Assembly (NCBI RefSeq): GCF_000025605.1
Contig: NC_013894.1
Location: 729,529-793,528, forward strand
DNA: 64,000 nt
DNA from: Thermocrinis albus DSM 14484
GTDB lineage: Bacteria > Aquificota > Aquificia > Aquificales > Aquificaceae
Reading direction: 5' to 3'
The position numbers were made by a program, and so were the translations under genes. The notes beneath the pieces are model-generated. The model saw only the letters and a program-made list of their open reading frames with translations, ran no database searches and was not told the DNA's origin. Below, piece by piece: positions 1 to 64,000 of this stretch (its first letter is position 1; each line of letters starts with the position of its first letter).

Positions 1-872
1 TAGGATACCCTAAACTTTAGTTCCTCAGGTATCTGGTATGTTTGTAGAAACTCCTCCAGTACCTTACTTTGAAAGCTTTTCCTTTCCCTCTTGTCCTGTA
101 TTTGGAAAGACTCCTTTATTCTGGGGCTGCAAAACTCCACCAGCTGGTTCTGGATCTCCTCGGGAAGGTCAAGACCCTGGAAAGATGCCTTAGGTTGTCC
201 TATCTTGTCTCTGAGCTCTTCTTGTGCACGCAGAAGATCCTGTATAACTTCCAAACCGAAGTACAGGGCTTCCGTTAAAACCTCTTCGTCCACCTCTTTG
301 GCTCCACCCTCCACCATCACAATGGCATCCTTAGATCCGGCCATCACTATCTCCAGATCGGCCTTCTGTCTCTCCTCATAGGTAGGATTTGCCACCAGTC
401 TACCTTCCACACGGCATATCCTCACGCCCGCTATAGGTCCCTCAAAAGGTATACGTGATATATGGAGAGCGGCAGAAGCACCTGTTATGGCCAGTACATC
501 TGGATCGTACTTATCATCTGCCGACAAGGTAAGAGCTGTGACCACCACATCGTGAGAGAAACCTTCGGGAAACAGGGGTCTTATAGGCCTGTCTATAACC
601 CTTGATACCAGTATCTCCCTGTCGGTGGGTTTTCCTTCCCTCTTTATAAAACCTCCCGGAATCTTACCCCAAGCGGAGGACTGTTCTCTGTAATCCACCG
701 TGAGGGGTACAAAATCTACGTTAGTCTGAGGCTCCTCCGACATAACGGCGGTGACCAGAACCGCCGTGTCACCCTGCCTTACCACAACGGCACCGTCTGC
801 CTGTTTAGCATAGTGACCTGTCTCTATAATGATGGGATCTGAATCTCCTACTTTGGCCTCTACCCTTATCAT
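1..872 (-). CDS. pnp: Polyribonucleotide nucleotidyltransferase, N-terminal 290 residues (cut by window edge)
   Basis: PNPase degrades RNA 3'-5' by phosphorolysis in the cytoplasm. The visible N-terminus begins [19 protein letters not shown] and continues as the first RNase PH-like domain, with the conserved [20 protein letters not shown] and [13 protein letters not shown] stretches, followed by the start of the helical linker domain. The start codon at 872 overlaps the rpsO stop (TGATG), so the two genes are translationally coupled, as rpsO-pnp is in many bacteria. The second RNase PH, KH and S1 domains lie outside the window. The identification is secure; only the C-terminal portion is missing here. 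Confidence 0.95.
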
Positions 873-1144
873 CCTTTCACCTTGAGACCCAGTTTGTTGA
901 CCACCTGTAGGTATCTCTGATAATCTTTCTCCTTCAGGTACTCCAGTAACTTTCTCCTGGCGTGAATCATAGCTATGAGCCCTCTACGAGAGTGAAGATC
1001 CTTCCTATGTTTCTTAAGATGCTCCGTAAGGCGATTTATCCTCTCGGTAAGGAGCGCTATCTGTACCTCAGAGGAGCCTGTGTCCTGCTGATGTCTGGCA
1101 AACTCTTTAATAATCCTCTCTTTGACTTCCTTAGGAAGTGCCAT
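869..1144 (-). CDS. rpsO: 30S ribosomal protein S15
   Basis: A 91-residue protein starting [15 protein letters not shown] with the S15 signatures [25 protein letters not shown] and [20 protein letters not shown]. It binds 16S rRNA in the platform of the small subunit. A longer frame begins six codons upstream, but an AGGAGGT ribosome binding site at 1151-1157 fixes the start at 1144. It lies 37 bp downstream of the cusA-like stop and has its own -10 box there. It is followed directly by pnp (stop/start overlap). Length is close to the usual 89 residues. Confidence 0.97.
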
Positions 1145-1180
1145 CACAAAACCTCCTACCACCTGTCATCTATCTAAGAA

Positions 1181-1186
1181 ATTATA
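1181..1186 (-). promoter_or_regulatory. Candidate -10 box for rpsO-pnp
   Basis: TATAAT read on the minus strand, overlapping the TAA stop of the upstream efflux gene and 36 nt before the rpsO start. No convincing -35 hexamer is found at 16-18 bp. It would let the ribosomal protein and PNPase genes be transcribed separately from the metal efflux operon. Confidence 0.45.
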
Positions 1187-4100
1187 CACGAGTTTTGGGA
1201 GCGAAGTAACTGAGGACCGAAGGGAGAACTAGCAGAGTGAGGGAAGTGGAGGTGAATATACCTCCCAGCACAACCACGGCGAGGGGTTTTTGAACCTCGG
1301 ACCCTACATCAGTACTCAGAAGCATAGGCACAAGACCTAAGGAGGCAGCGGTGGCTGTTATCAGGATAGGTCTGAGTCGGAGACGGCACGCCCTTCTTAT
1401 GGCCTCCTCAAGAGATAGTTTTTCCTCTTCCAGTAGGTTTTTCACATAAGAGACCAGTACCACACCGTTGAGGGTGGCTATACCGAACACCGCTATGAAT
1501 CCTATCGCGGCAGGCACTGACAGGTTAAAACCTGACAGATAAAGAGCCACCACACCACCTATAGTGGCGAAGGGTACGTTCAACATCACTATGAGGGAGT
1601 ATCTCACAGAACCAAAGTTAAGATACAGCAGAATGAATATAAGGGCTATGGCAAGAGGTACCGCTACAGATAGCTTTTTCATAGCCCTCTGCTGGTTCTC
1701 CCATTGCCCCGCAAAGACTATCCTGTAACCTTCGGGTAGTTTCACTTCTTTCTGTATCCTTGCCTGGAGTTCTTGGACAAAGCTCCCCAAATCTCTTCCT
1801 TTTACGTCAGACAGCACGAGAGCATAGCGCATTCCGTTCTCTCTTCTTATCTTCAGGAAACCTTCTGTGACTGTTATGTTGGCTATGTCCTTAAGAAGGA
1901 GTGTGGTACCATCCTTCAGAAATATCGGAAGGTTCTGTATGGTGGTAACATCCTTAGGTTCCACAGTAAGTACTATGGGGAAGAGAAGGGTGTCTTTCTG
2001 AACATAACCTATATACTGTCCTCCCAGTACATGGGCTACAATCTTCATAATGTCTGCTGTGGTTATATCGTACCTTTGGAGCACGTCCCAACGGGGTTCT
2101 ATCCTCATCTGAAGTTTTCCGGCCTGTGCCTCCGTTTCTGCATCCACGGCGCCCGGTGTACTCTCCACTATCTTCTGAATCTGACCCGCCAGCTGGTTTA
2201 TCTTCCAAAGGTCATCTCCGAAAACCTTTATAGCTACAGGTGCCTTAACACCCGACAGAAGTTCGTCTATCCTCATCTGTATAGGTTGGGTGTAGCTGAA
2301 CTCCACACCCGGTATTTTTTTCAATTCCTCACGTAGTTTTTCTTCCACCCGTGCTCTTGCCTTTGTATCCTTCAGTATTATGAAGGTCTCCATGTAACTT
2401 ACGTCCTCTGGATCTCCCACATCTGCTCTCCCTATGTTGGAATAGGCTCTCTCTACCTCCGGAAGCTTTAGGGCTGTTGTTTCCACCAAACTGGCCACTC
2501 TTTTGGCCTCTTGTAGCGATACGTTAGGATTTAAAAAGCTCTTTACTAAGAGGGCACCTTCCTCTAAGGGTGGTGCGAACTCCCTGCCTATGCGTGCTTG
2601 CAGAAGTAAGGCCATCACAAAAGCTATACCGGCTGCAGCTATCACCAGCTTTCTGTGTTGCATTGCTTTTTCAAAGAGTTTCATGTAGATGATTTCCGCC
2701 CTATCTAGAACTGGGGAGTGTTCTCTTCCGGGTTTTAAAAAGTAGAAGGAGAGGACAGGCATAAACACAAAAGCAACCACAAGGGAAGAAATGAGGGCAA
2801 AGATGACGGAAAGAGCCAGAGGCTTGTAATACTTACCTTCCACCGATTCAAAAGTGAATATAGGTAAGAACACCACCGCTATGGTAAGGATGGCAAAGAA
2901 AACAGGCCTGAACATCTCCTGAGAGGCTACAAGGACTGTGGTGAAAATATTTTTTCTGCTCCCTTTTTCCGAAAGGTGCCGGTATATGTTCTCCACCACC
3001 ACCACGCTAGCGTCAGCAAACAGACCCAAGCCTATGGCCAGGCCTCCTAAGGTCATAAGGTTTGCCGTCACACCGGTAAAGTACATGACGGTAAGGGCAT
3101 AAAGGAGGGTCAGAGGAATGGATAAGGACACTAAAAGGGCTGTGCGTGGGTTCCACATGTAGATAGTTATGGCTAAGGCCACTAGTATAACACCCTCTAC
3201 GAGAGCTTTGACAATCATCTTGATGGCTTTCTCTATAAGGTAGCCCTGTTGGTAAAGGACCTCCAGTTTGACGCCTTCTGGTAAAACACTTTGAGCTTGT
3301 TTTACCGCCTTTTCTAACTCCGTCAGTAGTTTTACCGTGTTGGTATGTACCCTCTTGAGGACTATGTTACCTTGTACCTCTTCCCCGTTGAGGGTAAAGG
3401 CACCCCTCCTGTTGGGTACTTCTCCCTCCTCCACCAGAGCTATATCTCCCAGGGTTACGAAAGATCCATCCTTTTTGTATATAGGCACCTTCCTTATCTC
3501 CTCTACGCTTTTGAGACGGCCAAGACCTCTGACCACCAGATCACCCTGTGGAGTAACGAGAAAACCACCACCCGCCACCTGATTGTACTCCTCCAAGGAT
3601 CTGATAACATCCGTTATGTCTACCTGAAAGAGGGTCATGCGTTCCGGTAAAAGTTTTACCAGGTAGGCTTTCTCCGGACCCCACTGGGAGATCTCCTCCA
3701 CACCGGGAACCGACATGATGATGGGTCTTACCCTGTACTCTTGAAGAAGGCGTAGATCTTCCAGAGAGTGGTTCCCTTCCGTGTCTACAAGAGCGTAGAA
3801 CATAACGTTACCAAGTCCGGAAGTGTTTGGTCCCATGCGGGGGGTAAGACCGGGAGGTATCTGGGACTGTATAACGGGTATCCTCTGGGCAACTAAATTT
3901 CTTGCCAGCTGTATATCTGTTCCTTCCTTAAAGTACACGGTAACGTAGGACAACCCTGGCAGTGTCACAGACCTTACCAACTCTGCGTTTTTTAAACCCA
4001 TGAGGTTTGTTTCCACCACTCTCGTCACCAGTACCTCTGTTTCCTCTGCCGACATGCCAGGTGTTTCTGTGTAGACGGTCACCTGCACGGGAGTAGGATC

Positions 4101-4205
4101 GGGGAAGGCCTCTATGGGAATTCTCAGGATACTGTATACTGCCACACCTACACTTACGAAGAGAGCGATGATCACCAATAGTCTGTACTCAAGGATCTTC
4201 CTCAT
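1182..4205 (-). CDS. Heavy-metal efflux RND pump, CusA/CzcA family
   Basis: A 1007-residue inner-membrane proton-driven transporter with the RND layout: TM1 at the N-terminus (about 8-28), a large periplasmic loop, TM2-6 (about 330-485), TM7, a second periplasmic loop and TM8-12 (about 850-1000). In TM4 the acidic residues are D398 and E405, while the position equivalent to CzcA D402 is Gly392. One Asp plus Glu is the CusA (Cu/Ag) pattern rather than the two-Asp CzcA (Co/Zn/Cd) pattern, so monovalent metal export is favoured but not proven. The start overlaps the end of the upstream membrane-fusion gene by 4 bp (ATGA). The operon is TolC-like, HlyD-like, this gene. Confidence 0.9.
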   Translation of the reverse strand: MRKILEYRLLVIIALFVSVGVAVYSILRIPIEAFPDPTPVQVTVYTETPGMSAEETEVLVTRVVETNLMGLKNAELVRSVTLPGLSYVTVYFKEGTDIQLARNLVAQRIPVIQSQIPPGLTPRMGPNTSGLGNVMFYALVDTEGNHSLEDLRLLQEYRVRPIIMSVPGVEEISQWGPEKAYLVKLLPERMTLFQVDITDVIRSLEEYNQVAGGGFLVTPQGDLVVRGLGRLKSVEEIRKVPIYKKDGSFVTLGDIALVEEGEVPNRRGAFTLNGEEVQGNIVLKRVHTNTVKLLTELEKAVKQAQSVLPEGVKLEVLYQQGYLIEKAIKMIVKALVEGVILVALAITIYMWNPRTALLVSLSIPLTLLYALTVMYFTGVTANLMTLGGLAIGLGLFADASVVVVENIYRHLSEKGSRKNIFTTVLVASQEMFRPVFFAILTIAVVFLPIFTFESVEGKYYKPLALSVIFALISSLVVAFVFMPVLSFYFLKPGREHSPVLDRAEIIYMKLFEKAMQHRKLVIAAAGIAFVMALLLQARIGREFAPPLEEGALLVKSFLNPNVSLQEAKRVASLVETTALKLPEVERAYSNIGRADVGDPEDVSYMETFIILKDTKARARVEEKLREELKKIPGVEFSYTQPIQMRIDELLSGVKAPVAIKVFGDDLWKINQLAGQIQKIVESTPGAVDAETEAQAGKLQMRIEPRWDVLQRYDITTADIMKIVAHVLGGQYIGYVQKDTLLFPIVLTVEPKDVTTIQNLPIFLKDGTTLLLKDIANITVTEGFLKIRRENGMRYALVLSDVKGRDLGSFVQELQARIQKEVKLPEGYRIVFAGQWENQQRAMKKLSVAVPLAIALIFILLYLNFGSVRYSLIVMLNVPFATIGGVVALYLSGFNLSVPAAIGFIAVFGIATLNGVVLVSYVKNLLEEEKLSLEEAIRRACRLRLRPILITATAASLGLVPMLLSTDVGSEVQKPLAVVVLGGIFTSTSLTLLVLPSVLSYFAPKTRV

Positions 4206-5221
4206 TGTTCTGCCCTCGTCTTGAGGAATATCACACCACTTACCGCCACTTGCATACCTTCCCTTAGACCCTCTACGAGAACCTTGTCTTTACTTTCCAT
4301 AATCTTCTTTACCGGATACACTTCAAACCCTTTGGAAGTTTTCACAAAAACCACGTCCATCTTGTTTACCTTTTGAACAGCGCTGGCAGGCAACCAAACC
4401 CCCTTAACTTTACCCATCAACAGGCCACCTTCTGTCATGATACCAGGCCTGAGGAGGCCTTCTCTGTTGTCAAGAAGAAGTCTCACCGGCACCGTCTTAG
4501 TGTTGGTATCCACAACACGGGAAACATAGTCCACCGTTCCCCATATCTTCTTACCACTCCACAGCAGGAAGCCTTTCTGCCCCACCTTTACCTTGTCCAC
4601 TTGGTAAGGAGGGAGGTAAAGATAGGCCCACAGCTTCTCCTGGGACTGGATACGGAACATCTCAGACTGCACCCCCGTATAGGAGCCCAACACCACTCCT
4701 TGATGCACCACTACGCCGCTTATAGGTGCTCTCACCACAAGCATGTCGTTGGACACCTCTCCCATAGATGCCAACGCTCTCTGCAGAGCTTTTACCTCAC
4801 CTAAGGCCCTTTCGTACTCCACCTTTGCGGCAAAGTACCTGGCATAAGGAATGACTTCCTCTCTGTACAACATCTCCTCCCTCTTGAGGGTGTCCTGTGC
4901 TGTGCGCAGGCGCACTTGAGCCATCCTCAGCTGAGCCAAGAGGTCTGCCACACGCTGGGAGTATATGTAGGCAAGCACCTGTCCCTTTTTGACTTTGTCA
5001 CCTTCCTTCACCAGCAGCTTTCTAACCACTCCTTCCGCAGGAGAGAAAACCTGTGCCACTGTAGGAGTGTATTCCGACACACGAGCCGGTGCGTTTATAT
5101 ACACGTCCTCCTCTGTTATCTTCACCACCTGGGTTGTTATACCCAACTGTTTCTCTACGGAAGGGTCTACCTTTATCACCTGCGCCAAGACTATCACAGG
5201 TAGCAGCAACAACCAAAACAT
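4202..5221 (-). CDS. Efflux RND periplasmic adaptor (CusB/CzcB-like)
   Basis: A 339-residue membrane-fusion protein. It has an N-terminal signal segment (about 1-13), a biotinyl-lipoyl-like half (VFSPAEGVVRKLLVKEGDKVKKGQVLA split around a helical hairpin at about 85-150), then the second half with VRAPISGVVVHQGVVLG, and a C-terminal beta-barrel and membrane-proximal region. It would bridge the RND pump and the outer-membrane channel. It sits 1 bp after the TolC-like gene and overlaps the pump gene by 4 bp. No His-rich or Met-rich metal-binding N-terminal extension is visible, so the metal specificity is open. Confidence 0.88.
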   Translation of the reverse strand: MFWLLLLPVIVLAQVIKVDPSVEKQLGITTQVVKITEEDVYINAPARVSEYTPTVAQVFSPAEGVVRKLLVKEGDKVKKGQVLAYIYSQRVADLLAQLRMAQVRLRTAQDTLKREEMLYREEVIPYARYFAAKVEYERALGEVKALQRALASMGEVSNDMLVVRAPISGVVVHQGVVLGSYTGVQSEMFRIQSQEKLWAYLYLPPYQVDKVKVGQKGFLLWSGKKIWGTVDYVSRVVDTNTKTVPVRLLLDNREGLLRPGIMTEGGLLMGKVKGVWLPASAVQKVNKMDVVFVKTSKGFEVYPVKKIMESKDKVLVEGLREGMQVAVSGVIFLKTRAEQ

Positions 5222-5222
5222 T

Positions 5223-6401
5223 TCACATTCCTCCTATAGATGTTATCTTGGCCACTTCTCTATGAAGAGCAAGGAAAAGATCCAGTCTCTGCTTTTTTGT
5301 CTGGAGATATCTTCTTTTGGCGTCCGATAGTTCCAGAAGGGTTATCACCTTGAGACGGTAACTTTTGAGGGCCAGGGCTAACTCCTCCTCAGCTACAGGT
5401 AGGTCTTTCTTCTCTATGTTGTCTATCTGTTTCAGATAGCTTTCGTAGAGGATACGAGATGCGTTGTACTCCTGTTCTATTCTCCGTAATATCAGCTCTT
5501 TCTCTCTTCGGAGGGCTTCTTCTCTCGCTTGTAGCTGCAGAAGTTCACCTTCACGTCTGTAGAAAACGGGTAGTGGGGAAGACACACCTACCCTGTAACC
5601 GTAGGTGGTGTCACCCACCTTCTCTCCCACCACCTCTAAGCTCCATATAGGCTTTGCTAGTCTCATCTCTAGATTCCTCTGAGCCTTCACAGCTTCCAGT
5701 AAGGCGTCGTACTCTGCAACTACCGGCACACGGTTGATGTCCAGGGAAGGGAAACGGGCGGTTTGGAAAAGATCTCCCTCCACATCCTTTACCTCTACAC
5801 CCACATAGTGGGAAAGAATCTGTAGAGAAGAGAGGTACTCGGAGCGTGCCATCTGGAGTTCTCTCTGTGACTGGAGAAGTTCTCTCTCTGCCCTAAAAAA
5901 TTCCAGTTTAGTAGTCTCACCAAGCTCATACAGTCTCTTTACAAAGTTGTATATATCTTGAGAGATCTTAAGGGATTCTTCTGCCAGTTTTACCATCTCC
6001 TTTCGGTAGAGAGCTTCGTAAAAGAGGGCCATCACCTCACCGGTAAGTCTGTTTCTCTCCGCCTGAAGCCTGTAATCAAGGGCTACGTTCTGGTACTGGG
6101 CCACCTTCCGGAAGTAATCCCTCAGATCTAGCGCTAAAGGTTGACTGTAACTGAAACTGTACACGGGAGCTTTGCTAAATCTTTCTTTGGAACTACCAAA
6201 ATTTCCCAACAGGATCCCTACGCTGGGGTTCAGGAAAGATCTGTATAACTCACTTCTTCCTCTTATAGCTATCCTTTCCGCTTCCAAAGCTCTTATGGAA
6301 GGATAGTTATCCAGGGTCATCTTTATGGCGGTGGAAAGGTCTATAGCATAAGCTTGCAAGGCCAGAAAGAAGCCCAGAAAGATGGGTAAAAGCCTCTTCA
6401 T
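5223..6401 (-). CDS. Outer-membrane efflux protein, TolC/CzcC family
   Basis: A 392-residue protein with a signal peptide (MKRLLPIFLGFFLALQAYA), two long coiled-coil helix regions (about 25-200 and 215-390) typical of the duplicated OEP fold, and length near CzcC. It provides the outer-membrane duct for the adjacent RND/HlyD pair. No Shine-Dalgarno precedes the start. Instead TATAAT at 6412-6417, overlapping the stop of the thioesterase gene, lies only 10 nt upstream, suggesting an internal promoter and a leaderless or nearly leaderless mRNA for the efflux operon. Confidence 0.88.
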   Translation of the reverse strand: MKRLLPIFLGFFLALQAYAIDLSTAIKMTLDNYPSIRALEAERIAIRGRSELYRSFLNPSVGILLGNFGSSKERFSKAPVYSFSYSQPLALDLRDYFRKVAQYQNVALDYRLQAERNRLTGEVMALFYEALYRKEMVKLAEESLKISQDIYNFVKRLYELGETTKLEFFRAERELLQSQRELQMARSEYLSSLQILSHYVGVEVKDVEGDLFQTARFPSLDINRVPVVAEYDALLEAVKAQRNLEMRLAKPIWSLEVVGEKVGDTTYGYRVGVSSPLPVFYRREGELLQLQAREEALRREKELILRRIEQEYNASRILYESYLKQIDNIEKKDLPVAEEELALALKSYRLKVITLLELSDAKRRYLQTKKQRLDLFLALHREVAKITSIGGM

Positions 6402-6412
6402 GAGAATAATTA

Positions 6413-6805
6413 TTATATGCCAATCTTCTTAAGAAGTTCCTTTAGCTGGGGTGGAAGGGACGAGAGTTTACCGTTTCGTACTATCGCGTGCCTGGTTCTT
6501 CCTTCGGCTCTAAGATCGTCCTCCACGTAAAGGGTGTAGTGGAAGGAGAAGAAGTACCTGTCCAGCTGAACCAGTTGGGTGTGTATCTGGACCTCTTCGT
6601 CATAGAGAAGGGGTCTACGAAAGGAACAGTAGGCTTCCAGAAGGACCACCTCATATCCTAGGTCCCTCAGCTGGGAGTAGGGTAGACCCATTTTTCGGAG
6701 AAACTCTCCCCTTGCCTCCTCAAAGTACCTGAAGTAGTTGGAGTGATGCACCACCCCCTGAGCGTCTGTCTCGTAAAACTGAACTCTACGCCTGTAGACA
6801 AACAT
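6413..6805 (-). CDS. Acyl-CoA thioesterase, YbgC/4HBT hot-dog family
   Basis: A 130-residue single hot-dog domain protein with the 4-hydroxybenzoyl-CoA thioesterase signature YETDAQGVVHHSNYFRYFEEAR near residue 12; the Asp is the usual catalytic residue. Such enzymes hydrolyse short acyl-CoA or acyl-ACP thioesters in the cytoplasm, and in proteobacteria YbgC sits with tol-pal, which is not the case here. AGAGGA precedes the start. It lies between the DUF294 gene and the efflux operon on the same strand, 15 bp downstream of the former. The precise substrate cannot be read from the sequence. Confidence 0.85.
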   Translation of the reverse strand: MFVYRRRVQFYETDAQGVVHHSNYFRYFEEARGEFLRKMGLPYSQLRDLGYEVVLLEAYCSFRRPLLYDEEVQIHTQLVQLDRYFFSFHYTLYVEDDLRAEGRTRHAIVRNGKLSSLPPQLKELLKKIGI

Positions 6806-6820
6806 TCCTCTAAGTAAAGT

Positions 6821-8650
6821 TTAAGGGAATCTGCCCTCTAGGATCTCTTGAAACTTCTCCACTATCCTGAAGGCGTCCTTGAGATGGTTTCTCTCCCATT
6901 TACTGAGGGAAGAGGGGTTTATGTAGTTGTCGGCTCTCTTTCCTTCCCTCAGCTTCAGTGCCTGAGATCTGAGGCGGAGGCTGTTCATAAAACGGTAGGC
7001 CTCCAGTAGATCTGTGGCCAACTCCCTACTGAGGGCTCCCCTATCTTCCAGTTGTCTGATTCTACTGTAGGTGTTCTGTTCTCTCACATCGTGGAGAAGG
7101 CTGAGCACTCTCACCCCCTGCACCACAGGAAATATGCCACCCTTCTTTATATCTAGCTCTCCTCTGTGTTCTCCGGTACTCTCCACCACCAGGTTCTTGA
7201 AAAAAGTGATGGGCGGTTTGAATCTTAGGCTCTCCTGTGCCATGGATCGTAGAAGGGGATAGTTGTCCTTAGCCACACGAAAGATAAGATCTCTCAAAGA
7301 TGCGGTAAGTTCGGCATCTCCCATCACGTGTCTCATGTCCAAGAGAACGGAGAACCTTAACGCATTCTGAGGTTCCGGTCTGCTGGCCATCTGTCTTATT
7401 CTTTTTTCCCACTCTTGATAAGATCCTCTCCAGTCTGGGTGTGAGATCATAACATCTCCCTGACAGGGAGGAAAACCCACCTTTATGAGAGTCTTTATGT
7501 ACTCTTCCCCCAACAGAGCGTAGTATTGGGAAATATCTGTGTGAAGTACCGCTTCAACCCTGTAAAGGAGAGCGTTATCTTGGTCTGTCTTTAGGGTCTG
7601 CTCTTGTCTTCCCTCACTTCCTAAGACCACTAAAGAGAAGGCAGAGGGTGGTTCTTCACCTATTCTCCTAAGTGTTAGGAGAAAGCTCCTTCTCATTATC
7701 CTGTCGTTGAGTTGAGATATGTATAGGCCCACCTTCTCTGGATCCACACCTTCTGTGGCCATGTTTATCACCCTTTCGGTGATCCTGAGGAATATAAAGT
7801 GAAGTTCCTCTGGACTCTCTGCCCTCTCTATTTCTTTGAAGACGAGGGGAGAGTTCTCCACCTGATGGTAGAGGATATCCCTCTCTTCTATCACTCCTGT
7901 AGGTATACCTTCTTTAAAAACCACCAACTTGCTAAGTCCGTGCTTTGTCATGACGGTGAGAGCTTCCAAGAGAGGGGTGTCTTCTTCTACACCTATGATA
8001 GGAACAGTGGCTAATTTTTCTACAGGTGTGCGGATGTCGGTTTCTTCCTCCACCGCTTTCATAACATCTCTCTCCGTGAGGATACCCCACTCATCCTGTA
8101 TCTTTGTAAGAGCACATCTTTGGCCTGAGAGTAGCATCTCTCTCACTGCTTCCTTCAGGGATGTGTTGGGCTCCAGTATGGGAACGGGTCGGATTCCTAA
8201 ATCTTTTACCTTTACTTCCAAGAGTTTGTCCCAACTACTCTCTTGCCTGTATTTTGTATCAAACCTCTTGAGTATCTTTCGGGTAAAGTAGCTGTCCCAC
8301 TGAGGGTAAGTGTGTCTCAGTTGGTGGAAGATCCTATCGGGTAGGAGAAAGAGGAGGGCGTCTTCGTAGGCTCTGGCGGTGAAGGAGGGCCTGTCTCCCG
8401 TCATGAGGGATATAAAGCCAAAACAATCTCCTTCATGGAGAAAGTCTATGAGTTTTTCTCCTTCTGTAAGTATCACGGTTCCTTTTCTCACTATGTGAAG
8501 GTGGGTGAGGGGTCCGGAGCCAGGTCCAAATATGATCTCTCCTTCAGGATAAAAGCGCACAAGGAGGTGGTGTACGATTCTCTTTATCTCCTGAGGAGGT
8601 AGTAACTGAAAGGGTTCGTGTTCTTTCAGAAATCTTTCAGCGTCCAACAT
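6821..8650 (-). CDS. cNMP-binding/CBS/DUF294 putative nucleotidyltransferase
   Basis: A 609-residue cytoplasmic signalling protein with an N-terminal cyclic-nucleotide-binding-like fold (about 15-130), two CBS domains (about 150-270), a DUF294 nucleotidyltransferase-like domain with the GlnD-type core SLVVLGSEGRQEQTLKTDQD (G-S, D-x-D; near 345-365), and a DUF294 C-terminal helical domain. The frame extends six codons further to a TTG inside a hairpin; I chose the ATG at 8650 because the TTG would lie in the hairpin stem/loop. Proteins of this architecture often accompany sodium:solute symporters. Here it follows actP in the same operon, suggesting that it senses nucleotides and modulates acetate uptake. 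That role is inference. Confidence 0.85.
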   Translation of the reverse strand: MLDAERFLKEHEPFQLLPPQEIKRIVHHLLVRFYPEGEIIFGPGSGPLTHLHIVRKGTVILTEGEKLIDFLHEGDCFGFISLMTGDRPSFTARAYEDALLFLLPDRIFHQLRHTYPQWDSYFTRKILKRFDTKYRQESSWDKLLEVKVKDLGIRPVPILEPNTSLKEAVREMLLSGQRCALTKIQDEWGILTERDVMKAVEEETDIRTPVEKLATVPIIGVEEDTPLLEALTVMTKHGLSKLVVFKEGIPTGVIEERDILYHQVENSPLVFKEIERAESPEELHFIFLRITERVINMATEGVDPEKVGLYISQLNDRIMRRSFLLTLRRIGEEPPSAFSLVVLGSEGRQEQTLKTDQDNALLYRVEAVLHTDISQYYALLGEEYIKTLIKVGFPPCQGDVMISHPDWRGSYQEWEKRIRQMASRPEPQNALRFSVLLDMRHVMGDAELTASLRDLIFRVAKDNYPLLRSMAQESLRFKPPITFFKNLVVESTGEHRGELDIKKGGIFPVVQGVRVLSLLHDVREQNTYSRIRQLEDRGALSRELATDLLEAYRFMNSLRLRSQALKLREGKRADNYINPSSLSKWERNHLKDAFRIVEKFQEILEGRFP

Positions 8651-8659
8651 CTTAAAGAG

Positions 8660-8676
8660 GCGGGGCAAAGCCCCGC
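8660..8676 (-). terminator. GC-rich hairpin between actP and the DUF294 gene
   Basis: A perfect 7-bp stem, GCGGGGC / GCCCCGC, with a 3-nt loop (TTT on the transcribed strand), 8 bp after the actP stop and followed by CTCTTT. The T-run is short, so it may be a weak terminator, an attenuator reducing DUF294 expression, or an mRNA-stabilising end for actP. Confidence 0.5.
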
Positions 8677-8683
8677 AGTACTG

Positions 8684-10210
8684 TCACTCGGCACCTAAGC
8701 CCAATAGCTTACGTACCTTCATCTCCTCGTACTTCTCTTCTGCTTCTTTCTCAGAGGTGAGCAAAGAGACCAACACACCCACCAAGAAGGCTGCAGGCAT
8801 GGAGATGAGGGCAGGGTTACCCCACGGGAATACAGGCGCAGGGTTTTTGAGAATATCCACCCAGACAGCTTTACTGAGTACTATGAGAACCACCGATAGG
8901 GTTAATCCTGTGAGTATACTGGCAACAGCTCCCGCTGTGGTGAACCTCTTCCAGTAGATGGAGAGGACTAAGGCCGGGAAGTTGGCACTGGCCGCTATAG
9001 CAAAAGCCAGTCCTACCAAAAAGGCTACGTTCTGTCCTTTGAAGGCTATACCTAAGAGGATGGACACGACACCCAGTAAGAGGACAGCTATCTTAGTCAC
9101 CTTTATCTCTTCATCTTCCGTAGCCTTACCTCTTTTTAGAACACCCACATACAGATCGTGAGAGAGGGCAGAGGCACCTGCCAGTGTGAGGCCAGCCACC
9201 ACAGCCAGTATGGTGGCAAAGGCAACCGCTGCTATGAAACCTAAGAAGGGGTTTCCTCCCAGAACCTCAGCCAGCAGTGGCGCAGCCATGTTACCACCTT
9301 TGTCCACAGCCAGTATACGGTCCTTACCCACTAGAAGGAGGGCACCAAACCCTATCACGAAAGTGAGTATGTAGAAGTATCCTATGAATCCTGTAGCGTA
9401 AAAGACGGATTTACGGGCCTCAGGTGCGTCCGGTACAGTATAGAACCTCATGAGGATGTGGGGAAGGCCGGCGGTCCCAAACATGAGGGCTGTTCCGAGA
9501 GAGATGGCATCGAGAGGATCCTTCACAAGACCTCCTGGCTGGAGGAACTTCTCTCCATACTGGGTTTTGACAGCGGAGAACATGCTTTCCGGACTGAACC
9601 CGAACTGGGCCAAGGTGAGGAGAGCCAACACAGTAGCTCCTCCCAAGAGAAGAACCGCTTTTATTATCTGGACCCATGTGGTGGCTATCATACCTCCAAA
9701 CAGGACGTAGACCACCATGAGGGTCCCTACGATGATGACAGAAAGCTCGTAGGGGAAACCAAAGAGAAGCTTTATGAGGTTTCCTGAACCCACCATCTGA
9801 GCTATGAGATACAGAATGACCACCGTTAAAGATCCTAAAGCTGATACCGTCTTTATAGGAGTGTACCTGAGTCTATAAGCTACCACGTCTGCAAAGGTGT
9901 ACTTACCCAAGTTTCTTAGAGGTTCCGCTATGAGGAACATCACTATGGGCCAGCCTACTAAGAAACCTATGGAGTATATGAGACCGTCAAAACCTTTTGT
10001 GGCCACCATACCCGCTATACCTAAGAAGGAGGCTGCACTCATATAATCACCTGCCAAAGCAAGTCCATTCTGAAAACCCGATATGCTTCTGCCTGCAGCG
10101 TAAAACTCACTGGCTGTCCTGGTTCTCTTGGCGGCCCAGTAGGTGATGATGAGGGTTATGGCCACAAACAAGAAGAAGAATAAAACTGCTACTGTGTTGA
10201 TACCACCCAT
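8684..10210 (-). CDS. actP: Acetate/cation symporter, SSS family
   Basis: A 508-residue sodium:solute symporter with about 13 membrane segments. The family motif [29 protein letters not shown] lies near residue 35-65, and [18 protein letters not shown] near 245 matches ActP/YjcG closely. It imports acetate (and similar short monocarboxylates) across the inner membrane. It follows the DUF485 gene by 3 bp and faces acs across a shared regulatory region, reproducing the E. coli acs-yjcH-actP gene set in divergent form. The assignment to acetate is supported by this context. Confidence 0.9.
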
Positions 10211-10213
10211 GTC

Positions 10214-10519
10214 TCAACCTCCCACTTTATTTCTCAGTTTTTTTACCGCAGTGTCGTACTCTCTGTTGGCCCAGAAAACATAAGCACCTGTAAGTAACCA
10301 CGAGAACACTATCACACCTATCCCCAACACTATACCCACCGTGGTGGATGCTCCTTCCCGGATAGGTTGTGACAGAAAAGCTTTGCCATAAGCTATCAGA
10401 AGGATGAAACTGTAGTACACTACCAGCATGATGATGGTAAATAAAGCTACCGTAATGGAGACTTTTCTCCTAAGTGATAAAAATTCTTGGTCTCTCAAGA
10501 CAGCATCCGCGTGTTTCAT
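10214..10519 (-). CDS. yjcH: DUF485 membrane protein (YjcH-like symporter partner)
   Basis: A 101-residue protein with two membrane segments (about 25-45 and 60-82), placed directly before actP as in the E. coli acs operon. DUF485 proteins are small partners of SSS-family transporters and probably form part of the carrier. AGGAGGT stands 6-7 nt before the start. A near-consensus promoter lies 37-64 nt upstream. Confidence 0.88.
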   Translation of the reverse strand: MKHADAVLRDQEFLSLRRKVSITVALFTIIMLVVYYSFILLIAYGKAFLSQPIREGASTTVGIVLGIGVIVFSWLLTGAYVFWANREYDTAVKKLRNKVGG

Positions 10520-10547
10520 AGTAATACCTCCTGTGGGTTTAATAGTG

Positions 10548-10563
10548 TGTGATCTATTTTACA
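10548..10563. promoter_or_regulatory. CRP/FNR-family-like dyad TGTGA-N6-TTACA
   Basis: A 16-bp near-palindrome matching the CRP core TGTGA-N6-TCACA at nine of ten positions. It overlaps the -10 box of the yjcH-actP promoter, so a bound regulator would most simply repress that promoter or be displaced by polymerase. E. coli acs is CRP-regulated, but whether a CRP-like protein exists in this organism cannot be seen here. Part of the match is shared with the -10 hexamer and may be chance. Confidence 0.35.
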
Positions 10564-10583
10564 TAGTTTTGAAGACTTGTCAA
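10556..10583 (-). promoter_or_regulatory. Promoter of yjcH-actP-DUF294
   Basis: Minus-strand -35 TTGACA (10578-10583, perfect), 16-bp spacer, -10 TAAAAT (10556-10561). This is one of the best sigma-70-type promoters in the window. It is followed by a 36-nt leader with an AGGAGGT site before the yjcH start. Confidence 0.75.
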
Positions 10584-10631
10584 GTTCCTATGCTTTTAAG
10601 CATATAAAAATATCCGGAGACGCATTTCGGT

Positions 10632-10671
10632 TTTTCAAAATAGTATGATTTTTAGCATACCTTTTTGAAAA
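10632..10671. repeat. 40-bp imperfect inverted repeat between acs and yjcH
   Basis: The left arm TTTTCAAAATAGTATGAT pairs with the reverse complement of the right arm at 15 of 18 positions, around a central AT-rich spacer. A second, smaller dyad, TATGCTT-TT-AAGCATA, lies at 10589-10604. Both sit between the two divergent promoters, so they are candidate operator sites for a dimeric regulator of acetate genes. Confidence 0.4.
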
Positions 10672-10685
10672 TAGGCCGGTAAAAA

Positions 10686-10713
10686 TTGAAAAAATGTGAC
10701 GGAAGGTTATAAT
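10686..10713 (+). promoter_or_regulatory. Promoter of acs
   Basis: The -35 TTGAAA (10686-10691), 16-bp spacer and perfect -10 TATAAT (10708-10713) are followed by a leader of about 23 nt with AAGGAGGT (10730-10737) before the acs start at 10744. Confidence 0.75.
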
Positions 10714-10743
10714 TTTTGCAAAACACGTTAAGGAGGTCACAGT

Positions 10744-12636
10744 ATGGCGGAGAGAGATGAAGTTCTTCTTAAGGTGCAAGAGAAGTACTATCCGCCGGCC
10801 CACATAGTGGAGAGGGCTTGGGTGAAAGATTACGAAAGTCTCTACGCTCAGTCGGTACAAGACAGGGAAGGTTTCTGGGCCAAGGTGGCGGAAGAACTCC
10901 ATTGGTTCAGAAAGTGGGACAAAGTACTAGACTGGCAGTTTCCTTACGCTCAGTGGTTCGTAGGAGCAAAGACCAACATAAGCTACAACTGTCTTGATAG
11001 ACATGTCCTTCAGGGGAGAAGAAACAAGGTAGCTTACATATGGGTGGACGAAGACAACAACGAAAGGAAGATCACATACGGAGAGCTTTTAGAACTTGTC
11101 AGCAGGATAGCCAACGGTCTTAAGTCCTTAGGTGTAAAGAAAGGAGACAGAGTTTCCATATACATGCCCAACAGCATAGAGGCTGTGGCATGTATGCTGG
11201 CATGTGCCAGAATAGGTGCTATCCACAGTGTGGTGTTTGCCGGTTTCAGTGAAGGAGCGTTACGCCTCAGGATAGAAGATGCCAAAGCCAAGGTGGTGAT
11301 AACGGCATCCTACACCAAAAGGAGGGGTAAGAAGATAGATCTACTGGCCACCGTCAATAGAGCTATAGACGGTCTTTCCTTTGTGGAGAAGGTGATAGTC
11401 TGGGACAGAGATGGTGATGCTCTCAACGGCGAAAGCTCCCTCTTTGTAAGCTTTGACAGCTTGGTAAAGGGAGCCTCTCCCCATTGTGAACCGGAGGTAA
11501 TGGATGCAGAGGATCCCCTCTTTATCCTCTACACTTCTGGAACTACAGGAAAGCCCAAAGGTGTCCTTCACACCACAGGGGGCTACATGGTGGGTACCTA
11601 CTACACCACCAAGGTGGTTTTTGATCTTCACGAAGATGACGTATACTGGTGTACCGCCGACATAGGCTGGATAACGGGCCACTCTTACATCGTTTACGGT
11701 CCCTTAGCTAACGGTGCCACATCCATCATAGTGGAAGGTGCACCCGACTATCCCGATCCAGGAAGATGGTGGAGTTACGTGGAAAAGTACCGCGTCAACA
11801 TCTTTTACACAGCACCTACCGCCATAAGGATGTTTATGAGATACGGTGAGCAGTGGCCTGCCCAGTATGATCTCTCTTCCCTCAGAGTGCTTGGTTCTGT
11901 GGGAGAACCCATAAACCCTGAGGCATGGCACTGGTACTACAAACATATAGGAAGAGAGAGATGCGTGATCGTGGACACTTGGTGGCAGACGGAAACAGGT
12001 GCTCACATGATAACCACAGTCCCATCTTATCCTGCAAAGCCCGGCAAGGCAGGTAAACCTTTCTTTACCATAGAAGCCGCGGTGGTGGACAGCTCCGGAA
12101 AGGAACTTCCTCCCAACACGGTGGGTAACTTGGTGATAAAAAGTCCCTGGCCTTCCATGTTAAGAACCTGCTGGGGTGAACCGGAAAGATACGAAAAGTA
12201 CTGGAACACCATACCGGGCTACTACCTGACGGGTGACCTCGCCTCTTATGACGAAGAAGGCTACATAATGATACTGGGAAGGGCTGATGACGTTCTGAAC
12301 GTGGCAGGGCACAGGATCGGAACCATGGAGGTGGAGAGCGCACTGGTGGACCATCCTGCCGTGGCAGAGGCTGCAGTTATCGGAAAGCCTCACGAAATTA
12401 AAGGAGAATCCATAAAAGCCTTTGTGATTCTCAAAAAGGGCTACGAACCTTCGGAAAAGCTCGTTGAGGAGATCAAACAGCACGTGAGGAACGTGCTAGG
12501 TGCCATAGCGGTTCCCGACGAAATAGAGTTTGTGGAGAAACTTCCAAAAACAAGAAGTGGAAAGATCATGAGAAGGGTACTCAAGGCTCAGGAGTTGGGT
12601 CTCCCTGTGGGAGACATATCCACTCTGGAAGACTAA
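10744..12636 (+). CDS. acs: Acetyl-CoA synthetase (AMP-forming)
   Basis: A 630-residue adenylate-forming enzyme converting acetate, ATP and CoA to acetyl-CoA, AMP and PPi in the cytoplasm. The P-loop-like motif YTSGTTGKPKG (about 262-272), the WWQTETG motif (about 413) and the C-terminal PKTRSGKIMRR with catalytic/acetylatable Lys607 are all present. Length is that of bacterial Acs (about 650). It is divergent from yjcH-actP. In an autotroph with pyruvate synthase it would feed scavenged acetate into acetyl-CoA for pyruvate synthesis; that pathway link is inference. Confidence 0.96.
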   Translation: MAERDEVLLKVQEKYYPPAHIVERAWVKDYESLYAQSVQDREGFWAKVAEELHWFRKWDKVLDWQFPYAQWFVGAKTNISYNCLDRHVLQGRRNKVAYIWVDEDNNERKITYGELLELVSRIANGLKSLGVKKGDRVSIYMPNSIEAVACMLACARIGAIHSVVFAGFSEGALRLRIEDAKAKVVITASYTKRRGKKIDLLATVNRAIDGLSFVEKVIVWDRDGDALNGESSLFVSFDSLVKGASPHCEPEVMDAEDPLFILYTSGTTGKPKGVLHTTGGYMVGTYYTTKVVFDLHEDDVYWCTADIGWITGHSYIVYGPLANGATSIIVEGAPDYPDPGRWWSYVEKYRVNIFYTAPTAIRMFMRYGEQWPAQYDLSSLRVLGSVGEPINPEAWHWYYKHIGRERCVIVDTWWQTETGAHMITTVPSYPAKPGKAGKPFFTIEAAVVDSSGKELPPNTVGNLVIKSPWPSMLRTCWGEPERYEKYWNTIPGYYLTGDLASYDEEGYIMILGRADDVLNVAGHRIGTMEVESALVDHPAVAEAAVIGKPHEIKGESIKAFVILKKGYEPSEKLVEEIKQHVRNVLGAIAVPDEIEFVEKLPKTRSGKIMRRVLKAQELGLPVGDISTLED

Positions 12637-12657
12637 AAGGATCACCCTTACATCACA

Positions 12658-12678
12658 GGCCCGGCGTTGTGCCGGGCC
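12658..12678. terminator. Strong hairpin after acs
   Basis: A perfect 8-bp GC-rich stem, GGCCCGGC / GCCGGGCC, with a 5-nt loop, 22 nt after the acs stop and 40 nt before mazG. It lacks a U-tract on either strand, so it is either a non-canonical terminator or an RNA-processing/stability hairpin. Confidence 0.5.
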
Positions 12679-12717
12679 AAAGTATCAAAAGGTGGATGGT
12701 TCTATTATCATTTTCCT

Positions 12718-13476
12718 ATGAGCCCTCTTGAAGAGCTGCTTAAAACGGTGGAGAGGTTGAGGAGAGACTGCCCGTGGGACAGAAAGCAGACCCACGAGAG
12801 CCTCATAAAGTATCTCCTTGAGGAGACTTACGAGCTGGTAGACGCTATCCAGCTGAAGGACGATGCCAAGATGAAGGAGGAACTGGGTGACTTGTTACTG
12901 CAGGTGGTGTTCCACGCCCAGATAGCCAGTGAGAGAAAGGCTTTTGATATATGGGAGGTGATAGAGGATCTAAACAGGAAGCTGATAGCGAGACACCCTC
13001 ACGTCTTTGGTGATGCTTCTGCGGAAGAGGTTCTCAAAAACTGGGAAGAGAACAAGCTTAAGGAGAGGGAAAGTGTGATGGATGGTGTACCGCGTAGCAT
13101 GCCTGCCCTCATGAGGTCTCAAAAGCTGCAAGACAGAGCCAGTCTCGTAGGGTTTGATTTTGAGAACATACAGCAGGTATGGGACAAACTTCAGGAAGAA
13201 CTGGAGGAACTCCGTCAAGCTATACAGAACAACGACAGAAAGAATATGGAGCACGAACTGGGTGATGTCCTCACCGCTGTAGTAGAGCTGGCCAGGTTTC
13301 TGAAACTGGATGCGGAAACTGCTTTACAGAAAGCCAACGACAGGTTTGAGAACCGATTCAGATACATGGAAAGAAGAGCCCAACAGATGGGTAAGGACCT
13401 CAAGAGTATGACGCTGCAAGAGATGGATCTTCTGTGGCTTGAGGCCAAAGAGATGGATCATAAGGAAGAACCTTAA
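12718..13476 (+). CDS. mazG: Nucleoside triphosphate pyrophosphohydrolase MazG
   Basis: A 252-residue tandem-MazG protein that hydrolyses NTPs to NMP and PPi, a housekeeping function. The first domain has EETYELVDAI and EELGDLLLQVVFHA (Mg-binding E/D residues); the second has HELGDVLTAVVELARFL. The frame is open upstream into the acs hairpin, but conserved sequence starts at MSPLEELLKTVERLR. No Shine-Dalgarno is visible, and TATTAT lies 9 nt upstream of the ATG, fitting a leaderless start. The 3' end overlaps the convergent queH gene by 77 bp. Confidence 0.92.
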   Translation: MSPLEELLKTVERLRRDCPWDRKQTHESLIKYLLEETYELVDAIQLKDDAKMKEELGDLLLQVVFHAQIASERKAFDIWEVIEDLNRKLIARHPHVFGDASAEEVLKNWEENKLKERESVMDGVPRSMPALMRSQKLQDRASLVGFDFENIQQVWDKLQEELEELRQAIQNNDRKNMEHELGDVLTAVVELARFLKLDAETALQKANDRFENRFRYMERRAQQMGKDLKSMTLQEMDLLWLEAKEMDHKEEP

Positions 13477-14686
13477 CTGTTCTGTCTAACCTCTCTTGCA
13501 GAAAGTGAAGGGAGGGAGCTCCAAGGGAGTAAGCTCCCAGTAGCACAAAGGCAACACGTGACGCCACCACAAGCTGTAGATTCTTCTCTATGAGTTCTAG
13601 AACGGATGAGAGGTATGGTCCTCTGTTATCCTGTAATGTGTCAGCGGGTATACCTATGAGCTCTTGAGCTTCCGGATCTCCCACCACCAGCACCCTAGAA
13701 GTGTCACTGAAAATCTCGGTGGTGAGTTGTACCGTCACCCTCTCCGTCAGTAGCCTCTCTCTCCATTGAGACGGAACACGAAAAGCCGGGTCCGTAAGAC
13801 CTTTCAACACGGTGATAGGTTCATCTTTGAGGGACTCCGAAAGGATCACCTTAAGACCACCTTTCTGGAAGAATATGACCCTTCCCCTCTCTTCTTGAGC
13901 TTCCGTTTTAAGGATTCCTTTTACAGATCTTGAGAAGGGAACCACAAGGGAAGGTATCACCTCCTCCCCTACCTTAATGTAACCCTGAAGAACCCTCCAG
14001 TTGAGAAAGCTGAACTCCCACTCTCTACAGGGTAAGGACCTTGTCTCTGCAAAAAGCCTTACTTCCTTAATGAAGAGGGTTTCCTCTTTACTACCCGGCC
14101 TTCTACCGCCGAAAGATACAAGGTCCCACTGCACGTCTCCCTTTTTCTGCTGAAAGAGGGCGTAAACACACCCGCAGTAATCTTGGTGGTAAAACTCCAT
14201 CTCTCGGGACAGTCTGAACATCTCCTGTGTTCCACCACCCTTCCTGTAATCGGGTGCCAGAAACTGCATTCCGTACTGCTGGGCTACTCTAGTTCCCACA
14301 TAGGAGAGAACCCTCAGGTCCTTTTTAGGACTCATGAGGAGGGTGGTGGTCATGTGGGTAGCGCCTATCTCTTTCCCAAAGACGGCCGTCCTTACAAGGC
14401 GCATATCAAAACACACCTTGCACCTTTCTCCTCTTTCTGGCTCCTTCTCCAAGCCCTTTACAGCCATCATCCAGTTTTCTACATCGTACTCTCCCTCGTA
14501 GAGGGGTATGCCCAGCTCTTCACATGCTCTTTTGGTTTCCGTGAGGCGTAGCAGATACTCTTCGTAGGGATGGATGTTGGGATCGTAGAAAAAACCCACC
14601 AGCTCAGCGGATGGATTGTCCTCCCGTAACCTTTTCAGAAAGTAGATGGCGTCCGGTGCGCAGCAGATATGTACCAGTATCTTCAT
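13400..14686 (-). CDS. queH: QueH-type epoxyqueuosine reductase with long C-terminal extension
   Basis: A 428-residue protein. The first ~200 residues match QueH (DUF208): paired cysteines HICCAPD (C9-C10), RCKVCF (near 90) and YCGC (near 175), which together bind the iron-sulfur cluster and metal. QueH reduces epoxyqueuosine to queuosine in tRNA. Residues ~200-428 have no family I recognise; they look globular, mixed alpha/beta, without membrane segments. The gene overlaps pepA by 4 bp (ATGA), so it is in that operon, and its last 77 bp are antisense to mazG. queC, another queuosine gene, lies at 32721-33365. Confidence 0.82.
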   Translation of the reverse strand: MKILVHICCAPDAIYFLKRLREDNPSAELVGFFYDPNIHPYEEYLLRLTETKRACEELGIPLYEGEYDVENWMMAVKGLEKEPERGERCKVCFDMRLVRTAVFGKEIGATHMTTTLLMSPKKDLRVLSYVGTRVAQQYGMQFLAPDYRKGGGTQEMFRLSREMEFYHQDYCGCVYALFQQKKGDVQWDLVSFGGRRPGSKEETLFIKEVRLFAETRSLPCREWEFSFLNWRVLQGYIKVGEEVIPSLVVPFSRSVKGILKTEAQEERGRVIFFQKGGLKVILSESLKDEPITVLKGLTDPAFRVPSQWRERLLTERVTVQLTTEIFSDTSRVLVVGDPEAQELIGIPADTLQDNRGPYLSSVLELIEKNLQLVVASRVAFVLLGAYSLGAPSLHFLQERLDRTVKVLPYDPSLWPQATEDPSLAASYS

Positions 14687-16143
14687 GAGTACCTCTCCAT
14701 AATGTACTCTAGGCAGGTTCTGACGCCGAATCCTGTACCACCCTTAGCGTAGTACCCATACTCTTCTTTAGTATAGGCCGGGCCTGCTATATCAAGATGT
14801 ACCCACTTGATACCCTCATCCACAAATTCTTCCAAAAACATAGCCGCCGTTATGGCACCTCCGTACCGGCCACCTGAGTTGAGGACATCACCTTCTCCTT
14901 TCTTGATCTTTTCCCTCAATCTTTTATCATCCATGGGGAGTTTCCACATTCGTTCACCCGTCCTTTTGGACACTTTTAGTATCTCGTCACCGAATTCGTC
15001 ATCGTTGGTGAAAAGACCGGCAGTGTACTCTCCCAAGGCTACCATACATGCACCGGTCAGGGTAGCCATGTCTATTATCCTACTGGGACGGAGACGTGAG
15101 GCATAAGATAGAGCATCTGCCAATGTAACTCTTCCTTCCGCATCTGTGTTGTCTATTTCTATAGTTTTGCCGTTCATAGCTCTTATTATGTCATCGGGCC
15201 TGTAGGCTGTACCACTGGGCATGTTTTCGGCAGCACCTATTATGCCGTGGACTTCCACCTGCGGTTTCAGTTGGGCAAGAGCCTTCATTATACCTAAAAC
15301 GGCGCAGGCACCTGACTTATCCATCTTCATGGTTCTCATGTAATCACCCGTTTTGATGTTGAGTCCACCACTGTCAAAGGTGAGACCTTTACCCACTATG
15401 GCTATCCTGTCTTTAGGTTCTCCCTCCGGTCTGTATATGATGTGGATAAAGCGTGGTGGTGTTGCAGACCCTTTGCCCACACTCCACAGGGCCATCATAC
15501 CCATCTGTTTTATCTCTTCTTCATCGTATATACGACACTCCAAACCGTTTTCCTCTGCCAACTTTTTGGCTATCTCGGCCAACGTCACAGGGTTTATAAC
15601 ATTACCAGGTTCGTTAACCAGATCACGGGCAAAGTTCTGAGCTTGTGCCAGTATATTACCTATCCTCACGCCCTCAGGATCACCCTGGTGGAGATAGATC
15701 AACTTTATACCTTCGTATGTATCTTCCTCCTTTTTGGTTTTGTACTTGTCAAAGGAGTAGCTACCCAGCACAGCACCCTCTGTTACCGCTTTGGATACCT
15801 CATAGGAAGGCTTATCACCAGCGTACATATAAAGCTCACTCACCTTGTCCTTTTTAGCCCTCTTCACACAGAGAGCAAAGGCTCTGCGCCACTCGTCCTG
15901 ACCTACCCTGTCCTTTTTCCCTAAACCCGCCACGTACACTATCCTCACCTTCTGTCCATCCACAAGATGGAGTTTTACCACTGTGTCTTCTTTTCCTTTG
16001 AACTTCTCCACTTCCAAGATCTTCTTGGCCTGATCTTCCAGATGTTCCAGAAAACTGAGGGATGACCAGTCATCTTCGTAAAGGGCTAAGGCCACAGCTG
16101 TATCTACATCTTTAAAATTTCTCTCCGCTATCTCCACTCTCAT
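14683..16143 (-). CDS. pepA: Leucyl (cytosol) aminopeptidase, M17 family
   Basis: A 486-residue dizinc/dimanganese aminopeptidase that removes N-terminal residues from peptides. The C-terminal catalytic domain carries GKGLTFDSGGLNIK, MKMDKSGACAVLG and the diagnostic NTDAEGR (near 335), which supply the metal ligands and catalytic Lys/Arg. The N-terminal ~170 residues form the regulatory domain. There is no Shine-Dalgarno; TATACT (16152-16157) is 8 nt upstream of the start, overlapping an opposite TATAAT for rlpA. Confidence 0.96.
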   Translation of the reverse strand: MRVEIAERNFKDVDTAVALALYEDDWSSLSFLEHLEDQAKKILEVEKFKGKEDTVVKLHLVDGQKVRIVYVAGLGKKDRVGQDEWRRAFALCVKRAKKDKVSELYMYAGDKPSYEVSKAVTEGAVLGSYSFDKYKTKKEEDTYEGIKLIYLHQGDPEGVRIGNILAQAQNFARDLVNEPGNVINPVTLAEIAKKLAEENGLECRIYDEEEIKQMGMMALWSVGKGSATPPRFIHIIYRPEGEPKDRIAIVGKGLTFDSGGLNIKTGDYMRTMKMDKSGACAVLGIMKALAQLKPQVEVHGIIGAAENMPSGTAYRPDDIIRAMNGKTIEIDNTDAEGRVTLADALSYASRLRPSRIIDMATLTGACMVALGEYTAGLFTNDDEFGDEILKVSKRTGERMWKLPMDDKRLREKIKKGEGDVLNSGGRYGGAITAAMFLEEFVDEGIKWVHLDIAGPAYTKEEYGYYAKGGTGFGVRTCLEYIMERYS

Positions 16144-16182
16144 AACTATGTAGTATAATCCAGAAAAAACAGGAGGTGGGCC
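16144..16182. promoter_or_regulatory. 39-bp divergent promoter region pepA/rlpA
   Basis: Overlapping -10 boxes on the two strands: TATACT on minus (16152-16157) for pepA and TATAAT on plus (16154-16159) for rlpA. The plus side also carries an AGGAGG ribosome binding site about 6 nt before the rlpA ATG, while the pepA side has none. Confidence 0.45.
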
Positions 16183-16584
16183 ATGAAATGGATGGCCTTT
16201 CTGGTAATACTGAGTATGGCGCTGGCGGATGAATGTGAGCCCATAAAAGGGTTAGCCTCTTGGTACGGTAAGGAGTTTCACGGTAGAAGGACAGCCAGCG
16301 GCGAACTCTTCAACAAGTATAAGTACACGGCAGCCTCTAAAGTGTTTCCAATAGGCTCCTACGTGTTGGTAAGAAACATGAATAACGGGAAGGAGGTGGT
16401 GGTGAGAATAAACGATCGTGGTCCTTTGAAAGGGGGTAGGATTCTGGACCTTTCTAAGTCCGCAGCCCATAAGCTAGGTATGGTGGCTCACGGTGTAGCA
16501 CCTGTTGAGATTATACCGCTGAAGTGTGTTTCCCATAACACCGACACCGATGACCTCATAGGAGATCTACTGAACACCTACTGA
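16183..16584 (+). CDS. rlpA: RlpA-like septal ring lytic transglycosylase (short)
   Basis: A 133-residue exported protein with a signal peptide (about 1-15) and a double-psi beta-barrel domain: GLASWYGKEFHGRRTASGE near residue 24 and VRINDRGPLKGGRILDLS near 85, which contain the conserved residues of RlpA transglycosylases acting on peptidoglycan. There is no SPOR domain, so it is the minimal form. A second, lipoprotein-type paralogue lies at 60941-61579. Its 3' end overlaps the convergent radical SAM gene by 18 bp. Confidence 0.85.
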   Translation: MKWMAFLVILSMALADECEPIKGLASWYGKEFHGRRTASGELFNKYKYTAASKVFPIGSYVLVRNMNNGKEVVVRINDRGPLKGGRILDLSKSAAHKLGMVAHGVAPVEIIPLKCVSHNTDTDDLIGDLLNTY

Positions 16585-17379
16585 ATCTCTGTTGATGGTA
16601 AGAGTACCACAACCACCTAAAGGATCTCTCCTATAACGGGTGGAGAGGGTGACCCTCACCCCCATACTTCTCAGAAGAAGGAAGGCCTTACTGTACTCCT
16701 CTGGTGTAACAGCCTGAAACCCCATTCCGGTGTCGTTGTAGTAGAGGAGGGTGGCGCTAAAGCCCAGCTCTTTAACTAACCTTCCAAAAGCCTTTATCTC
16801 CTCCGGAGAGTCGTTTACACCTTTCAGAAGAAGATAAGCCAAGCTTATCTTTCCCTTTTTTCTTTTAGAGATCTTTTTACTGTAATCTTTCAGTAGGGCT
16901 ATGAGCTCTTCAAGATCTCCCGCATGAGGTAGTAGCTTTTTTCTTAAGGACGGATCTAAAGTGTGTAGAGAGATGGTAACACCTCTGTGAGGAAGATCCA
17001 GCAGGGAGGGAAGATGCTTAATAGGGTGGCCGGTAGTATAGAAAGTTACTCCCAAACCTTCCCTCTTAAATCTCTCAAAGGCACCTAGGACATTTCGGTA
17101 GTTCATGAGAGGTTCGCCTATACCCGCAAAGGCCACCCTCCTTATAGGAAGGAAGGGTTTGAGAAGGAAGTACTGCATGTATATCTCATCCTCCGATAGA
17201 TTACGCAGAAGCCCCGCAGACCCAGAAAGACAGAAAGCACAACCCACCGCACATCCCACCTGAGTGGACACACAGAGAGTGTCACCCCTGTAAAAAACCG
17301 CCTCTATTCTGCTTCCGTCCTCCAGCTGAAAGAGATACAGTCTGTTGAGCTCACTCCTGAACTCCCGCAAAAGTCTCAT
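16567..17379 (-). CDS. Short RlmN/Cfr-like radical SAM methyltransferase
   Basis: A 270-residue protein with the radical SAM cluster motif GCAVGCAFC (C-x3-C-x2-C). Seven residues before it is the Cys of TLCVSTQVGC, matching RlmN C118, and near the C-terminus GGCGTL matches RlmN C355, so both methyl-transfer cysteines appear present. GIGEPLMN (SAM-binding GGE-like) is also present. RlmN (about 350-380 residues) modifies A2503 of 23S rRNA and some tRNAs; this protein lacks the ~80-residue N-terminal accessory domain. The start at 17379 overlaps the end of ricT by 29 bp; ten further upstream codons are open. The substrate is uncertain. Confidence 0.75.
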   Translation of the reverse strand: MRLLREFRSELNRLYLFQLEDGSRIEAVFYRGDTLCVSTQVGCAVGCAFCLSGSAGLLRNLSEDEIYMQYFLLKPFLPIRRVAFAGIGEPLMNYRNVLGAFERFKREGLGVTFYTTGHPIKHLPSLLDLPHRGVTISLHTLDPSLRKKLLPHAGDLEELIALLKDYSKKISKRKKGKISLAYLLLKGVNDSPEEIKAFGRLVKELGFSATLLYYNDTGMGFQAVTPEEYSKAFLLLRSMGVRVTLSTRYRRDPLGGCGTLTINRDSVGVQ

Positions 17380-18217
17380 TTTCCTTCGCGTTCCTCCTGC
17401 AGCAACCACACTCCTTGCAGTGTTTTAAAGCTTTCTCGTAACCAAAAGGCAGAAGTTGACTTATCCTGAAGTCTTCCTTCTTTTCATCTCCCAGCAGCTG
17501 TATTCTGTCGTGGAGGGGATCTATGTGTAGTATCTGGTACTCCCTGTTCTGAAGGCATATGGTGGTACCCACCTCCGGTAGTATCTGTCTCACGGCGTAG
17601 TTATCCCTCTCATAGGCCAGACAGCACATAAGCCTGCCGCACGGACCTGTAAACTTGTTGGGTGAGAGGGGAAGGTTCTGCTCCTCTATATCCCTAAGGT
17701 AAACTGACTCAAAGTTCTCTGTAAAACGCTTACAACAGACCTCCTCACCACAGTTGCCCACCCATCCCATCATCTGTAGAGCGTCTCTGACTCCCACTTG
17801 CCTCATCTCTATCCTCTTACGGTACACACGGGCAAGATCTCTAACCAGCTGTCTGAAATCCACCCTCTGTTCCGCCGTGTAGTAGAAGAAAACTCTGGAC
17901 CCATCTAGAGGTATGTAGGCTTTTAGTAGTTTCATGGCAAGACCATACTCCTTTATCTTACTCCTGCAAAATTTATAGGCCTCCTGAGCCTTAGCTTCGT
18001 TCTCCTCAGCCTTCCTCATATCTTCTCTCCCTGCTCTTCTTACAAAACGCACCGCCGAAGGAGCTTCCTCCTTAGAATACCCAAGAACCTTTACCAACTC
18101 CTGACCCTTCTCAGAGAGTACTACCAACATATCTCCGTATCGGAAGCCATATTCCTTCAGACCTTCTACGTGGGCTACTTTCCCTGTATCTGGAAACTTT
18201 ACTTTAAGATATCTCAT
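17351..18217 (-). CDS. PSP1-domain protein RicT (YaaT)
   Basis: A 288-residue protein with the PSP1/RicT signature: KLLKAYIPLDGSRVFFYYTAEQRVDFRQLVRDLA, then NCGEEVCCKRF and CGRLMCCLAYE, cysteines that in Bacillus RicT help bind a 4Fe-4S cluster in the RicAFT complex affecting mRNA processing. It ends with an extra CKECGCC cluster. It directly follows holB (14-bp overlap), the same holB-yaaT pairing found in Firmicutes. The start at MRYLKVKFPDTG is chosen by family alignment; 16 more codons are open upstream. Confidence 0.85.
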   Translation of the reverse strand: MRYLKVKFPDTGKVAHVEGLKEYGFRYGDMLVVLSEKGQELVKVLGYSKEEAPSAVRFVRRAGREDMRKAEENEAKAQEAYKFCRSKIKEYGLAMKLLKAYIPLDGSRVFFYYTAEQRVDFRQLVRDLARVYRKRIEMRQVGVRDALQMMGWVGNCGEEVCCKRFTENFESVYLRDIEEQNLPLSPNKFTGPCGRLMCCLAYERDNYAVRQILPEVGTTICLQNREYQILHIDPLHDRIQLLGDEKKEDFRISQLLPFGYEKALKHCKECGCCRRNAKENETFAGVQE

Positions 18218-19166
18218 AGGTATTAGTGTATTCTTGCCCCCTTTGAATGTCAATGCGAAGGGCAACGTAAAACAGAAACACCTGCAAGTTAAGGCCTTTA
18301 CTCAAGTTCTGTGCCACCAAAGCTATGGTGTCCATCAGGTTCTTGTAGCGAGTGGTCTTCTCTTCCACACTCTTCGTGTGTATCAGTGCTTCTAGAATAC
18401 GTAGGAGTGAAACCTTGTCCTGAAGCTCCATCTCTTCTATCTCTTGGGCCACTTGGTAAATCTCCATGAAGTTTCCAGACAGAATCTTCTGAGCCATCTG
18501 GAGGATCTCAGGTCTTTCCTTAAGATAGTTGAGGTAACCTAGGCTACCATCCGCCAAAGACAGAAGGAGAGGGTCTTTTATACCTGACAAAGTGGCCAGT
18601 TCTTCCTGCGTATAAGGAGGTACTTCCAGAAGAAAACACCTGGACTTTACGGTAGGAAGTATATTCTGGAGATTGTGGGTTACAAGAAGGAAGTGGGTAT
18701 CGGCAGGTGGTTCTTCCAAAAGCTTCAGAAAAGCGTTCTGAGCGTAAACATTCATAGCTTCCGCTGGCTTCACCAAGACCACTTTCTTACGAGACATAGC
18801 AGGTGTAAGAAGAGTAAAATCCTTCACACCCCTTATCTGATCCACCTTTATCTCCGCCTTTTCCGGTTTAAGGTAAACAAAGTCAGGATGATCTCCCTGC
18901 AGATAGAGGTAAACTTTCTTACCTGAGTCTGACTCTCCATAAACCTTCTTACTCTCATCATCCTTTTTGAGGAAGTCATCCATAAGATGGCAGGAGGCAC
19001 ACTCCCCACAGGGAGGATATGATCTGCGCAGGCACAGTAGAGCCTTAGCCAACTCAAAGGCCATATAAGCCTTACCCACACCCTCCTTTCCGTAGAAGAT
19101 GATGGCTGACGGAACTCTTCCCCTCTTGTACATCTTCTCCAGAAAGGAGCGTAGTTTCTCCCTCAT
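18204..19166 (-). CDS. holB: DNA polymerase III delta' subunit (clamp loader)
   Basis: A 320-residue AAA+ protein of the clamp-loading complex. It has Walker A GKEGVGKA (about 26-33), a zinc finger (C-x8-C-x2-C-x2-C style, PPCGECASC), a Walker B-like region with QIRGVKDFTLLTPAMSRKKVVLVKPAEAMN, and sensor 1 THNLQNILPTVKSRC. Delta' normally lacks full ATPase activity, but here the P-loop is well kept. It overlaps accC upstream by 4 bp and ricT downstream. Confidence 0.9.
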   Translation of the reverse strand: MREKLRSFLEKMYKRGRVPSAIIFYGKEGVGKAYMAFELAKALLCLRRSYPPCGECASCHLMDDFLKKDDESKKVYGESDSGKKVYLYLQGDHPDFVYLKPEKAEIKVDQIRGVKDFTLLTPAMSRKKVVLVKPAEAMNVYAQNAFLKLLEEPPADTHFLLVTHNLQNILPTVKSRCFLLEVPPYTQEELATLSGIKDPLLLSLADGSLGYLNYLKERPEILQMAQKILSGNFMEIYQVAQEIEEMELQDKVSLLRILEALIHTKSVEEKTTRYKNLMDTIALVAQNLSKGLNLQVFLFYVALRIDIQRGQEYTNTYEIS

Positions 19167-20500
19167 ATCATGAGTTCTTCCACAAATCTCACGTGATGTC
19201 TTCCTTCCCTGAACTCTCTGGTGGCAACAACCCTCTTATGAAACTCCACATTAGTCTTGAGCCCCTTACCTGTTATGACAAGTTCTTCCAGTGCCCTTCT
19301 TCCTCTCATGATAGCCTCTTCCCTGTCCTTGCCCCACACCACCAACTTAAGAAGCAGTGAATCGTAATAGGGTGGCACTGTATAACCGCAGTAAACATGA
19401 GTGTCTACCCTAATGCCAGGACCTCCCGGTAGATAAAGGGTCTCCACTGTGCCGGGAGAAGGCATAAAGGTGTTGGGATCCTCCGCGTTTATTCTAAACT
19501 CTATGGCGTACCCCCTGTTTTCCACCTCACCCAGTTTCAGTTTTTCTCCTTCCGCTATCTTTATCTGCCACTTGACGATGTCTATGCCCGTTACCATCTC
19601 GGTAACAGGATGCTCCACCTGTATCCTCCCGTTCATCTCCATAAAGTAAAAGTTGCCGTCCTGGTCCATTAAAAACTCCACTGTACCTGCCCCTACGTAT
19701 CCCAGTGCCTTACAGAACTCTGTAACACCCTCCTCCAGTATCTTACGTTGTTGGTCCGTTATGCTGACACTAGGTGCTTCCTCCACCAGTTTTTGGTACC
19801 TGCGCTGTATGGAACACTCTCTTTCTCCTAAACACACCACATTGCCATAACGATCTGCCAATACCTGTACTTCTATGTGCTTAGGATTTATGAGGTACTT
19901 CTCTATGTACACCCTGTTGTCCCCGAAGGCTACTTGGGCCTCTTGCATAGCTAATGGCAGTTTCTCCCTCAACTCCCTCTCGTTGTGAACTACTCTTATA
20001 CCCCTACCACCGCCTCCTCCCGCCGCCTTTATAACCACAGGGTATCCTATACTGTTAGCTATCTCCACCGCCTTTTTGAAGTCTACAGGCCCATCGCTGC
20101 CCGGTAGTAAAGGCAAACCCACCTTTTTGGCCAACTCCCTTGCCTTCACTTTATCCCCTATAAGCTCCAGTACGTGGGGAGGAGGTCCTATGAAAACACG
20201 TTTGCTGGCATTTACCACTTCTGCAAACTTGGGATTCTCCGACAGGAATCCGTAACCTGGATGAACAGCGTCCGCACCGGACACCTCTAAGGCGGACATT
20301 ATTCTAGGTATGTCCAGATAGCTTTTGGAAGCTTCCGGAGGACCTATGCATATGCTTCTGTGGGAAAGTTTGACGTGCATGGAGTCTTTGTCCGCCTCCG
20401 AGTAAACGCTGACGGTGTGTATTCCCAACTCCCTGCACGCTCTTATGACCCTTACCGCTATCTCTCCTCTGTTGGCTATGAGAACGGATCGTATGCCCAT
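19163..20500 (-). CDS. accC: Biotin carboxylase, acetyl-CoA carboxylase type
   Basis: A 445-residue ATP-grasp enzyme that carboxylates the biotin of BCCP. It has the N-terminal SVLIANRGEIAVRVIRAC, the glycine-rich ATP loop KAAGGGGGRGIRVV (near 160), ERECSIQRRYQKLVEEAPS and EMNGRIQVEHPVTEM. The 445-residue length and SKSYLDIPRIMSALE resemble AccC more than 2-oxoglutarate carboxylase CfiB (about 470), although CfiB or pyruvate carboxylase A cannot be fully excluded in an Aquificaceae member. The family start is at 20500; 31 further codons upstream run through a hairpin. It is downstream of the pyruvate synthase genes. Confidence 0.82.
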   Translation of the reverse strand: MGIRSVLIANRGEIAVRVIRACRELGIHTVSVYSEADKDSMHVKLSHRSICIGPPEASKSYLDIPRIMSALEVSGADAVHPGYGFLSENPKFAEVVNASKRVFIGPPPHVLELIGDKVKARELAKKVGLPLLPGSDGPVDFKKAVEIANSIGYPVVIKAAGGGGGRGIRVVHNERELREKLPLAMQEAQVAFGDNRVYIEKYLINPKHIEVQVLADRYGNVVCLGERECSIQRRYQKLVEEAPSVSITDQQRKILEEGVTEFCKALGYVGAGTVEFLMDQDGNFYFMEMNGRIQVEHPVTEMVTGIDIVKWQIKIAEGEKLKLGEVENRGYAIEFRINAEDPNTFMPSPGTVETLYLPGGPGIRVDTHVYCGYTVPPYYDSLLLKLVVWGKDREEAIMRGRRALEELVITGKGLKTNVEFHKRVVATREFREGRHHVRFVEELMI

Positions 20501-20508
20501 GAAGGATA

Positions 20509-20542
20509 ATTTTAAAGGGAGAGGGAAGCCTTGAGGCTTCCC
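20509..20542 (-). terminator. Hairpin and candidate -10 between porG and accC
   Basis: A perfect 8-bp stem, GGGAAGCC / GGCTTCCC, with 4-nt loop (20523-20542), 7 nt after the porG stop, followed on the minus strand by TCTCCC and then TAAAAT (20509-20514) 8 nt before the accC ATG. It can be read as a terminator of the por operon followed by a leaderless accC promoter, or as an attenuator between the two. Confidence 0.5.
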
Positions 20543-20549
20543 CTTAAGT

Positions 20550-21263
20550 TCAAACGAGGACTTTTTTGGGAGGTGGTGGGAGGAATGGCTCAAGACCTTG
20601 CTCTTGAGCCCACCTTCTGGCTAGTTCGTAAGCAGCTTTGGCGGTGTTAAGGTTCTTCTCTATAAGCTCCAGTTTCTTTTTAAACTTCCTCTCCAGCGCT
20701 GAGTCCAGAGAAGCTGTACCACCTGATGCTACAAACTTCTTGAGGAATCTGGACTTTATACCCTCCTCTATAGCCTCCAGTCCAACAACTCCTATGGCTC
20801 CAAAGAGGGCACCTATCATGGCCATGTTGGTAGCCAGCTCTGTCCCCGCTATGTCTATCGCAAACTTGGTGGCGTTAAAGTTCAGCACCTTGACATCTAA
20901 GGCCTGCAGTCTCTCCTTATCTTCGTCAGTGAGTAGATCCTCGTCGGAGTTTATGATAATAAGACCGTTCTTCTTTATTCCTGAGTAGAAAGGCATGGTG
21001 TAAGACTTGCCCATAGTGATGACCTGAGGGTGGAACACCATTATGATGTCGGGATACACCACCTCACCTCTGTCAAAGATAGGCTCAACCCCTATACGGG
21101 CATAACTTTCGGCAGGTGCCATTCTTTTCTCAGCACCAAAGAAAGGGTTTGAAACGGCGTAGTAACCTTCGTAATCAGCAGCCGTGGCTATTATATGGGC
21201 TGCGGTAACCGCTCCCTGTCCACCCAAAGCTGGCATACGTATGTTGAGACGCTTCCTCATCAT
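20550..21263 (-). CDS. porG: Pyruvate:ferredoxin oxidoreductase gamma subunit
   Basis: A 237-residue protein with the 2-oxoacid oxidoreductase gamma fold (MPALGGQGAVTAAHIIATAA at the N-terminus, PAESYARIG, VVYPDIIMVFHPQVI). It forms part of the CoA-binding/active complex reducing ferredoxin with pyruvate, or running in reverse to fix CO2 onto acetyl-CoA. The extra C-terminal ~50 residues (a helical, then Pro-rich tail) exceed the usual 180-190. Its start overlaps the end of porB by 4 bp. It is the last por gene before the hairpin. Confidence 0.9.
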   Translation of the reverse strand: MMRKRLNIRMPALGGQGAVTAAHIIATAADYEGYYAVSNPFFGAEKRMAPAESYARIGVEPIFDRGEVVYPDIIMVFHPQVITMGKSYTMPFYSGIKKNGLIIINSDEDLLTDEDKERLQALDVKVLNFNATKFAIDIAGTELATNMAMIGALFGAIGVVGLEAIEEGIKSRFLKKFVASGGTASLDSALERKFKKKLELIEKNLNTAKAAYELARRWAQEQGLEPFLPPPPKKVLV

Positions 21264-22120
21264 ATCAGACCCTCCTCTTTCTTCCTGTTTATGACCTCTT
21301 CCGCCTGAGGTGTCATGTACTCGAAGAAGGCAAAGCGCTCCTTATCCCTTGCTCTCATCTCCTCAAGACCGTCGTCGGAGTTGAGACCTATCTCCAGTAT
21401 ACAGGGCGTGTAAAGGTGTACATAGGTGGGTCCCACCTCTCTGGCCACGTAGATGGCCTTCTTTATAACCTGTTCCACCCTCTTGGGAGAAGAGACGGTG
21501 AGACGTGCCACATAGTGGCATCCTGAGTCTATGGCCAACTGCCACATGGGCACTTTGTCCCACTGCTTTCCTTTGGGCGCCATCTTAAAGACGTGGCCCT
21601 TCACGGTAGAACCGCTCTCCTGACCTCCTGTATTGGCATAGACCTCGTTATCAAAACATATGGTGGTGATCTTCTCTTGACGGAAGAAGGACTGAAGGGT
21701 ACAGTCAAGACCTATGTCTATGGTAGCTCCGTCACCGGCCAGTACCACCACATCTTTGACCTTGTCAGGGAACCTCCACTCCAGCACCCGCTTTATACCG
21801 GAAGCTACCGCGTTTTGGTTGCCAAAGAGGGAGTGCACCGTGTGGAGAGCTATGTGGGGGAATACCAGAGATGTGCATCCAGTAGAGTTCACTATGATGG
21901 TGTCCTCCGGATTTGGTAAGGATGCCAGTATGTAACGGAGAGCTGCAGATTCCGGACAACCCGCACAGAGAGAGTGTTCTTCTATGAGCTCCTTGGCGTA
22001 CGGAAGATCCATAACACCCCTCTTAGGGTTGCCCCACGTAGCTTTAAACTGCAGGTCTTTTATCTCTTGGGGCATAACATCCAAGAACTCTTCGTTTATC
22101 TCATACACTTTAAAAGACAT
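21260..22120 (-). CDS. porB: Pyruvate:ferredoxin oxidoreductase beta subunit
   Basis: A 286-residue subunit binding thiamine diphosphate and a 4Fe-4S cluster. Cysteines CAGC (near 52-55), STGC and YTPC fit the cluster ligands. The TPP motif is GDGATIDIGLDC...N, followed by EVYANTGGQ, a form typical of pyruvate rather than 2-oxoglutarate enzymes. Pyruvate is therefore the favoured substrate. It lies 12 bp after porA and overlaps porG. Confidence 0.9.
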   Translation of the reverse strand: MSFKVYEINEEFLDVMPQEIKDLQFKATWGNPKRGVMDLPYAKELIEEHSLCAGCPESAALRYILASLPNPEDTIIVNSTGCTSLVFPHIALHTVHSLFGNQNAVASGIKRVLEWRFPDKVKDVVVLAGDGATIDIGLDCTLQSFFRQEKITTICFDNEVYANTGGQESGSTVKGHVFKMAPKGKQWDKVPMWQLAIDSGCHYVARLTVSSPKRVEQVIKKAIYVAREVGPTYVHLYTPCILEIGLNSDDGLEEMRARDKERFAFFEYMTPQAEEVINRKKEEGLI

Positions 22121-22132
22121 ACCACTACCTCC

Positions 22133-23335
22133 TTACTTTATTATCACTTCCTTACCCAGAAATCTGAGCACTTCCTTCACCACAAACTCAGGAGGCATGG
22201 TCATACCACCGGCCACTCTTGGAGCACCTATTATCTCCGCATCGGAATGTTTGTAAAGGTATCTTCTTACCTCTCTTTCCAACCAGCCAACCACGTTGAA
22301 CTCAGGTACGAAGATATAGCGGGCGTTCTTAACCGCTTGTCTGAGCTCCTCTATGGGGAAAGGTCTTATGGTCTTGAGCTTTACCACCCTCGCTTTTATA
22401 CCTTCCTCGTCCTGGAGTATTCTGACAGCTTCCTTTGCTTGTGCTGCAGCCGTACCGCAGGCCACAAAGACGATATCAGCCTCAGGATCTCCGAACTCCT
22501 CTATGAGCCCTCTCAGATAGTGCTTGGCGTAAGGTCTGGACCTCTCTATGGCAGCTCTTACCTCCCACTGCCAGCTGGCGTGGGTGGCATAGGATATGTA
22601 GTTGGACTTCATAACGAATGGGTCCCTCAGGAACCTACCCGGAGGAACCTCCGCGTCTATCACCGGCATGGGAGCTCTGTAAGGGTTATAGGGTGGGAGA
22701 GCTATGTCGTCGGGTGGTAACATAACCGCTTCCCTGGTGTGGGATACAAAGAAGCCATCCACCACCGTTATGAGAGGTACGTGAACGTCAGGCTGTTCGG
22801 CCACCACGAAACCTGCCAAGATCATGTCAAAGAGGTCCTGAGCGTTTTCTGCATACCATATCATGCAGCCTGTATCTAGAAGAAAGCCTACTTCCAGATT
22901 ATCGGGTTGTATGCTAAGGGGAGAGTTCACACCTCTGGCCATAAGTACCAACTGTACAGGTATTCTGGTACCAGCCCACATGGGAAAGTTTTCGAAAGCT
23001 CTCAGGGTTCCCGGTCCGGAAGTGGTGGTTATGGTACGTGCACCTGCCATTGCGCATCCCGCTATGGCTGACATGACACCGAACTCTGACTCACCTCTGA
23101 AATACACACCCACGTAGCCTTCCACCCACAGTTCACCGATAAGGTGAGCCGCCTCCGACTGAGGAGTTATAGGATAAGACACGGAAGCGTCCACCGAGGC
23201 TCTTTTGACGGCTTCCTTAACCGCCTCGGAACCCGTCATAAAATGCTTTGTTCTAGGTGCTTCAAAGAGAAGATAGTCGGGTGATACCACCCTCTGTCCT
23301 GCTCTGTTGTATTGGATCTGCTCTGTTGTTTGCAT
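22133..23335 (-). CDS. porA: Pyruvate:ferredoxin oxidoreductase alpha subunit
   Basis: A 400-residue subunit with the pyrimidine-binding domain: TGSEAVKEAVKRASVDASVSYPITPQSE near residue 35, GVMSAIAGCAMAGARTITTTSGPG near 85-110, and a transketolase-C-like domain at the end (ARVVKLKTIRPFPIEELRQ). It completes the catalytic core of pyruvate synthase, a key CO2-fixing step of the reductive TCA cycle. The A-B-G order is the conserved one. Confidence 0.92.
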   Translation of the reverse strand: MQTTEQIQYNRAGQRVVSPDYLLFEAPRTKHFMTGSEAVKEAVKRASVDASVSYPITPQSEAAHLIGELWVEGYVGVYFRGESEFGVMSAIAGCAMAGARTITTTSGPGTLRAFENFPMWAGTRIPVQLVLMARGVNSPLSIQPDNLEVGFLLDTGCMIWYAENAQDLFDMILAGFVVAEQPDVHVPLITVVDGFFVSHTREAVMLPPDDIALPPYNPYRAPMPVIDAEVPPGRFLRDPFVMKSNYISYATHASWQWEVRAAIERSRPYAKHYLRGLIEEFGDPEADIVFVACGTAAAQAKEAVRILQDEEGIKARVVKLKTIRPFPIEELRQAVKNARYIFVPEFNVVGWLEREVRRYLYKHSDAEIIGAPRVAGGMTMPPEFVVKEVLRFLGKEVIIK

Positions 23336-23374
23336 AACACCACCTCCTTGGTAGTTTTTAAATATAACTCCTCA

Positions 23375-23944
23375 TCACTTCCCTAACTCTCTTCTTACCT
23401 CTTGGGCTATCCTTATGAATTTCTCCATTTCTTCCACATGCTGGTCCCTTAAGGTAATCATGGCGTCCTCGTGACCCGCCATACCACACATGGCTATGGT
23501 AAAGCAGTCTGTTTCTGCTCTTATTATCTTGAGGGCCACGTTGGCATAGTGACAGTGAACACCCACAAATATACAGGCTTTTATCTTGTTGTGCCATATG
23601 GTGAGGTTAGGATGGTTGGGATTTATCTCTATCTCCGGGTTTATTTTGGGATACTTAGGTCTATAATCATACATGGGAATTATCTTGGCATTCAGGACTT
23701 CAGCCATCTTCTTTACCAACTTGGCTTTCTGCTTTGCCTCTTCGTTCCATGCGTACAACACCTGAGGACCTGGGAATATGGTGGCGTTGGGAAGTGTGAG
23801 CATCGCCTTAGCCGCTTCTCGCATAGCTATCTCTTCATCCACTATCTCGTTGAACATAAGGGCCTTTCCTGGCGGAGGGTTAAGGACACCCTCATAAACG
23901 GCTACCGGATAAGGTGAAAATCCGGATGGTCCAAGTGTAGCCAT
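23375..23944 (-). CDS. Por-operon protein resembling CO dehydrogenase epsilon/beta (PF02552-like)
   Basis: A 189-residue protein between the ferredoxin gene and porA. It resembles the small Rossmann-like CO dehydrogenase/acetyl-CoA synthase accessory subunit (CdhB type): helical N-terminus, then FPGPQVLYAW, IIPMYDYRPKYP, and CIFVGVHCHYANVALKIIRAETDCFTIAMCGMAGHED. No metal-cluster motif of a catalytic CODH is present. Five-gene por/for operons are known in Hydrogenobacter, where extra small subunits co-purify; this is probably one of them, perhaps stabilising the complex or binding a nucleotide. It is not evidence for a Wood-Ljungdahl pathway. Confidence 0.7.
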   Translation of the reverse strand: MATLGPSGFSPYPVAVYEGVLNPPPGKALMFNEIVDEEIAMREAAKAMLTLPNATIFPGPQVLYAWNEEAKQKAKLVKKMAEVLNAKIIPMYDYRPKYPKINPEIEINPNHPNLTIWHNKIKACIFVGVHCHYANVALKIIRAETDCFTIAMCGMAGHEDAMITLRDQHVEEMEKFIRIAQEVRRELGK

Positions 23945-23957
23945 ATCTTACCTCCTT

Positions 23958-24188
23958 TCACTTACTGGCGTGTACTTCAGGCATAATCATGTGGATGGCG
24001 TTCCTCTTCAGGAGGTCTGAACACACGTAAACACACAGAGCGCAACCCTTACACCTCTCTTGGACCACGTAGGCGTGATGTTCCTCATCGGTGTACATGA
24101 GGGTGTTGGGCTCAGGGCAAAATAGGGTACACTGCTTGCAGTTGTACTTACTGCATTCGTCGTTTATCACCTCCGCCACATAGTACAT
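23958..24188 (-). CDS. porD: Ferredoxin-like delta subunit of pyruvate:ferredoxin oxidoreductase
   Basis: A 76-residue protein with two 4Fe-4S cluster motifs: CSKYNCKQCTLFC (C-x4-C-x2-C-x4-C) and CKGCALCVYVC (C-x2-C-x2-C-x3-C). It carries electrons between the TPP/4Fe-4S site and external ferredoxin. It is the first gene of the operon; published Aquificaceae naming (porEDABG) may give this gene another letter. GGAGGAGG lies about 8 nt before the start. Confidence 0.85.
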   Translation of the reverse strand: MYYVAEVINDECSKYNCKQCTLFCPEPNTLMYTDEEHHAYVVQERCKGCALCVYVCSDLLKRNAIHMIMPEVHASK

Positions 24189-24229
24189 TCCACAGCCTCC
24201 TCCGTAAGTTAGTTCAAAGGGGAGTTATA

Positions 24230-24257
24230 AAGATATGACGATAACCTGAACTGTCAA
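24230..24257 (-). promoter_or_regulatory. Promoter of the pyruvate synthase operon
   Basis: A minus-strand perfect -35 TTGACA (24252-24257, overlapping the stop of the MATE gene), 16-bp spacer and -10 TATCTT (24230-24235). A leader of about 35 nt with GGAGGAGG follows. This fits strong constitutive expression of a central carbon-fixation enzyme. Confidence 0.6.
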
Positions 24258-25591
24258 GCATATTTTCTCATAATACTTCTGTAGCTGAGGTAAAAGATAA
24301 GCGCCCTTGCGGTGGTCTCAAAGCTCATAAAGAACCAGGGTACCAAAGGAGATGGGACTTTCTGCAACAGAAGGTAAGAGGGTATTATACGGAAGAGCCA
24401 GAAAGAGCTCAGGTTCACCCACAGAGGAACGTGGGTTTTCCCCATTCCCTTAAGGGCACCGGAGTAAACACTAGCATAGGCCATCTGTGGTTGGGAGAAG
24501 GCAACCAGAGTAAGGTAGTACACCGCTAACCTAAGAACTTCTCCATCCTTAGTGAAGAAACCGGCCAGCATCTTGGAAAAGATCACCAGAAAAAGTCCTG
24601 CAGTTGCCATAAGGCCAGCCGTAAGATGAGCGGTTGTGCTAACAGCGTAGTGTAGACCAGCGTAGTTTCTGGCTCCCCAGTTTTGCCCTGCTATGGTGAC
24701 GGTACCCACCATGAAACCAAAACCCAACATGAAGGATAGACTCTCCACCCTTAGACCTATCTGGTGAGCGGCGAGAACTTTATCACCTAAGTGAGCTAAC
24801 ATCCCCACAAAGACGTTGAAGGAGAAACTGCTCACCGCACGCTCCACCGCTGTGGGGAAACCTATCCGAAGGAAACTTAGGAGCACGCTTTTGTCCCAAC
24901 ACCACCTTATGGGAAAAGGCTTTCTGTACCTTACATACAGAAAGAGGTAAACTGCCAAACCCACCAGCTCGGAGATAGCTACCCCCCATCCTGCTCCGGC
25001 CACTCCCAAGGATGGAAACCCAGCCTTACCGTATATGAGAAGGTAAGAGAGGGTGATGTTAACTATGTTCATAATGAGGGCTACCCTTAAGGGTGTTTTA
25101 GTATCGCCGTAGCCGTTGTAAGCAGCATAGATGGTGTTGGTGGCAAAGCCTACCGATATCAACAGGAATATAGGTTCGAGATAGATGCGGGCAACGTGGG
25201 CTACCTGAGGTGAAGCTCCTAAGAGTTTCATGAGAAGCGACACCCACTTAGCTCCCCAGATGGTAAGAGGGAAGGCTACCAAGGTGGATATCACCAAACC
25301 CCACAGGAGGGGTGGTGATGGATCTTTACCAGCTCCTACCCTCTGGGCCACCAGCACTGATGTGCCTGTGTAAGCAAGAGCCATGAGAGAGTACACGAAC
25401 CAAAGCATACTGGCCGCATATCCTACACCTGCCACGGCTGTTGTAGATATACCAGATACCAAGAATATGGAGAAGGTGGTCTCTACTACGTACAGCAGAT
25501 TGGACAACACTACAGGCAGAGAGAGGCGTAGGATTTTTTTGAGGACCTCCTTACGTCCTTCCTGAGGATCTACCAAAAGCTCAGCTCGCAT
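24254..25591 (-). CDS. MATE-family multidrug/cation exporter
   Basis: A 445-residue inner-membrane protein with 12 predicted segments in two MatE repeats (N-half LSLPVVLSNLLYVVETTFSIFLVSGISTTAVAGVG; C-half LRIGFPTAVERAVSSFSFNVFVGMLAHLGDKVLAAHQIG). Family members export organic cations in exchange for Na+ or H+. It overlaps the preceding patatin gene by 11 bp on the same strand. The substrate is unknown. Confidence 0.9.
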   Translation of the reverse strand: MRAELLVDPQEGRKEVLKKILRLSLPVVLSNLLYVVETTFSIFLVSGISTTAVAGVGYAASMLWFVYSLMALAYTGTSVLVAQRVGAGKDPSPPLLWGLVISTLVAFPLTIWGAKWVSLLMKLLGASPQVAHVARIYLEPIFLLISVGFATNTIYAAYNGYGDTKTPLRVALIMNIVNITLSYLLIYGKAGFPSLGVAGAGWGVAISELVGLAVYLFLYVRYRKPFPIRWCWDKSVLLSFLRIGFPTAVERAVSSFSFNVFVGMLAHLGDKVLAAHQIGLRVESLSFMLGFGFMVGTVTIAGQNWGARNYAGLHYAVSTTAHLTAGLMATAGLFLVIFSKMLAGFFTKDGEVLRLAVYYLTLVAFSQPQMAYASVYSGALKGMGKTHVPLWVNLSSFWLFRIIPSYLLLQKVPSPLVPWFFMSFETTARALIFYLSYRSIMRKYA

Positions 25592-26324
25592 AATCCTTAA
25601 GTTTCTCCATAGCTTTGGTATAACCCAGCATGTATATCTCGTCCACTTTTCTTATATCGTAAAGGGGGTATCCCTGAAGATCTGGCTCTATCACTATATG
25701 ACACACTTCTTTACGTTTGTCGGTGTTGGAACGTACCGAAAGAAAGAAACTTCTTAAGAGAATCTGTATCACGTTCCTGGGCTTTCCGGAGAACTTCAGG
25801 GGGTTTACATCCACAGCCACCAGTGTACCTTTTCCTACAAAAGGTTCTACTGGTAGGTTGTTGGTGATACCACCGTCCACCAAATAGTAGTGGCGATACC
25901 TCATAGGCTCGAAGATACCGGGTAAAGCGCAGCTTCCCAAAAGGGGAGGTATGAGTTCTCCCGAAGAGAAGTAAAGGGTACTACCTGTGTTTATATCAAG
26001 GGCACACACCACCAAGGGTGTGGAGAGAGCCTCAAAGGTATCTACCCCAAGGGTTTTCCTTAAGAAAACTTCCGCTTTCCTAAGGGAAAAGAGGCCGTAC
26101 CTTGGTATGTGAGGACGTATGTAACTCACCCACTCTCTGTCCTTTATCAGTTTTAGCATCTCTTTAGGAGAGTATCCTGCACAGTGGTAAGCTCCCACCA
26201 ATGCCCCTGCACTTACACCACTCACACCTTTTATCCGAAAACCTAGTTCCTGTAAAGCCTTCAGAACGCCTATGTGGGCAACACCCCTGATGGCACCACC
26301 CGAGAGTATCAGATATACTTCCAT
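25581..26324 (-). CDS. Patatin-like phospholipase (RssA/YchK-like)
   Basis: A 247-residue serine lipase-like protein. It has the oxyanion-hole glycines LSGGAIRGVAHIG (about 7-19), nucleophile GVSAG (about 36-40) and the dyad Asp in VDGGITNN (near 155), so the catalytic dyad is intact. There is no signal peptide, so it is cytoplasmic or membrane-associated. It lies 14 bp downstream of tRNA-Arg on the same strand with AAAGGA before the start, so it may be cotranscribed with the two tRNAs. Confidence 0.88.
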   Translation of the reverse strand: MEVYLILSGGAIRGVAHIGVLKALQELGFRIKGVSGVSAGALVGAYHCAGYSPKEMLKLIKDREWVSYIRPHIPRYGLFSLRKAEVFLRKTLGVDTFEALSTPLVVCALDINTGSTLYFSSGELIPPLLGSCALPGIFEPMRYRHYYLVDGGITNNLPVEPFVGKGTLVAVDVNPLKFSGKPRNVIQILLRSFFLSVRSNTDKRKEVCHIVIEPDLQGYPLYDIRKVDEIYMLGYTKAMEKLKDYAS

Positions 26325-26338
26325 GGTTTTTCCTTTAA

Positions 26339-26412
26339 CGTGCCCGGGGGGATTCGAACCCCCGACCTTGGGCTTCGGAGACCCACGCTCTTTCCCGCTG
26401 AGCTACGGGCAC
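26339..26412 (-). tRNA. tRNA-Arg (anticodon CCG)
   Basis: A cloverleaf read on the minus strand: 7-bp acceptor GTGCCCG/CGGGCAC, D-stem GCTC/GAGC, anticodon loop CTCCGAA (CCG, reads CGG), and T-arm GGGGG-TTCGAAT-CCCCC, discriminator G. The 3' CCA is not encoded. It lies 2 nt after tRNA-Pro. Confidence 0.95.
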
Positions 26413-26414
26413 TG

Positions 26415-26487
26415 TCGGGGCGACGGGACTTGAACCCGCGACCTCCGGCTCCCGAAGCCGGCGCGCTTCCACCTGCGCTACACCCCG
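26415..26487 (-). tRNA. tRNA-Pro (anticodon CGG)
   Basis: A cloverleaf on the minus strand: acceptor CGGGGTG/CGCCCCG (one G-U pair), D-stem GCGC/GCGC, anticodon loop TTCGGGA (CGG, reads CCG), T-arm GCGGG-TTCAAGT-CCCGT, discriminator A. The CCA is not encoded. TATACT (26499-26504) lies 11 nt upstream and could drive the tRNA pair and the genes behind it. Confidence 0.95.
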
Positions 26488-26504
26488 TAAGACGAAAAAG
26501 TATA

Positions 26505-26984
26505 TTACGAGAGACAGTTCCTCTGACGCAGATAACGATTAACGTCCGTCTTTCTATACTCACCTTCCTTAATGTACTCCACTACGCATGCAAGAGTCTT
26601 GGGTGGTACATACCCAGGCAGCTGAAGAAGAATATCCCCCTCTCTGTTATAGAAGACTATGTAAGGGAAAGCTCTCACTCCCAACGCCCTTACCAGATCC
26701 TCCTCCGTAGTTTTACCCTCCTTACCGCTCAGCTTGTAAACAACAGGAGCGTTACTCTCCGCAGTTACCTTGAACACATCTATGCCTTGTAAGGATTTGG
26801 TGAGGAGGGGATCCGTTTTTAAATCCTTATCTAACTGCTTGCAGTATATACAGCTTTCGCTCTCCACTATAAGCATCGCGTAAGAAGAAGATGGAACCAG
26901 GTTCTTCTCCTGATAGCTTACAGTTTCTCTCTTGGAACAAGCAGTAAGCACTAGCAGCATGAGGGTCAGTATCCATTTTCTCAT
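26505..26984 (-). CDS. Thioredoxin-fold lipoprotein
   Basis: A 159-residue protein with a lipoprotein signal (lipobox LVLTAC, Cys16) and a thioredoxin-like domain with CIYC (near 45-48) and the cis-Pro region GVRAFPYIVFY. It would be anchored facing the periplasm and act in disulfide reduction or exchange, for example for cytochrome or Sox-type enzymes; the partner is not evident. It lies 1 bp after the RND pump gene on the same strand. Confidence 0.75.
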   Translation of the reverse strand: MRKWILTLMLLVLTACSKRETVSYQEKNLVPSSSYAMLIVESESCIYCKQLDKDLKTDPLLTKSLQGIDVFKVTAESNAPVVYKLSGKEGKTTEEDLVRALGVRAFPYIVFYNREGDILLQLPGYVPPKTLACVVEYIKEGEYRKTDVNRYLRQRNCLS

Positions 26985-26985
26985 G

Positions 26986-29900
26986 TTACTTAAGTATATC
27001 CCTCTGCACCTCTTCGGGGGAGGGCAAAACAGTGAGCTTTTTCACCTTAGAGGCATAGTAGAGAACGGGGATAAGTACCAGAGTTAGAGTGGTGGAGCCT
27101 ATGGTACCGAATATGAGGGATATGGCAAGACCGTTGAAGATGGGGTCAAAGAGGATCACAAAGGCTCCCACAACAACCGCTATGGCGGTGAGGAGTATGG
27201 GTCTTGTCCTTATCACACCAGCTTCCACCACTGCCAGGTGAGGAGGTACACCGTCCTTTATCCTCTCCTCTGCAAAGTCCACCAATAGGATAGAGTTACG
27301 CACTATTATTCCCGCGAGGGCGATAAAACCTATCATGGATGTAGCCGTGAAGAAGGAGTTCAGTATTAGGTGTCCCGGTATTATACCTACTAAGGTGAGG
27401 GGTATGGGTGCCATTATGATACCTGGTATACGAAAATCTTTGAACCAGCCTAATATGAGTACATACATTACAAAGAGGGCAACGGCAAAGGCTATACCCA
27501 GATCCCTGAACACTTCCAGGGTTATGTGCATTTCTCCATCCCACTTTACGTAAACTCTGTCTTCCAGAAGGGGCAGGGACATCCAAAGTTCTCCTATCTT
27601 TCCGTAAGGATTGGGGATACTGAGAACCTTGTCCCTTACGTCCAGTATGCCGTAGAAGGGTGCCTCCTCCCTTCCTGCTACATCACCTATCACGTAGATC
27701 ACCCTTCTGAGGTTCTTGTGGTATATGGTGGTAGGTGCCGGAGTTTCTTGGATATCCACCAGCTCCGACAGAGGCACCAACCTTCCATCCTTTGTAGGTA
27801 TCTTAAGGGTTTTGAGAATATCAGGATTTCTATACTTTTCATCCAACCTGATCACTATGGGGACGTGCTCCGTATCTGTGTTTTGGATTATACCTGCTTG
27901 GTAACCCCCTATCAAGGCTCTCATGGTAAGTACCAGCTCTTCCTTAGATATACCTGCTTGTTTCAGCTTGTCTTCCTTGGCTACAAGAGTTATCATGGGG
28001 TGTGGATCTTCCAGATATATACCTTCGTCGGTTATGGAGGGTGAGTCTTTGAAGATCTTTAGGATCTGGCGAGCTACCTGTTCTTGCACTTTCAAATCTG
28101 GGCCGTAGACTTCGGCCACTATAGGAGACAGTACGGGAGGGCCGGGTGGCACTTCCACCACCGCAACGTACTTGACACCGTATTTCTGAGCTATCTGGTG
28201 TACCACAGGCCTTATTCTTTTAGCAAAGTCGTGGGACTGTTCTTTCCTATGATGTTTGTCCACAAGATTTACCTGTATGTCGGCCATGTGGGGAGCTTGT
28301 CGGAGGTAGTAATGTCTCACCAGTCCGTTGAAGTTGAAGGGTGATGAAGTCCCTACGTATATCTCATAGTCGGTAACTATGTTCTGACGTGCTATGTAGT
28401 CGGCTATAGCTTTAGCCACTTCCAATGTTTTTTCTTTGGGTGTGCCTTCAGGCATATCCATCACTATCTGTAACTCACTCTTGTTGTCGTAAGGGAGCAT
28501 CTTCACTACCACCACTTTTGTGACAAGGAGCATTACAGAGAGCCCCATAAGGCCCAAGGTGAAGGCATAAAAGGCGTAGCGTTTTTTCTTACTGGTAAGA
28601 AGAGGTACCATCAGACGGGCGTAAAGCTTCCAAAAAAGGGTTTCCTTTATGTTAATTTCTTGGTGGTGTTTTTTATCAAACTCTTTGGAAAGTAACATGT
28701 AAGAAGCCCAAGGTGTTATTATGAAGGCCACCAGCAAGGAGAAGAACATGGCCACTGAAGCGTTGATGGGTATAGGCCTCATGTAAGGACCCATGAGACC
28801 AGATACGAAAGCCATAGGCATCAGAGCTGCGATCACGGTAAATGTGGCCAGTATGGTAGGGTTACCTACCTCATCTGTAGCTCTCACTATGGCCTCTCTG
28901 GGTGTTTTTGCCAGTTTCAACTCAAACCAACGGTGAATGTTCTCCACCACTACTATAGCGTCATCCACCAGTATACCTATGGCGAATATGAGGGCAAAGA
29001 GGGTAACCCTGTTGAGGGTAAAACCATACATCTCGCTTAGGAAGAGTGCGATGGCCAGTGTAACGGGTACCGCTATTCCCACCACGACCGCCTCTCTAAC
29101 ACCGAGGGCCACAGCTATGAGAAGTATGACGGAGAAGGTGGCTATAAAGAGGTGTTCCAACAGCTCGTCTGCTTTCTCTTTGGCGGTCTCACCGTAGTTA
29201 CGGGTAACCGTCACGTTAAGATCAGAGGGTATAACCTTTCCCTTAAGGTGATCTACCAGCTTAAGGACCTCGTTGGCAACATCTACAGCGTTGGTACCTT
29301 TCCGCTTGGAGATGGCTAAGGTGACAGCAGGATAAAGCTCACCGGGTTTTACATCCTTTATACCTTTTTCCTCCGCTGAAGGACCAAAACCTATCAGTAC
29401 GTAATCTTTTATTTCGGAAGGACCATACTCTACGGTGGCTACATCCTTCAGATACAGAGGCCTCCCGTTAAAGATACCTAGGATGATGTTTTCTACATCC
29501 TCTTTGGACTGAAGAAAGTTGCCTGTCCTCAGTAAAAACACCTTATCGGCACGCAGGAGATCTCCGCTCAACATCTGAGCATTGGCACTTTTGAGCACCT
29601 GTGCTACGTAAAGGGGGGATATACGGTAGGCTTCAAGACGTTGTGGATCTAAGATAACACGCATCTCCCGTGGCCTTCCACCTACTATGAACACGTCGGC
29701 CACGTTGCTAACCTTTTTAATCTCGTTCTCTAGGGTAGCAGCCACTCTCCTGAGACTGTACCAGTCGTAGTTTTTGCCCCATAGGGTAAGGGTGAGGATG
29801 GGAACGTCGTCTATAGACTTAGGCTTGACGAGGGGAGGTAGTATCACACCAGGTGGAGCAAGGTCCAAGGCAGACATCATTTTGGTGTTGAGATCCACCA

Positions 29901-30225
29901 GCGCTTTTACAGGATCCGTGCCTACATAGAAGCGAGCCGTTACTATGGCCTGCCCTTCCATGGAGGCGGAGTATATGTACTCTATGTCCTTAAGTTCCCA
30001 AAGTTTTTTCTCCAGCGGGAAGACTACCCTCTTTTCTATCTCCTCAGGGGTGGCACCGGGATAGGATATCATTATGTCTATCATAGGTACTACTATCTGA
30101 GGTTCTTCTTCCTTAGGTGTGGTAACTATGGCAAACAGTCCGAGAGCAAGAGAAACGATTACCAGTATGGGGGTCAACTTGGAGTCTATAAAGTAGTTGG
30201 CCAGCCTTCCCGCAATACCGTACAT
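26986..30225 (-). CDS. RND efflux pump, AcrB/MexB-like (HAE-type)
   Basis: A 1079-residue inner-membrane pump with standard RND topology. TM4 carries the adjacent acidic pair in AIGILVDDAIVVVENIHR, the hallmark of hydrophobe/amphiphile exporters and unlike the single Asp of the CusA-type pump at 1182. Two ATGs are available. An AGGAGG abuts the first (30231) directly but stands 6 nt before the second, so 30225 is chosen. Upstream are its HlyD and TolC partners, with a 4-bp overlap at the longer start. Confidence 0.9.
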   Translation of the reverse strand: MYGIAGRLANYFIDSKLTPILVIVSLALGLFAIVTTPKEEEPQIVVPMIDIMISYPGATPEEIEKRVVFPLEKKLWELKDIEYIYSASMEGQAIVTARFYVGTDPVKALVDLNTKMMSALDLAPPGVILPPLVKPKSIDDVPILTLTLWGKNYDWYSLRRVAATLENEIKKVSNVADVFIVGGRPREMRVILDPQRLEAYRISPLYVAQVLKSANAQMLSGDLLRADKVFLLRTGNFLQSKEDVENIILGIFNGRPLYLKDVATVEYGPSEIKDYVLIGFGPSAEEKGIKDVKPGELYPAVTLAISKRKGTNAVDVANEVLKLVDHLKGKVIPSDLNVTVTRNYGETAKEKADELLEHLFIATFSVILLIAVALGVREAVVVGIAVPVTLAIALFLSEMYGFTLNRVTLFALIFAIGILVDDAIVVVENIHRWFELKLAKTPREAIVRATDEVGNPTILATFTVIAALMPMAFVSGLMGPYMRPIPINASVAMFFSLLVAFIITPWASYMLLSKEFDKKHHQEINIKETLFWKLYARLMVPLLTSKKKRYAFYAFTLGLMGLSVMLLVTKVVVVKMLPYDNKSELQIVMDMPEGTPKEKTLEVAKAIADYIARQNIVTDYEIYVGTSSPFNFNGLVRHYYLRQAPHMADIQVNLVDKHHRKEQSHDFAKRIRPVVHQIAQKYGVKYVAVVEVPPGPPVLSPIVAEVYGPDLKVQEQVARQILKIFKDSPSITDEGIYLEDPHPMITLVAKEDKLKQAGISKEELVLTMRALIGGYQAGIIQNTDTEHVPIVIRLDEKYRNPDILKTLKIPTKDGRLVPLSELVDIQETPAPTTIYHKNLRRVIYVIGDVAGREEAPFYGILDVRDKVLSIPNPYGKIGELWMSLPLLEDRVYVKWDGEMHITLEVFRDLGIAFAVALFVMYVLILGWFKDFRIPGIIMAPIPLTLVGIIPGHLILNSFFTATSMIGFIALAGIIVRNSILLVDFAEERIKDGVPPHLAVVEAGVIRTRPILLTAIAVVVGAFVILFDPIFNGLAISLIFGTIGSTTLTLVLIPVLYYASKVKKLTVLPSPEEVQRDILK

Positions 30226-30227
30226 GT

Positions 30228-31343
30228 TCATCCTCCTAGCTTGCAGCCTTCACAAGCTTTCTCTATGCCTTCTACCACCACTCTTTCACCCTGTTGGAGA
30301 CCCGATAGTACCTCCACTTTGTCTCCTCTCCTCTCACCTAATCTCACAAACCTAAGCTGTAGAGTTCCGTCAGGTTTTACAACCCATACACCTGTAAAGT
30401 CACCCTTCGTGTATATGGCCTTCTGAGGCACTAAGATGACGTTGGCCTTTTCAGGAATGAGTACCTTGGCATACATGCCACTCCTGAGACCTTCTTGGTA
30501 GGGTATGTCTAGCTTTACCTTAAAACTTCTCGTGATGGGATCCAGGGCTGACGAAAGCTCCACCACCTTACCCTCCAGCTCCTTACCTAGTGCTTCCACA
30601 TAAACCTTCAGGGTCTGTCCCACCTTAATATTACCCACGTACTTCTCAGGAAGGAATACCTCCACCTGATAGGGGGCCTTTTCCAAAGTCAAGAGGGGTT
30701 GTCCCGGAGCAGCAATATCTCCCACATCTACCCTCTTGTTGCTGACACATCCCGAAAAGGGAGCACGGAGATCTGTATAACTGAAGTTGGAAGCTACACT
30801 TTGCTTTTGGAAGCGTAGAGCTTCTATACCGGCCAGAGCTTGCTGTACCTGTGCTTTGGCAGAATCGTACTGCGCCTTTACTTGGTCAAACTCCTGCTGA
30901 GTTACAGCCCCTTCCTGTAGGAGCTTTTGATAGCGTTCGTAGGTCCTTTGGGCAAGATCTAACTGAGCCTGTGCTGCTTTGTAAGCCTGTTTTGCCTGTT
31001 CTATCTGCCTATCTAATGCCTGTACTTGAGAAGCAACATCGGAGGCATCTATCTTTACCAGCAGTGTACCTGCCTTCACACAGTCCCCTTCCTTCACGTT
31101 GACAGCCAGTACCCTACCCATAACACGGCTGGATATTTCCGCGGTGGTACTGGCCACTACGTTACCTGTGTAAGAGGCATAGCTAATGTCAGAGATCTGA
31201 ACTGTTTCTGTCTTCAGTCCCGTTACCACCTTCTGCTCTTTTTTGACCTCTTGGGAAGACAGTCGGTGTGAGAACACACCGGCAAGCCACAGAATGGTGA
31301 GAAGCATAACCAGTGCAAAACCGAGCCATTTCCACATCTTCAT
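30228..31343 (-). CDS. RND periplasmic adaptor (HlyD/AcrA family)
   Basis: A 371-residue protein with an N-terminal membrane anchor or signal (about 5-25), a lipoyl half-motif (RVMGRVLAVNVKEGDCVKAGTLLVKID), a long Ala/Gln-rich coiled-coil hairpin (about 105-170), the second half (DLRAPFSGCVSNKRVDVGD) and a beta-barrel. It ends in CEGC, which is unusual and could bind metal or form a disulfide. AGGAGG-type site before the start; overlaps TolC by 4 bp. Confidence 0.88.
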   Translation of the reverse strand: MKMWKWLGFALVMLLTILWLAGVFSHRLSSQEVKKEQKVVTGLKTETVQISDISYASYTGNVVASTTAEISSRVMGRVLAVNVKEGDCVKAGTLLVKIDASDVASQVQALDRQIEQAKQAYKAAQAQLDLAQRTYERYQKLLQEGAVTQQEFDQVKAQYDSAKAQVQQALAGIEALRFQKQSVASNFSYTDLRAPFSGCVSNKRVDVGDIAAPGQPLLTLEKAPYQVEVFLPEKYVGNIKVGQTLKVYVEALGKELEGKVVELSSALDPITRSFKVKLDIPYQEGLRSGMYAKVLIPEKANVILVPQKAIYTKGDFTGVWVVKPDGTLQLRFVRLGERRGDKVEVLSGLQQGERVVVEGIEKACEGCKLGG

Positions 31344-32647
31344 GGTAAAACCTCCCCTAAAACACCTGCGGTGTGAAGTAGTCTAACGTAAGCTTTGTTA
31401 CACTCACCGGTAGCTTTCACCAGATCAAAGCGAGCCTTGTCCAGCTCTGTCTGGGCATCCAGAAGATCCACCATACGGGCAAGACCATTTCTGTAGCGTG
31501 TTTCCATCACCCTAACTACCTCCTCACTGGCTTTAACCCTGTCCTGAGCGGACGTGTAAGCGTTAAGGGCGTTTACGTAGTCTGCATAGTTTTTATCCAG
31601 ATCAAACAGCACCTTCTCCTGCATCAGCTTGAGTTTTTCCCTTAAGGATCTCTCTCTCTCTAACTGAGATTGAGCCTTGTGAAAGGTAGTCAGGCCTGTA
31701 TCAAAGGTCCAGCTTAGTCCCACACCTATCAGGTATCCAGATCCACCGCTACCAAAAGGTCTGTCCTTAGAGCTGAGGATATAGCTGCCAAAGGCATAAA
31801 TCTGCGGAAGGTTGTCGGAAAGAACATAGTAATACATGGATCTCATCATGTTTATCCTCTCTTCCAAAGCTTTTAAATCCTTCCTGCGTACAAGGGCCTC
31901 CTTTTTGAGATCCTCTATCTGTACTGTAGGACATCCTTCTACACCCTTGACATCAAACTCACCTAAGGGCTTACCTACCACCAGCTCTATACCCTTTTTA
32001 GCCACCTTGTAGGCATTTTTCGCTTCCTCCTCCTTTTGAAGGGCGGAGGAAAGGTACACCTGTGCCCTCAGCACATCGGAGAAGAGTGCAACACCAACCT
32101 GGTTCATCTGTTTGGCCAATCTCACATGTTCTTTCGCGTCCTTCACCGCTTGCTGAGCCACCTTTATGGACTCCTTAGCAACAGAGGCATCTATGTAAGC
32201 TTCGTAGGTTTTTAGAACTACGTCCTGACGCAGGCGTTCGCTTTCCAACAGACTGGCCTTATAGTTTTTCTCTGCCAGGCTTACACCTGCTTGCACCTTA
32301 CCCCCCAACCATATAGGTATTTCCAAGGTGAACTTGGTTTCAAAGTTACTGGTGGTGGGTGGGTTGTTGATGTTAGCCAGATCCTGAGGACCTAAGCGCT
32401 CCTGCTGTAATCTCATCATGAAGGCGTATACAGGAAGATCGGTGCGCGTGTAGGTTTCCTCCAGTTTCAGGCGTGGAAAATAAGCTCCTCTGGCTGCCCG
32501 TAGCTCCAGTCGCGAAGCTTCCACTTCCCTCTGAGAAGCCCGTATTTCTCTGTTGTTTTGTAGAGCCATCTCTACCAGGTCCTTTGCCGTATACTCTGTA
32601 GCCCACGTACTGCTCACCACCAGCAAAAGAGACAGAACTCTCTTCAT
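31340..32647 (-). CDS. Outer-membrane efflux channel, TolC family
   Basis: A 435-residue protein with a signal peptide (MKRVLSLLLVVSSTWA) and two OEP repeats of long helices (about 20-215 and 240-430). It is the first gene of the second RND trio. GAGGGG stands before the start and TATAAT lies about 20 nt upstream. It is divergent from queC across 73 bp. Confidence 0.88.
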   Translation of the reverse strand: MKRVLSLLLVVSSTWATEYTAKDLVEMALQNNREIRASQREVEASRLELRAARGAYFPRLKLEETYTRTDLPVYAFMMRLQQERLGPQDLANINNPPTTSNFETKFTLEIPIWLGGKVQAGVSLAEKNYKASLLESERLRQDVVLKTYEAYIDASVAKESIKVAQQAVKDAKEHVRLAKQMNQVGVALFSDVLRAQVYLSSALQKEEEAKNAYKVAKKGIELVVGKPLGEFDVKGVEGCPTVQIEDLKKEALVRRKDLKALEERINMMRSMYYYVLSDNLPQIYAFGSYILSSKDRPFGSGGSGYLIGVGLSWTFDTGLTTFHKAQSQLERERSLREKLKLMQEKVLFDLDKNYADYVNALNAYTSAQDRVKASEEVVRVMETRYRNGLARMVDLLDAQTELDKARFDLVKATGECNKAYVRLLHTAGVLGEVLP

Positions 32648-32720
32648 GGCACCCCTCTATAAGAATATTATTATATCCTTAATCCACATCTCCCGCTTCA
32701 TCAGTATAAACTTAAATACT

Positions 32721-33365
32721 ATGCGACGTATATTGGTTCTTCTCTCGGGAGGAATGGACAGCGCGGTGCTACTATGGTTGGCCAAAAGGGAGTTTGAAGA
32801 GGTGTATGCCATATCTTTTGACTACGGCCAAAGGCACAGTGTGGAGCTTAAGTATGCCAAAATACTTGCCCAGTTGGCGGGTGTAAAAGAGCATATACTG
32901 GTGGAGGTACCTTCCTATCGTTACATAAAAGGTTCAGCTCTTATTGATACAAGGGTGGAAGTGCCTACCGGAGAGTATCCTACCCATGCACCACCTATTA
33001 CCACAGTACCTATGAGGAACTTGGTCTTCTTGGCTATAGCCTCCTCCTTTGCGGACGCTCTTGAGATAGATCACGTAGGTATAGGTGTTCACGCCTTAGA
33101 CACACCTTATCCTGACTGTAGACCTGAGTTCATAACGGCGGCAGAAGCTGCCATCAACGCAGCTTCTGTTCAAACGGCCACCAAAAAGACGAGGGTTCAC
33201 GTGTTTGCCCCCTTCTTAGGTATGACCAAAAGACAGATAGCCCTTCTAGGTAAAGAGTTGGGTGTCCCCTTTGAGAAAACCTACTCCTGTTACAGAGGAA
33301 CCGAACCTCCCTGTGGTGAGTGCCCCACCTGTATACAGAGGGAGGAAGCTCTGAGAGACCTATGA
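32721..33365 (+). CDS. queC: 7-cyano-7-deazaguanine synthase
   Basis: A 214-residue PP-loop enzyme that makes preQ0 from CDG with ATP and ammonia, in queuosine biosynthesis. It has the N-terminal VLLSGGMDSA pyrophosphatase loop and a C-terminal zinc site CYRGTEPPCGECPTC. No Shine-Dalgarno is present and TATAAA (32705-32710) lies 10 nt upstream of the ATG, so the mRNA may be leaderless. It overlaps mutS2 by 4 bp (ATGA). Confidence 0.94.
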   Translation: MRRILVLLSGGMDSAVLLWLAKREFEEVYAISFDYGQRHSVELKYAKILAQLAGVKEHILVEVPSYRYIKGSALIDTRVEVPTGEYPTHAPPITTVPMRNLVFLAIASSFADALEIDHVGIGVHALDTPYPDCRPEFITAAEAAINAASVQTATKKTRVHVFAPFLGMTKRQIALLGKELGVPFEKTYSCYRGTEPPCGECPTCIQREEALRDL

Positions 33366-35617
33366 GGGAGATAGATCTCAAACACTTAGAGTGGGATAAA
33401 CTTCTCGGTATTCTGAAAGAGTATCTGACATCCAAAGTATCGGAGAAGTATCTCAGTAACGTAGAACCTATCAGGGACGAAGTTAAGCTCAGGGAGGAGA
33501 TAGCTCTTGTAGAGGAGTTTATGCAGATAGCGGACAAGGTACCTCTCTACCCTTTCGAAGATGTAGAAGAGAGTATCAAGAAGGCTAGCATCAAGGACGC
33601 TGTGCTAAGCTTAGAGGAGATTCTGGCTATCCTTAAGGTGATAAAGTTGGTAAAAGAGGTAAGACGCCATATAGGCACTCATCTTCAGCAGTTTAAACAT
33701 CTTCAGAATCTCCTTAAGGGCCTTCACACTTTCTCTCAACTGGAGAGTGTGATAGATTCCAACATAGATCAGAGAGGTTTTGTAAAAGACTCTGCCAGCC
33801 ACGAACTGGCCACCGTTCGCCAGAAGATAAGAGCTGTGGAGAAGGAGATTATGAACCGCCTTGAGAATCTTCTTGCCAGACAAGATGCTTCTAAAATTTT
33901 TACCGATAAGATAATAACCATAAGGAACGGCAGATATGTCCTTCCCGTAAGAACCACAGAACTTAAGAAGATAATGGGTATAGTACACGGAAGTTCCGCC
34001 TCAGGTTATACCACTTACGTGGAGCCTTACAGCATTGTGGATCTTAACAACCAGCTGGTAGTTTTAAAGGACGAAGAACAGGAGGAGGTAAAAAGGGTCC
34101 TGAGAAGGATAACTTCCTATATAGGAGAGCAGGCCCACAGGCTGTTAGAAGCCTTCTGGACTCTCATGAAGGTAGACTATCTGAAGGCTGTGTATTTATT
34201 TTCCACCAAAGTGGGGGCTAAGTTTCCCAGACTGGGAAGCAAGGTAAGACTGGTGGGCGCAAGACACCCTATCTTAGCCTTCATTAAGGAGAAGGTATTT
34301 CCGGTAGATATAGTGTTGGAAGAAAGGAGAGGTCTTCTGCTGACAGGCCCCAACACAGGTGGAAAGACAGTGGCATTGAAAACGCTGGGGCTATGTGCTC
34401 TCATGTTCCAGTGTGCCTTACCAATACCCATAGAGGAGGGTGAACTTCCCATCTTTGAAAACATCTTCACCGATATAGGTGACGAACAGAGCATAGAACA
34501 GAACCTCTCCACCTTCTCAAGTCATATGGTTAACATAGCCCAGTTCTTACCGAAGGTTAACGAAAGAACCCTCGTGCTTTTGGATGAACTAGGTGCCGGT
34601 ACTGATCCTGTGGAGGGGTCCGCCATAGGTATAGGTCTTTTGGAGTACTTAAAAAGTAGGAAAGCTTATGTTTTTGCCAACACCCACCACACACCTATAA
34701 AGGTTTACGCGTTGAGTTCCGATTACTACAGACCTGCCACTGTGGCCTTTGACAAAGATAGTCTTATGCCCCTGTACAGCATCCTCTACGATGCGGTAGG
34801 TGGAAGTATGGCCATGGAGATAGCTCTAAGGTGTGGCATACCTCAGGAGGTTATAGACAGAGCCAAGCAGAACCTACCGGAAGGTTTTGAAAGCTACATG
34901 CAAGCTAGGGAAAATTTGGAAGAGTATGTAAGGGAGTACGAAAAACGCCTCAAAGAACTTGAGGATACCAAGATGGAACTGGAGCGTCTTAGAGCTCAAC
35001 AGGAGGTTCTTCTGAGTCAGTTGGAAAGAGAGAAGGAAGAGATACAGAGAAAGGCCATGCAGGAAGCTATGGAGTACCTCAAAAAGCTGGAGGCAGAGTA
35101 TCGGGAACTGATAAAGACTGCAAAGGAAAGACAGCGGGTGAGGGAGTTTCTGAAGGAGAAATCGGAAGAACTCCGACAGAAGGTAAAGGAGGATAGCTTT
35201 AAGGTAGGTGACTGGGTGGAGTTCATGGGATCCGTGGGTAGAGTTATAGAGGTGAAGGGAGATCGCCTACAGGTGGTCATCAACGGGATAAAGGCGTGGG
35301 TGAGAGCATCTGATGTGAGGAGAGGTGAACCACCACCTCCCTCTCAAGAGTCGGTGATCTTTCACGTAAAGAGGGATCTAGGAGAGATAAATCTCACTGG
35401 CCTCACTGTGGAGGAAGCCTTATACCGATTGGAGATGTTTCTTCAAGAGGCAAAAAGGTCCGGTGTAAAGGTGGTGAAGGTTATCCACGGTACGGGTCAG
35501 CTCAAGAAAACGGTACAGGAACTTTTAGCTTCATCTTCTTTGGTGGTTTTTCATAGAGAAGGATACCCCCGCGAGGGGGGTGGAGGAGTTTCCATAGTGT
35601 ATTTGGAGAAGGGTTAG
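33362..35617 (+). CDS. mutS2: Endonuclease MutS2
   Basis: A 751-residue MutS-type ATPase without the mismatch-recognition domain. It has a helical core, Walker A GPNTGGKTVALKTLG (near 335), Walker B TLVLLDELGAGTDPVEG, a long coiled coil (about 505-610) and a C-terminal Smr nuclease domain with VIHGTGQLK. MutS2 acts on branched DNA and, in some bacteria, on collided ribosomes. Its 3' end overlaps the convergent sqr gene by 4 bp. Confidence 0.93.
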   Translation: MREIDLKHLEWDKLLGILKEYLTSKVSEKYLSNVEPIRDEVKLREEIALVEEFMQIADKVPLYPFEDVEESIKKASIKDAVLSLEEILAILKVIKLVKEVRRHIGTHLQQFKHLQNLLKGLHTFSQLESVIDSNIDQRGFVKDSASHELATVRQKIRAVEKEIMNRLENLLARQDASKIFTDKIITIRNGRYVLPVRTTELKKIMGIVHGSSASGYTTYVEPYSIVDLNNQLVVLKDEEQEEVKRVLRRITSYIGEQAHRLLEAFWTLMKVDYLKAVYLFSTKVGAKFPRLGSKVRLVGARHPILAFIKEKVFPVDIVLEERRGLLLTGPNTGGKTVALKTLGLCALMFQCALPIPIEEGELPIFENIFTDIGDEQSIEQNLSTFSSHMVNIAQFLPKVNERTLVLLDELGAGTDPVEGSAIGIGLLEYLKSRKAYVFANTHHTPIKVYALSSDYYRPATVAFDKDSLMPLYSILYDAVGGSMAMEIALRCGIPQEVIDRAKQNLPEGFESYMQARENLEEYVREYEKRLKELEDTKMELERLRAQQEVLLSQLEREKEEIQRKAMQEAMEYLKKLEAEYRELIKTAKERQRVREFLKEKSEELRQKVKEDSFKVGDWVEFMGSVGRVIEVKGDRLQVVINGIKAWVRASDVRRGEPPPPSQESVIFHVKRDLGEINLTGLTVEEALYRLEMFLQEAKRSGVKVVKVIHGTGQLKKTVQELLASSSLVVFHREGYPREGGGGVSIVYLEKG

Positions 35618-36903
35618 CAGGTTCCAGGAGAACCAGAGCAGTCCTTGCAGAGTCTTACACCGTGCACACCCAGTAATAGCTCCAGTGCCTTCTCCTCAAA
35701 GAAGGGAGAGATGTTACCGCTTTTGACCTTCCACAGGAAGTACTTCTCAAAGGCGGACTTGAACCAGTGCATCCAAACAGCCTTTTTGTGCTTGACCGTT
35801 GCTCTGGGTGGTAAGACAGGGTGTGCGAAGAAGCCTGCTGCGTCGCCTCCCATATCTGCTATACATACGGCGGAAAGTTCGGGCGCGTATCTATCGGCGG
35901 AGTTCTTTATATCGTTCACAATGTTCTTGGCCACCGCAAGGGCCATCTGTTCTATCATCATACCTGTTTTTGGAGCTCCCGTCGGTATTGGTGTCTGTTC
36001 TACAGGAGGTATGGCGGTAACTACACCTACTCCGTATATGTTCTTGTAGGTGGGGTTCTGGAAGCATCTGTTGACAATCACCATCTTGTTGGCGGGATTC
36101 GCCACTTTATCTCCTGCAGAGGCCACCACCTCAGGTCCCATGAACCTGGGCATGAGCATAGAGAGCTTGCAGGGAACCTCATACTGTTTACCTTCCAGAT
36201 CTTCGTATATTACCTTGTCGGGCTCCACCTTGGTTATCTTTACGTTGGCTATCCAGTTTATGCTTCTCTCAGCAAAGAGATCTTCCATCAACCTACGGGA
36301 GGGCCCAACACCACCGAGACCTAAGTGTCCTACGTAAGGTTCAGAGGTTATGTAAGTTATACGTACCCTATGGCGCAGACCCCTCTTCTTCAGTTCATGA
36401 TGGAGCATGAAGGCAAACTCGTAGGCCGGGCCGAAACAGCTCACACCTGGTATAGCACCCACCACCACGGGACCAGGATCTGCGTAAAACTCCTCCAGTT
36501 TTTTCTGGAGTTCTAGGGCGTGTTCCGCAGTACATACAGAAGTGGAGTACTGCTCTTGCCCTTCTGCACCAAACACCAGCTTAGGACCAGTTGCTATAAC
36601 CAGATAATCGTACTCTATCTCCTTTCCTGACGTTGTCCTTATCTTGTTGTTATCTGGATCTATTGACTCTCCGTTCTCGGGAACATAATCTATGTTGAAC
36701 TTGGGAAGAAGGTTGGCCAGAGGTATGGTGATGTCTTCAAACTTTCTCCAACCTAAAGCCAGGTGAGGATAAGCAGGCGTAAATCCAAAGTAAGGCCTGC
36801 CTGACACTATGGTTATCTTTAAGCTGGAATCCATACGGCGGAGGTTGTAAGCGGTGGCTATCCCACCTATTCCACCACCCAGTATGACCACGTGTTTACT
36901 CAT
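35614..36903 (-). CDS. sqr: Sulfide:quinone oxidoreductase
   Basis: A 429-residue flavoprotein with an N-terminal FAD-binding motif (VVILGGGIGGIATA) and cysteines at 124, 156 and 347, the same numbering as the structurally known Aquifex aeolicus SQR, where they carry the polysulfur chain. It oxidises sulfide to polysulfide/sulfur and reduces quinone at the membrane surface. The C-terminus is amphipathic and ends in CKDCSGSPGTC. AAGGAGGT precedes the start and TATAAT lies about 45 nt upstream. Confidence 0.93.
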   Translation of the reverse strand: MSKHVVILGGGIGGIATAYNLRRMDSSLKITIVSGRPYFGFTPAYPHLALGWRKFEDITIPLANLLPKFNIDYVPENGESIDPDNNKIRTTSGKEIEYDYLVIATGPKLVFGAEGQEQYSTSVCTAEHALELQKKLEEFYADPGPVVVGAIPGVSCFGPAYEFAFMLHHELKKRGLRHRVRITYITSEPYVGHLGLGGVGPSRRLMEDLFAERSINWIANVKITKVEPDKVIYEDLEGKQYEVPCKLSMLMPRFMGPEVVASAGDKVANPANKMVIVNRCFQNPTYKNIYGVGVVTAIPPVEQTPIPTGAPKTGMMIEQMALAVAKNIVNDIKNSADRYAPELSAVCIADMGGDAAGFFAHPVLPPRATVKHKKAVWMHWFKSAFEKYFLWKVKSGNISPFFEEKALELLLGVHGVRLCKDCSGSPGTC

Positions 36904-36985
36904 AGCGCACCTCCTTGTGATATACTACAGAGTTTATAAGTTTATAAATTATACTTCAGCCTCAGAAAGATATATAATATCTCCT

Positions 36986-37735
36986 ATGGCGGGACACAGT
37001 CACTGGGCCCAGATAAAACACAAGAAGGCTAAAGTGGATGCTCAGAGAGGCAGGATATTTAACAAACTCATCAGAGAGATTACGGTGGCTGTAAGGGAAG
37101 GGGGGCCAAATCCCGAGACTAACCCGCGGCTACGCAGTGCCATCGAAAACGCCAAGAGGTTTAACATGCCATGGGAGACTATAGAGAGAGCCATAAAGAA
37201 GGGGTCAGGGGAACTGGGAGGCGAGAACTACGAGGAGGTCCTTTACGAAGGCTACGGGCCAGGTGGTGTAGCTCTGATGATTCTAACCACCACCGATAAC
37301 AGAAACAGAACCACCGCAGAAATAAGGCACGTTCTCAGTAAGCACGGCGGAAACTTAGGTACATCCGGTTGTGTATCCTTTATGTTTGACAGGGTAGGGA
37401 TTATAGAGGTTCCGAGAGAGTCCATATCTGAGGATGAACTCTACGAGAAGGCCATAGAAGCTGGTGCGGAAGATATACAGACGGGTGAGGCCTTTTACAC
37501 CGTATACACCCGTCCCGAGGATCTTTACGCGGTTAAGGAGAGTCTGGAGAAAGCCTCTGTGCAGATACAGAGAGCTGAGGTGACCTACAGACCCAACACC
37601 ACTGTTCCCATAGAGGATGCAGAAACTGCCCAGAAACTCTTCAAACTTCTCGAAGCCCTCGAAGAGCTGGATGACGTTAAGGAGGTTATAGCCAACTTTG
37701 ACATTCCCGAACACATTATGCAGAAAGTACTATGA
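36986..37735 (+). CDS. yebC: YebC/TACO1-family protein
   Basis: A 249-residue protein beginning MAGHSHWAQIKHKKAKVDAQR, the family signature, with GYGPGGVALMI and GGNLGTSGCVSFMFDR. Members act as transcriptional regulators or as factors easing ribosome stalling on proline runs; which applies here is unknown. TATAAT (36973-36978) ends 7 nt before the ATG and there is no Shine-Dalgarno, the clearest leaderless start in the window. It is first in yebC-ridA-dnaB-secD and overlaps ridA by 4 bp. Confidence 0.95.
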   Translation: MAGHSHWAQIKHKKAKVDAQRGRIFNKLIREITVAVREGGPNPETNPRLRSAIENAKRFNMPWETIERAIKKGSGELGGENYEEVLYEGYGPGGVALMILTTTDNRNRTTAEIRHVLSKHGGNLGTSGCVSFMFDRVGIIEVPRESISEDELYEKAIEAGAEDIQTGEAFYTVYTRPEDLYAVKESLEKASVQIQRAEVTYRPNTTVPIEDAETAQKLFKLLEALEELDDVKEVIANFDIPEHIMQKVL

Positions 37736-38115
37736 AAGAAGAAGTCAGGACGGATCTGGCTCCCTTACCTTTAGGTCCTTACTCTCAGGCGGTGAAGGCC
37801 GGGCCATTTCTCTTTCTGTCCGGGCAGTTAGGGATAGATCCCACCACCGGCAAACTACTGGAGGATTTCAGAGGGCAGGTGAGGCAGGCTCTCAAGAACG
37901 TGGAGAGTATACTCGTCTCCTGTGGGTACCAAAAGCAGGATGTTGTGCGGGTGGTGGTCTATCTAAGGGATTTATCCCTCTTTGGGGAGTTTAACGAGGT
38001 ATACACCGAGTTTTTTAAAGAAGTGGATGTGAAGCCTGCGAGAACTACGGTGGGTGTTGAGCAGCTCCCCCTCAACGCCCTTGTAGAGATAGAGGTGACA
38101 GCTATCAAACTTTGA
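37732..38115 (+). CDS. ridA: RidA-family enamine/imine deaminase
   Basis: A 127-residue protein of the YjgF/YER057c/UK114 family with GPYSQAVKAGPFLFLSGQLGIDP and the active-site KPARTTVGVEQLP, in which the Arg binds the carboxylate. It hydrolyses reactive enamines released by PLP enzymes. ATGA overlap with yebC upstream. Confidence 0.93.
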   Translation: MKEEVRTDLAPLPLGPYSQAVKAGPFLFLSGQLGIDPTTGKLLEDFRGQVRQALKNVESILVSCGYQKQDVVRVVVYLRDLSLFGEFNEVYTEFFKEVDVKPARTTVGVEQLPLNALVEIEVTAIKL

Positions 38116-38117
38116 AG

Positions 38118-39512
38118 ATGCTGGAAGATCTAAGCTATCCTCACGACGACACGGCGGAGAGGGCTATTCTGGGTGCTATGATAAAGGATCCAGAGAGTAT
38201 ACCCTTAGTGCTGGAAAGTTTGAGGGAGGAGGACTTTTACGTAGAAGATCACAGACTCCTCTTCTCCGTTCTTTCCAAAATTTGGGAGGAGAAAGGAAAA
38301 GACTGGGACGACATAGTGCTGAGAGAGTACCTAAGGAAGGCGGGTCTATTAGAGCGCTTGAGCATGGATCTGGTTTACCAGTTGGCAGAAGAAGCAGCAG
38401 AGGGAGCCCTTTTAGAAGAAGCTGTCAGAATAGTAAAGGAGAAATCGGGTTTGCGACAGCTTTTAGAACTATCCCTTAACACCATAAAGGAGATAAAGGA
38501 AGAGCCTGACTTTGCCAGGATAGTAGAGGCCATAACCCAGCGCGTTTACGAAATATCGGAAAAGCACACCACCACTCAGTACTTTCATATCAAGGATGTG
38601 GTAAGGGAAGTGCTGGAGATAATAAACAGGCGTAAGAGGGAGGACAGAATAATAACCGGACTACCTACAGGCTTTATGGAACTGGACCTTATGACCACAG
38701 GTTTCCATCCCTCCGATCTGGTGATAGTGGCGGCGCGTCCGGGAATGGGCAAAAGCAGCTTTATGCTTTCCATAGCCCTTCATATAGCTGTGGAGGAGAG
38801 AGTTCCTGTGGTCATATACTCCTTAGAGATGACAAAAGAGCAGTTGGTACTGAGACTCCTCTCAATGACCTCGGGCGTTCCTCTTCAGAACCTTAGAAAA
38901 GGTTTTGTGGGAGAGGAAGAGGATAGAAAGCTCATGGCTGCCGCATTAGAGTTGGCAAAGGCAGACATCATCATAGATGACACGCCTAACCTCTCCACGG
39001 TGGACCTGCGTATAAGAAGTAGAAAGCTTAAAAAAGAGAGGAACGTGGGGGCCGTTTTCGTAGACTACCTTCAGCTTCTGAGACCTCCCCATAGGAGAAG
39101 TTCCCGTCAGGAGGAGGTAGCAGAGATATCCAGGAACCTGAAGGCCTTAGCTAAGGAGTTAGAGCTTCCCGTTATAGCTCTCGCACAGCTTTCAAGACAG
39201 GTAGAACATAGATCCGACAAAAGACCTCAGCTGGCCGACCTAAGAGAGTCTGGCCAGATAGAACAGGATGCTGATCTTATCCTCTTCATACATAGACCTG
39301 AGTACTATAAGAAAAACCCATCTCCCGAAGAGCAAGGTATAGCAGAGATAATAGTGGCCAAGCAGCGACAAGGTCCTACAGGTATAGTGAAGGTAGCTTT
39401 TATAAAGGACACCACCGCTTTCAAACCTATAGCTTCGGGCATTCCCACCTCTGTGGAACCTTACCAACCGGAGGAGGAGTTTTCGGAAGAAGATTACGAT
39501 CTGGATTTTTGA
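38118..39512 (+). CDS. dnaB: Replicative DNA helicase DnaB
   Basis: A 464-residue hexameric helicase with an N-terminal helical domain (PHDDTAERAILGAMI), Walker A ARPGMGKSS (near 205), AVFVDYLQLL and the C-terminal DLRESGQIEQDADLILFIHR. It unwinds DNA at the fork. A TTG two codons upstream overlaps the ridA stop and is a possible alternative start; neither has a good Shine-Dalgarno. No intein is seen. Confidence 0.95.
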   Translation: MLEDLSYPHDDTAERAILGAMIKDPESIPLVLESLREEDFYVEDHRLLFSVLSKIWEEKGKDWDDIVLREYLRKAGLLERLSMDLVYQLAEEAAEGALLEEAVRIVKEKSGLRQLLELSLNTIKEIKEEPDFARIVEAITQRVYEISEKHTTTQYFHIKDVVREVLEIINRRKREDRIITGLPTGFMELDLMTTGFHPSDLVIVAARPGMGKSSFMLSIALHIAVEERVPVVIYSLEMTKEQLVLRLLSMTSGVPLQNLRKGFVGEEEDRKLMAAALELAKADIIIDDTPNLSTVDLRIRSRKLKKERNVGAVFVDYLQLLRPPHRRSSRQEEVAEISRNLKALAKELELPVIALAQLSRQVEHRSDKRPQLADLRESGQIEQDADLILFIHRPEYYKKNPSPEEQGIAEIIVAKQRQGPTGIVKVAFIKDTTAFKPIASGIPTSVEPYQPEEEFSEEDYDLDF

Positions 39513-39531
39513 GTAAAATAGTTTTGGTAAA

Positions 39532-41025
39532 ATGAGGGGTTTTTACGCCAATCTCATACTACTGCTGGTCATAGTACTGTCTTGTCTCGCCATTCTCTAT
39601 TACAGACCTCCCAACTTGGGTCTTGACCTGAAGGGCGGTGTTTCCATGGTGTTGGAACCAGACTTGGCCTATGCTCTACGACAGGAGTACGAACGGTACT
39701 CCTCTGAAGTGTACGCACAGCTAAGAGATAAGGGTATTCAGGTGTTGGATGTGATTCCGTCCGAAAAGGGTCTAAAGGTGGAACTCCTACAACCTCAGGA
39801 CTCCCAAAAAGTGGGGCAACTCATAAAGGAAAAGTTCCCCTCTTTTGAGACTTTTACCGAGGAAAGAGGAGGTTTGTACCTGAAACTGAAGGAGGAGGAA
39901 ATAAAAAAACTACAGCTCGGCATACTGGAACAAACGCTTGACGTCATCAGAAAGAGGATAGATGAACTGGGGGTTGTTCAGCCAGTGATAACACGCCTTG
40001 GAGAAAACAGGATATTGGTAGAACTTCCCGGAGTCACCGACATAGAGAGGGCCAAGAAGGTAATAGGCAGAACAGCTCTTTTGGAACTAAAACTGGTGGT
40101 GGACACAGGACCCAAGGAGAAACTGATCACAGAACTCACCAAAGATACGGAGCTATTACCTTCCTTAAAGGGTGACGAGTGGTTCCTCTTAGAGAGAAAG
40201 CCTGTTATAACAGGAGCTGACCTGAAGACCGCTTACACCAGCACCGACGATATGGGAAGCCCCGCTGTCACCTTTGAGCTCACCGACAGGGGTTCTAAGG
40301 TTTTCGCGGAAGCCACCGAGAAAAACATAGGGCGTAGACTGGCCATAGTGCTGGATGGTAAGGTGGTATCGGCCCCCGTCATACGTAGCAGGATATCGGA
40401 CAGGGGGCAGATATCGGGAGGTTTTACCTTAGAGGAGGCCCAAAACCTGGCCATAGTGCTCAGAGCAGGTGCTCTTCCCACCAACGTTCTCTTTCTCCAA
40501 GAAACAGTAGTAGGTCCTTATCTGGGAAAGGATGCTGTGGAACAGGGTTTCAAGTCAGGTATAGTAGGCTTTCTGTTGCTGGTACTCCTTCTGGTAGGGC
40601 GTTATAAGACGGCAGGTGTGACCGCCAACCTCTCCATACTTCTCAATACTCTCATGCTCTTTGCTCTTATGAGTCTTTTAGGTGCCACTCTTACATTGCC
40701 GGGTATAGCTGGAATAGTGCTCAACATGGGTATAGCGGTGGACTCCAACGTACTTATCTTTGAGAGGGTACGTGAAGAACTCAGGTTAGGTAATAGTGTG
40801 AGAAAGGCTATAGAGCTGGGCTACAGGAGGACCTGGAACACCGTGTGGGACACCCACGTGACCCTACTGGTGGCTTCCCTGATACTGTTCCAGTTCGGCA
40901 GCGGCCCTGTGAAGGGTTTTGCCACCACCCTCACCGTAGGAACCATAGCTTCTTTTGTGTCCAACGTTTACTTTGCCAAGTACTTCTTGGAAGTCCTCTA
41001 CAAACTTAAACTCTTCAAGATATAA
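39532..41025 (+). CDS. secD: Protein translocase subunit SecD
   Basis: A 497-residue inner-membrane protein using the proton gradient to assist Sec export. It has an N-terminal membrane segment followed by GLDLKGGVSMVLEPD, a large periplasmic P1 domain, and the C-terminal RND-like bundle with GIAVDSNVLIFERVREEL. TAAAAT lies 12 nt before the ATG. secF, its usual partner, is not next to it: the next gene is convergent and unrelated. Confidence 0.95.
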   Translation: MRGFYANLILLLVIVLSCLAILYYRPPNLGLDLKGGVSMVLEPDLAYALRQEYERYSSEVYAQLRDKGIQVLDVIPSEKGLKVELLQPQDSQKVGQLIKEKFPSFETFTEERGGLYLKLKEEEIKKLQLGILEQTLDVIRKRIDELGVVQPVITRLGENRILVELPGVTDIERAKKVIGRTALLELKLVVDTGPKEKLITELTKDTELLPSLKGDEWFLLERKPVITGADLKTAYTSTDDMGSPAVTFELTDRGSKVFAEATEKNIGRRLAIVLDGKVVSAPVIRSRISDRGQISGGFTLEEAQNLAIVLRAGALPTNVLFLQETVVGPYLGKDAVEQGFKSGIVGFLLLVLLLVGRYKTAGVTANLSILLNTLMLFALMSLLGATLTLPGIAGIVLNMGIAVDSNVLIFERVREELRLGNSVRKAIELGYRRTWNTVWDTHVTLLVASLILFQFGSGPVKGFATTLTVGTIASFVSNVYFAKYFLEVLYKLKLFKI

Positions 41026-42200
41026 TGTACCTTGTCTTTGTCTCTATCTCTTCTTCTCTCGTCCTGTCTGAACTCTAAACTTCCACCGGCGTGTCGTACA
41101 CTGATATGCTCTACCCGAAAGCCGAGACCCTCAAGACTGTTCACCAATCTCCCCAATTCCAATTCTCTTATATGTAATGGGTTATTACTCCCAAAATCTG
41201 CCCTCACGCTTATAGTATCCCTAACAAATCTTATCTTCAGATCTACATCCTCCATTCTCACGTTGATGGTTTTCACCATCTTTGATTCTTGGAGGGGCAA
41301 AGATGGGGAGGTAGCTTCCTTAACGTTCTCCGTAATCTCTGATCCATCCTTGGGAAGAGAGAGGAATGCGTTTACCTCAGAAGATGGGGGATATCTTTTA
41401 GAATCTTGGAGAACAAAGGTCTCTTGGTGATTTGCCTCTGAGAGTGGAGGGGAAGGTGTTATTGGATGGCGTCCCTTCTGGCTCAGGTAAGGAACTTCTT
41501 TGAGATCTTGGAAAGGGAAAACCACTTCTTGGTGGTTTGCCTTTGGTGATGGAGATAGAGATGTCACCCGATGCTTTCTCACATCCTCTTTTGACTCTTG
41601 GAGGGGTAAAGAAGGGGTGGCAGCTTCCTTGATGTTTTCCGTAATCTCTGACCCATCCTTGGGAAAAGAGAGGAATGCGTTTACCTCAGAAGATGGGGGA
41701 TATCTTTTAGGATCTTGGAGAACAAAGGTCTCCTGGTGATTTGCCTCTGAGAGTGGAGGGGAAGGTGTTATTGGATGACGTCCCTTCTGGCTCAGGTAAG
41801 GAACTTCTTTGAGATCCTGGAAAGGAAAAACCACTTCTTGGCGGTTTGTCTTTGGTGATGGAGATAGAGATGTCACCCGATGCTCTTCCTCCTGAGGGTT
41901 TTGAAAAGGGAAGATCTCTAATGCCTTTGATAGAAAAGGTGAAGGAACCGATGGATCATGTTCCTCTTGGCTGGGAAGATAAGCCTCCTGAAGGGTTTGG
42001 AAGGGGAGAAGCTCTAAATAACTGACCTGATGGGGCGGCGGTAAAGGTAGATATGTTATCTTTTTCCGTGACTCTTCTTCAGGGATTTCTCTTTGAGAAA
42101 GAATACATTCCTCGAGAATCTGAAAGAAAGACTCTTCGTTAGTTAACTGAATCGTTTCTCTTTGCCCTCCCCACAGGAGCATGTCTACGATCCTTATCAT
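40998..42200 (-). CDS. FliK-like, proline-rich repeat protein
   Basis: A 400-residue protein. The C-terminal ~90 residues (TINVRMEDVDLKIRFVRDT, then LHIRELELGRLVNSLEGLG and VEHISV) resemble the conserved C-terminal domain of flagellar hook-length control protein FliK. The long middle is Pro/Ser/Glu-rich and built of repeats, including a 103-residue unit present twice, as expected for a FliK ruler region. The start at 42200 is supported by conserved-looking sequence and by codons ceasing to make sense upstream, opposite hisF. The assignment is tentative because no other flagellar genes are in the window. Its 3' end overlaps secD by 28 bp. Confidence 0.5.
   Translation of the reverse strand: MIRIVDMLLWGGQRETIQLTNEESFFQILEECILSQREIPEEESRKKITYLPLPPPHQVSYLELLPFQTLQEAYLPSQEEHDPSVPSPFLSKALEIFPFQNPQEEEHRVTSLSPSPKTNRQEVVFPFQDLKEVPYLSQKGRHPITPSPPLSEANHQETFVLQDPKRYPPSSEVNAFLSFPKDGSEITENIKEAATPSLPLQESKEDVRKHRVTSLSPSPKANHQEVVFPFQDLKEVPYLSQKGRHPITPSPPLSEANHQETFVLQDSKRYPPSSEVNAFLSLPKDGSEITENVKEATSPSLPLQESKMVKTINVRMEDVDLKIRFVRDTISVRADFGSNNPLHIRELELGRLVNSLEGLGFRVEHISVRHAGGSLEFRQDERRRDRDKDKVHYILKSLSL
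41281..41575 (-). repeat. Tandem repeat copy 1 in FliK-like gene
   Basis: A 295-bp unit repeated at 41590-41884 with a period of 309 bp (103 codons). My hand alignment gives 17 mismatches (about 94% identity) and no gaps. Many differences are silent or conservative at protein level. It encodes the Ser/Pro-rich ruler-like segment. Confidence 0.9.
41590..41884 (-). repeat. Tandem repeat copy 2 in FliK-like gene
   Basis: The second copy of the 309-bp-period repeat. Within each copy a degenerate unit of roughly 33-35 residues recurs (FPFQ.L.E..YLS / FVLQD.KRYPPSSE), and weaker copies continue toward the N-terminus. Confidence 0.9.
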
Positions 42201-42221
42201 GGGTTTAAAATATAACACCGT
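42201..42221. promoter_or_regulatory. 21-bp divergent start region, FliK-like gene/hisF
   Basis: Two ATGs point away from each other across 21 bp with no Shine-Dalgarno on either side. TAAAAT (42206-42211) or TATAAC (42211-42216) could serve hisF, and TATATT/TATTTT on the minus strand the FliK-like gene. Transcripts would start at or very near the start codons. Confidence 0.4.
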
Positions 42222-42978
42222 ATGTTGGCAAAGCGTATCATACCTTGTCTCGATGTGGATAAAGGTAGAGTGGTGAAGGGGGTCCGTTTTCAGAATTTGG
42301 TAGACGCAGGTGACCCTGTACAGATAGCTGCCGAGTATGAGAGACAGGGTGCCGATGAGTTGGTTTTTTTGGATATAACAGCCTCTGCCGAAAACAGGAA
42401 AACAATGATAGAGGTAGTGAGGGAGGTGGCTCAGACGGTTTTTATGCCTTTCACGGTGGGTGGTGGTGTGTCCACCCTGGAGGATATAAGACTTCTCCTC
42501 TCGGCGGGGGCCGATAAGGTGTCCATCAACACAGCGGCTGTGAAAAACCCTCAGCTGGTCTATGAGGCTGCCAGGAGATTCGGTTCTCAGTGTGTGGTGG
42601 TAGCCATAGATGCCAAGAGAAAGGGAAACAGCTGGGAGGTTTACATTCACGGGGGTAGAACCCCCACCGGTATAGATGCGGTGGAGTGGGCTAGGAGGGT
42701 GGAGGAGCTGGGAGCGGGTGAGATACTCCTTACCTCTATGGATACTGACGGTACAAAGAGAGGATACGATATAGAGCTGTGTAAAGCTGTGGCCAACGCG
42801 GTCAAGATACCCGTTATAGCATCCGGTGGCGCCGGTAGAATGGAACACTTCTACCAGGTCTTTTCTATGACCCACGTTAGTGCAGCCCTTGCCGCCTCTC
42901 TCTTTCATTTTGGTGAGGTTCTTATTCCGGATCTTAAGAGGTATCTGAAGGAAAGGGGAGTAACAGTGAGATACGACT

Positions 42979-42992
<14 letters not shown>
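42222..42992 (+). CDS. hisF: Imidazole glycerol phosphate synthase cyclase subunit
   Basis: A 256-residue TIM barrel of histidine biosynthesis that converts PRFAR with ammonia to IGP and AICAR. It starts with [20 protein letters not shown] (catalytic Asp11) and has [24 protein letters not shown] and the second catalytic Asp in [13 protein letters not shown]. The NUDIX gene overlaps its end by 14 bp. Confidence 0.96.
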
Positions 42993-44094
<1,102 letters not shown>

Positions 44095-44103
44095 TTTCTC
44101 CCC

Positions 44104-44688
44104 ATGGAGGTCTTTGTACTGGATACCAGTGTCTTTACAAACCCGGACGTCTACTCCCAGTTTGAGAAGGATCAGTTGGGTGCCATAGAGGATTTCTTGA
44201 GTCTGGCACCCCACACGGGTGCTACTTTTTTCATGCCTACATCCATCTACGATGAACTCTGTAAGATGGTGGATCTGGGTCATCTAAAGCCACGTTTTGA
44301 GTTGGTGGTGAGAATAAGATCACCCAGAAGGTACAACCTAACTGTACCTGCGGAATTTCTGTACGAGTTCATAGAGGACGTGCGCTCTCGCATCAACAAA
44401 GGCCTAAGGATAGCAGAGGAGCACACACGGGAAGCAGGTAGGTTAACGGAGGAAGAGGTGGGAAAACTCATCAACCGCCTGAGGGAGAAGTACCGAGAAG
44501 CTCTCAGAACCGGCATCATAGACAGTAAGGAGGACGTAGATGTACTTCTTCTGGCTTACGAACTGGATGGCATACTGGTCACAGGGGACGAGGGCTTACG
44601 TAGGTGGGCAGACAGGGTGGGGATAAAGCTCATCGATCCCAAAAGTTTCAGGTACATCTTGGAAAATCTCGTCAAGCTACGCCCTTAA
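44104..44688 (+). CDS. HARP-type protein-only RNase P candidate ('RNA ligase partner', PIN domain)
   Basis: A 194-residue PIN-like nuclease of the family first annotated as RNA ligase partner and later shown in Aquifex (Aq_880) to be a minimal RNA-free RNase P that trims tRNA 5' leaders. The acidic residues D7, D140, D144 and D162 match the spacing of the catalytic Asp set of that family with a two-residue shift, and a helical arm (about 85-135) fits the oligomerisation/substrate arm. Its 3' end overlaps the convergent RNA ligase gene by 4 bp. The identification is from memory of the family, not a search. Confidence 0.85.
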
Positions 44689-45782
44689 TCAAAGACAGAA
44701 CCTCCCCCCAACACGTGACCCAAAAACCCCGTCATGTTGAGATAGACTCTGTCAAACTCCAAAATCCAGTAAGATCCCTCCTGTTTTAAGCCCCTCTCTA
44801 TTATCTGTACCTGACTGGAAGAATGTTGTATCTGTTCCATAAACAGTAAAGCGCTCTCTTTCTTCCTGAACCTGCACCTGAAAGTTCTGTAAACCCTCCC
44901 CTCCTCTTTGGACTGTCTTATAGCCTCAAAGATCCCCTCCAAAAAGGCGGAACCTAGTTCCTTTAGCAGGTCTTCCTCCAGCTGAAGTCCTTCCTCTTCC
45001 ATAAAAAGAGCTAATCTCAGGAGCCGGTTGGTGTAGTAATCAGCAGGCAAACCCATCAGATTGAGAGAGGTGATCCTTATATCCTGCAGGTTGGCATAGC
45101 TGGTGATGTACTTGACACGTTTGTCCCTTTCCGAATCTTCCTTGAAAACAACACCCTCACGACCCTCTTCATTCAGCCTTCTGAGAAGAGCTTTTAACTC
45201 TCCGATTTTGGAAACATCGTAAAGACCATACCTTTCCACAGAGGGAAGCCGATACTTCTCTATGAGCTGTAACTTCTGCCTATAAGGTAAGAACCTCTGC
45301 TCTCCCTTTACCATAACGTCAAAGACGAAGAACCTTATATCCTCACGTATGTAGGGAGGACTTTCATCTACGTAAGGGTTCTCTGGACCTGCCACCTCTG
45401 CACACAGTACAAGGTGAGGGTTCTCCTTAAAGAAATCTGCATCTATAAATTCCTCTACCCTATCTGTGGTGAAGGGGCACACAAAACCGCCTCTCGTAAC
45501 AGCCAACACTTGCCCTTCGTGATAGAAGATACGCACGTTGTATCCATCCACTTTCTCCTCTACAAAGAAGGGAGCATTGAACTGTTCTCTTAGACCCGAA
45601 GACAACTGAAATATCCTACCTATGTGTGGGTATCCCCAGATCACGCTCTCCTTGAAAAGAATGGTACCTCTCGGTATGTCTTTAAAGTCGTCGGTGAAAC
45701 GCAAGTACTCAAGACCCCTGTAGTTTTCACCCTTCACTTTGTTTTTTCTGAGGGCTTCCTTTACCAGTTCAGGGCTCAGCAC
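44685..45782 (-). CDS. ATP-dependent RNA ligase, Rnl3 family
   Basis: A 365-residue nucleotidyltransferase. The adenylation motif I is [11 protein letters not shown] (Lys near 78, KxDG), with later motifs [17 protein letters not shown] and VKYI, and a C-terminal helical domain typical of the archaeal/Aquificales Rnl3 group, which ligates or circularises RNA ends. The start is GTG with TAAAAT ending 7 nt upstream and no Shine-Dalgarno. It lies between HARP and ffh. Confidence 0.88.
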
Positions 45783-45800
45783 GGGTATAATTTTAATACC
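45783..45800. promoter_or_regulatory. 18-bp bidirectional promoter, RNA ligase/ffh
   Basis: The whole interval is nearly the palindrome GGTATAATTTTAATACC. It gives TATAAT (45786-45791) toward ffh, ending 9 nt before its ATG, and TAAAAT (45790-45795) toward the ligase, ending 7 nt before its GTG. Both mRNAs would be leaderless. Confidence 0.55.
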
Positions 45801-47114
45801 ATGCTGGAACTTCTCACAGATAGGTTCAGTAAGGCTCTCGAAAGATTGAGAAACACCAGAAAACTAACGGAGAAACAGCTCAACGACATACTCCGTGACA
45901 TAAGGATGGCTCTTCTGGAAGCGGACGTAGACTACGATGTGGTGAAAACTTTCCTCAAGAGGATACGCGAGAGGGCTCTCACAGAGGATCTAAAGAACAA
46001 CCTCTCTCCTGCAGAGAGTGTGCTTCTCACCGTCTACGAAGAACTAGTTAAGATACTGGGAGAGACAAAGGAAGATCTCAAGAAGGGAACCGTCCTCTTT
46101 GTGGGACTCCAAGGAACAGGTAAGACCACCACTGTAGGAAAGCTGGCCTACTATCTGAAAGGTAAGGGGTTCAAGGTAGCCCTTACATCTACCGATGTGA
46201 GGAGACCGGCAGCTATACTCCAGCTCCAGCGCCTGGCGGAGCGTGTAGAGGTACCATATTATTCTGCGGAGGGAGAGGAGGACCCTGTAAAGATAGCGCA
46301 GATAGCTGTAAAAAGAGCAAAAGATGAAGGTGTAGATTACCTACTCCTTGATACCGCAGGGCGCCTTCATATAGACGAGGAACTTATGGAGGAACTCAGA
46401 AGGATAAAGGAGACTGTGAACCCTTCTGAGATCCTCTACGTAGCTGATGCCATGCAGGGTCAGGAGGCTCTAAGGGCTGCAAAAACCTTCCACGAGACGG
46501 TTGGTCTCACGGGGGTTGTTCTCACCAAAATGGACGGTGATGCGAGAGGTGGTGTTGCTCTGTCAGTACGGGAGGCACTGGGTGTTCCCATCAAGTTCAT
46601 GGGTGTGGGTGAGAAGTTAGAGGACATAGAACCCTTCTATCCTGACAGGGTGGCTCAGAGGATACTGGGTCTTGGTGATATACAGAGTCTCGTGGAGAGA
46701 GCCCAGCAGGTGATTCCAGAAGACGAAGCCCAGGCTCTGGCCGTTAGGATCATGAAGGGAGAGTTTGATCTAGAGGACATGCTGAAACAGATAAGGTTTG
46801 TTCTCAATATGGGACCTTTGGACAAAATAATTGGTATGTTACCAGGTTTGGGTCAGTATGCCAAACATCTCAAGTTGGATGAGAAACTCCTCAAGAGAAA
46901 AGAGGCCATAATTCTCTCCATGACCAAGGAGGAACGCAAGAATCCTGCCATCATAAACCTCAGTAGGAAACAAAGAATCGCCAGAGGGAGTGGTACCACG
47001 GTGTCCGAAGTCAACAAACTCTTAAAGGAGTACGAAGAAGCCCGTAAGCTTATCAGAAAACTCAAGAACGCAAAGGGACCCCTCGGTATACCGCGCATTC
47101 CCTTTAAGTTTTAA
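45801..47114 (+). CDS. ffh: Signal recognition particle protein Ffh
   Basis: A 437-residue SRP GTPase targeting membrane proteins. It has the N domain, G1 GLQGTGKTTTVGKLA (near 105), DVRRPAAILQL, DTAGRLHIDEE, TKMDGDARGG, and a C-terminal M domain ending in a basic KFxx tail. The M domain is less Met-rich than in mesophiles, as seen in thermophiles. The frame extends 59 codons upstream, but conserved sequence starts at 45801. Confidence 0.96.
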   Translation: MLELLTDRFSKALERLRNTRKLTEKQLNDILRDIRMALLEADVDYDVVKTFLKRIRERALTEDLKNNLSPAESVLLTVYEELVKILGETKEDLKKGTVLFVGLQGTGKTTTVGKLAYYLKGKGFKVALTSTDVRRPAAILQLQRLAERVEVPYYSAEGEEDPVKIAQIAVKRAKDEGVDYLLLDTAGRLHIDEELMEELRRIKETVNPSEILYVADAMQGQEALRAAKTFHETVGLTGVVLTKMDGDARGGVALSVREALGVPIKFMGVGEKLEDIEPFYPDRVAQRILGLGDIQSLVERAQQVIPEDEAQALAVRIMKGEFDLEDMLKQIRFVLNMGPLDKIIGMLPGLGQYAKHLKLDEKLLKRKEAIILSMTKEERKNPAIINLSRKQRIARGSGTTVSEVNKLLKEYEEARKLIRKLKNAKGPLGIPRIPFKF

Positions 47115-47524
47115 TGACCTTCTATCTCCCTCAAAGTCTGTCGGTAGGTCTCTGAGTTCTTCATCTGAAGGGCTCTCTTTATGAAGATGAGGGCTTCCTC
47201 CCTCCTACCTTGCTTGTACAGAACATAGGCGAGGTTGTTGAGAACATCCGGATCCTCTTTTACAGCTAAAGCTTCTCTATAAAACTTCTCCGCCACAGTG
47301 TAGTCTCCCTTTTTTGCGTACACGTTACCTAAATTAAAGAGAGCCAAGAAGTTTTTGGGATCTTTTTTCAGAGCTTTTTTATACTCTTTCTCTGCTAAAT
47401 CTAAGCTTCCTTGTTTTTCATAAAGATAGCCTAGATCCAGATGTTCAGAAACACTCAAAGGATCCTCTAAAACCACTATCTTGGCACAGGATGTCACCAA
47501 AAGTAGCATTACCAAAAGCCTCAT
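47111..47524 (-). CDS. TPR-repeat lipoprotein
   Basis: A 137-residue protein with lipobox LLVTSC (Cys13) and about three tetratricopeptide repeats (LGYLYEKQGSLDLAEKEYKKALKKDP, LGNVYAKKGDYTVAEKFYREAL, LAYVLYKQGRREEALIFIKRAL). It is probably anchored in a periplasm-facing membrane and mediates protein contacts. It overlaps the EAL-like gene by 4 bp as last gene of its operon and ffh by 4 bp at the 3' ends. Confidence 0.8.
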   Translation of the reverse strand: MRLLVMLLLVTSCAKIVVLEDPLSVSEHLDLGYLYEKQGSLDLAEKEYKKALKKDPKNFLALFNLGNVYAKKGDYTVAEKFYREALAVKEDPDVLNNLAYVLYKQGRREEALIFIKRALQMKNSETYRQTLREIEGH

Positions 47525-48144
47525 TCCAGCACACCTACTTGAAATGTTTCACTACCAAAGAAGTAGCCGTGTCCTAAATCTGCTCCTGCCTGTAGTGCTA
47601 TCTCCAGCTTTTTTGTTGAATCTATCCTTTTGAAACATACCTTAGATCCAAAGCCTTTCAGAAAAGCAACGACCCTCTGTATCTCTTTACTACCCGCGTT
47701 GGTGTAAAACTCATCGTCCACAAAGACGTAATCAAAACTTCCCAATCTGAGTTCTTTAAGCTGGTATCCTACAGTGGTAAAGTCATCCAGTGCCACCTTA
47801 AGACCAAGTCCTTTTAAAAGGGACATGGTCTTACTAATCTGTACAAGGCTTAGGCTTATAGGTATGCATACTACGAGATTCACCCCGTAAATGGGCAGAT
47901 CCTCTATGGATAAGCTGAAAGGCATGTTTATAAACAGAGGTTTATCGGGCTCTCTTCTACACACCGCGTTAAGAACGCTCTTTTCTGCGTTAGCTTTTGT
48001 CTCCTTACTGGGTATGTCTTCAAAGCTTATCTCCTCTTCCTTGCTCACCAGTCTGGAAAGAACACGGTAACCGTGTAACTCCCCCGTCTTGATATCCACT
48101 ACGTGTTCTAAAATGGCGAAGATTTTTAATTTTTTAGACTCCAT
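47521..48144 (-). CDS. Degenerate EAL-domain protein
   Basis: A 207-residue protein following the EAL fold of c-di-GMP phosphodiesterases: GYRVLSRLV where GYEALLR is expected, INMPFSLS for the N-site, VALDDFTTVGYQLKEL for the DDFGTG motif, YVFVDDEFY for the KID-like motif, and GADLGHGYFFG near the end. The EAL triad is replaced by LSR and the EGVE glutamate by KRID, so hydrolysis is unlikely; it may bind c-di-GMP or a protein partner. It overlaps the heptose gene by 11 bp. Confidence 0.65.
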   Translation of the reverse strand: MESKKLKIFAILEHVVDIKTGELHGYRVLSRLVSKEEEISFEDIPSKETKANAEKSVLNAVCRREPDKPLFINMPFSLSIEDLPIYGVNLVVCIPISLSLVQISKTMSLLKGLGLKVALDDFTTVGYQLKELRLGSFDYVFVDDEFYTNAGSKEIQRVVAFLKGFGSKVCFKRIDSTKKLEIALQAGADLGHGYFFGSETFQVGVLE

Positions 48145-48610
48145 CCTTATACCTCTGAAGAATCCTCTCTATTATCTGGGTGGTGGAAACTGTATAGCTA
48201 AAGGGTATTCTCTCTACCGTTCCACCGTACGACAGCACTATATCTGCACCCACTATCTCCTCTAAGGGCCAGTCCTCTCCCTTTACAAGAACATCAGGTT
48301 TAATGGCTTTTATTAGGTTCAGTGGAGTGTCTTCCTCGAAGATGAGTACATAGTCAACGGGTTTAAGAGAGTCTACCAACTTTGCCCTCATGTCCTGGGG
48401 AACTATAGGCCTCCTATCGCCCTTTATCCTCCTCACAGATTCGTCTGAGTTAATACCTACCACCAGTATGTCACCCATGGCTTTCGCTTTAGCAAGATAG
48501 TCCGCGTGCCCTGCGTGTAGTATGTCGAAACATCCGTTGGTGAAAACTACCCTCTTGCCTTTTCTCTCCCTCTCTAAAATTCTCTGGAGTTCATCCAAAC
48601 TAACTATCAT
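48134..48610 (-). CDS. rfaE2: D-beta-D-heptose 1-phosphate adenylyltransferase
   Basis: A 158-residue cytidylyltransferase-like enzyme, equal to the C-terminal half of HldE. It has FTNGCFDILHAGHADYL (HxGH) near 23-40 and TTQIIERI at the end. It makes ADP-heptose for the LPS inner core. The kinase half is not adjacent, so it is a stand-alone form. It overlaps glgA by 11 bp. Confidence 0.9.
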   Translation of the reverse strand: MIVSLDELQRILERERKGKRVVFTNGCFDILHAGHADYLAKAKAMGDILVVGINSDESVRRIKGDRRPIVPQDMRAKLVDSLKPVDYVLIFEEDTPLNLIKAIKPDVLVKGEDWPLEEIVGADIVLSYGGTVERIPFSYTVSTTQIIERILQRYKDGV

Positions 48611-50054
48611 ATCTTCTCACCATCAAGGCTGTAGCGTATACCCTCTCGTACTCCCTTGCTCCTTTTTCCCACGAAAAATCTTTCTTCATACACCTCTTTA
48701 TTATCTCAAACCAGGTAAGATCACCATCACACACTGACATGTCGTATATAGCTCGTGCCCTCAAAAGAGCGTATACCATCTCTTTGGGAGAGAAATCGTA
48801 AAACACAAAACCGTTGCCCGTTTGTGGATCTTCCACCACGTCCTTTACAGTGTCCCTAAGACCTCCCACGCCTCTCACTACCGGTACTGTGCCGTACCGC
48901 ATCGCTATCATCTGTGACACTCCACATGGCTCAAAGAGGGAAGGCATGAGCAGGATATCGGCTCCTGCAAAAATTCTGTGGGCCAGTTCCTCACTGTAAT
49001 CTATACGCACCCTGAAGTGATTGGGGTGTCTGCGCATAAGATCCAGCAAGTTGTTCTGGTAATACTCCTCTCCTGAACCCAACACTATGAAATCGAACCC
49101 TTCCTTTACCAACTCATCCGTCGCTTTTAAAAGGAGATCAAAACCTTTCTGAGCGGTGAGTCTTGACACCATACCCACCAGAGGTCTTGTCAGCGGGGTG
49201 TTCAACCCAAAGACATCCTTTATATCCTTCTTGTTGGCTCTCTTGCCTTTCCTGAAGTTTTTCTTACCGTAATGCCACTTTAGATAAGGATCCTCTTCAG
49301 GATTCCACACCTCGTAGTCTATACCGTTAAGGATACCCACAAAGTACTTTTTCTGTCTTATGACACCTTCCAGTCCAAAGGCATACTCTTTTAGTTCCTC
49401 CGCATGGGTGGGACTCACCGTTGTGAGAACATCACAGTACACTATCCCTGCCTTTAGGAAGTTCACCTTTCCGTAGAACTCTATTCCGTCAAAGGGTCTA
49501 AAAAACTCCCAGGGTATGTGGAGAGAGTTCAGGACATGGCTGTCAAATATACCTTGGTGCATAGCGTTATGTAGGGTGAGCACTGTGGGAACCCTCTCCA
49601 GCTCCTGATAGTACAGCTTTTTGTAAAGAGGCAACAGAGATGTGTGCCAGTCGTGTATGTGAAAAACATCAGATTCTATCTTCTGCTGTCTTACCACCTC
49701 CAGAGCTGCTAAACTTAAAAAACCAAATCTCAGGTGGTTGTCCTCGTAGCAACCTCGCGGATCCGCATAGACGTAGTCACGGTTATAATAAGGATCGTAT
49801 CCTATAAAATAGTAGGTAACTCCGTCCTTAATGTCGGTGTAAAGATCAAATTTTTTGGGAGAGCCATCGAAGGTGATACTGAGGGATTCTTTAACCTTCT
49901 GAAGGGAGGCTTTTATCTTCTTGTAGAAAGGCATGATGATCCACACTTGGTTACCTAACTTCACAAGAGCTTTCGCTAAGGAATGCACCACATCTCCCAA
50001 TCCCCCTGTTTTCACATAGGGTGCACTTTCTGATGATACCATCACAATGCGCAT
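48600..50054 (-). CDS. glgA: Glycogen (starch) synthase
   Basis: A 484-residue GT-B glycosyltransferase with the ADP-glucose-binding KTGGLGDVVHSL at residues 15-26 and the C-terminal MPSLFEPCGVSQMIAMRYGTVPVVRGVGGLRDTV. It extends alpha-1,4-glucan for glycogen storage. No other glg genes are nearby; it is in an operon with envelope-type genes. Confidence 0.92.
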   Translation of the reverse strand: MRIVMVSSESAPYVKTGGLGDVVHSLAKALVKLGNQVWIIMPFYKKIKASLQKVKESLSITFDGSPKKFDLYTDIKDGVTYYFIGYDPYYNRDYVYADPRGCYEDNHLRFGFLSLAALEVVRQQKIESDVFHIHDWHTSLLPLYKKLYYQELERVPTVLTLHNAMHQGIFDSHVLNSLHIPWEFFRPFDGIEFYGKVNFLKAGIVYCDVLTTVSPTHAEELKEYAFGLEGVIRQKKYFVGILNGIDYEVWNPEEDPYLKWHYGKKNFRKGKRANKKDIKDVFGLNTPLTRPLVGMVSRLTAQKGFDLLLKATDELVKEGFDFIVLGSGEEYYQNNLLDLMRRHPNHFRVRIDYSEELAHRIFAGADILLMPSLFEPCGVSQMIAMRYGTVPVVRGVGGLRDTVKDVVEDPQTGNGFVFYDFSPKEMVYALLRARAIYDMSVCDGDLTWFEIIKRCMKKDFSWEKGAREYERVYATALMVRRYDS

Positions 50055-50069
50055 CCAGAAAGAATTATA

Positions 50070-50306
50070 TTAAAGCTCGTAAATCATGTCCAGAAGCTCT
50101 TTAGCCTTATGAGGATCCAATTCTTTAAGCTTTTTGTAGATATTTCTGGCTTCTTCTATCTTTTTCAATCTAACGTATGCCACACCCAGCTTCATCATAA
50201 GATCCACATCGTTGGGTTTCTCCTGCAACTCCTTCAGCAGATCCTCCACGTACCTTTCCAGGAGGTTCTCACCCATCTTGCTGAACACACCTCTATAACC
50301 CTTCAT
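50070..50306 (-). CDS. Small TPR-like protein
   Basis: A 78-residue protein with one clear tetratricopeptide-like helix pair (DVDLMMKLGVAYVRLKKIEEARNIYKKLKELDP) and a preceding helix. No signal peptide. It is between an unknown gene (4-bp overlap) and glgA (15-bp gap), so it probably has a scaffolding role in that operon. Confidence 0.65.
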   Translation of the reverse strand: MKGYRGVFSKMGENLLERYVEDLLKELQEKPNDVDLMMKLGVAYVRLKKIEEARNIYKKLKELDPHKAKELLDMIYEL

Positions 50307-50764
50307 GGCCTTGCACCGTAGAATCTGTAATTTAATCCCTCTATTCTGTTTAGGTTCTCCAGAACCAAGTCCTCCAGATAGGGATTATGGGACACCACCA
50401 ACACGTCCAAGGAAAAGCCTCCTTTCTCAAGCAGTTTTCTGGCAGAGAACAGAAACTCTTTCAGAACATCGTCACCTTCCACCTCAAAGGGAGCTCCCAG
50501 AAAGTGGTGACTTATGCTTAGGTAACTGCCCGGTTTCACCTTTACCATGAGGCGTATAGGGTTGAGAACCTCTATCAGTTCTTCTCGGTTTAAAGAGTAC
50601 TCAAGACCGAACATAAGCATAGCGTCAGTGATTATGTAGCGGGAGTTTAAAGAGACAAACTGTCGGAAACCGCTCTCCCTAAAGTCCAGCTTTAGGTTAT
50701 CCTTGGTGGTTTCCACCCAGTGAGGATGTGGACTGTCAAGTAGCCACAGGAGCTTGTAAGGCAT
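50303..50764 (-). CDS. Uncharacterised protein heading the glgA operon
   Basis: A 153-residue soluble protein that I do not recognise. It begins MPYKLLWLLDSPHPHWVETTKD, lacks a signal peptide and membrane segments, and seems alpha/beta. A G-rich site (GAGGGGGG) precedes the start at 50764; 16 more codons are open upstream. It overlaps the TPR gene by 4 bp. Confidence 0.6.
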   Translation of the reverse strand: MPYKLLWLLDSPHPHWVETTKDNLKLDFRESGFRQFVSLNSRYIITDAMLMFGLEYSLNREELIEVLNPIRLMVKVKPGSYLSISHHFLGAPFEVEGDDVLKEFLFSARKLLEKGGFSLDVLVVSHNPYLEDLVLENLNRIEGLNYRFYGARP

Positions 50765-50904
50765 AAAGCCCCCCTCTTCCTCCTTTCCCCATACCATACA
50801 CATCAGAACCATAGCTTTCCATCACCTTCTTATAGCTTGTATAACAAACTCTTATTACGCTTCCCCAGAAGAAGATTATATACTTATCCTAGGGAGGTGC
50901 TAAT

Positions 50905-52170
50905 ATGGACAGGAGAAGCTTTTTGAAAGGTGGTCTTTTGGTGACCACGGGTGGGCTCTTACTCTCACGCTCCGCCTTCTCCCAAGATATCCTGGAGATA
51001 GTGACGGGGACCACACAGGCTCTTAAGTCACCTCGGTACCCTCTGATAGTGCGTACGTCAAGACCCAGAAACTACGAAACTCCTGTGTACGTCTTTGAAC
51101 AGTTCTACACGCCCAACGATGCCTTCTTCGTAAGGTGGCATCAACCAGGCTATGCGGAGAGGAAAGAGGATTTCAAGGACTATACACTGAAGATAAAGGG
51201 ACCAGCTGCCAAAAAACAAGCTTCTTTAACCTTAGATGAGCTAAAGAAGAACTTTAGAACCTATGAACTCACCGCTCTGTGTCAGTGTTCCGGAAACAGG
51301 AGAGGGCTGTTTGTTCCGAGAGTTCCCGGTGTGGAGTGGCGTTACGGTGCCATGGGTAACGCGCGGTGGGTGGGTGTAAGACTCAAGGACCTTTTGGATT
51401 ACGTAGGCGTAGACCCAAAAGCAAAGGGTATTGTAGTTTATTCCACTTATAACCCTCCCGTGGTGGAAGGTCAACCAAGGTTTGAAAAGCCCCTTCCTCT
51501 TTGGAAAGCTATGGACGAAAACGTACTTTTAGCTTTTCTCATGAACGGAGAGGAGATGCATCCAGAGAACGGTTATCCCCTTAGGTTGGTGGTCCCCGGT
51601 TGGACGGCCACTTACTGGATAAAGGCCATCACCGACATAGACGTAGTTTATGACTTTCCTCCCAACTTCTGGTACAACACCGCCTACAGGATCCCTAAAG
51701 GTAAGTTCCCACAGGTGGAGTCCTGGGATATGGACCCATCTGCACCCAACATGCCCATAACGGAGATTATGGTTAACTCGTTGGTGGTGAAGTTTGTCAA
51801 CGAAAACACTAAGAAGACCCTATACCCTTACGAACTTGACAACACTCAAATTAAGGACATAAGAAACTTCGCAAAACCCGGAAATTACATAACAGTCATG
51901 GGAATAGCTTACGACGGTGGCTATGGTATAAAAACCGTGGAGGTGTCTGTAGACGGTGGCAGAACGTGGAGAGAGGCTCGCATAACTAAATCTGACGGTA
52001 GGTTCTCCTGGGTCCACTGGGAGCATACCTTCAAGGTGGAAAAGAGGGGTGTATACACCGTTATGGCCAAAGCCACCAACAGAGTGGGTCAGACCCAGAC
52101 CTTTGAACTCATATGGAACCCCGCGGGATATCACCATAACGTGGTACAGAGCTTTAACCTTTACGTTTGA
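50905..52170 (+). CDS. Molybdenum sulfite dehydrogenase, SorA/SoxC family
   Basis: A 421-residue periplasmic protein with a Tat signal (DRRSFLKGGLL) and the sulfite oxidase fold. The Mo-cofactor Cys lies in TALCQCSGNRRG (near 129), with VVPGWTATYWIKAI and a C-terminal dimerisation domain (Mo-co_dimer, about 290-421). It oxidises sulfite to sulfate, or acts as the SoxC part of the Sox system. The adjacent small cytochrome favours a SorAB-like pair. AGGGAGGTG precedes the ATG. Confidence 0.85.
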   Translation: MDRRSFLKGGLLVTTGGLLLSRSAFSQDILEIVTGTTQALKSPRYPLIVRTSRPRNYETPVYVFEQFYTPNDAFFVRWHQPGYAERKEDFKDYTLKIKGPAAKKQASLTLDELKKNFRTYELTALCQCSGNRRGLFVPRVPGVEWRYGAMGNARWVGVRLKDLLDYVGVDPKAKGIVVYSTYNPPVVEGQPRFEKPLPLWKAMDENVLLAFLMNGEEMHPENGYPLRLVVPGWTATYWIKAITDIDVVYDFPPNFWYNTAYRIPKGKFPQVESWDMDPSAPNMPITEIMVNSLVVKFVNENTKKTLYPYELDNTQIKDIRNFAKPGNYITVMGIAYDGGYGIKTVEVSVDGGRTWREARITKSDGRFSWVHWEHTFKVEKRGVYTVMAKATNRVGQTQTFELIWNPAGYHHNVVQSFNLYV

Positions 52171-52182
52171 GGAGGTAGTGTC

Positions 52183-52452
52183 ATGAAAAGATCCTTGATA
52201 ATCCTATGCGCTCTTGTGGCAGGCTACGCTTCTGCCAAAACCCTTAAGGGTTCTCCTGAAGAGAGAAAGCTGGTAGAGCAGAACTGCGTTTTATGTCACA
52301 GCTTGGATTACATAGAGATGGTGGCTCCTTTGACACCTCAAGGATGGGAGGCAACCGTTAAGAAGATGGTGAACGTCTTTAAGGCGCCCGTCAGTCCCGA
52401 GGACCAGAAAAAGATACTAGAGTACCTCAACAAGTACTACACGGGTAGGTGA
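52183..52452 (+). CDS. Small periplasmic cytochrome c (SorB-like)
   Basis: An 89-residue protein with a signal peptide (about 1-18) and one heme-binding CVLCH. Later APLTPQGWEATVKKMV supplies a Met candidate ligand. It lies 12 bp after the sulfite dehydrogenase gene with GAGGAGGTAG before the start, so it likely accepts electrons from that enzyme. Confidence 0.82.
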   Translation: MKRSLIILCALVAGYASAKTLKGSPEERKLVEQNCVLCHSLDYIEMVAPLTPQGWEATVKKMVNVFKAPVSPEDQKKILEYLNKYYTGR

Positions 52453-52477
52453 CAAGATGGTTTAAAATCTCTTACTT

Positions 52478-53224
52478 ATGAAGTTGATAGCTGCCAACTG
52501 GAAGATGAACAAAACACAACGGGAGGCGGAGGAGTACGTAAGTAAGTTCTTACCTTTGGTGAAAGATGTCACCAAAACAGAGATACTCCTCTGCCCTCCC
52601 TTCACATCTCTCTGTAAAGTCTCTCAAATGCTGGAAGGATCTAACGTAAAACTGGGTGCTCAGAACTGCCATTCCGAAAAAAAGGGAGCCTTTACGGGAG
52701 AGATATCTACCGTCATGCTCAAGGATCTAGGTGTGGAGTACGTAATAGTGGGGCATTCCGAAAGGCGTTGGATCTTTGGTGAGTCTGATGAAATTATCCA
52801 CAAGAAAATCGTGGCCTGTTTGGAGGAGGGTCTCAGACCTATTCTCTGTGTAGGTGAAAGGTGGGAGGACAGAGAGGCAGGGATGACCTTTAAAGTTATA
52901 GAGACGCAGATAAAACTGGCTCTAAGCGGGTTGGATGCTTTTGTTTCTAAAATAGACATAGCTTACGAACCTGTCTGGGCTATCGGTACAGGTAACCCCG
53001 CTACACCGGAGGATGCCCAGCTGGTTCACAGATTCATAAAGGATCTGGTGGGACCTGTGAGAGTACTGTACGGTGGTAGCGTGAACACTTCCAACGCAGG
53101 TGATTTTCTGAGGATGCCGGACGTAGATGGTCTTTTGGTGGGTACAGCCAGTTTAGACCCCGAATCCTTTTTCCAGATCATACAGGCTTCTGAGAACCAT
53201 CATCAACAGGAAGAAGGAGGGTAA
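52478..53224 (+). CDS. tpiA: Triosephosphate isomerase
   Basis: A 248-residue TIM barrel interconverting DHAP and GAP in gluconeogenesis. It has MKLIAANWKMNKT (Asn/Lys catalytic), GHSERRW (His) and AYEPVWAIGTG (Glu). TAAAAT ends 9 nt before the ATG with no Shine-Dalgarno. The last 72 bp overlap the convergent permease gene. Confidence 0.96.
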   Translation: MKLIAANWKMNKTQREAEEYVSKFLPLVKDVTKTEILLCPPFTSLCKVSQMLEGSNVKLGAQNCHSEKKGAFTGEISTVMLKDLGVEYVIVGHSERRWIFGESDEIIHKKIVACLEEGLRPILCVGERWEDREAGMTFKVIETQIKLALSGLDAFVSKIDIAYEPVWAIGTGNPATPEDAQLVHRFIKDLVGPVRVLYGGSVNTSNAGDFLRMPDVDGLLVGTASLDPESFFQIIQASENHHQQEEGG

Positions 53225-54208
53225 CAGGCCCCAAAGGGGGTTTACCCCTATCTCCTCTGCCGTTATCTTTATAAGGTTTAGAGAGAGCATGTGGAGAGCC
53301 AGAGAAAAGCCTCCATAAAGGGATCCCTCCACAAGACTCCTCCTCTTAAGGAGAGCTCTGGCCACTATCGTGACCATAAGCAAGGGCATAAGGGATAACT
53401 GAAGGCGCCTTAGTATCTCTGCCAGATAGGCATATCTGTTTATACCCAGTCTTTCCGCCATACCGTAAACGCTGATCAGTTCTGTGAAAGTTATGTGTTC
53501 CAGTTTGGAAGCCAAGGGCCTTATGTTACTCAAGGAAAGGAAACTTACTTCCATAGGTCCATAAAACTTACCTCCTTTCTCCAAGTCTTCGTAATAGGCA
53601 TCAGGTATAAAAAGGCTGTTTCCCTTCCAGAAAGCCTTAGATGCCCTGAGGGTAGCCTCTATGCTACCTTCCTTTGTGTAGAGCAGGAACACGTCGTAAG
53701 CCGTTCCCTTAGATACGTCTGCTAAACCTATGTGAGAGTACACCACCTTTTCGCCATCCTTAAGGGCAAACCACTGATCCTTAATGAGGAGGGTGTCCTT
53801 TTTACCCTTTTTGTACTCTTTTTCTATAGTGTACAAACTCCTCTGAAAGGATGGGTATATCTGGAAAGACATGTAGATGTGTAATATACTCAGTACAAGG
53901 GAGAAGAAGATCACAGGCCTCACCAGGTGGATAGGAGGTACACCGAAGGACACAATGAGCCTGTCCAGTTGCCTCTGTATAAAGAAACGTATCAGCATAG
54001 TGAGGGCTATCCAGCTTACGATAGGTGATAGATACAAGAAGGCCACAGGTAGGGACAGAAGTATGTACTGAAAGAAAATCTCCAAGCTCTTCTGCCGGAA
54101 GACTAAAAGCGTTTCAAAGGTAAGATAAAGAACACCTGTTCCCAAAAGAACAGCACTGGAGAGACCAAAGGCTTTTATATACAAGCGTAGTATGTATCTC
54201 TGTAGCAT
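53153..54208 (-). CDS. LptF/LptG-family permease (YjgP/YjgQ)
   Basis: A 351-residue inner-membrane protein with six membrane segments (three at each end) around a periplasmic beta-jellyroll. It belongs to the LPS-export ABC machinery LptBFGC; LptF and LptG cannot be told apart here. It is last in the lysA-grpE operon, 0 bp after the preceding small gene, and its 3' end overlaps tpiA by 72 bp. Confidence 0.85.
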   Translation of the reverse strand: MLQRYILRLYIKAFGLSSAVLLGTGVLYLTFETLLVFRQKSLEIFFQYILLSLPVAFLYLSPIVSWIALTMLIRFFIQRQLDRLIVSFGVPPIHLVRPVIFFSLVLSILHIYMSFQIYPSFQRSLYTIEKEYKKGKKDTLLIKDQWFALKDGEKVVYSHIGLADVSKGTAYDVFLLYTKEGSIEATLRASKAFWKGNSLFIPDAYYEDLEKGGKFYGPMEVSFLSLSNIRPLASKLEHITFTELISVYGMAERLGINRYAYLAEILRRLQLSLMPLLMVTIVARALLKRRSLVEGSLYGGFSLALHMLSLNLIKITAEEIGVNPLWGLLPSFFLLMMVLRSLYDLEKGFGV

Positions 54209-54409
54209 TCAGTCTTCTTGAAGATACCAGACCCTGACCCCCACACTCACGTGAGAGTTCCTCTCCCACAGAGTCTCCACCGATAGGATTTTAACCTTGT
54301 TTAGTCTTATCCACTCGTTGACCTGATCCCTGATAAGGTCCTCCAGAGTCTGTTCTTTGAAGGGTACCATCTTTCTGTGAAAATCCTTAAAGGCTATCTT
54401 CTGACTCAT
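54209..54409 (-). CDS. Small uncharacterised protein
   Basis: A 66-residue soluble protein, helical first half (EQTLEDLIRDQVNEWIR) and beta second half ending VGVRVWYLQED. It vaguely recalls small Cse60-like proteins but I cannot assign it. It overlaps the preceding gene by 4 bp and abuts the LptF/G-like gene, so it is translated in the same operon. Confidence 0.6.
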   Translation of the reverse strand: MSQKIAFKDFHRKMVPFKEQTLEDLIRDQVNEWIRLNKVKILSVETLWERNSHVSVGVRVWYLQED

Positions 54410-55023
54410 CTCTTACGCTTTTTCACAGCAGGCATCTTTTCGGGTTGTATGGATATGGTCAGATCCTTGACCACCACACTGGAGAAAACAGGCTTCTTAT
54501 CCTCTATATAAAACCCCTTTATAGTGGATCTTTCCAAAAACTGGGCCACCTTTTCGTCCACCAGGGTGCCTTGTAGAAAACCGAGGGTGAGGGTACTGGG
54601 ATGTACGATGATGTTGGCTCTGTCCATGCCCTCCGCCAAGCGTTTCAGATCCTCATTGAGGGCTGACTGCACTTCCTGATGAGGCCTCTCACCGTAGTAA
54701 GCTATGTATATCCATTGAGGAGAGAGTTGACGTATCTTCTGTACCAACTGGGGATCGTTACCCTTAAGGTAGTAAGCCTGAAGACCGAGGGTTTTCAAGG
54801 AAGCCACTAAAGAGGCCGCCGTCAAAGCACACAGATCCGATTGGGCCATGTATACCACCGCTATCCTGTTGTATCCTCGTTCCTTCAGTTCTTTGGCTAC
54901 CTGCACCACCGTATCTATACGCGGGTTTACCCTCTCCGGTACCAGATATGTGTTCTCCTGCTGTGCCAAAGTCATGTGTCCTGTTATCAGTAACGCTGTT
55001 AGAAATACCTTGATTTTTCTCAT
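54406..55023 (-). CDS. Exported protein, periplasmic-binding-like fold
   Basis: A 205-residue protein with a signal peptide (cut near ALA/QQ, residues 1-20), then alternating alpha/beta: RIAVVYMAQSDLCALTAASLVASLKTLGLQAYYLKG and WIYIAYYGERPHQEV. This looks like one lobe of an ABC-type substrate-binding protein. No transporter genes are adjacent. It overlaps grpE and the next small gene by 4 bp each. Confidence 0.6.
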   Translation of the reverse strand: MRKIKVFLTALLITGHMTLAQQENTYLVPERVNPRIDTVVQVAKELKERGYNRIAVVYMAQSDLCALTAASLVASLKTLGLQAYYLKGNDPQLVQKIRQLSPQWIYIAYYGERPHQEVQSALNEDLKRLAEGMDRANIIVHPSTLTLGFLQGTLVDEKVAQFLERSTIKGFYIEDKKPVFSSVVVKDLTISIQPEKMPAVKKRKR

Positions 55024-55562
55024 GTTATCTCCTCCTCTGAGTAAGAAACTACCACCCGCGCTGGCCTCAACACTCTCTCGTGTAGAAAGTACCCTTTCCT
55101 TACCACCCTGAGGATTGTGTAAGGGGGAAGGTCGGGATTAAACTCCTTCTCCACAGCTTCCGCCAACGTAGGATCAAATACAGAACCTTCCAGCTCCATA
55201 GGTTTTATACCGTATTTTTCAAGGACGTTCATAAGCTGGCGATAAACCATCTGTACACCCTGTCTTAAAACATCCACATCCTGCACCTGGGTTTCAAGAG
55301 CCCTCTCAAGATTATCTACCACCTCCAAAAGATCCAGCGCAAAGCGATCGTAACCATAGCGAACAAACTCCTCCATATCTTTGCGATAACGTTCTTTGAG
55401 GAGCTCATACTCACGCTGCAGATTCATATACCTTTCGTTGACAGCCCTCGCTATCTGTTCCAGTTTTCTCACTTTATCTTCCAACTCTTGGAGTCTATTC
55501 TCTTCCTCCTTTATTTCCCCCTGCAGTTCCTCTTGCTGTTTCTCCATCTTTTCTTCCATCAT
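55020..55562 (-). CDS. grpE: Nucleotide exchange factor GrpE
   Basis: A 180-residue DnaK co-chaperone with an N-terminal Glu/Gln-rich coiled coil (about 1-85), then DLLEVVDNLERAL and the C-terminal beta domain with GYFLHERVLRPARVVVS. Two ATGs are in tandem at the start. TAAAAT (55571-55576), overlapping the lysA stop, ends 8 nt upstream. dnaK and dnaJ are not in the window. Confidence 0.92.
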   Translation of the reverse strand: MMEEKMEKQQEELQGEIKEEENRLQELEDKVRKLEQIARAVNERYMNLQREYELLKERYRKDMEEFVRYGYDRFALDLLEVVDNLERALETQVQDVDVLRQGVQMVYRQLMNVLEKYGIKPMELEGSVFDPTLAEAVEKEFNPDLPPYTILRVVRKGYFLHERVLRPARVVVSYSEEEIT

Positions 55563-55573
55563 AGTTAATAATT

Positions 55574-56824
55574 TTAAGAGCTTTTGGATAGTATGTACTG
55601 ATAATCTTCCCTCTCACGTATGACGCGCACGTATCCTCTGTCTACCAACACCTCGCATGCACGTGGCCTCACGTTATAGTGAGAGGACATGGCAAAGCCG
55701 TAAGCCCCCGCCGACAGTACCGCAAGATAATCGCCTCTACCTACTTCCTCCAGCTGTCGGTCTTTTGCTAAAAAGTCACCAGTTTCGCATATTGGTCCCA
55801 CAACGTCGGTAACTATGCTAGGTCTTCCCCTTTTAACCACCGGTAGTATGTGGTGGTAAGCGTCGTATATGGCAGGCCTTATGAGGTCGTTCATACCTGC
55901 GTCTACGATAACAAAATGCTTCTCTCCTTTATCCTTCACAAACTGCACCTGGGTGATAAGAACACCTGCGTTGCCCACTAATGATCTGCCAGGTTCCAGA
56001 ACTACAGTGGCCTTTACCTTCTGCAGGATAGGAGAGAGAGCCGAAGACAGTTCCATAGGTGTCAGAGCCCTGTCTTCAGGTTTGTACTTTATACCTAAAC
56101 CTCCACCTATGTCTAAATACTGTAGCTCTATGCCCTGATCCTCCAAGGATCTGTAGAGGTCAACTACCTTACTCACCGCCTCTACGTAAGGGGATGTGTC
56201 CAGTATCTGGGAACCTATGTGACAGTGAACACCTACTACCTGTATGTTTTTCATACTTAGAGCGTACCTGTACTCCTCCTCCGCCCTGTCTATGTCTATA
56301 CCGAACTTACTTTTCTTCATACCTGTGGCTATGTAGGGGTGTGTTTTGGGATCCACGTGAGGGTTTACCCTTATAGATATCCTGACCTTTTTACCCAACT
56401 GTTCACCTAACTGGTTGAGGATCTCCAACTCCATACGGGATTCTACGTTAAACATTAGAATATCGGCCTTTATGGCTTCTACCAACTCCTTCACCGTTTT
56501 ACCTACACCTGCGTAAACTATACGCGACGGGTTAACACCTGCCATAAGGGCCACGTAAAGCTCACCACCGGAGACTATATCCGCACCCGCGCCTTCACCT
56601 GCCATGAGAGATACGATGTGAGGGTTAAAGTTGGCCTTTACGGCGTAGCAGATAAGAGCACCTGGAAAGGATTCTCTGTATTCCCTTAGCCTGTCTCTTA
56701 TGTAGGAAGCGCTGTAAACGTAGAGGGGCGTGCCGTACTTTTCGGCCAGTTCCCTCAGAGAAACACCTTCTAAGAAAAGTTCGTCCTTCACATACTCCAA
56801 GTAAGGGTTGTATTCCTTCACCAT
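55574..56824 (-). CDS. lysA: Diaminopimelate decarboxylase
   Basis: A 416-residue PLP enzyme making lysine from meso-DAP. It has YAVKANFN (PLP Lys), HIGSQI, DIGGGLGIKY, EPGRSLVGNAG and GPICETGDFL (Cys of the partner active site). TATAAT (56834-56839) ends 9 nt before the ATG with no Shine-Dalgarno. It heads a five-gene operon with grpE and lptF/G. Confidence 0.96.
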   Translation of the reverse strand: MVKEYNPYLEYVKDELFLEGVSLRELAEKYGTPLYVYSASYIRDRLREYRESFPGALICYAVKANFNPHIVSLMAGEGAGADIVSGGELYVALMAGVNPSRIVYAGVGKTVKELVEAIKADILMFNVESRMELEILNQLGEQLGKKVRISIRVNPHVDPKTHPYIATGMKKSKFGIDIDRAEEEYRYALSMKNIQVVGVHCHIGSQILDTSPYVEAVSKVVDLYRSLEDQGIELQYLDIGGGLGIKYKPEDRALTPMELSSALSPILQKVKATVVLEPGRSLVGNAGVLITQVQFVKDKGEKHFVIVDAGMNDLIRPAIYDAYHHILPVVKRGRPSIVTDVVGPICETGDFLAKDRQLEEVGRGDYLAVLSAGAYGFAMSSHYNVRPRACEVLVDRGYVRVIREREDYQYILSKSS

Positions 56825-56867
56825 AGCTCATTTATTATACAAGCAAGGTTGTGTTATCATTTAAGGC

Positions 56868-58004
56868 ATGGAACCATTGATGGGCGTAGGAAAGGCAGGA
56901 CTTAAAAGTAGTAACAAACCCGATATTCTGGTCGTGCTTCTACCCCAAAGCTGCAATGCTTCTTTCCTTTTCACCACCAACCATTTTAGATCCGGTAGCG
57001 TCATATATTCAGAAAAGGTTTTTAGAAAACGGGGGACTGTTAGGGCTCTTGTTATCAACAGTGGTAACGCCAACTGTGGTGTAGGTCCGGAGGCGGTACT
57101 CCATGCCGAGATGATGGCGGAAAAGGCGGCCGCCCTCTTGGATATAGATCCAGAGGAAGTGCTGGTCTTCTCCACAGGCGTTATAGGGAAACCACTGCCC
57201 ATAGATAGAGTACTGCAGGCTATAGAGGATGCCTGTAAGCTATTGGAGCCTCTGGATCTCAAGAGAGCCAGCGAGGTCATATCCACCACCGACAGATATC
57301 CCAAGTACGACTTTGTTAAAGATGGAAAGTTGGAGGTTTACGGTTTCGCCAAAGGTGCCGGTATGATACATCCTCAGATGGGAACCATGTTAGCTTTCCT
57401 TTTTACCAACGCCCTGCTGGAGGAGGATGTCCTCCATGAGTTACACAGAGAGGTGTGCGATAGGACCTTTAATTCTATAACGGTGGATGGATGTACCAGT
57501 ACCAATGACAGTTTTGGCCTTATAAGTTTGGGAGTGGTGCGCGAGGATCTACAAAAAGTAAGAAAAGCTGTGGAGGAGGTATCGCTCAGTTTGGCCACCA
57601 AGATAGTGGAGGATGGAGAGGGAGCCACCAAGGTTATAAAGGTGGTGGTGAAGAACGCTTCCATAGAACTGAAGGCCCGCATGCTGGCAGAGAAAGTGGC
57701 CACCAGTCTTTTGGTAAAGACAGCGGTACACGGCAGAGATCCCAACTGGGGAAGGATAGTGGCTGCGTTAGGCTCTACACCCTTCCCTATTGATCAGAAC
57801 AGTATCAGGGTCTACATAGGTAACCATCTCCTTTACGACGGAAAGGTACACTCTAAAGCGGTGGAGGCTGCCAGAAAGTATATGGAGGAAAACAGTGTGA
57901 TAGAGATCATAGTGGATCTTCGGGAAGGAAAAAGTTCGTGGACCTACTACACCTGTGATCTTTCCTGTGAGTATGTGAGGATAAACTCTGAGTACACCAC
58001 TTAA
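56868..58004 (+). CDS. argJ: Glutamate N-acetyltransferase / ornithine acetyltransferase
   Basis: A 378-residue enzyme that recycles the acetyl group in arginine biosynthesis. It has NSGNANCGVG, the self-cleavage region KGAGMIHPQMGTMLAF, and GRDPNWGRI. The residue before the nucleophilic Thr is Gly, whereas the usual motif is MATML. The N-terminus is about 20 residues shorter than usual. TATCAT ends 7 nt before the ATG. Confidence 0.92.
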   Translation: MEPLMGVGKAGLKSSNKPDILVVLLPQSCNASFLFTTNHFRSGSVIYSEKVFRKRGTVRALVINSGNANCGVGPEAVLHAEMMAEKAAALLDIDPEEVLVFSTGVIGKPLPIDRVLQAIEDACKLLEPLDLKRASEVISTTDRYPKYDFVKDGKLEVYGFAKGAGMIHPQMGTMLAFLFTNALLEEDVLHELHREVCDRTFNSITVDGCTSTNDSFGLISLGVVREDLQKVRKAVEEVSLSLATKIVEDGEGATKVIKVVVKNASIELKARMLAEKVATSLLVKTAVHGRDPNWGRIVAALGSTPFPIDQNSIRVYIGNHLLYDGKVHSKAVEAARKYMEENSVIEIIVDLREGKSSWTYYTCDLSCEYVRINSEYTT

Positions 58005-58008
58005 TTAA

Positions 58009-58092
58009 TGCCGGAGGCGGGAGTCGAACCCGCACGCCCTTTCGGGCACTGCCCCCTCAAGACAGCGCGTCTGCCAATTCCGCCACTCCGGC
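58009..58092 (-). tRNA. tRNA-Leu (anticodon GAG)
   Basis: An 84-nt class II tRNA: acceptor GCCGGAG/CTCCGGC with discriminator A, anticodon loop TTGAGGG (GAG), long variable arm with stem GCCC-GAAA-GGGC, and T-arm GCGGG-TTCGACT-CCCGC. The CCA is not encoded. TATAAT (58106-58111, minus) lies 13 nt upstream. Confidence 0.96.
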
Positions 58093-58139
58093 TACCTATA
58101 TAAATATTATACCACCCTCCCTTATAATATGAAAACTGC

Positions 58140-59087
58140 ATGTGGGTTCTAGGAGAGCATGACGAACCTTACAGAAAGGTAAGAAACTCCGTTCTACACC
58201 TTGTAGGAAACACACCCCTCGTGAGGATAAGGAAGGTGGTACCTCAGGATCTTTCGCCTAAGGTGGAGATATATGCCAAACTGGAAGGCTTCAACCCCGG
58301 TGGTTCTGTTAAAGATAGACCTGCACTGTCCATGTTTCTGGACGCTATCAGGAGAGGTTTGATAAAGGAAGGAAAAGTGGTGATAGATGCCACTTCAGGC
58401 AACACGGGTATAGCCCTTGCTATGGTGGGAGCCGTTCTAGGTATACCTGTGGAGTTGGCCATGCCCGCCAACGTTAGCGAGGAGAGGAAGAAGATAATAA
58501 AGGCGTACGGAGCTAAACTTTATCTGACGGATCCTCTGGAAGGCACTGACGGTGCTATCCTTTTCGTGAGGGAAAAGGTGAGTAAGGAACCTGATAGATA
58601 CGTTTATCTGGACCAGTACAACAATCCCGCCAACTGGAGAGCTCATTTTTACTCAACGGGTATAGAGATATGGCATCAGACGGGTGGTAGGGTAACGCAT
58701 CTGGTAGCGGGTGTAGGTACAGGTGGAACCATCATGGGAACGGGTAGGAGGTTGCGTGTCTTTAACCCTTCTGTTCAGCTGATAGGTGTTCAGCCAGCCT
58801 ATCCCTTTCACGGGATAGAGGGCCTCAAACATATGGAGAGTTCTATAAAACCTGGTATCTTTGACGAGACCCTCCTCGACAGAACTGTGTTCGTGGAGAC
58901 AGAACACGCCTATGAGATGACACGTAGACTGGCCTTGGAAGAAGGCATTCTCGCCGGTCAGTCCAGTGGTGCTGCTCTTTGGGCCGCCTTACAGGTGGCT
59001 AAAGAGTTGGAAGAAGGTGTCATAGTGGTCATCTTTCCTGACAGTGGTGAAAAATACCTCACTACGGCTCCCTTCAATCAGCTGTGA
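58140..59087 (+). CDS. Cysteine synthase family protein (CysK/CysM-like)
   Basis: A 315-residue PLP enzyme, making cysteine from O-acetylserine (or O-phosphoserine) and sulfide or thiosulfate. It has GNTPLVRI, the PLP Lys in NPGGSVKDRPA (near 60), TSGNTGIALA and GVGTGGTIMGTGR. CysK, CysM and cystathionine synthase types are not separated by sight. TATAAT ends 11 nt before the ATG. The 3' end overlaps tatC by 14 bp. Confidence 0.88.
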   Translation: MWVLGEHDEPYRKVRNSVLHLVGNTPLVRIRKVVPQDLSPKVEIYAKLEGFNPGGSVKDRPALSMFLDAIRRGLIKEGKVVIDATSGNTGIALAMVGAVLGIPVELAMPANVSEERKKIIKAYGAKLYLTDPLEGTDGAILFVREKVSKEPDRYVYLDQYNNPANWRAHFYSTGIEIWHQTGGRVTHLVAGVGTGGTIMGTGRRLRVFNPSVQLIGVQPAYPFHGIEGLKHMESSIKPGIFDETLLDRTVFVETEHAYEMTRRLALEEGILAGQSSGAALWAALQVAKELEEGVIVVIFPDSGEKYLTTAPFNQL

Positions 59088-59820
59088 CTATACTCTTCTC
59101 CTTCTTCCTGGCCAGTTTACCCAGAAGGAGGGATATCTCGTAAAGGACAAGAAGCGGCACCGCCATAAGTACCTGCGTGGCCACATCGGGAGCTATGAGG
59201 GCTCCCACCACGAAAGCTATTACAATAAAGTATCTTCTGAACTTCTTAAGATGTTCCTCTGTTATTATGCCCGCTCTCTGAAGTAGGAAAAGTACTATGG
59301 GTAGCTGGAAGGCAACACCAAACCCAAGAATCATCTTAAGAAGGAAAGACATGTAAAGATCCACAGACAGGAAAGGTGTGGCCTGTAGTTGGGAGAAACC
59401 TATACCTATGAGGAACTTGAGAGCTACCGGAAGCACTAGGAAATAGGCAAAGGCTCCCCCCATTAACAGCAAGATAAAAGAGAAGAGACTGAGGGGAAGG
59501 ACGAGCCTCTTCTCATCAGGGTACAGGGCTGGTTCTACAAACCGCCACATCTGGTAAAGGATTACGGGAGAGGCCAGTATAAGGCCTACCACCACGGATA
59601 TTTTTATGAGGATAAACAGAGGCTCGGTGGGGGAAAGGGTTACAAGTTGCACCTGAGGGTAAGAACGGACTACCGGTTGCTTTAACAGCTCAAAAACTTG
59701 GGGAGCAAAGTAGAAAGCGACGCCTGTACCTACTAAGAAGGCCAGTATAGATTTAATCAGTCTTTGACGTAGTTCCCTCAGATGTTCCGTGAGGGGCATC
59801 TTGGGAAGTTCCTGTTGCAT
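59074..59820 (-). CDS. tatC: Twin-arginine translocase subunit TatC
   Basis: A 248-residue inner-membrane protein with six membrane segments and N-terminal MPLTEHLRELRQRLIKS, the signal-binding region of TatC, plus FAYFLVLP. It recognises RR signal peptides such as that of the sulfite dehydrogenase at 50905. A second ATG seven codons in is an alternative start. The gene overlaps tatA by 68 bp. Confidence 0.94.
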   Translation of the reverse strand: MQQELPKMPLTEHLRELRQRLIKSILAFLVGTGVAFYFAPQVFELLKQPVVRSYPQVQLVTLSPTEPLFILIKISVVVGLILASPVILYQMWRFVEPALYPDEKRLVLPLSLFSFILLLMGGAFAYFLVLPVALKFLIGIGFSQLQATPFLSVDLYMSFLLKMILGFGVAFQLPIVLFLLQRAGIITEEHLKKFRRYFIVIAFVVGALIAPDVATQVLMAVPLLVLYEISLLLGKLARKKEKSIVTAD

Positions 59821-60028
59821 CTTCCTTCACCTCTTGGTTTGTTTCCTGCTCCTCTTGCATAATCTTCCTGTTTATTTCCTCCACGTAAAGCTGATATCTT
59901 AACTCATCCCACGTTTCCCTTATCTTTCTGAGAAGTTCACCCAGCTGTCCTGCAAGTTCTATGGTCTTTTCCGGACCCAACACCAACAGGGCCACGAGGA
60001 GGATAAGGAGCAGTTGAGGAATGTCCAT
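59753..60028 (-). CDS. TatA/TatB-family translocase protein
   Basis: A 91-residue protein with one N-terminal membrane helix ending in VLGPEK, then an amphipathic helix (ELAGQLGELLRKIRETWDEL) and a polar Thr/Ser/Glu tail, the TatA/TatB layout. It makes the Tat pore or docking unit with TatC. The extended frame upstream is opposite ubiX and not real. TATAAT (60036-60041) ends 7 nt before the ATG. Confidence 0.88.
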   Translation of the reverse strand: MDIPQLLLILLVALLVLGPEKTIELAGQLGELLRKIRETWDELRYQLYVEEINRKIMQEEQETNQEVKEDATGTSQDAPHGTSEGTTSKTD

Positions 60029-60056
60029 GCTATTAATTATAGGTATATTCATGAAT
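60029..60056. promoter_or_regulatory. 28-bp divergent region tatA/ubiX
   Basis: Opposed -10 boxes: TATAAT on minus (60036-60041) 7 nt before the tatA ATG and TATATT on plus (60044-60049) 7 nt before the ubiX ATG at 60057. No Shine-Dalgarno on either side. Confidence 0.45.
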
Positions 60057-60638
60057 ATGCAAGAAAGGTTGGTGGTGAGCATAACGGGTGCCAGTGGATC
60101 TATATACGGTATAAGGCTTACGGAGGTGCTTCTCCAGCTTGGTTTTGACGTTGATCTCATCATCTCCTCCTCAGGCCTTTTGGTGATAAAAGAGGAGCTT
60201 GGTCTCACGTGGGAAGATCTTCGCAAAAAGTTCCCTCAGGTAAGATGGGTGAAGGAAAAGGATCTGACTGATCCCGTAGCCAGCGGATCAAGGTTGATTC
60301 ACTACAGGGGAGTGATTATAGCACCTTGCTCTATGAGTACTCTGGCCTGCATATCGGCAGGCATCAACAACAATCTGATACATAGGGTGTGTGAGGTGGC
60401 CCTGAAGGAGAGAGTCCCTCTGGTGCTTTTGGTGAGGGAGATGCCCTACTCCCTGATACATCTGGAAAACATGCTGAGAGTAGTAAAAGCCGGTGCCGTT
60501 GTCATGCCTGCAAGTCCCGGTTTTTATCACAAACCTAAGAGTATTGAAGATATGGTGGACTTTGTGGTAGGCAAGATACTGGACGCCCTGAGGATAGAAC
60601 ACCACCTATTCAGAAGATGGAGAGAACCTCAGGAATGA
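60057..60638 (+). CDS. ubiX: Flavin prenyltransferase UbiX
   Basis: A 193-residue flavoprotein making prenyl-FMN, the cofactor of UbiD decarboxylases. It has VVSITGASGSIYGIRLTEVL, IIAPCSMSTLACISAG and VLLVREMPYSLIHLENM. An ATG two codons earlier (60051) is an alternative. It overlaps a small convergent gene by 10 bp. ubiD is not in the window. Confidence 0.93.
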   Translation: MQERLVVSITGASGSIYGIRLTEVLLQLGFDVDLIISSSGLLVIKEELGLTWEDLRKKFPQVRWVKEKDLTDPVASGSRLIHYRGVIIAPCSMSTLACISAGINNNLIHRVCEVALKERVPLVLLVREMPYSLIHLENMLRVVKAGAVVMPASPGFYHKPKSIEDMVDFVVGKILDALRIEHHLFRRWREPQE

Positions 60639-60925
60639 AGTTTCTCTTCTATAAGGGTTAAGAGTTTTTGAAAAGTCTCTTGCAGTTCTTCTGCCATCTT
60701 TACCACATCCTTCCGCTTTGTCCTTTTGGCTCTATCCACAAGGGGAAGGATATGTTTCTCCCACTGGAGTTTGTACTCAGCAAGATCGTTCTCCAGTTCC
60801 TCCTTTGTTAGATCTTCCACAGTGGCTGTGTACATGCGCAAAATCATCTTGCAGGAGATAAGAAGGTTCTCCACCTCCTTCTCTAAATCACCTCTGTCGG
60901 TTCCCGCCTTTGTAAAGTCCCCCAT
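60629..60925 (-). CDS. Small all-helical protein, unknown
   Basis: A 98-residue protein predicted almost wholly alpha-helical and highly charged (VEDLTKEELENDLAEYKLQWEKHIL), with no signal or membrane segment. TATATT (60934-60939) ends 8 nt before the ATG. I do not recognise a family. It overlaps the ubiX 3' end by 10 bp. Confidence 0.6.
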   Translation of the reverse strand: MGDFTKAGTDRGDLEKEVENLLISCKMILRMYTATVEDLTKEELENDLAEYKLQWEKHILPLVDRAKRTKRKDVVKMAEELQETFQKLLTLIEEKLHS

Positions 60926-60940
60926 GAGGATATAATATAC

Positions 60941-61579
60941 CTATTCCCCACACCTTATGACCTTCGCTTCTACCTCCACCACCCCATCCCTCAGCATGTC
61001 CAGTCTTTTGGCCGCTCCATAGGAAAGATCTAAAACTCGCCCCGGCCTCTGTGGTCCCCTGTCTATCACCTTTACGGTAACTTCCCTACCGTTCTTCAAA
61101 TTCTTAACACGGAGAAGACTACCGAGAGGCAAATCTCTGCTGGCGGCGTACATTCCTTCCATGTCGTATCTTACACCATACGGTGTATCTCTACCATGGT
61201 AGGGGTCACCATACCAACTGGCAAGCCCCCTTATCACCTCAGGACAGATGGTTTTACCGTCAAAACCACAGCGCTCCAACTCTAGTCTTGCCCTAAAAGG
61301 TTCTTCACCGAGGAGATTTTTGAATCTACTCGGCACACATACTCCCTCCGTTCCATCTCTTCTGTAGGTAGCTATCGTTATAGATTTACCTGTATCTAGG
61401 CTTCGTATCCTCACCCTGCTACCGGAAGGTACCAGGTTGGTGTAAGCTCTATCTCCATCACAGTAATACCCTCTTGTCTCCACCACGTTGGGACAGCTGG
61501 CTGTAAGGTAGGATGTGGACAGAGGTGGTGCGCAGGCGGATATCAGCATGAGAAAGGTCAGTAACACCCCCAACAGCAT
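60941..61579 (-). CDS. RlpA-like lipoprotein
   Basis: A 212-residue lipoprotein (lipobox LISAC, Cys16) with an N-terminal ~110-residue Cys-containing domain and a C-terminal double-psi barrel: GLASWYGDPYHGRDTPYG and VKVIDRGPQRPGRVLDLS, as in RlpA transglycosylases. It is a paralogue of the 133-residue protein at 16183 but membrane-anchored. TAAAAT ends 7 nt before the ATG. Confidence 0.85.
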   Translation of the reverse strand: MLLGVLLTFLMLISACAPPLSTSYLTASCPNVVETRGYYCDGDRAYTNLVPSGSRVRIRSLDTGKSITIATYRRDGTEGVCVPSRFKNLLGEEPFRARLELERCGFDGKTICPEVIRGLASWYGDPYHGRDTPYGVRYDMEGMYAASRDLPLGSLLRVKNLKNGREVTVKVIDRGPQRPGRVLDLSYGAAKRLDMLRDGVVEVEAKVIRCGE

Positions 61580-61597
61580 ACCATAGATTTTAAAGGC
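61580..61597. promoter_or_regulatory. 18-bp divergent start region, rlpA-like/cytochrome c
   Basis: TAAAAT on minus (61587-61592) for the lipoprotein gene and TAGATT on plus (61584-61589) for the cytochrome gene, each 7-8 nt from its ATG, with no Shine-Dalgarno sequence. Confidence 0.35.
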
Positions 61598-61852
61598 ATG
61601 GAAAGGGTGTGGATCTTAGTGGTGCTCAGTTTTATGTTAGCATACTCTAAGGAAGACGGACGCGTTATCTTTGAAAATGCCTGCCTGAGGTGTCATACGG
61701 AGAACTCCAGCAAACCCCTTAGGTATCTCATGGAAAAGTACAAAGGAAAGGCTGAGGAGGTAAAGGCCCTTGCCAGGAGATGCCCTTGGGGTAAGGGACT
61801 CTCCGACATGGAGATAGATCTCGTCAGCAGGTGGCTCGCAGGTCAACGATAG
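61598..61852 (+). CDS. Small cytochrome c
   Basis: An 84-residue exported protein with a short signal (about 1-16) and one heme site CLRCH (near 29-33). A second cysteine in RRCPWG and Met in GLSDMEIDLV are candidate ligands. Likely a periplasmic electron carrier; its partner is unclear. Its 3' end overlaps the convergent membrane-anchor gene by 10 bp. Confidence 0.75.
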   Translation: MERVWILVVLSFMLAYSKEDGRVIFENACLRCHTENSSKPLRYLMEKYKGKAEEVKALARRCPWGKGLSDMEIDLVSRWLAGQR

Positions 61853-62856
61853 GTTATCTTGGTCTTCTTCCATTCCATGAACCCTTTCCTCAACTTATAA
61901 CCTTCTTCGGGATACAGACCGTAGAAAAGGTTCTGCACATGGTTGCCTTCCACGAAGAAGCTCCAGCGTTCTAGCAAGCTACCAACCAGCAAAGAAGCAA
62001 AAGTGACGGCGTAGAAAGCGTACTGGTTCTTCCCGCTTATCCATACATAGAGAAGTAAGAAGATAGGCACCACGAAGGTGAGAATGTAAGCTATGGGTAT
62101 GGTTATAGGAAGCAGCTCTTTACCTTTCCTGTAATAAAACTCCTCGGTACAGTAATTGGTGGTGGTGGTACCCGTATCCAGGACACGTATGGGTCTGTTG
62201 TGGGGGAGGTTCAGAGCCTCGTTGAGGGTGGGTCTCTTTAGAAAGGCCTGGCGAATGTTGAAGGCCAATCTAAAGAAAAGTCCCAGAGTCACGAAAAGGA
62301 AGGTCAAAAACACGTAGGTTCCCACCCATCTAGGATCGTAATGATACGTCATGGCAAGAAAAGCAGAGCTTCCCAGCATGAGGTACATGTCCAGAAAGTA
62401 AAGAACTGTGAGAGATGTGTTCCACTCTAAAACGAACTTGTTGGAGGCGTATATCATGGCTGTGGAGAAAGCCCCCAACCAACCCAGTAGGAAGGTAAGT
62501 ATTCCCACCGCATGGTAAAGAAAACCCGTTACATCGTAGTACCTCAAAGCAAGGAATATAAGGAGAGACAAACCGTAAGCACCGCTGAAGACAGCCTCAC
62601 GAGATAGCCAGGACGTTCTGAACCTTCTTATGGCTTTCCAAGCCCTCAGTTTGTGTCCCAAGTGAAAACTGGCACCTACAGCACCGAGACCTATCAAAAC
62701 TAAAGACAGCAAAGATGAGAAAACCACCATATGTTTGGGTAGTGCTGTGTTCTTTCCCCACAAGGTGAGGAACTCCATAAAGTAAGTGAAGGTGAAAAGG
62801 CCTATGGAGGTTCCGGCAGTTAGGAAGAACCATATCAGAGATAAGGGTGGATGCAT
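61843..62856 (-). CDS. Membrane anchor of molybdoenzyme complex (SoeC/DmsC-like)
   Basis: A 337-residue protein with eight or so membrane segments, of the DmsC anchor family (start MHPPLSLIWFFLTAGTSIG). It passes electrons between the Fe-S subunit and quinone. The extra soluble loop near 205-235 is typical of longer DmsC/SoeC members. The start lies 1 bp after the stop of the 41-codon frame. Confidence 0.82.
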   Translation of the reverse strand: MHPPLSLIWFFLTAGTSIGLFTFTYFMEFLTLWGKNTALPKHMVVFSSLLSLVLIGLGAVGASFHLGHKLRAWKAIRRFRTSWLSREAVFSGAYGLSLLIFLALRYYDVTGFLYHAVGILTFLLGWLGAFSTAMIYASNKFVLEWNTSLTVLYFLDMYLMLGSSAFLAMTYHYDPRWVGTYVFLTFLFVTLGLFFRLAFNIRQAFLKRPTLNEALNLPHNRPIRVLDTGTTTTNYCTEEFYYRKGKELLPITIPIAYILTFVVPIFLLLYVWISGKNQYAFYAVTFASLLVGSLLERWSFFVEGNHVQNLFYGLYPEEGYKLRKGFMEWKKTKITYR

Positions 62857-62857
62857 G

Positions 62858-62983
62858 TCAGTCTCTTTTACCCAGACATCTCGGTGTCTGGGGCCGGGCT
62901 ACTTGTAACGCGCCCTTTATGGGTGTCCAGAGACCCGGCAGGCGCCATTTGGACACCCTCCCGTTAACTTCAAAGTCCCACAT
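62858..62983 (-). CDS. Candidate 41-residue protein between the Fe-S and anchor genes
   Basis: An open frame starting MWDFEVNGRVSKWRLPGLW and ending PRCLGKRD. AGGAG stands 5 nt before its ATG at 62983. It overlaps the end of the Fe-S gene by 14 bp, and its stop is 1 bp before the anchor ATG, so it fills the gap exactly. It is basic and Trp-rich with no signal. Two 8-bp hairpins lie within it, so the segment may also or instead act as structured RNA. No family recognised. Confidence 0.5.
   Translation of the reverse strand: MWDFEVNGRVSKWRLPGLWTPIKGALQVARPQTPRCLGKRD
62871..62892 (-). repeat. Hairpin 1 in the B-C intercistronic segment
   Basis: A perfect 8-bp stem, CCCAGACA / TGTCTGGG, with a 6-nt loop. 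Confidence 0.6.
62921..62958 (-). repeat. Hairpin 2 in the B-C intercistronic segment
   Basis: A perfect 8-bp stem, GGGTGTCC / GGACACCC, with a 22-nt GC-rich loop. Confidence 0.55.
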
Positions 62984-63668
62984 GATGTCTCCTGACTACC
63001 TCCAAGAAGAGGGGGTTGTCAGCTCTAAGAAGGTGCTCATCTATATGGATCTTGGTTTCTGTCCTCGGTAGGTAGTGATTGGCAGGGTTTGTACCCATAT
63101 CGGGGAACAACACGAAACCATTCCTCTCCTTTATCATTCTGTAGGCTTCACTGTTAGGATCCTCTATATCTCCAAAGAACCTGGCACGTGCCGGGCATGT
63201 GAGCACACAAGCAGGTTTCCTTTGCTCGGGGGGTAAGGACTCGTCGTATATTCTGTCTATACACAGGGTGCACTTCTTCATAACTTTGTCTGCTTCGTCA
63301 AACTCCCTACACCCGTAAGGACAGGACCACGAACACAACTTACAACCTATACAATCGTCGTAGTTGACCAGCACTATACCATCCTGTTCCCTTTTGTAAC
63401 TAGCTCCTGTGGGACACACGGGAACACATGGGGCATCCTGACAGTGAAGGCAGGATTTAGGTAGGTGAAACACCTGAGTGTTGGGAAACTCTCCCATTTC
63501 GTAGGTCATTATCCTGTTGTACCAAACACCCTCCGGCTCTCTTCCGTAGGGATCAAAGTCGGACAGCGGACCGAAGGATGCTTGGGTGTTCCACTCCTTA
63601 CAGTTGGTGGCACAAGCATGGCAACCAACACAGGTGTTTAAGTCTATCACCAAAGCAAACTGTGCCAT
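62970..63668 (-). CDS. Fe-S subunit of molybdoenzyme complex (SoeB/DmsB-like)
   Basis: A 232-residue ferredoxin-type protein with four 4Fe-4S binding motifs (CVGCHACATNC, CLHCQDAPCVPVC, CIGCKLCSWSC, CTLCIDR...C...C). The motifs with the AGPLSDFDPYG-like insert and NHYLPR near the C-terminus recall SoeB, the Fe-S subunit of cytoplasmic sulfite dehydrogenase, more than sulfur-reductase B subunits (which are shorter). DMSO/polysulfide reductase remains possible. Confidence 0.85.
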   Translation of the reverse strand: MAQFALVIDLNTCVGCHACATNCKEWNTQASFGPLSDFDPYGREPEGVWYNRIMTYEMGEFPNTQVFHLPKSCLHCQDAPCVPVCPTGASYKREQDGIVLVNYDDCIGCKLCSWSCPYGCREFDEADKVMKKCTLCIDRIYDESLPPEQRKPACVLTCPARARFFGDIEDPNSEAYRMIKERNGFVLFPDMGTNPANHYLPRTETKIHIDEHLLRADNPLFLEVVRRHHVGL

Positions 63669-63681
63669 CTTTACTCCTCCA

Positions 63682-64000
63682 TCATGGTTTGTACCTTAAG
63701 ACCTCCACCCACCTCTCCTTTATGTAGGGCAAGGGTTCCACCTTAAACTGGGGATAGGTTTCGGGTGTCTGGTCTTCCGCTTTGTAGACACGTACCTTGG
63801 TGTCGAACCAAGCCAAGTGTCCCGTTATAGGATCACCGTAGTAAATCTCCTTTCCTCCTATACGTATGCTGTGGGGAATAACGTGGTTGAGGAGAAAACC
63901 TTCGTGGCCCTCCTCTGCTTCAGGTTTGAGACCCCATGTACCCTGCATCTTACCTATGGCGTTCCAAGTCCATACAGAGTTTGGTTCTGTGGTTTCCGTC
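63682..64000 (-). CDS. Molybdopterin oxidoreductase, C-terminal end (cut by window edge)
   Basis: The last 106 or so codons of the catalytic subunit of the complex. The frame is open to the window edge (TEPNSVWTWNAIGKMQGTWG ...). The C-terminal part (IRIGGKEIYYGDPITGHLAWFD) fits the Mo-bisPGD-binding domain of DMSO-reductase-family enzymes. The active-site ligand and any Tat signal lie outside the window, so the substrate is not decided. Confidence 0.75.
   Translation of the reverse strand, partial: TETTEPNSVWTWNAIGKMQGTWGLKPEAEEGHEGFLLNHVIPHSIRIGGKEIYYGDPITGHLAWFDTKVRVYKAEDQTPETYPQFKVEPLPYIKERWVEVLRYKP

Follow-up and report, generated by a model that had tools for sequence, protein, structure and literature searches.

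Among the closest described systems is FliK of Salmonella and E. coli, in which an N-terminus for export, a flexible ruler and a C-terminal switch domain with a tail are combined. Salmonella hooks were reported to lengthen linearly by 0.2 nm per residue inserted into FliK (PMC6126814). Furthermore, Salmonella fliK suppressors with an in-frame internal duplication of 100 amino acids were described that had arisen in the laboratory (PMC6972891). The YscP/SctP rulers share the logic of ruler and switch, and the length of YscP is also changed by internal repeats, the number of which varies among natural strains (PMC3469391). For Aquifex, a passage in PMC3708937 states that fliK is lacking. Among the open-licence PMC papers listed in literature searches, no report of an Aquificota FliK was found.

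The locus analyzed here lies in a stretch of 64 kb from Thermocrinis albus, in the following called the window. It contains a gene for a protein of 400 amino acids on the minus strand (40998..42200; ATG at 42200-42198, stop at 41000-40998) with orthologues in 49 other Aquificota genomes. This gene very probably encodes a hook ruler of the FliK type that belongs to the same family as its Aquifex counterpart and was extended by an in-frame duplication of 103 residues. The ATG at 42200 is most likely the start, with an in-frame alternative at 42182. A mechanical ORF call extended the frame to 42908; this longer ORF was rejected, since the part from 42200 to 42908 overlaps hisF on the opposite strand. 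Both neighbours were named by eye. The convergent secD (39532..41025, plus strand) overlaps the 3' end of the fliK-like gene by 28 bp, an arrangement also present in 9 other genomes, and hisF (42222..42992, plus strand) is the divergent neighbour, which we do not think is functionally linked. Promoter-like and terminator-like matches were within about 1 standard deviation of shuffled sequences.

Tandem Repeats Finder returned an array from 41281 to 41884 with a period of 309 bp, 2.0 copies, 94% matches and a score of 1089, and within the 64 kb it listed just one further row, with a score of 52. Our own alignment at an offset of 309 paired exactly 295 bases with 17 mismatches, and both analyses together reproduced the two copies of the original prediction. 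These are copy A (41590..41884) and copy B (41281..41575), both on the minus strand. As 309 bp correspond to 103 codons, the reading frame was kept and the T. albus protein gained 103 residues. The 17 differences fell 10 times on the third, 6 times on the first and once on the second codon position. Between the copies dN was 0.030-0.037 and dS 0.11-0.16 using three methods, and dN/dS was about 0.2-0.35 depending on the method. According to this ratio and the bias in codon position, the copies diverged as coding sequence. At the protein level, the best ungapped self-match scored 259, whereas 20 shuffles never gave more than 16.

The duplication had been called recent. This holds insofar as it is missing from the orthologues that are complete in other Thermocrinis genomes, but a dS of 0.11-0.16 does not describe a fresh event; together with the 17 differences and their codon positions it led us to reject a fresh or artefactual duplication. 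The comparison of Thermocrinis and further homologues was based on 19 first-found proteins, collected before the set of 49 genomes and including record L095. The orthologues of the 49 other genomes, 7 of which are fragments, showed nothing comparable. With one genome per species, copies differing at 17 sites argue against rapid expansion and contraction. The Salmonella suppressors resemble this case in that about 100 residues of a FliK were duplicated internally and in frame (PMC6972891). There, however, the duplication occurred in an engineered deletion mutant and is located where the switch domain begins, whereas in T. albus it is natural, lies within the ruler and consists of diverged copies.

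The ruler or linker region comprises residues 41-308 (41277..42080, minus strand), is rich in Pro, Ser and Glu and is, judging from its composition, probably disordered. In contrast to FliK, it is made of repeats in addition to the 103-residue duplication. A motif of the type hydrophobic-Pro-hydrophobic-Gln was found at residues 65, 97, 125, 159, 198, 228, 262 and 301, and the best BLOSUM62 self-match of the ruler in its single-copy form (61) was reached by none of 300 shuffles. The degenerate units of about 34 residues that had been predicted are thus real and the figure is fair as a mean, but with spacings of 28-39 residues there is no exact period. Judged by length and composition, the family has a long middle part that joins the two ends and varies in length. 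The homologues ranged from 300 to 824 amino acids, those under 280 being left out, and their rulers were highly variable in sequence and length.

If the protein works like Salmonella FliK, the F-x-x-x-hydrophobic motif at its N-terminus would allow it to be secreted through the flagellar type III export gate during hook growth, and the repeat-built middle would serve as tape measure. Once the hook has reached sufficient length, the Flg_hook-type domain at the C-terminus would touch the cytoplasmic part of FlhB and switch export from hook protein to flagellin. The in-frame duplication lengthened the T. albus protein from 297 to 400 residues. Applying the Salmonella rule of about 0.2 nm per residue, the hook would be about 21 nm longer than with the single-copy protein; that repeat number alters hook length is what Salmonella FliK and Yersinia YscP lead us to infer.

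The protein could also be a FliK in which the duplication is neutral, with the ruler acting as a linker under loose constraint and the length of the hook determined by other means. The large variation of the homologous rulers would fit this, as would orthologues of 306 and 332 amino acids that do without such a duplication. We consider it rather unlikely, though, as both copies remained in frame with a dN/dS of about 0.2-0.35. Moreover, in Salmonella hook length was reported to be linear with FliK length from 363 to 785 amino acids, with partial control by FliK of 310 and 335 amino acids (PMC6126814).

At the N-terminus, the sequence pattern SFFQIL (residues 24-29; 42114..42131, minus strand) is a candidate hook-type export or gate recognition motif. 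It matches what we take to be the F-x-x-x-hydrophobic form of this signal, and its counterpart in E. coli FliK, which shares this FLALL-like feature, is DFLALL at residues 28-33. The pattern polar-F-x-x-hydrophobic-hydrophobic was found in 17 of 18 homologues with a full N-terminus, T. albus included, mostly near residue 30. In 500 shuffles the mean was 3.0 and the maximum 8 of 18; here the pattern was picked post hoc, the sequences are related and the first-found homologues were counted, before the 49-genome set was available.

The putative switch-type domain at the other end (residues 310-377; 41070..41273, minus strand) is predicted to consist of three strands, a helix and two strands. It is followed by a charged, low-confidence tail (residues 378-400; 41001..41069, minus strand), which ends in SLSL in T. 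albus and in FSLYL, FSLLL or similar in most aligned relatives. The profile search with the C-terminus, proposed as a check, was run on the last 93 residues and gave a single Pfam match, Flg_hook (PF02120), which at 14.7 bits and E 0.027 was below the cut-off of 29.8 bits. Flg_hook is the Pfam family of FliK. With the full-length protein only three unrelated sub-threshold Pfam matches were obtained (best E 0.037), and therefore the C-terminus alone was needed to find Flg_hook. Among 42 members of the domain family, Flg_hook was the most common match, obtained for 5 of 42 with a best E of 3.3e-4, ahead of 3 of 42 for the next family; 37 gave no Flg_hook match at E 0.1, and no member reached the curated Flg_hook cut-off. 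For the Aquifex member Flg_hook was not matched at E up to 10, and NCBIfam contained nothing usable for the 7 members tested. The window gene is a member of a FliK-like family that is barely seen by Pfam and NCBIfam; unlike FliK, most members are missed by Pfam and all 7 tested by NCBIfam.

In a profile comparison, the alignment of the 42 domains scored 28.3 (E 3.6e-4) against 19 Aquificota Flg_hook-type domains, which represent 19 of the 30 loci returned by a Flg_hook search, and the maximum in 100 column-shuffled controls was 17.4. Against E. coli FliK alone the score was 15.5, barely above the maximum of 15.1 in 100 shuffles. In PHROGs two families of unknown function were matched, the better one with E 6.6e-4 at residues 282-340. 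Sequence-profile searches of the PDB returned neither 2rrl nor 5cuk. The predicted model of the C-terminus (pLDDT 70.7) was built from five sequences and had no Foldseek match at E <= 0.001. A weak fold match to the PscP switch domain of P. aeruginosa (5cuk) was found at rank 20 (E 0.08, TM 0.43) below unrelated folds. With a second structure aligner 5cuk was not among the best 50 matches, which were led by Tdp2-type and other unrelated folds. The predicted fold is not contradictory, and we give it no further weight.

The original prediction had argued that without flagellar genes nearby the function might be different. Indeed, none was present within the 64-kb window among the families searched. 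In the T. albus genome, however, FlgE, FlgC and FliF exceeded their Pfam cut-offs and FlgD and FlgB narrowly missed theirs. Flagellin, FlhA and FliG were found too, as well as FlgK, FlgL and FlgG, which were named by eye from family matches. The flagellar matches are scattered over nine separate places; missing flagellar neighbours therefore say little, and the doubt about the function is not supported. T. albus has been described as motile by a monopolar flagellum (PMC3035279).

Gene order was compared in the relatives. Neighbours were assigned by BLAST against a single reference set with Pfam-based names, and five duplicate records, L091-L095 (identical to L026, L024, L023, L141 and L150), were left out of the count. 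In 28 of the 49 other genomes, Aquifex aeolicus being one of them, the orthologue lies directly 5' of a TPR gene and overlaps it. Among these 28, flgB-flgC follow in 22 and fliF in 20. Five of the six TPR-linked genomes without flgB-flgC stop at a contig edge, and in the sixth (G039) non-flagellar genes follow the TPR gene. Members of the family are found upstream of TPR-flgB-flgC-fliF, alone or, as in T. albus and in 9 genomes outside these 28, beside secD, whereas E. coli fliK is located between fliJ and fliL. In contrast to YscP/SctP needle rulers, which are encoded with an injectisome (needle, translocon, secretin), the linked genes seen here are flagellar. Like FliK, the family co-occurs with the flagellar export apparatus: across 64 Aquificaceae genomes, a family member and FlhA were both present in 41 and both absent in 13, with 5 + 5 discordant genomes (Fisher P 3.4e-6, a value that ignores the relatedness of the genomes). 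The weak Flg_hook C-terminus, the flagellar genes of the genome and the orthologues upstream of TPR-flgB-flgC thus support the FliK-like ruler originally proposed; neither a genome devoid of flagellar genes nor a C-terminus devoid of any FliK match, named as refuting observations, was encountered.

A second FliK-like protein (310-328 amino acids) is encoded at 81.7 kb of the T. albus genome beside a gene resembling the C-terminal domain of FlhB, a pair which we take to be YlqG/FlhX-like. Its C-terminal domain is related to that of the window family by profile comparison. One may ask whether this protein is the true hook ruler and the window protein an accessory secreted flagellar factor, since its Flg_hook score is higher (24.4 bits) and 42 of 136 Aquificota genomes match Flg_hook. 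All loci read by eye (nine and a further three) were of this second type. The explanation is nevertheless improbable. The second type starts with an apparently folded domain and has no low-complexity ruler; in the loci read, many of them no longer than about 3 kb, no hook or rod gene was noticed next to it. It is the window family that has the FliK layout of N-terminal motif, variable middle and C-terminal domain, and that lies upstream of TPR-flgB-flgC in 22 of 49 genomes. A non-flagellar secreted or surface repeat protein merely resembling FliK, as the isolated T. albus gene and the weak HMM matches might suggest, is hardly credible and was already made unlikely by the gene order of the relatives, to which FlhA co-occurrence and the shared terminal features are added.

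Beyond the Aquificaceae and the family f2, weak profile matches were obtained in 10 genomes, five of which were inspected. In two genomes of family f5 the match lies inside a flagellar cluster, at the same position as the family gene. These two proteins scored 25.9 against the window family (E 7.9e-4, without shuffled control), 13.4 against the other Flg_hook set and 11.9 against E. coli FliK; Flg_hook was not matched in Pfam, and one of them lacks the N-terminal pattern. No flagellar neighbour was recognized by eye for G095 and for one of the two G096 matches, and a repeated match in G056 looks like a transposase gene. In family f3, no profile match better than 2.8e-4 was found among 33 FlhA-positive genomes. 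From these results we claim no orthologues in f3 and f5, which, judging by rank, are probably Hydrogenothermaceae and Desulfurobacteriaceae.

Taking the window gene as a FliK-type ruler, a further-reaching reading can tentatively be put forward, which we regard as possible though rather less than evenly favoured. The gene would represent the FliK that was "missing" from the Aquifex lineage and a family older than the Aquificaceae, with its original site directly upstream of TPR-flgB-flgC-fliF, where even the weak matches of the more distant family f5 lie. The 297-residue ruler of T. albus would have been too short to control length well and would have been rescued or retuned by duplication to 400 residues, near the 405 of Salmonella FliK, as in the suppressor screen.

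PMC3708937 is probably mistaken in stating that fliK is absent from Aquifex. The FliK-type family and the natural lengthening of a ruler look new, the kind of system being known. With a FliK-type gene directly upstream of TPR-flgB-flgC-fliF in A. aeolicus, no special case would be needed, and a protein becomes available for testing against A. aeolicus FlhB, which has been swapped into Salmonella (PMC3708937) and whose cytoplasmic domain structure has been solved (PMC3640470). The duplication in T. albus would represent a natural, in-frame and quantitatively predictable change of the ruler (about +21 nm), which would allow tests of the ruler model in a thermophile and in an organism other than Salmonella.

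The complete genome of T. albus comprises 1,500,577 bp, of which the window covers positions 729529-793528. The fliK-like gene encodes 400 aa and extends on the minus strand from an ATG at 42200 to a stop at 40998. Its divergent neighbour is hisF, while secD is located convergently with an overlap of 28 bp (both named by eye). In the same window a gene between those for a PIN-like protein and ffh (both by eye) was found at 44685-45782 on the minus strand, whose product presumably resembles an archaeal-type ATP-dependent RNA ligase.

The original prediction had proposed a search of the genome for fliC and flgE, and both flagellin and FlgE were found above the family cut-off, together with FlgC, FliF, FliG and FlhA. 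FlgD and FlgB scored slightly under their cut-offs; FlgK, FlgL and FlgG were named by eye. According to PMC3035279, T. albus HI 11/12T is motile with a monopolar monotrichous flagellum. The flagellar genes are scattered in small clusters. A TPR gene of 601 aa is the first gene of the flgB operon, and no fliK precedes it. A TnpB-like gene (by eye) at 350-352 kb approximately (locus L048:8488-9864, minus strand) is located directly upstream of flgD-flgE and may be related to a rearrangement of the flagellar gene order.

At E 0.01 a profile of 18 C-termini matched 60 of 136 Aquificota genomes; 17 of the other genomes had supplied profile rows and hence match by construction. Loci were inspected in the 49 other genomes that reached an E value of 1.7e-5 or better. 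In 28 of them a TPR gene was present directly downstream on the same strand, overlapping by 61-151 bases according to our ORF calls. It was followed by flgB and flgC in 22 of these 28 genomes and by fliF in 20. Five of the six TPR-linked genomes lacking flgB stop at a contig edge, and in genome G039 non-flagellar genes follow the TPR gene. A convergent secD at 3-11 bases, the same arrangement as in the window, was found in nine of the 49 genomes, all of one genus. Neither link was seen in 12, namely six other Thermocrinis (one with a 45-aa fragment), members of the genera g2 and g10, and a genus g4 genome whose locus lies at a contig edge.

The TPR gene of about 600 aa, which in 22 genomes separates the FliK-like gene from flgB and in T. 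albus precedes flgB, has a signal-peptide-like start by eye (L047:5462-7264, plus strand, 620-622 kb in T. albus; L033:5725-7530 and equivalents). It encodes an unnamed flagellar-operon protein that is worth studying.

Genome G009 is taken to be Aquifex aeolicus: its FliG is identical across 328 residues to PDB 3hjl, a protein called Aa-FliG in PMC3091841. The family member of 406 aa is located directly upstream of TPR-flgB-flgC-fliF. That this fliK-like gene was overlooked in Aquifex may be because Pfam misses it.

Among 64 Aquificaceae, the FliK-like family and FlhA were both present in 41 genomes and both absent in 13, with five carrying the family only and five FlhA only (Fisher P 3.4e-6, relatedness ignored). 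All ten discordant genomes are drafts of 70-92% completeness. The 99% complete Aquificaceae G027, G020, G012, G076 and G033 (genus g7) as well as G078 and G083 (g11) had neither an FlhA match nor the FliK family, an apparent loss of the whole flagellum. Family f5, which is more distant, gave no strong match to the profile and two weak ones (E 0.0014 and 0.0081). The weakly matching genes encode 568 and 510 aa and belong to a flagellar cluster, where a TPR gene and flgB-, flgC- and fliF-like genes (by eye) come immediately downstream; these TPR genes are similar to the one described here (1.1e-5 and 2.6e-7), and Pfam Flg_hook was not found in the two proteins. In family f3, 33 genomes with FlhA showed no FliK-like match better than 2.8e-4. 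Weak matches at seven places of contig C1 of the f3 genome G056 (L165) were rejected as false, representing a repeated frame of 244-323 aa, by eye a transposase.

The C-terminal 93 residues of the window protein had a single Pfam match, Flg_hook, below the cut-off (14.7 bits, E 0.027). Flg_hook was the commonest Pfam family over 42 homologous C-termini, matching five at E <= 0.1 (best E 3.3e-4; runner-up family 3/42); the other 37, the Aquifex member included, had no Pfam Flg_hook match at E 0.1. The 42-row profile scored 28.3 against 19 Aquificota domains taken from 30 loci found by Flg_hook search, with a maximum of 17.4 in 100 column-shuffled controls. Against E. coli FliK alone the score of 15.5 was not convincing (best shuffle 15.1). 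The predicted model of the C-terminal domain consists of three strands, a helix and two strands; Foldseek found nothing for it at E <= 0.001, and the PscP switch domain (5cuk) ranked 20th with E 0.08, which is not decisive.

The gate recognition motif can take the form F-x-x-x-hydrophobic, and residues 24-29 of the window protein are SFFQIL. A polar-F-x-x-hydrophobic-hydrophobic pattern, picked post hoc with the sequences already in view, was present within the first 80 residues of 17 of the 18 homologues with a full N-terminus (window counted, several being close relatives), compared with an average of 3 and at most 8 of 18 in 500 shuffles. The counterpart in E. coli FliK is DFLALL at residue 28. 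In early flagellar export substrates a short hydrophobic gate recognition motif occurs along with a hydrophobic signal at the N-terminus (PMC8983047), and the SFFQIL-type motif may represent such a signal.

A second Flg_hook protein, of a type common in Aquificota, is encoded at 81.7 kb next to a gene that matches the C-terminus of FlhB (2e-23). Its layout differs from that of the window protein, and we consider it the less likely hook ruler. Based on gene order, co-occurrence and layout the window gene is best assigned as fliK, with weak but consistent sequence support.

Within this putative fliK lies the sole strong tandem array of the 64 kb (41281-41884, period 309, TRF). The two 295-bp copies of the original prediction were confirmed, with 17 differences over 295 aligned bases, of which 10 affect the third base of a codon. 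Between the copies dN and dS were 0.032 and 0.157 (NG86), 0.030 and 0.143 (YN00) and 0.037 and 0.108 (ML), respectively. The duplication is in frame and adds 103 residues to a protein that would have 297 aa with a single copy. Older repeats are already contained in the single-copy ruler, whose best self-match was equalled by none of 300 shuffles. A motif of the hydrophobic-Pro-hydrophobic-Gln type recurs along the ruler every 28-39 residues, and since each copy holds three of these older motifs, the 103-residue block represents older units duplicated together. Among the 49 orthologues, seven of which are fragments below 280 aa with an only partly visible ruler, no tandem array of a period above 22 bp was found at TRF score 50, and the top-scoring other protein self-match was 19 aa long.

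In Salmonella, FliK proteins of 363-785 aa gave hooks of 42-135 nm, that is 0.2 nm per inserted residue, and those of 310 and 335 aa showed partial length control only (PMC6126814). By analogy, the insertion of 103 aa would predict about 21 nm. A suppressor of a shortened Salmonella fliK carried an in-frame internal duplication of 100 aa (PMC6972891), and natural Yersinia strains differ in YscP repeat number (PMC3469391). A single-copy T. albus ruler of 297 aa might have been too short, which is only a guess because relatives with proteins of 306 and 332 aa exist. The family is a divergent one of a known kind that apparently went unrecognised, and its lengthening in T. albus is unusual and natural.
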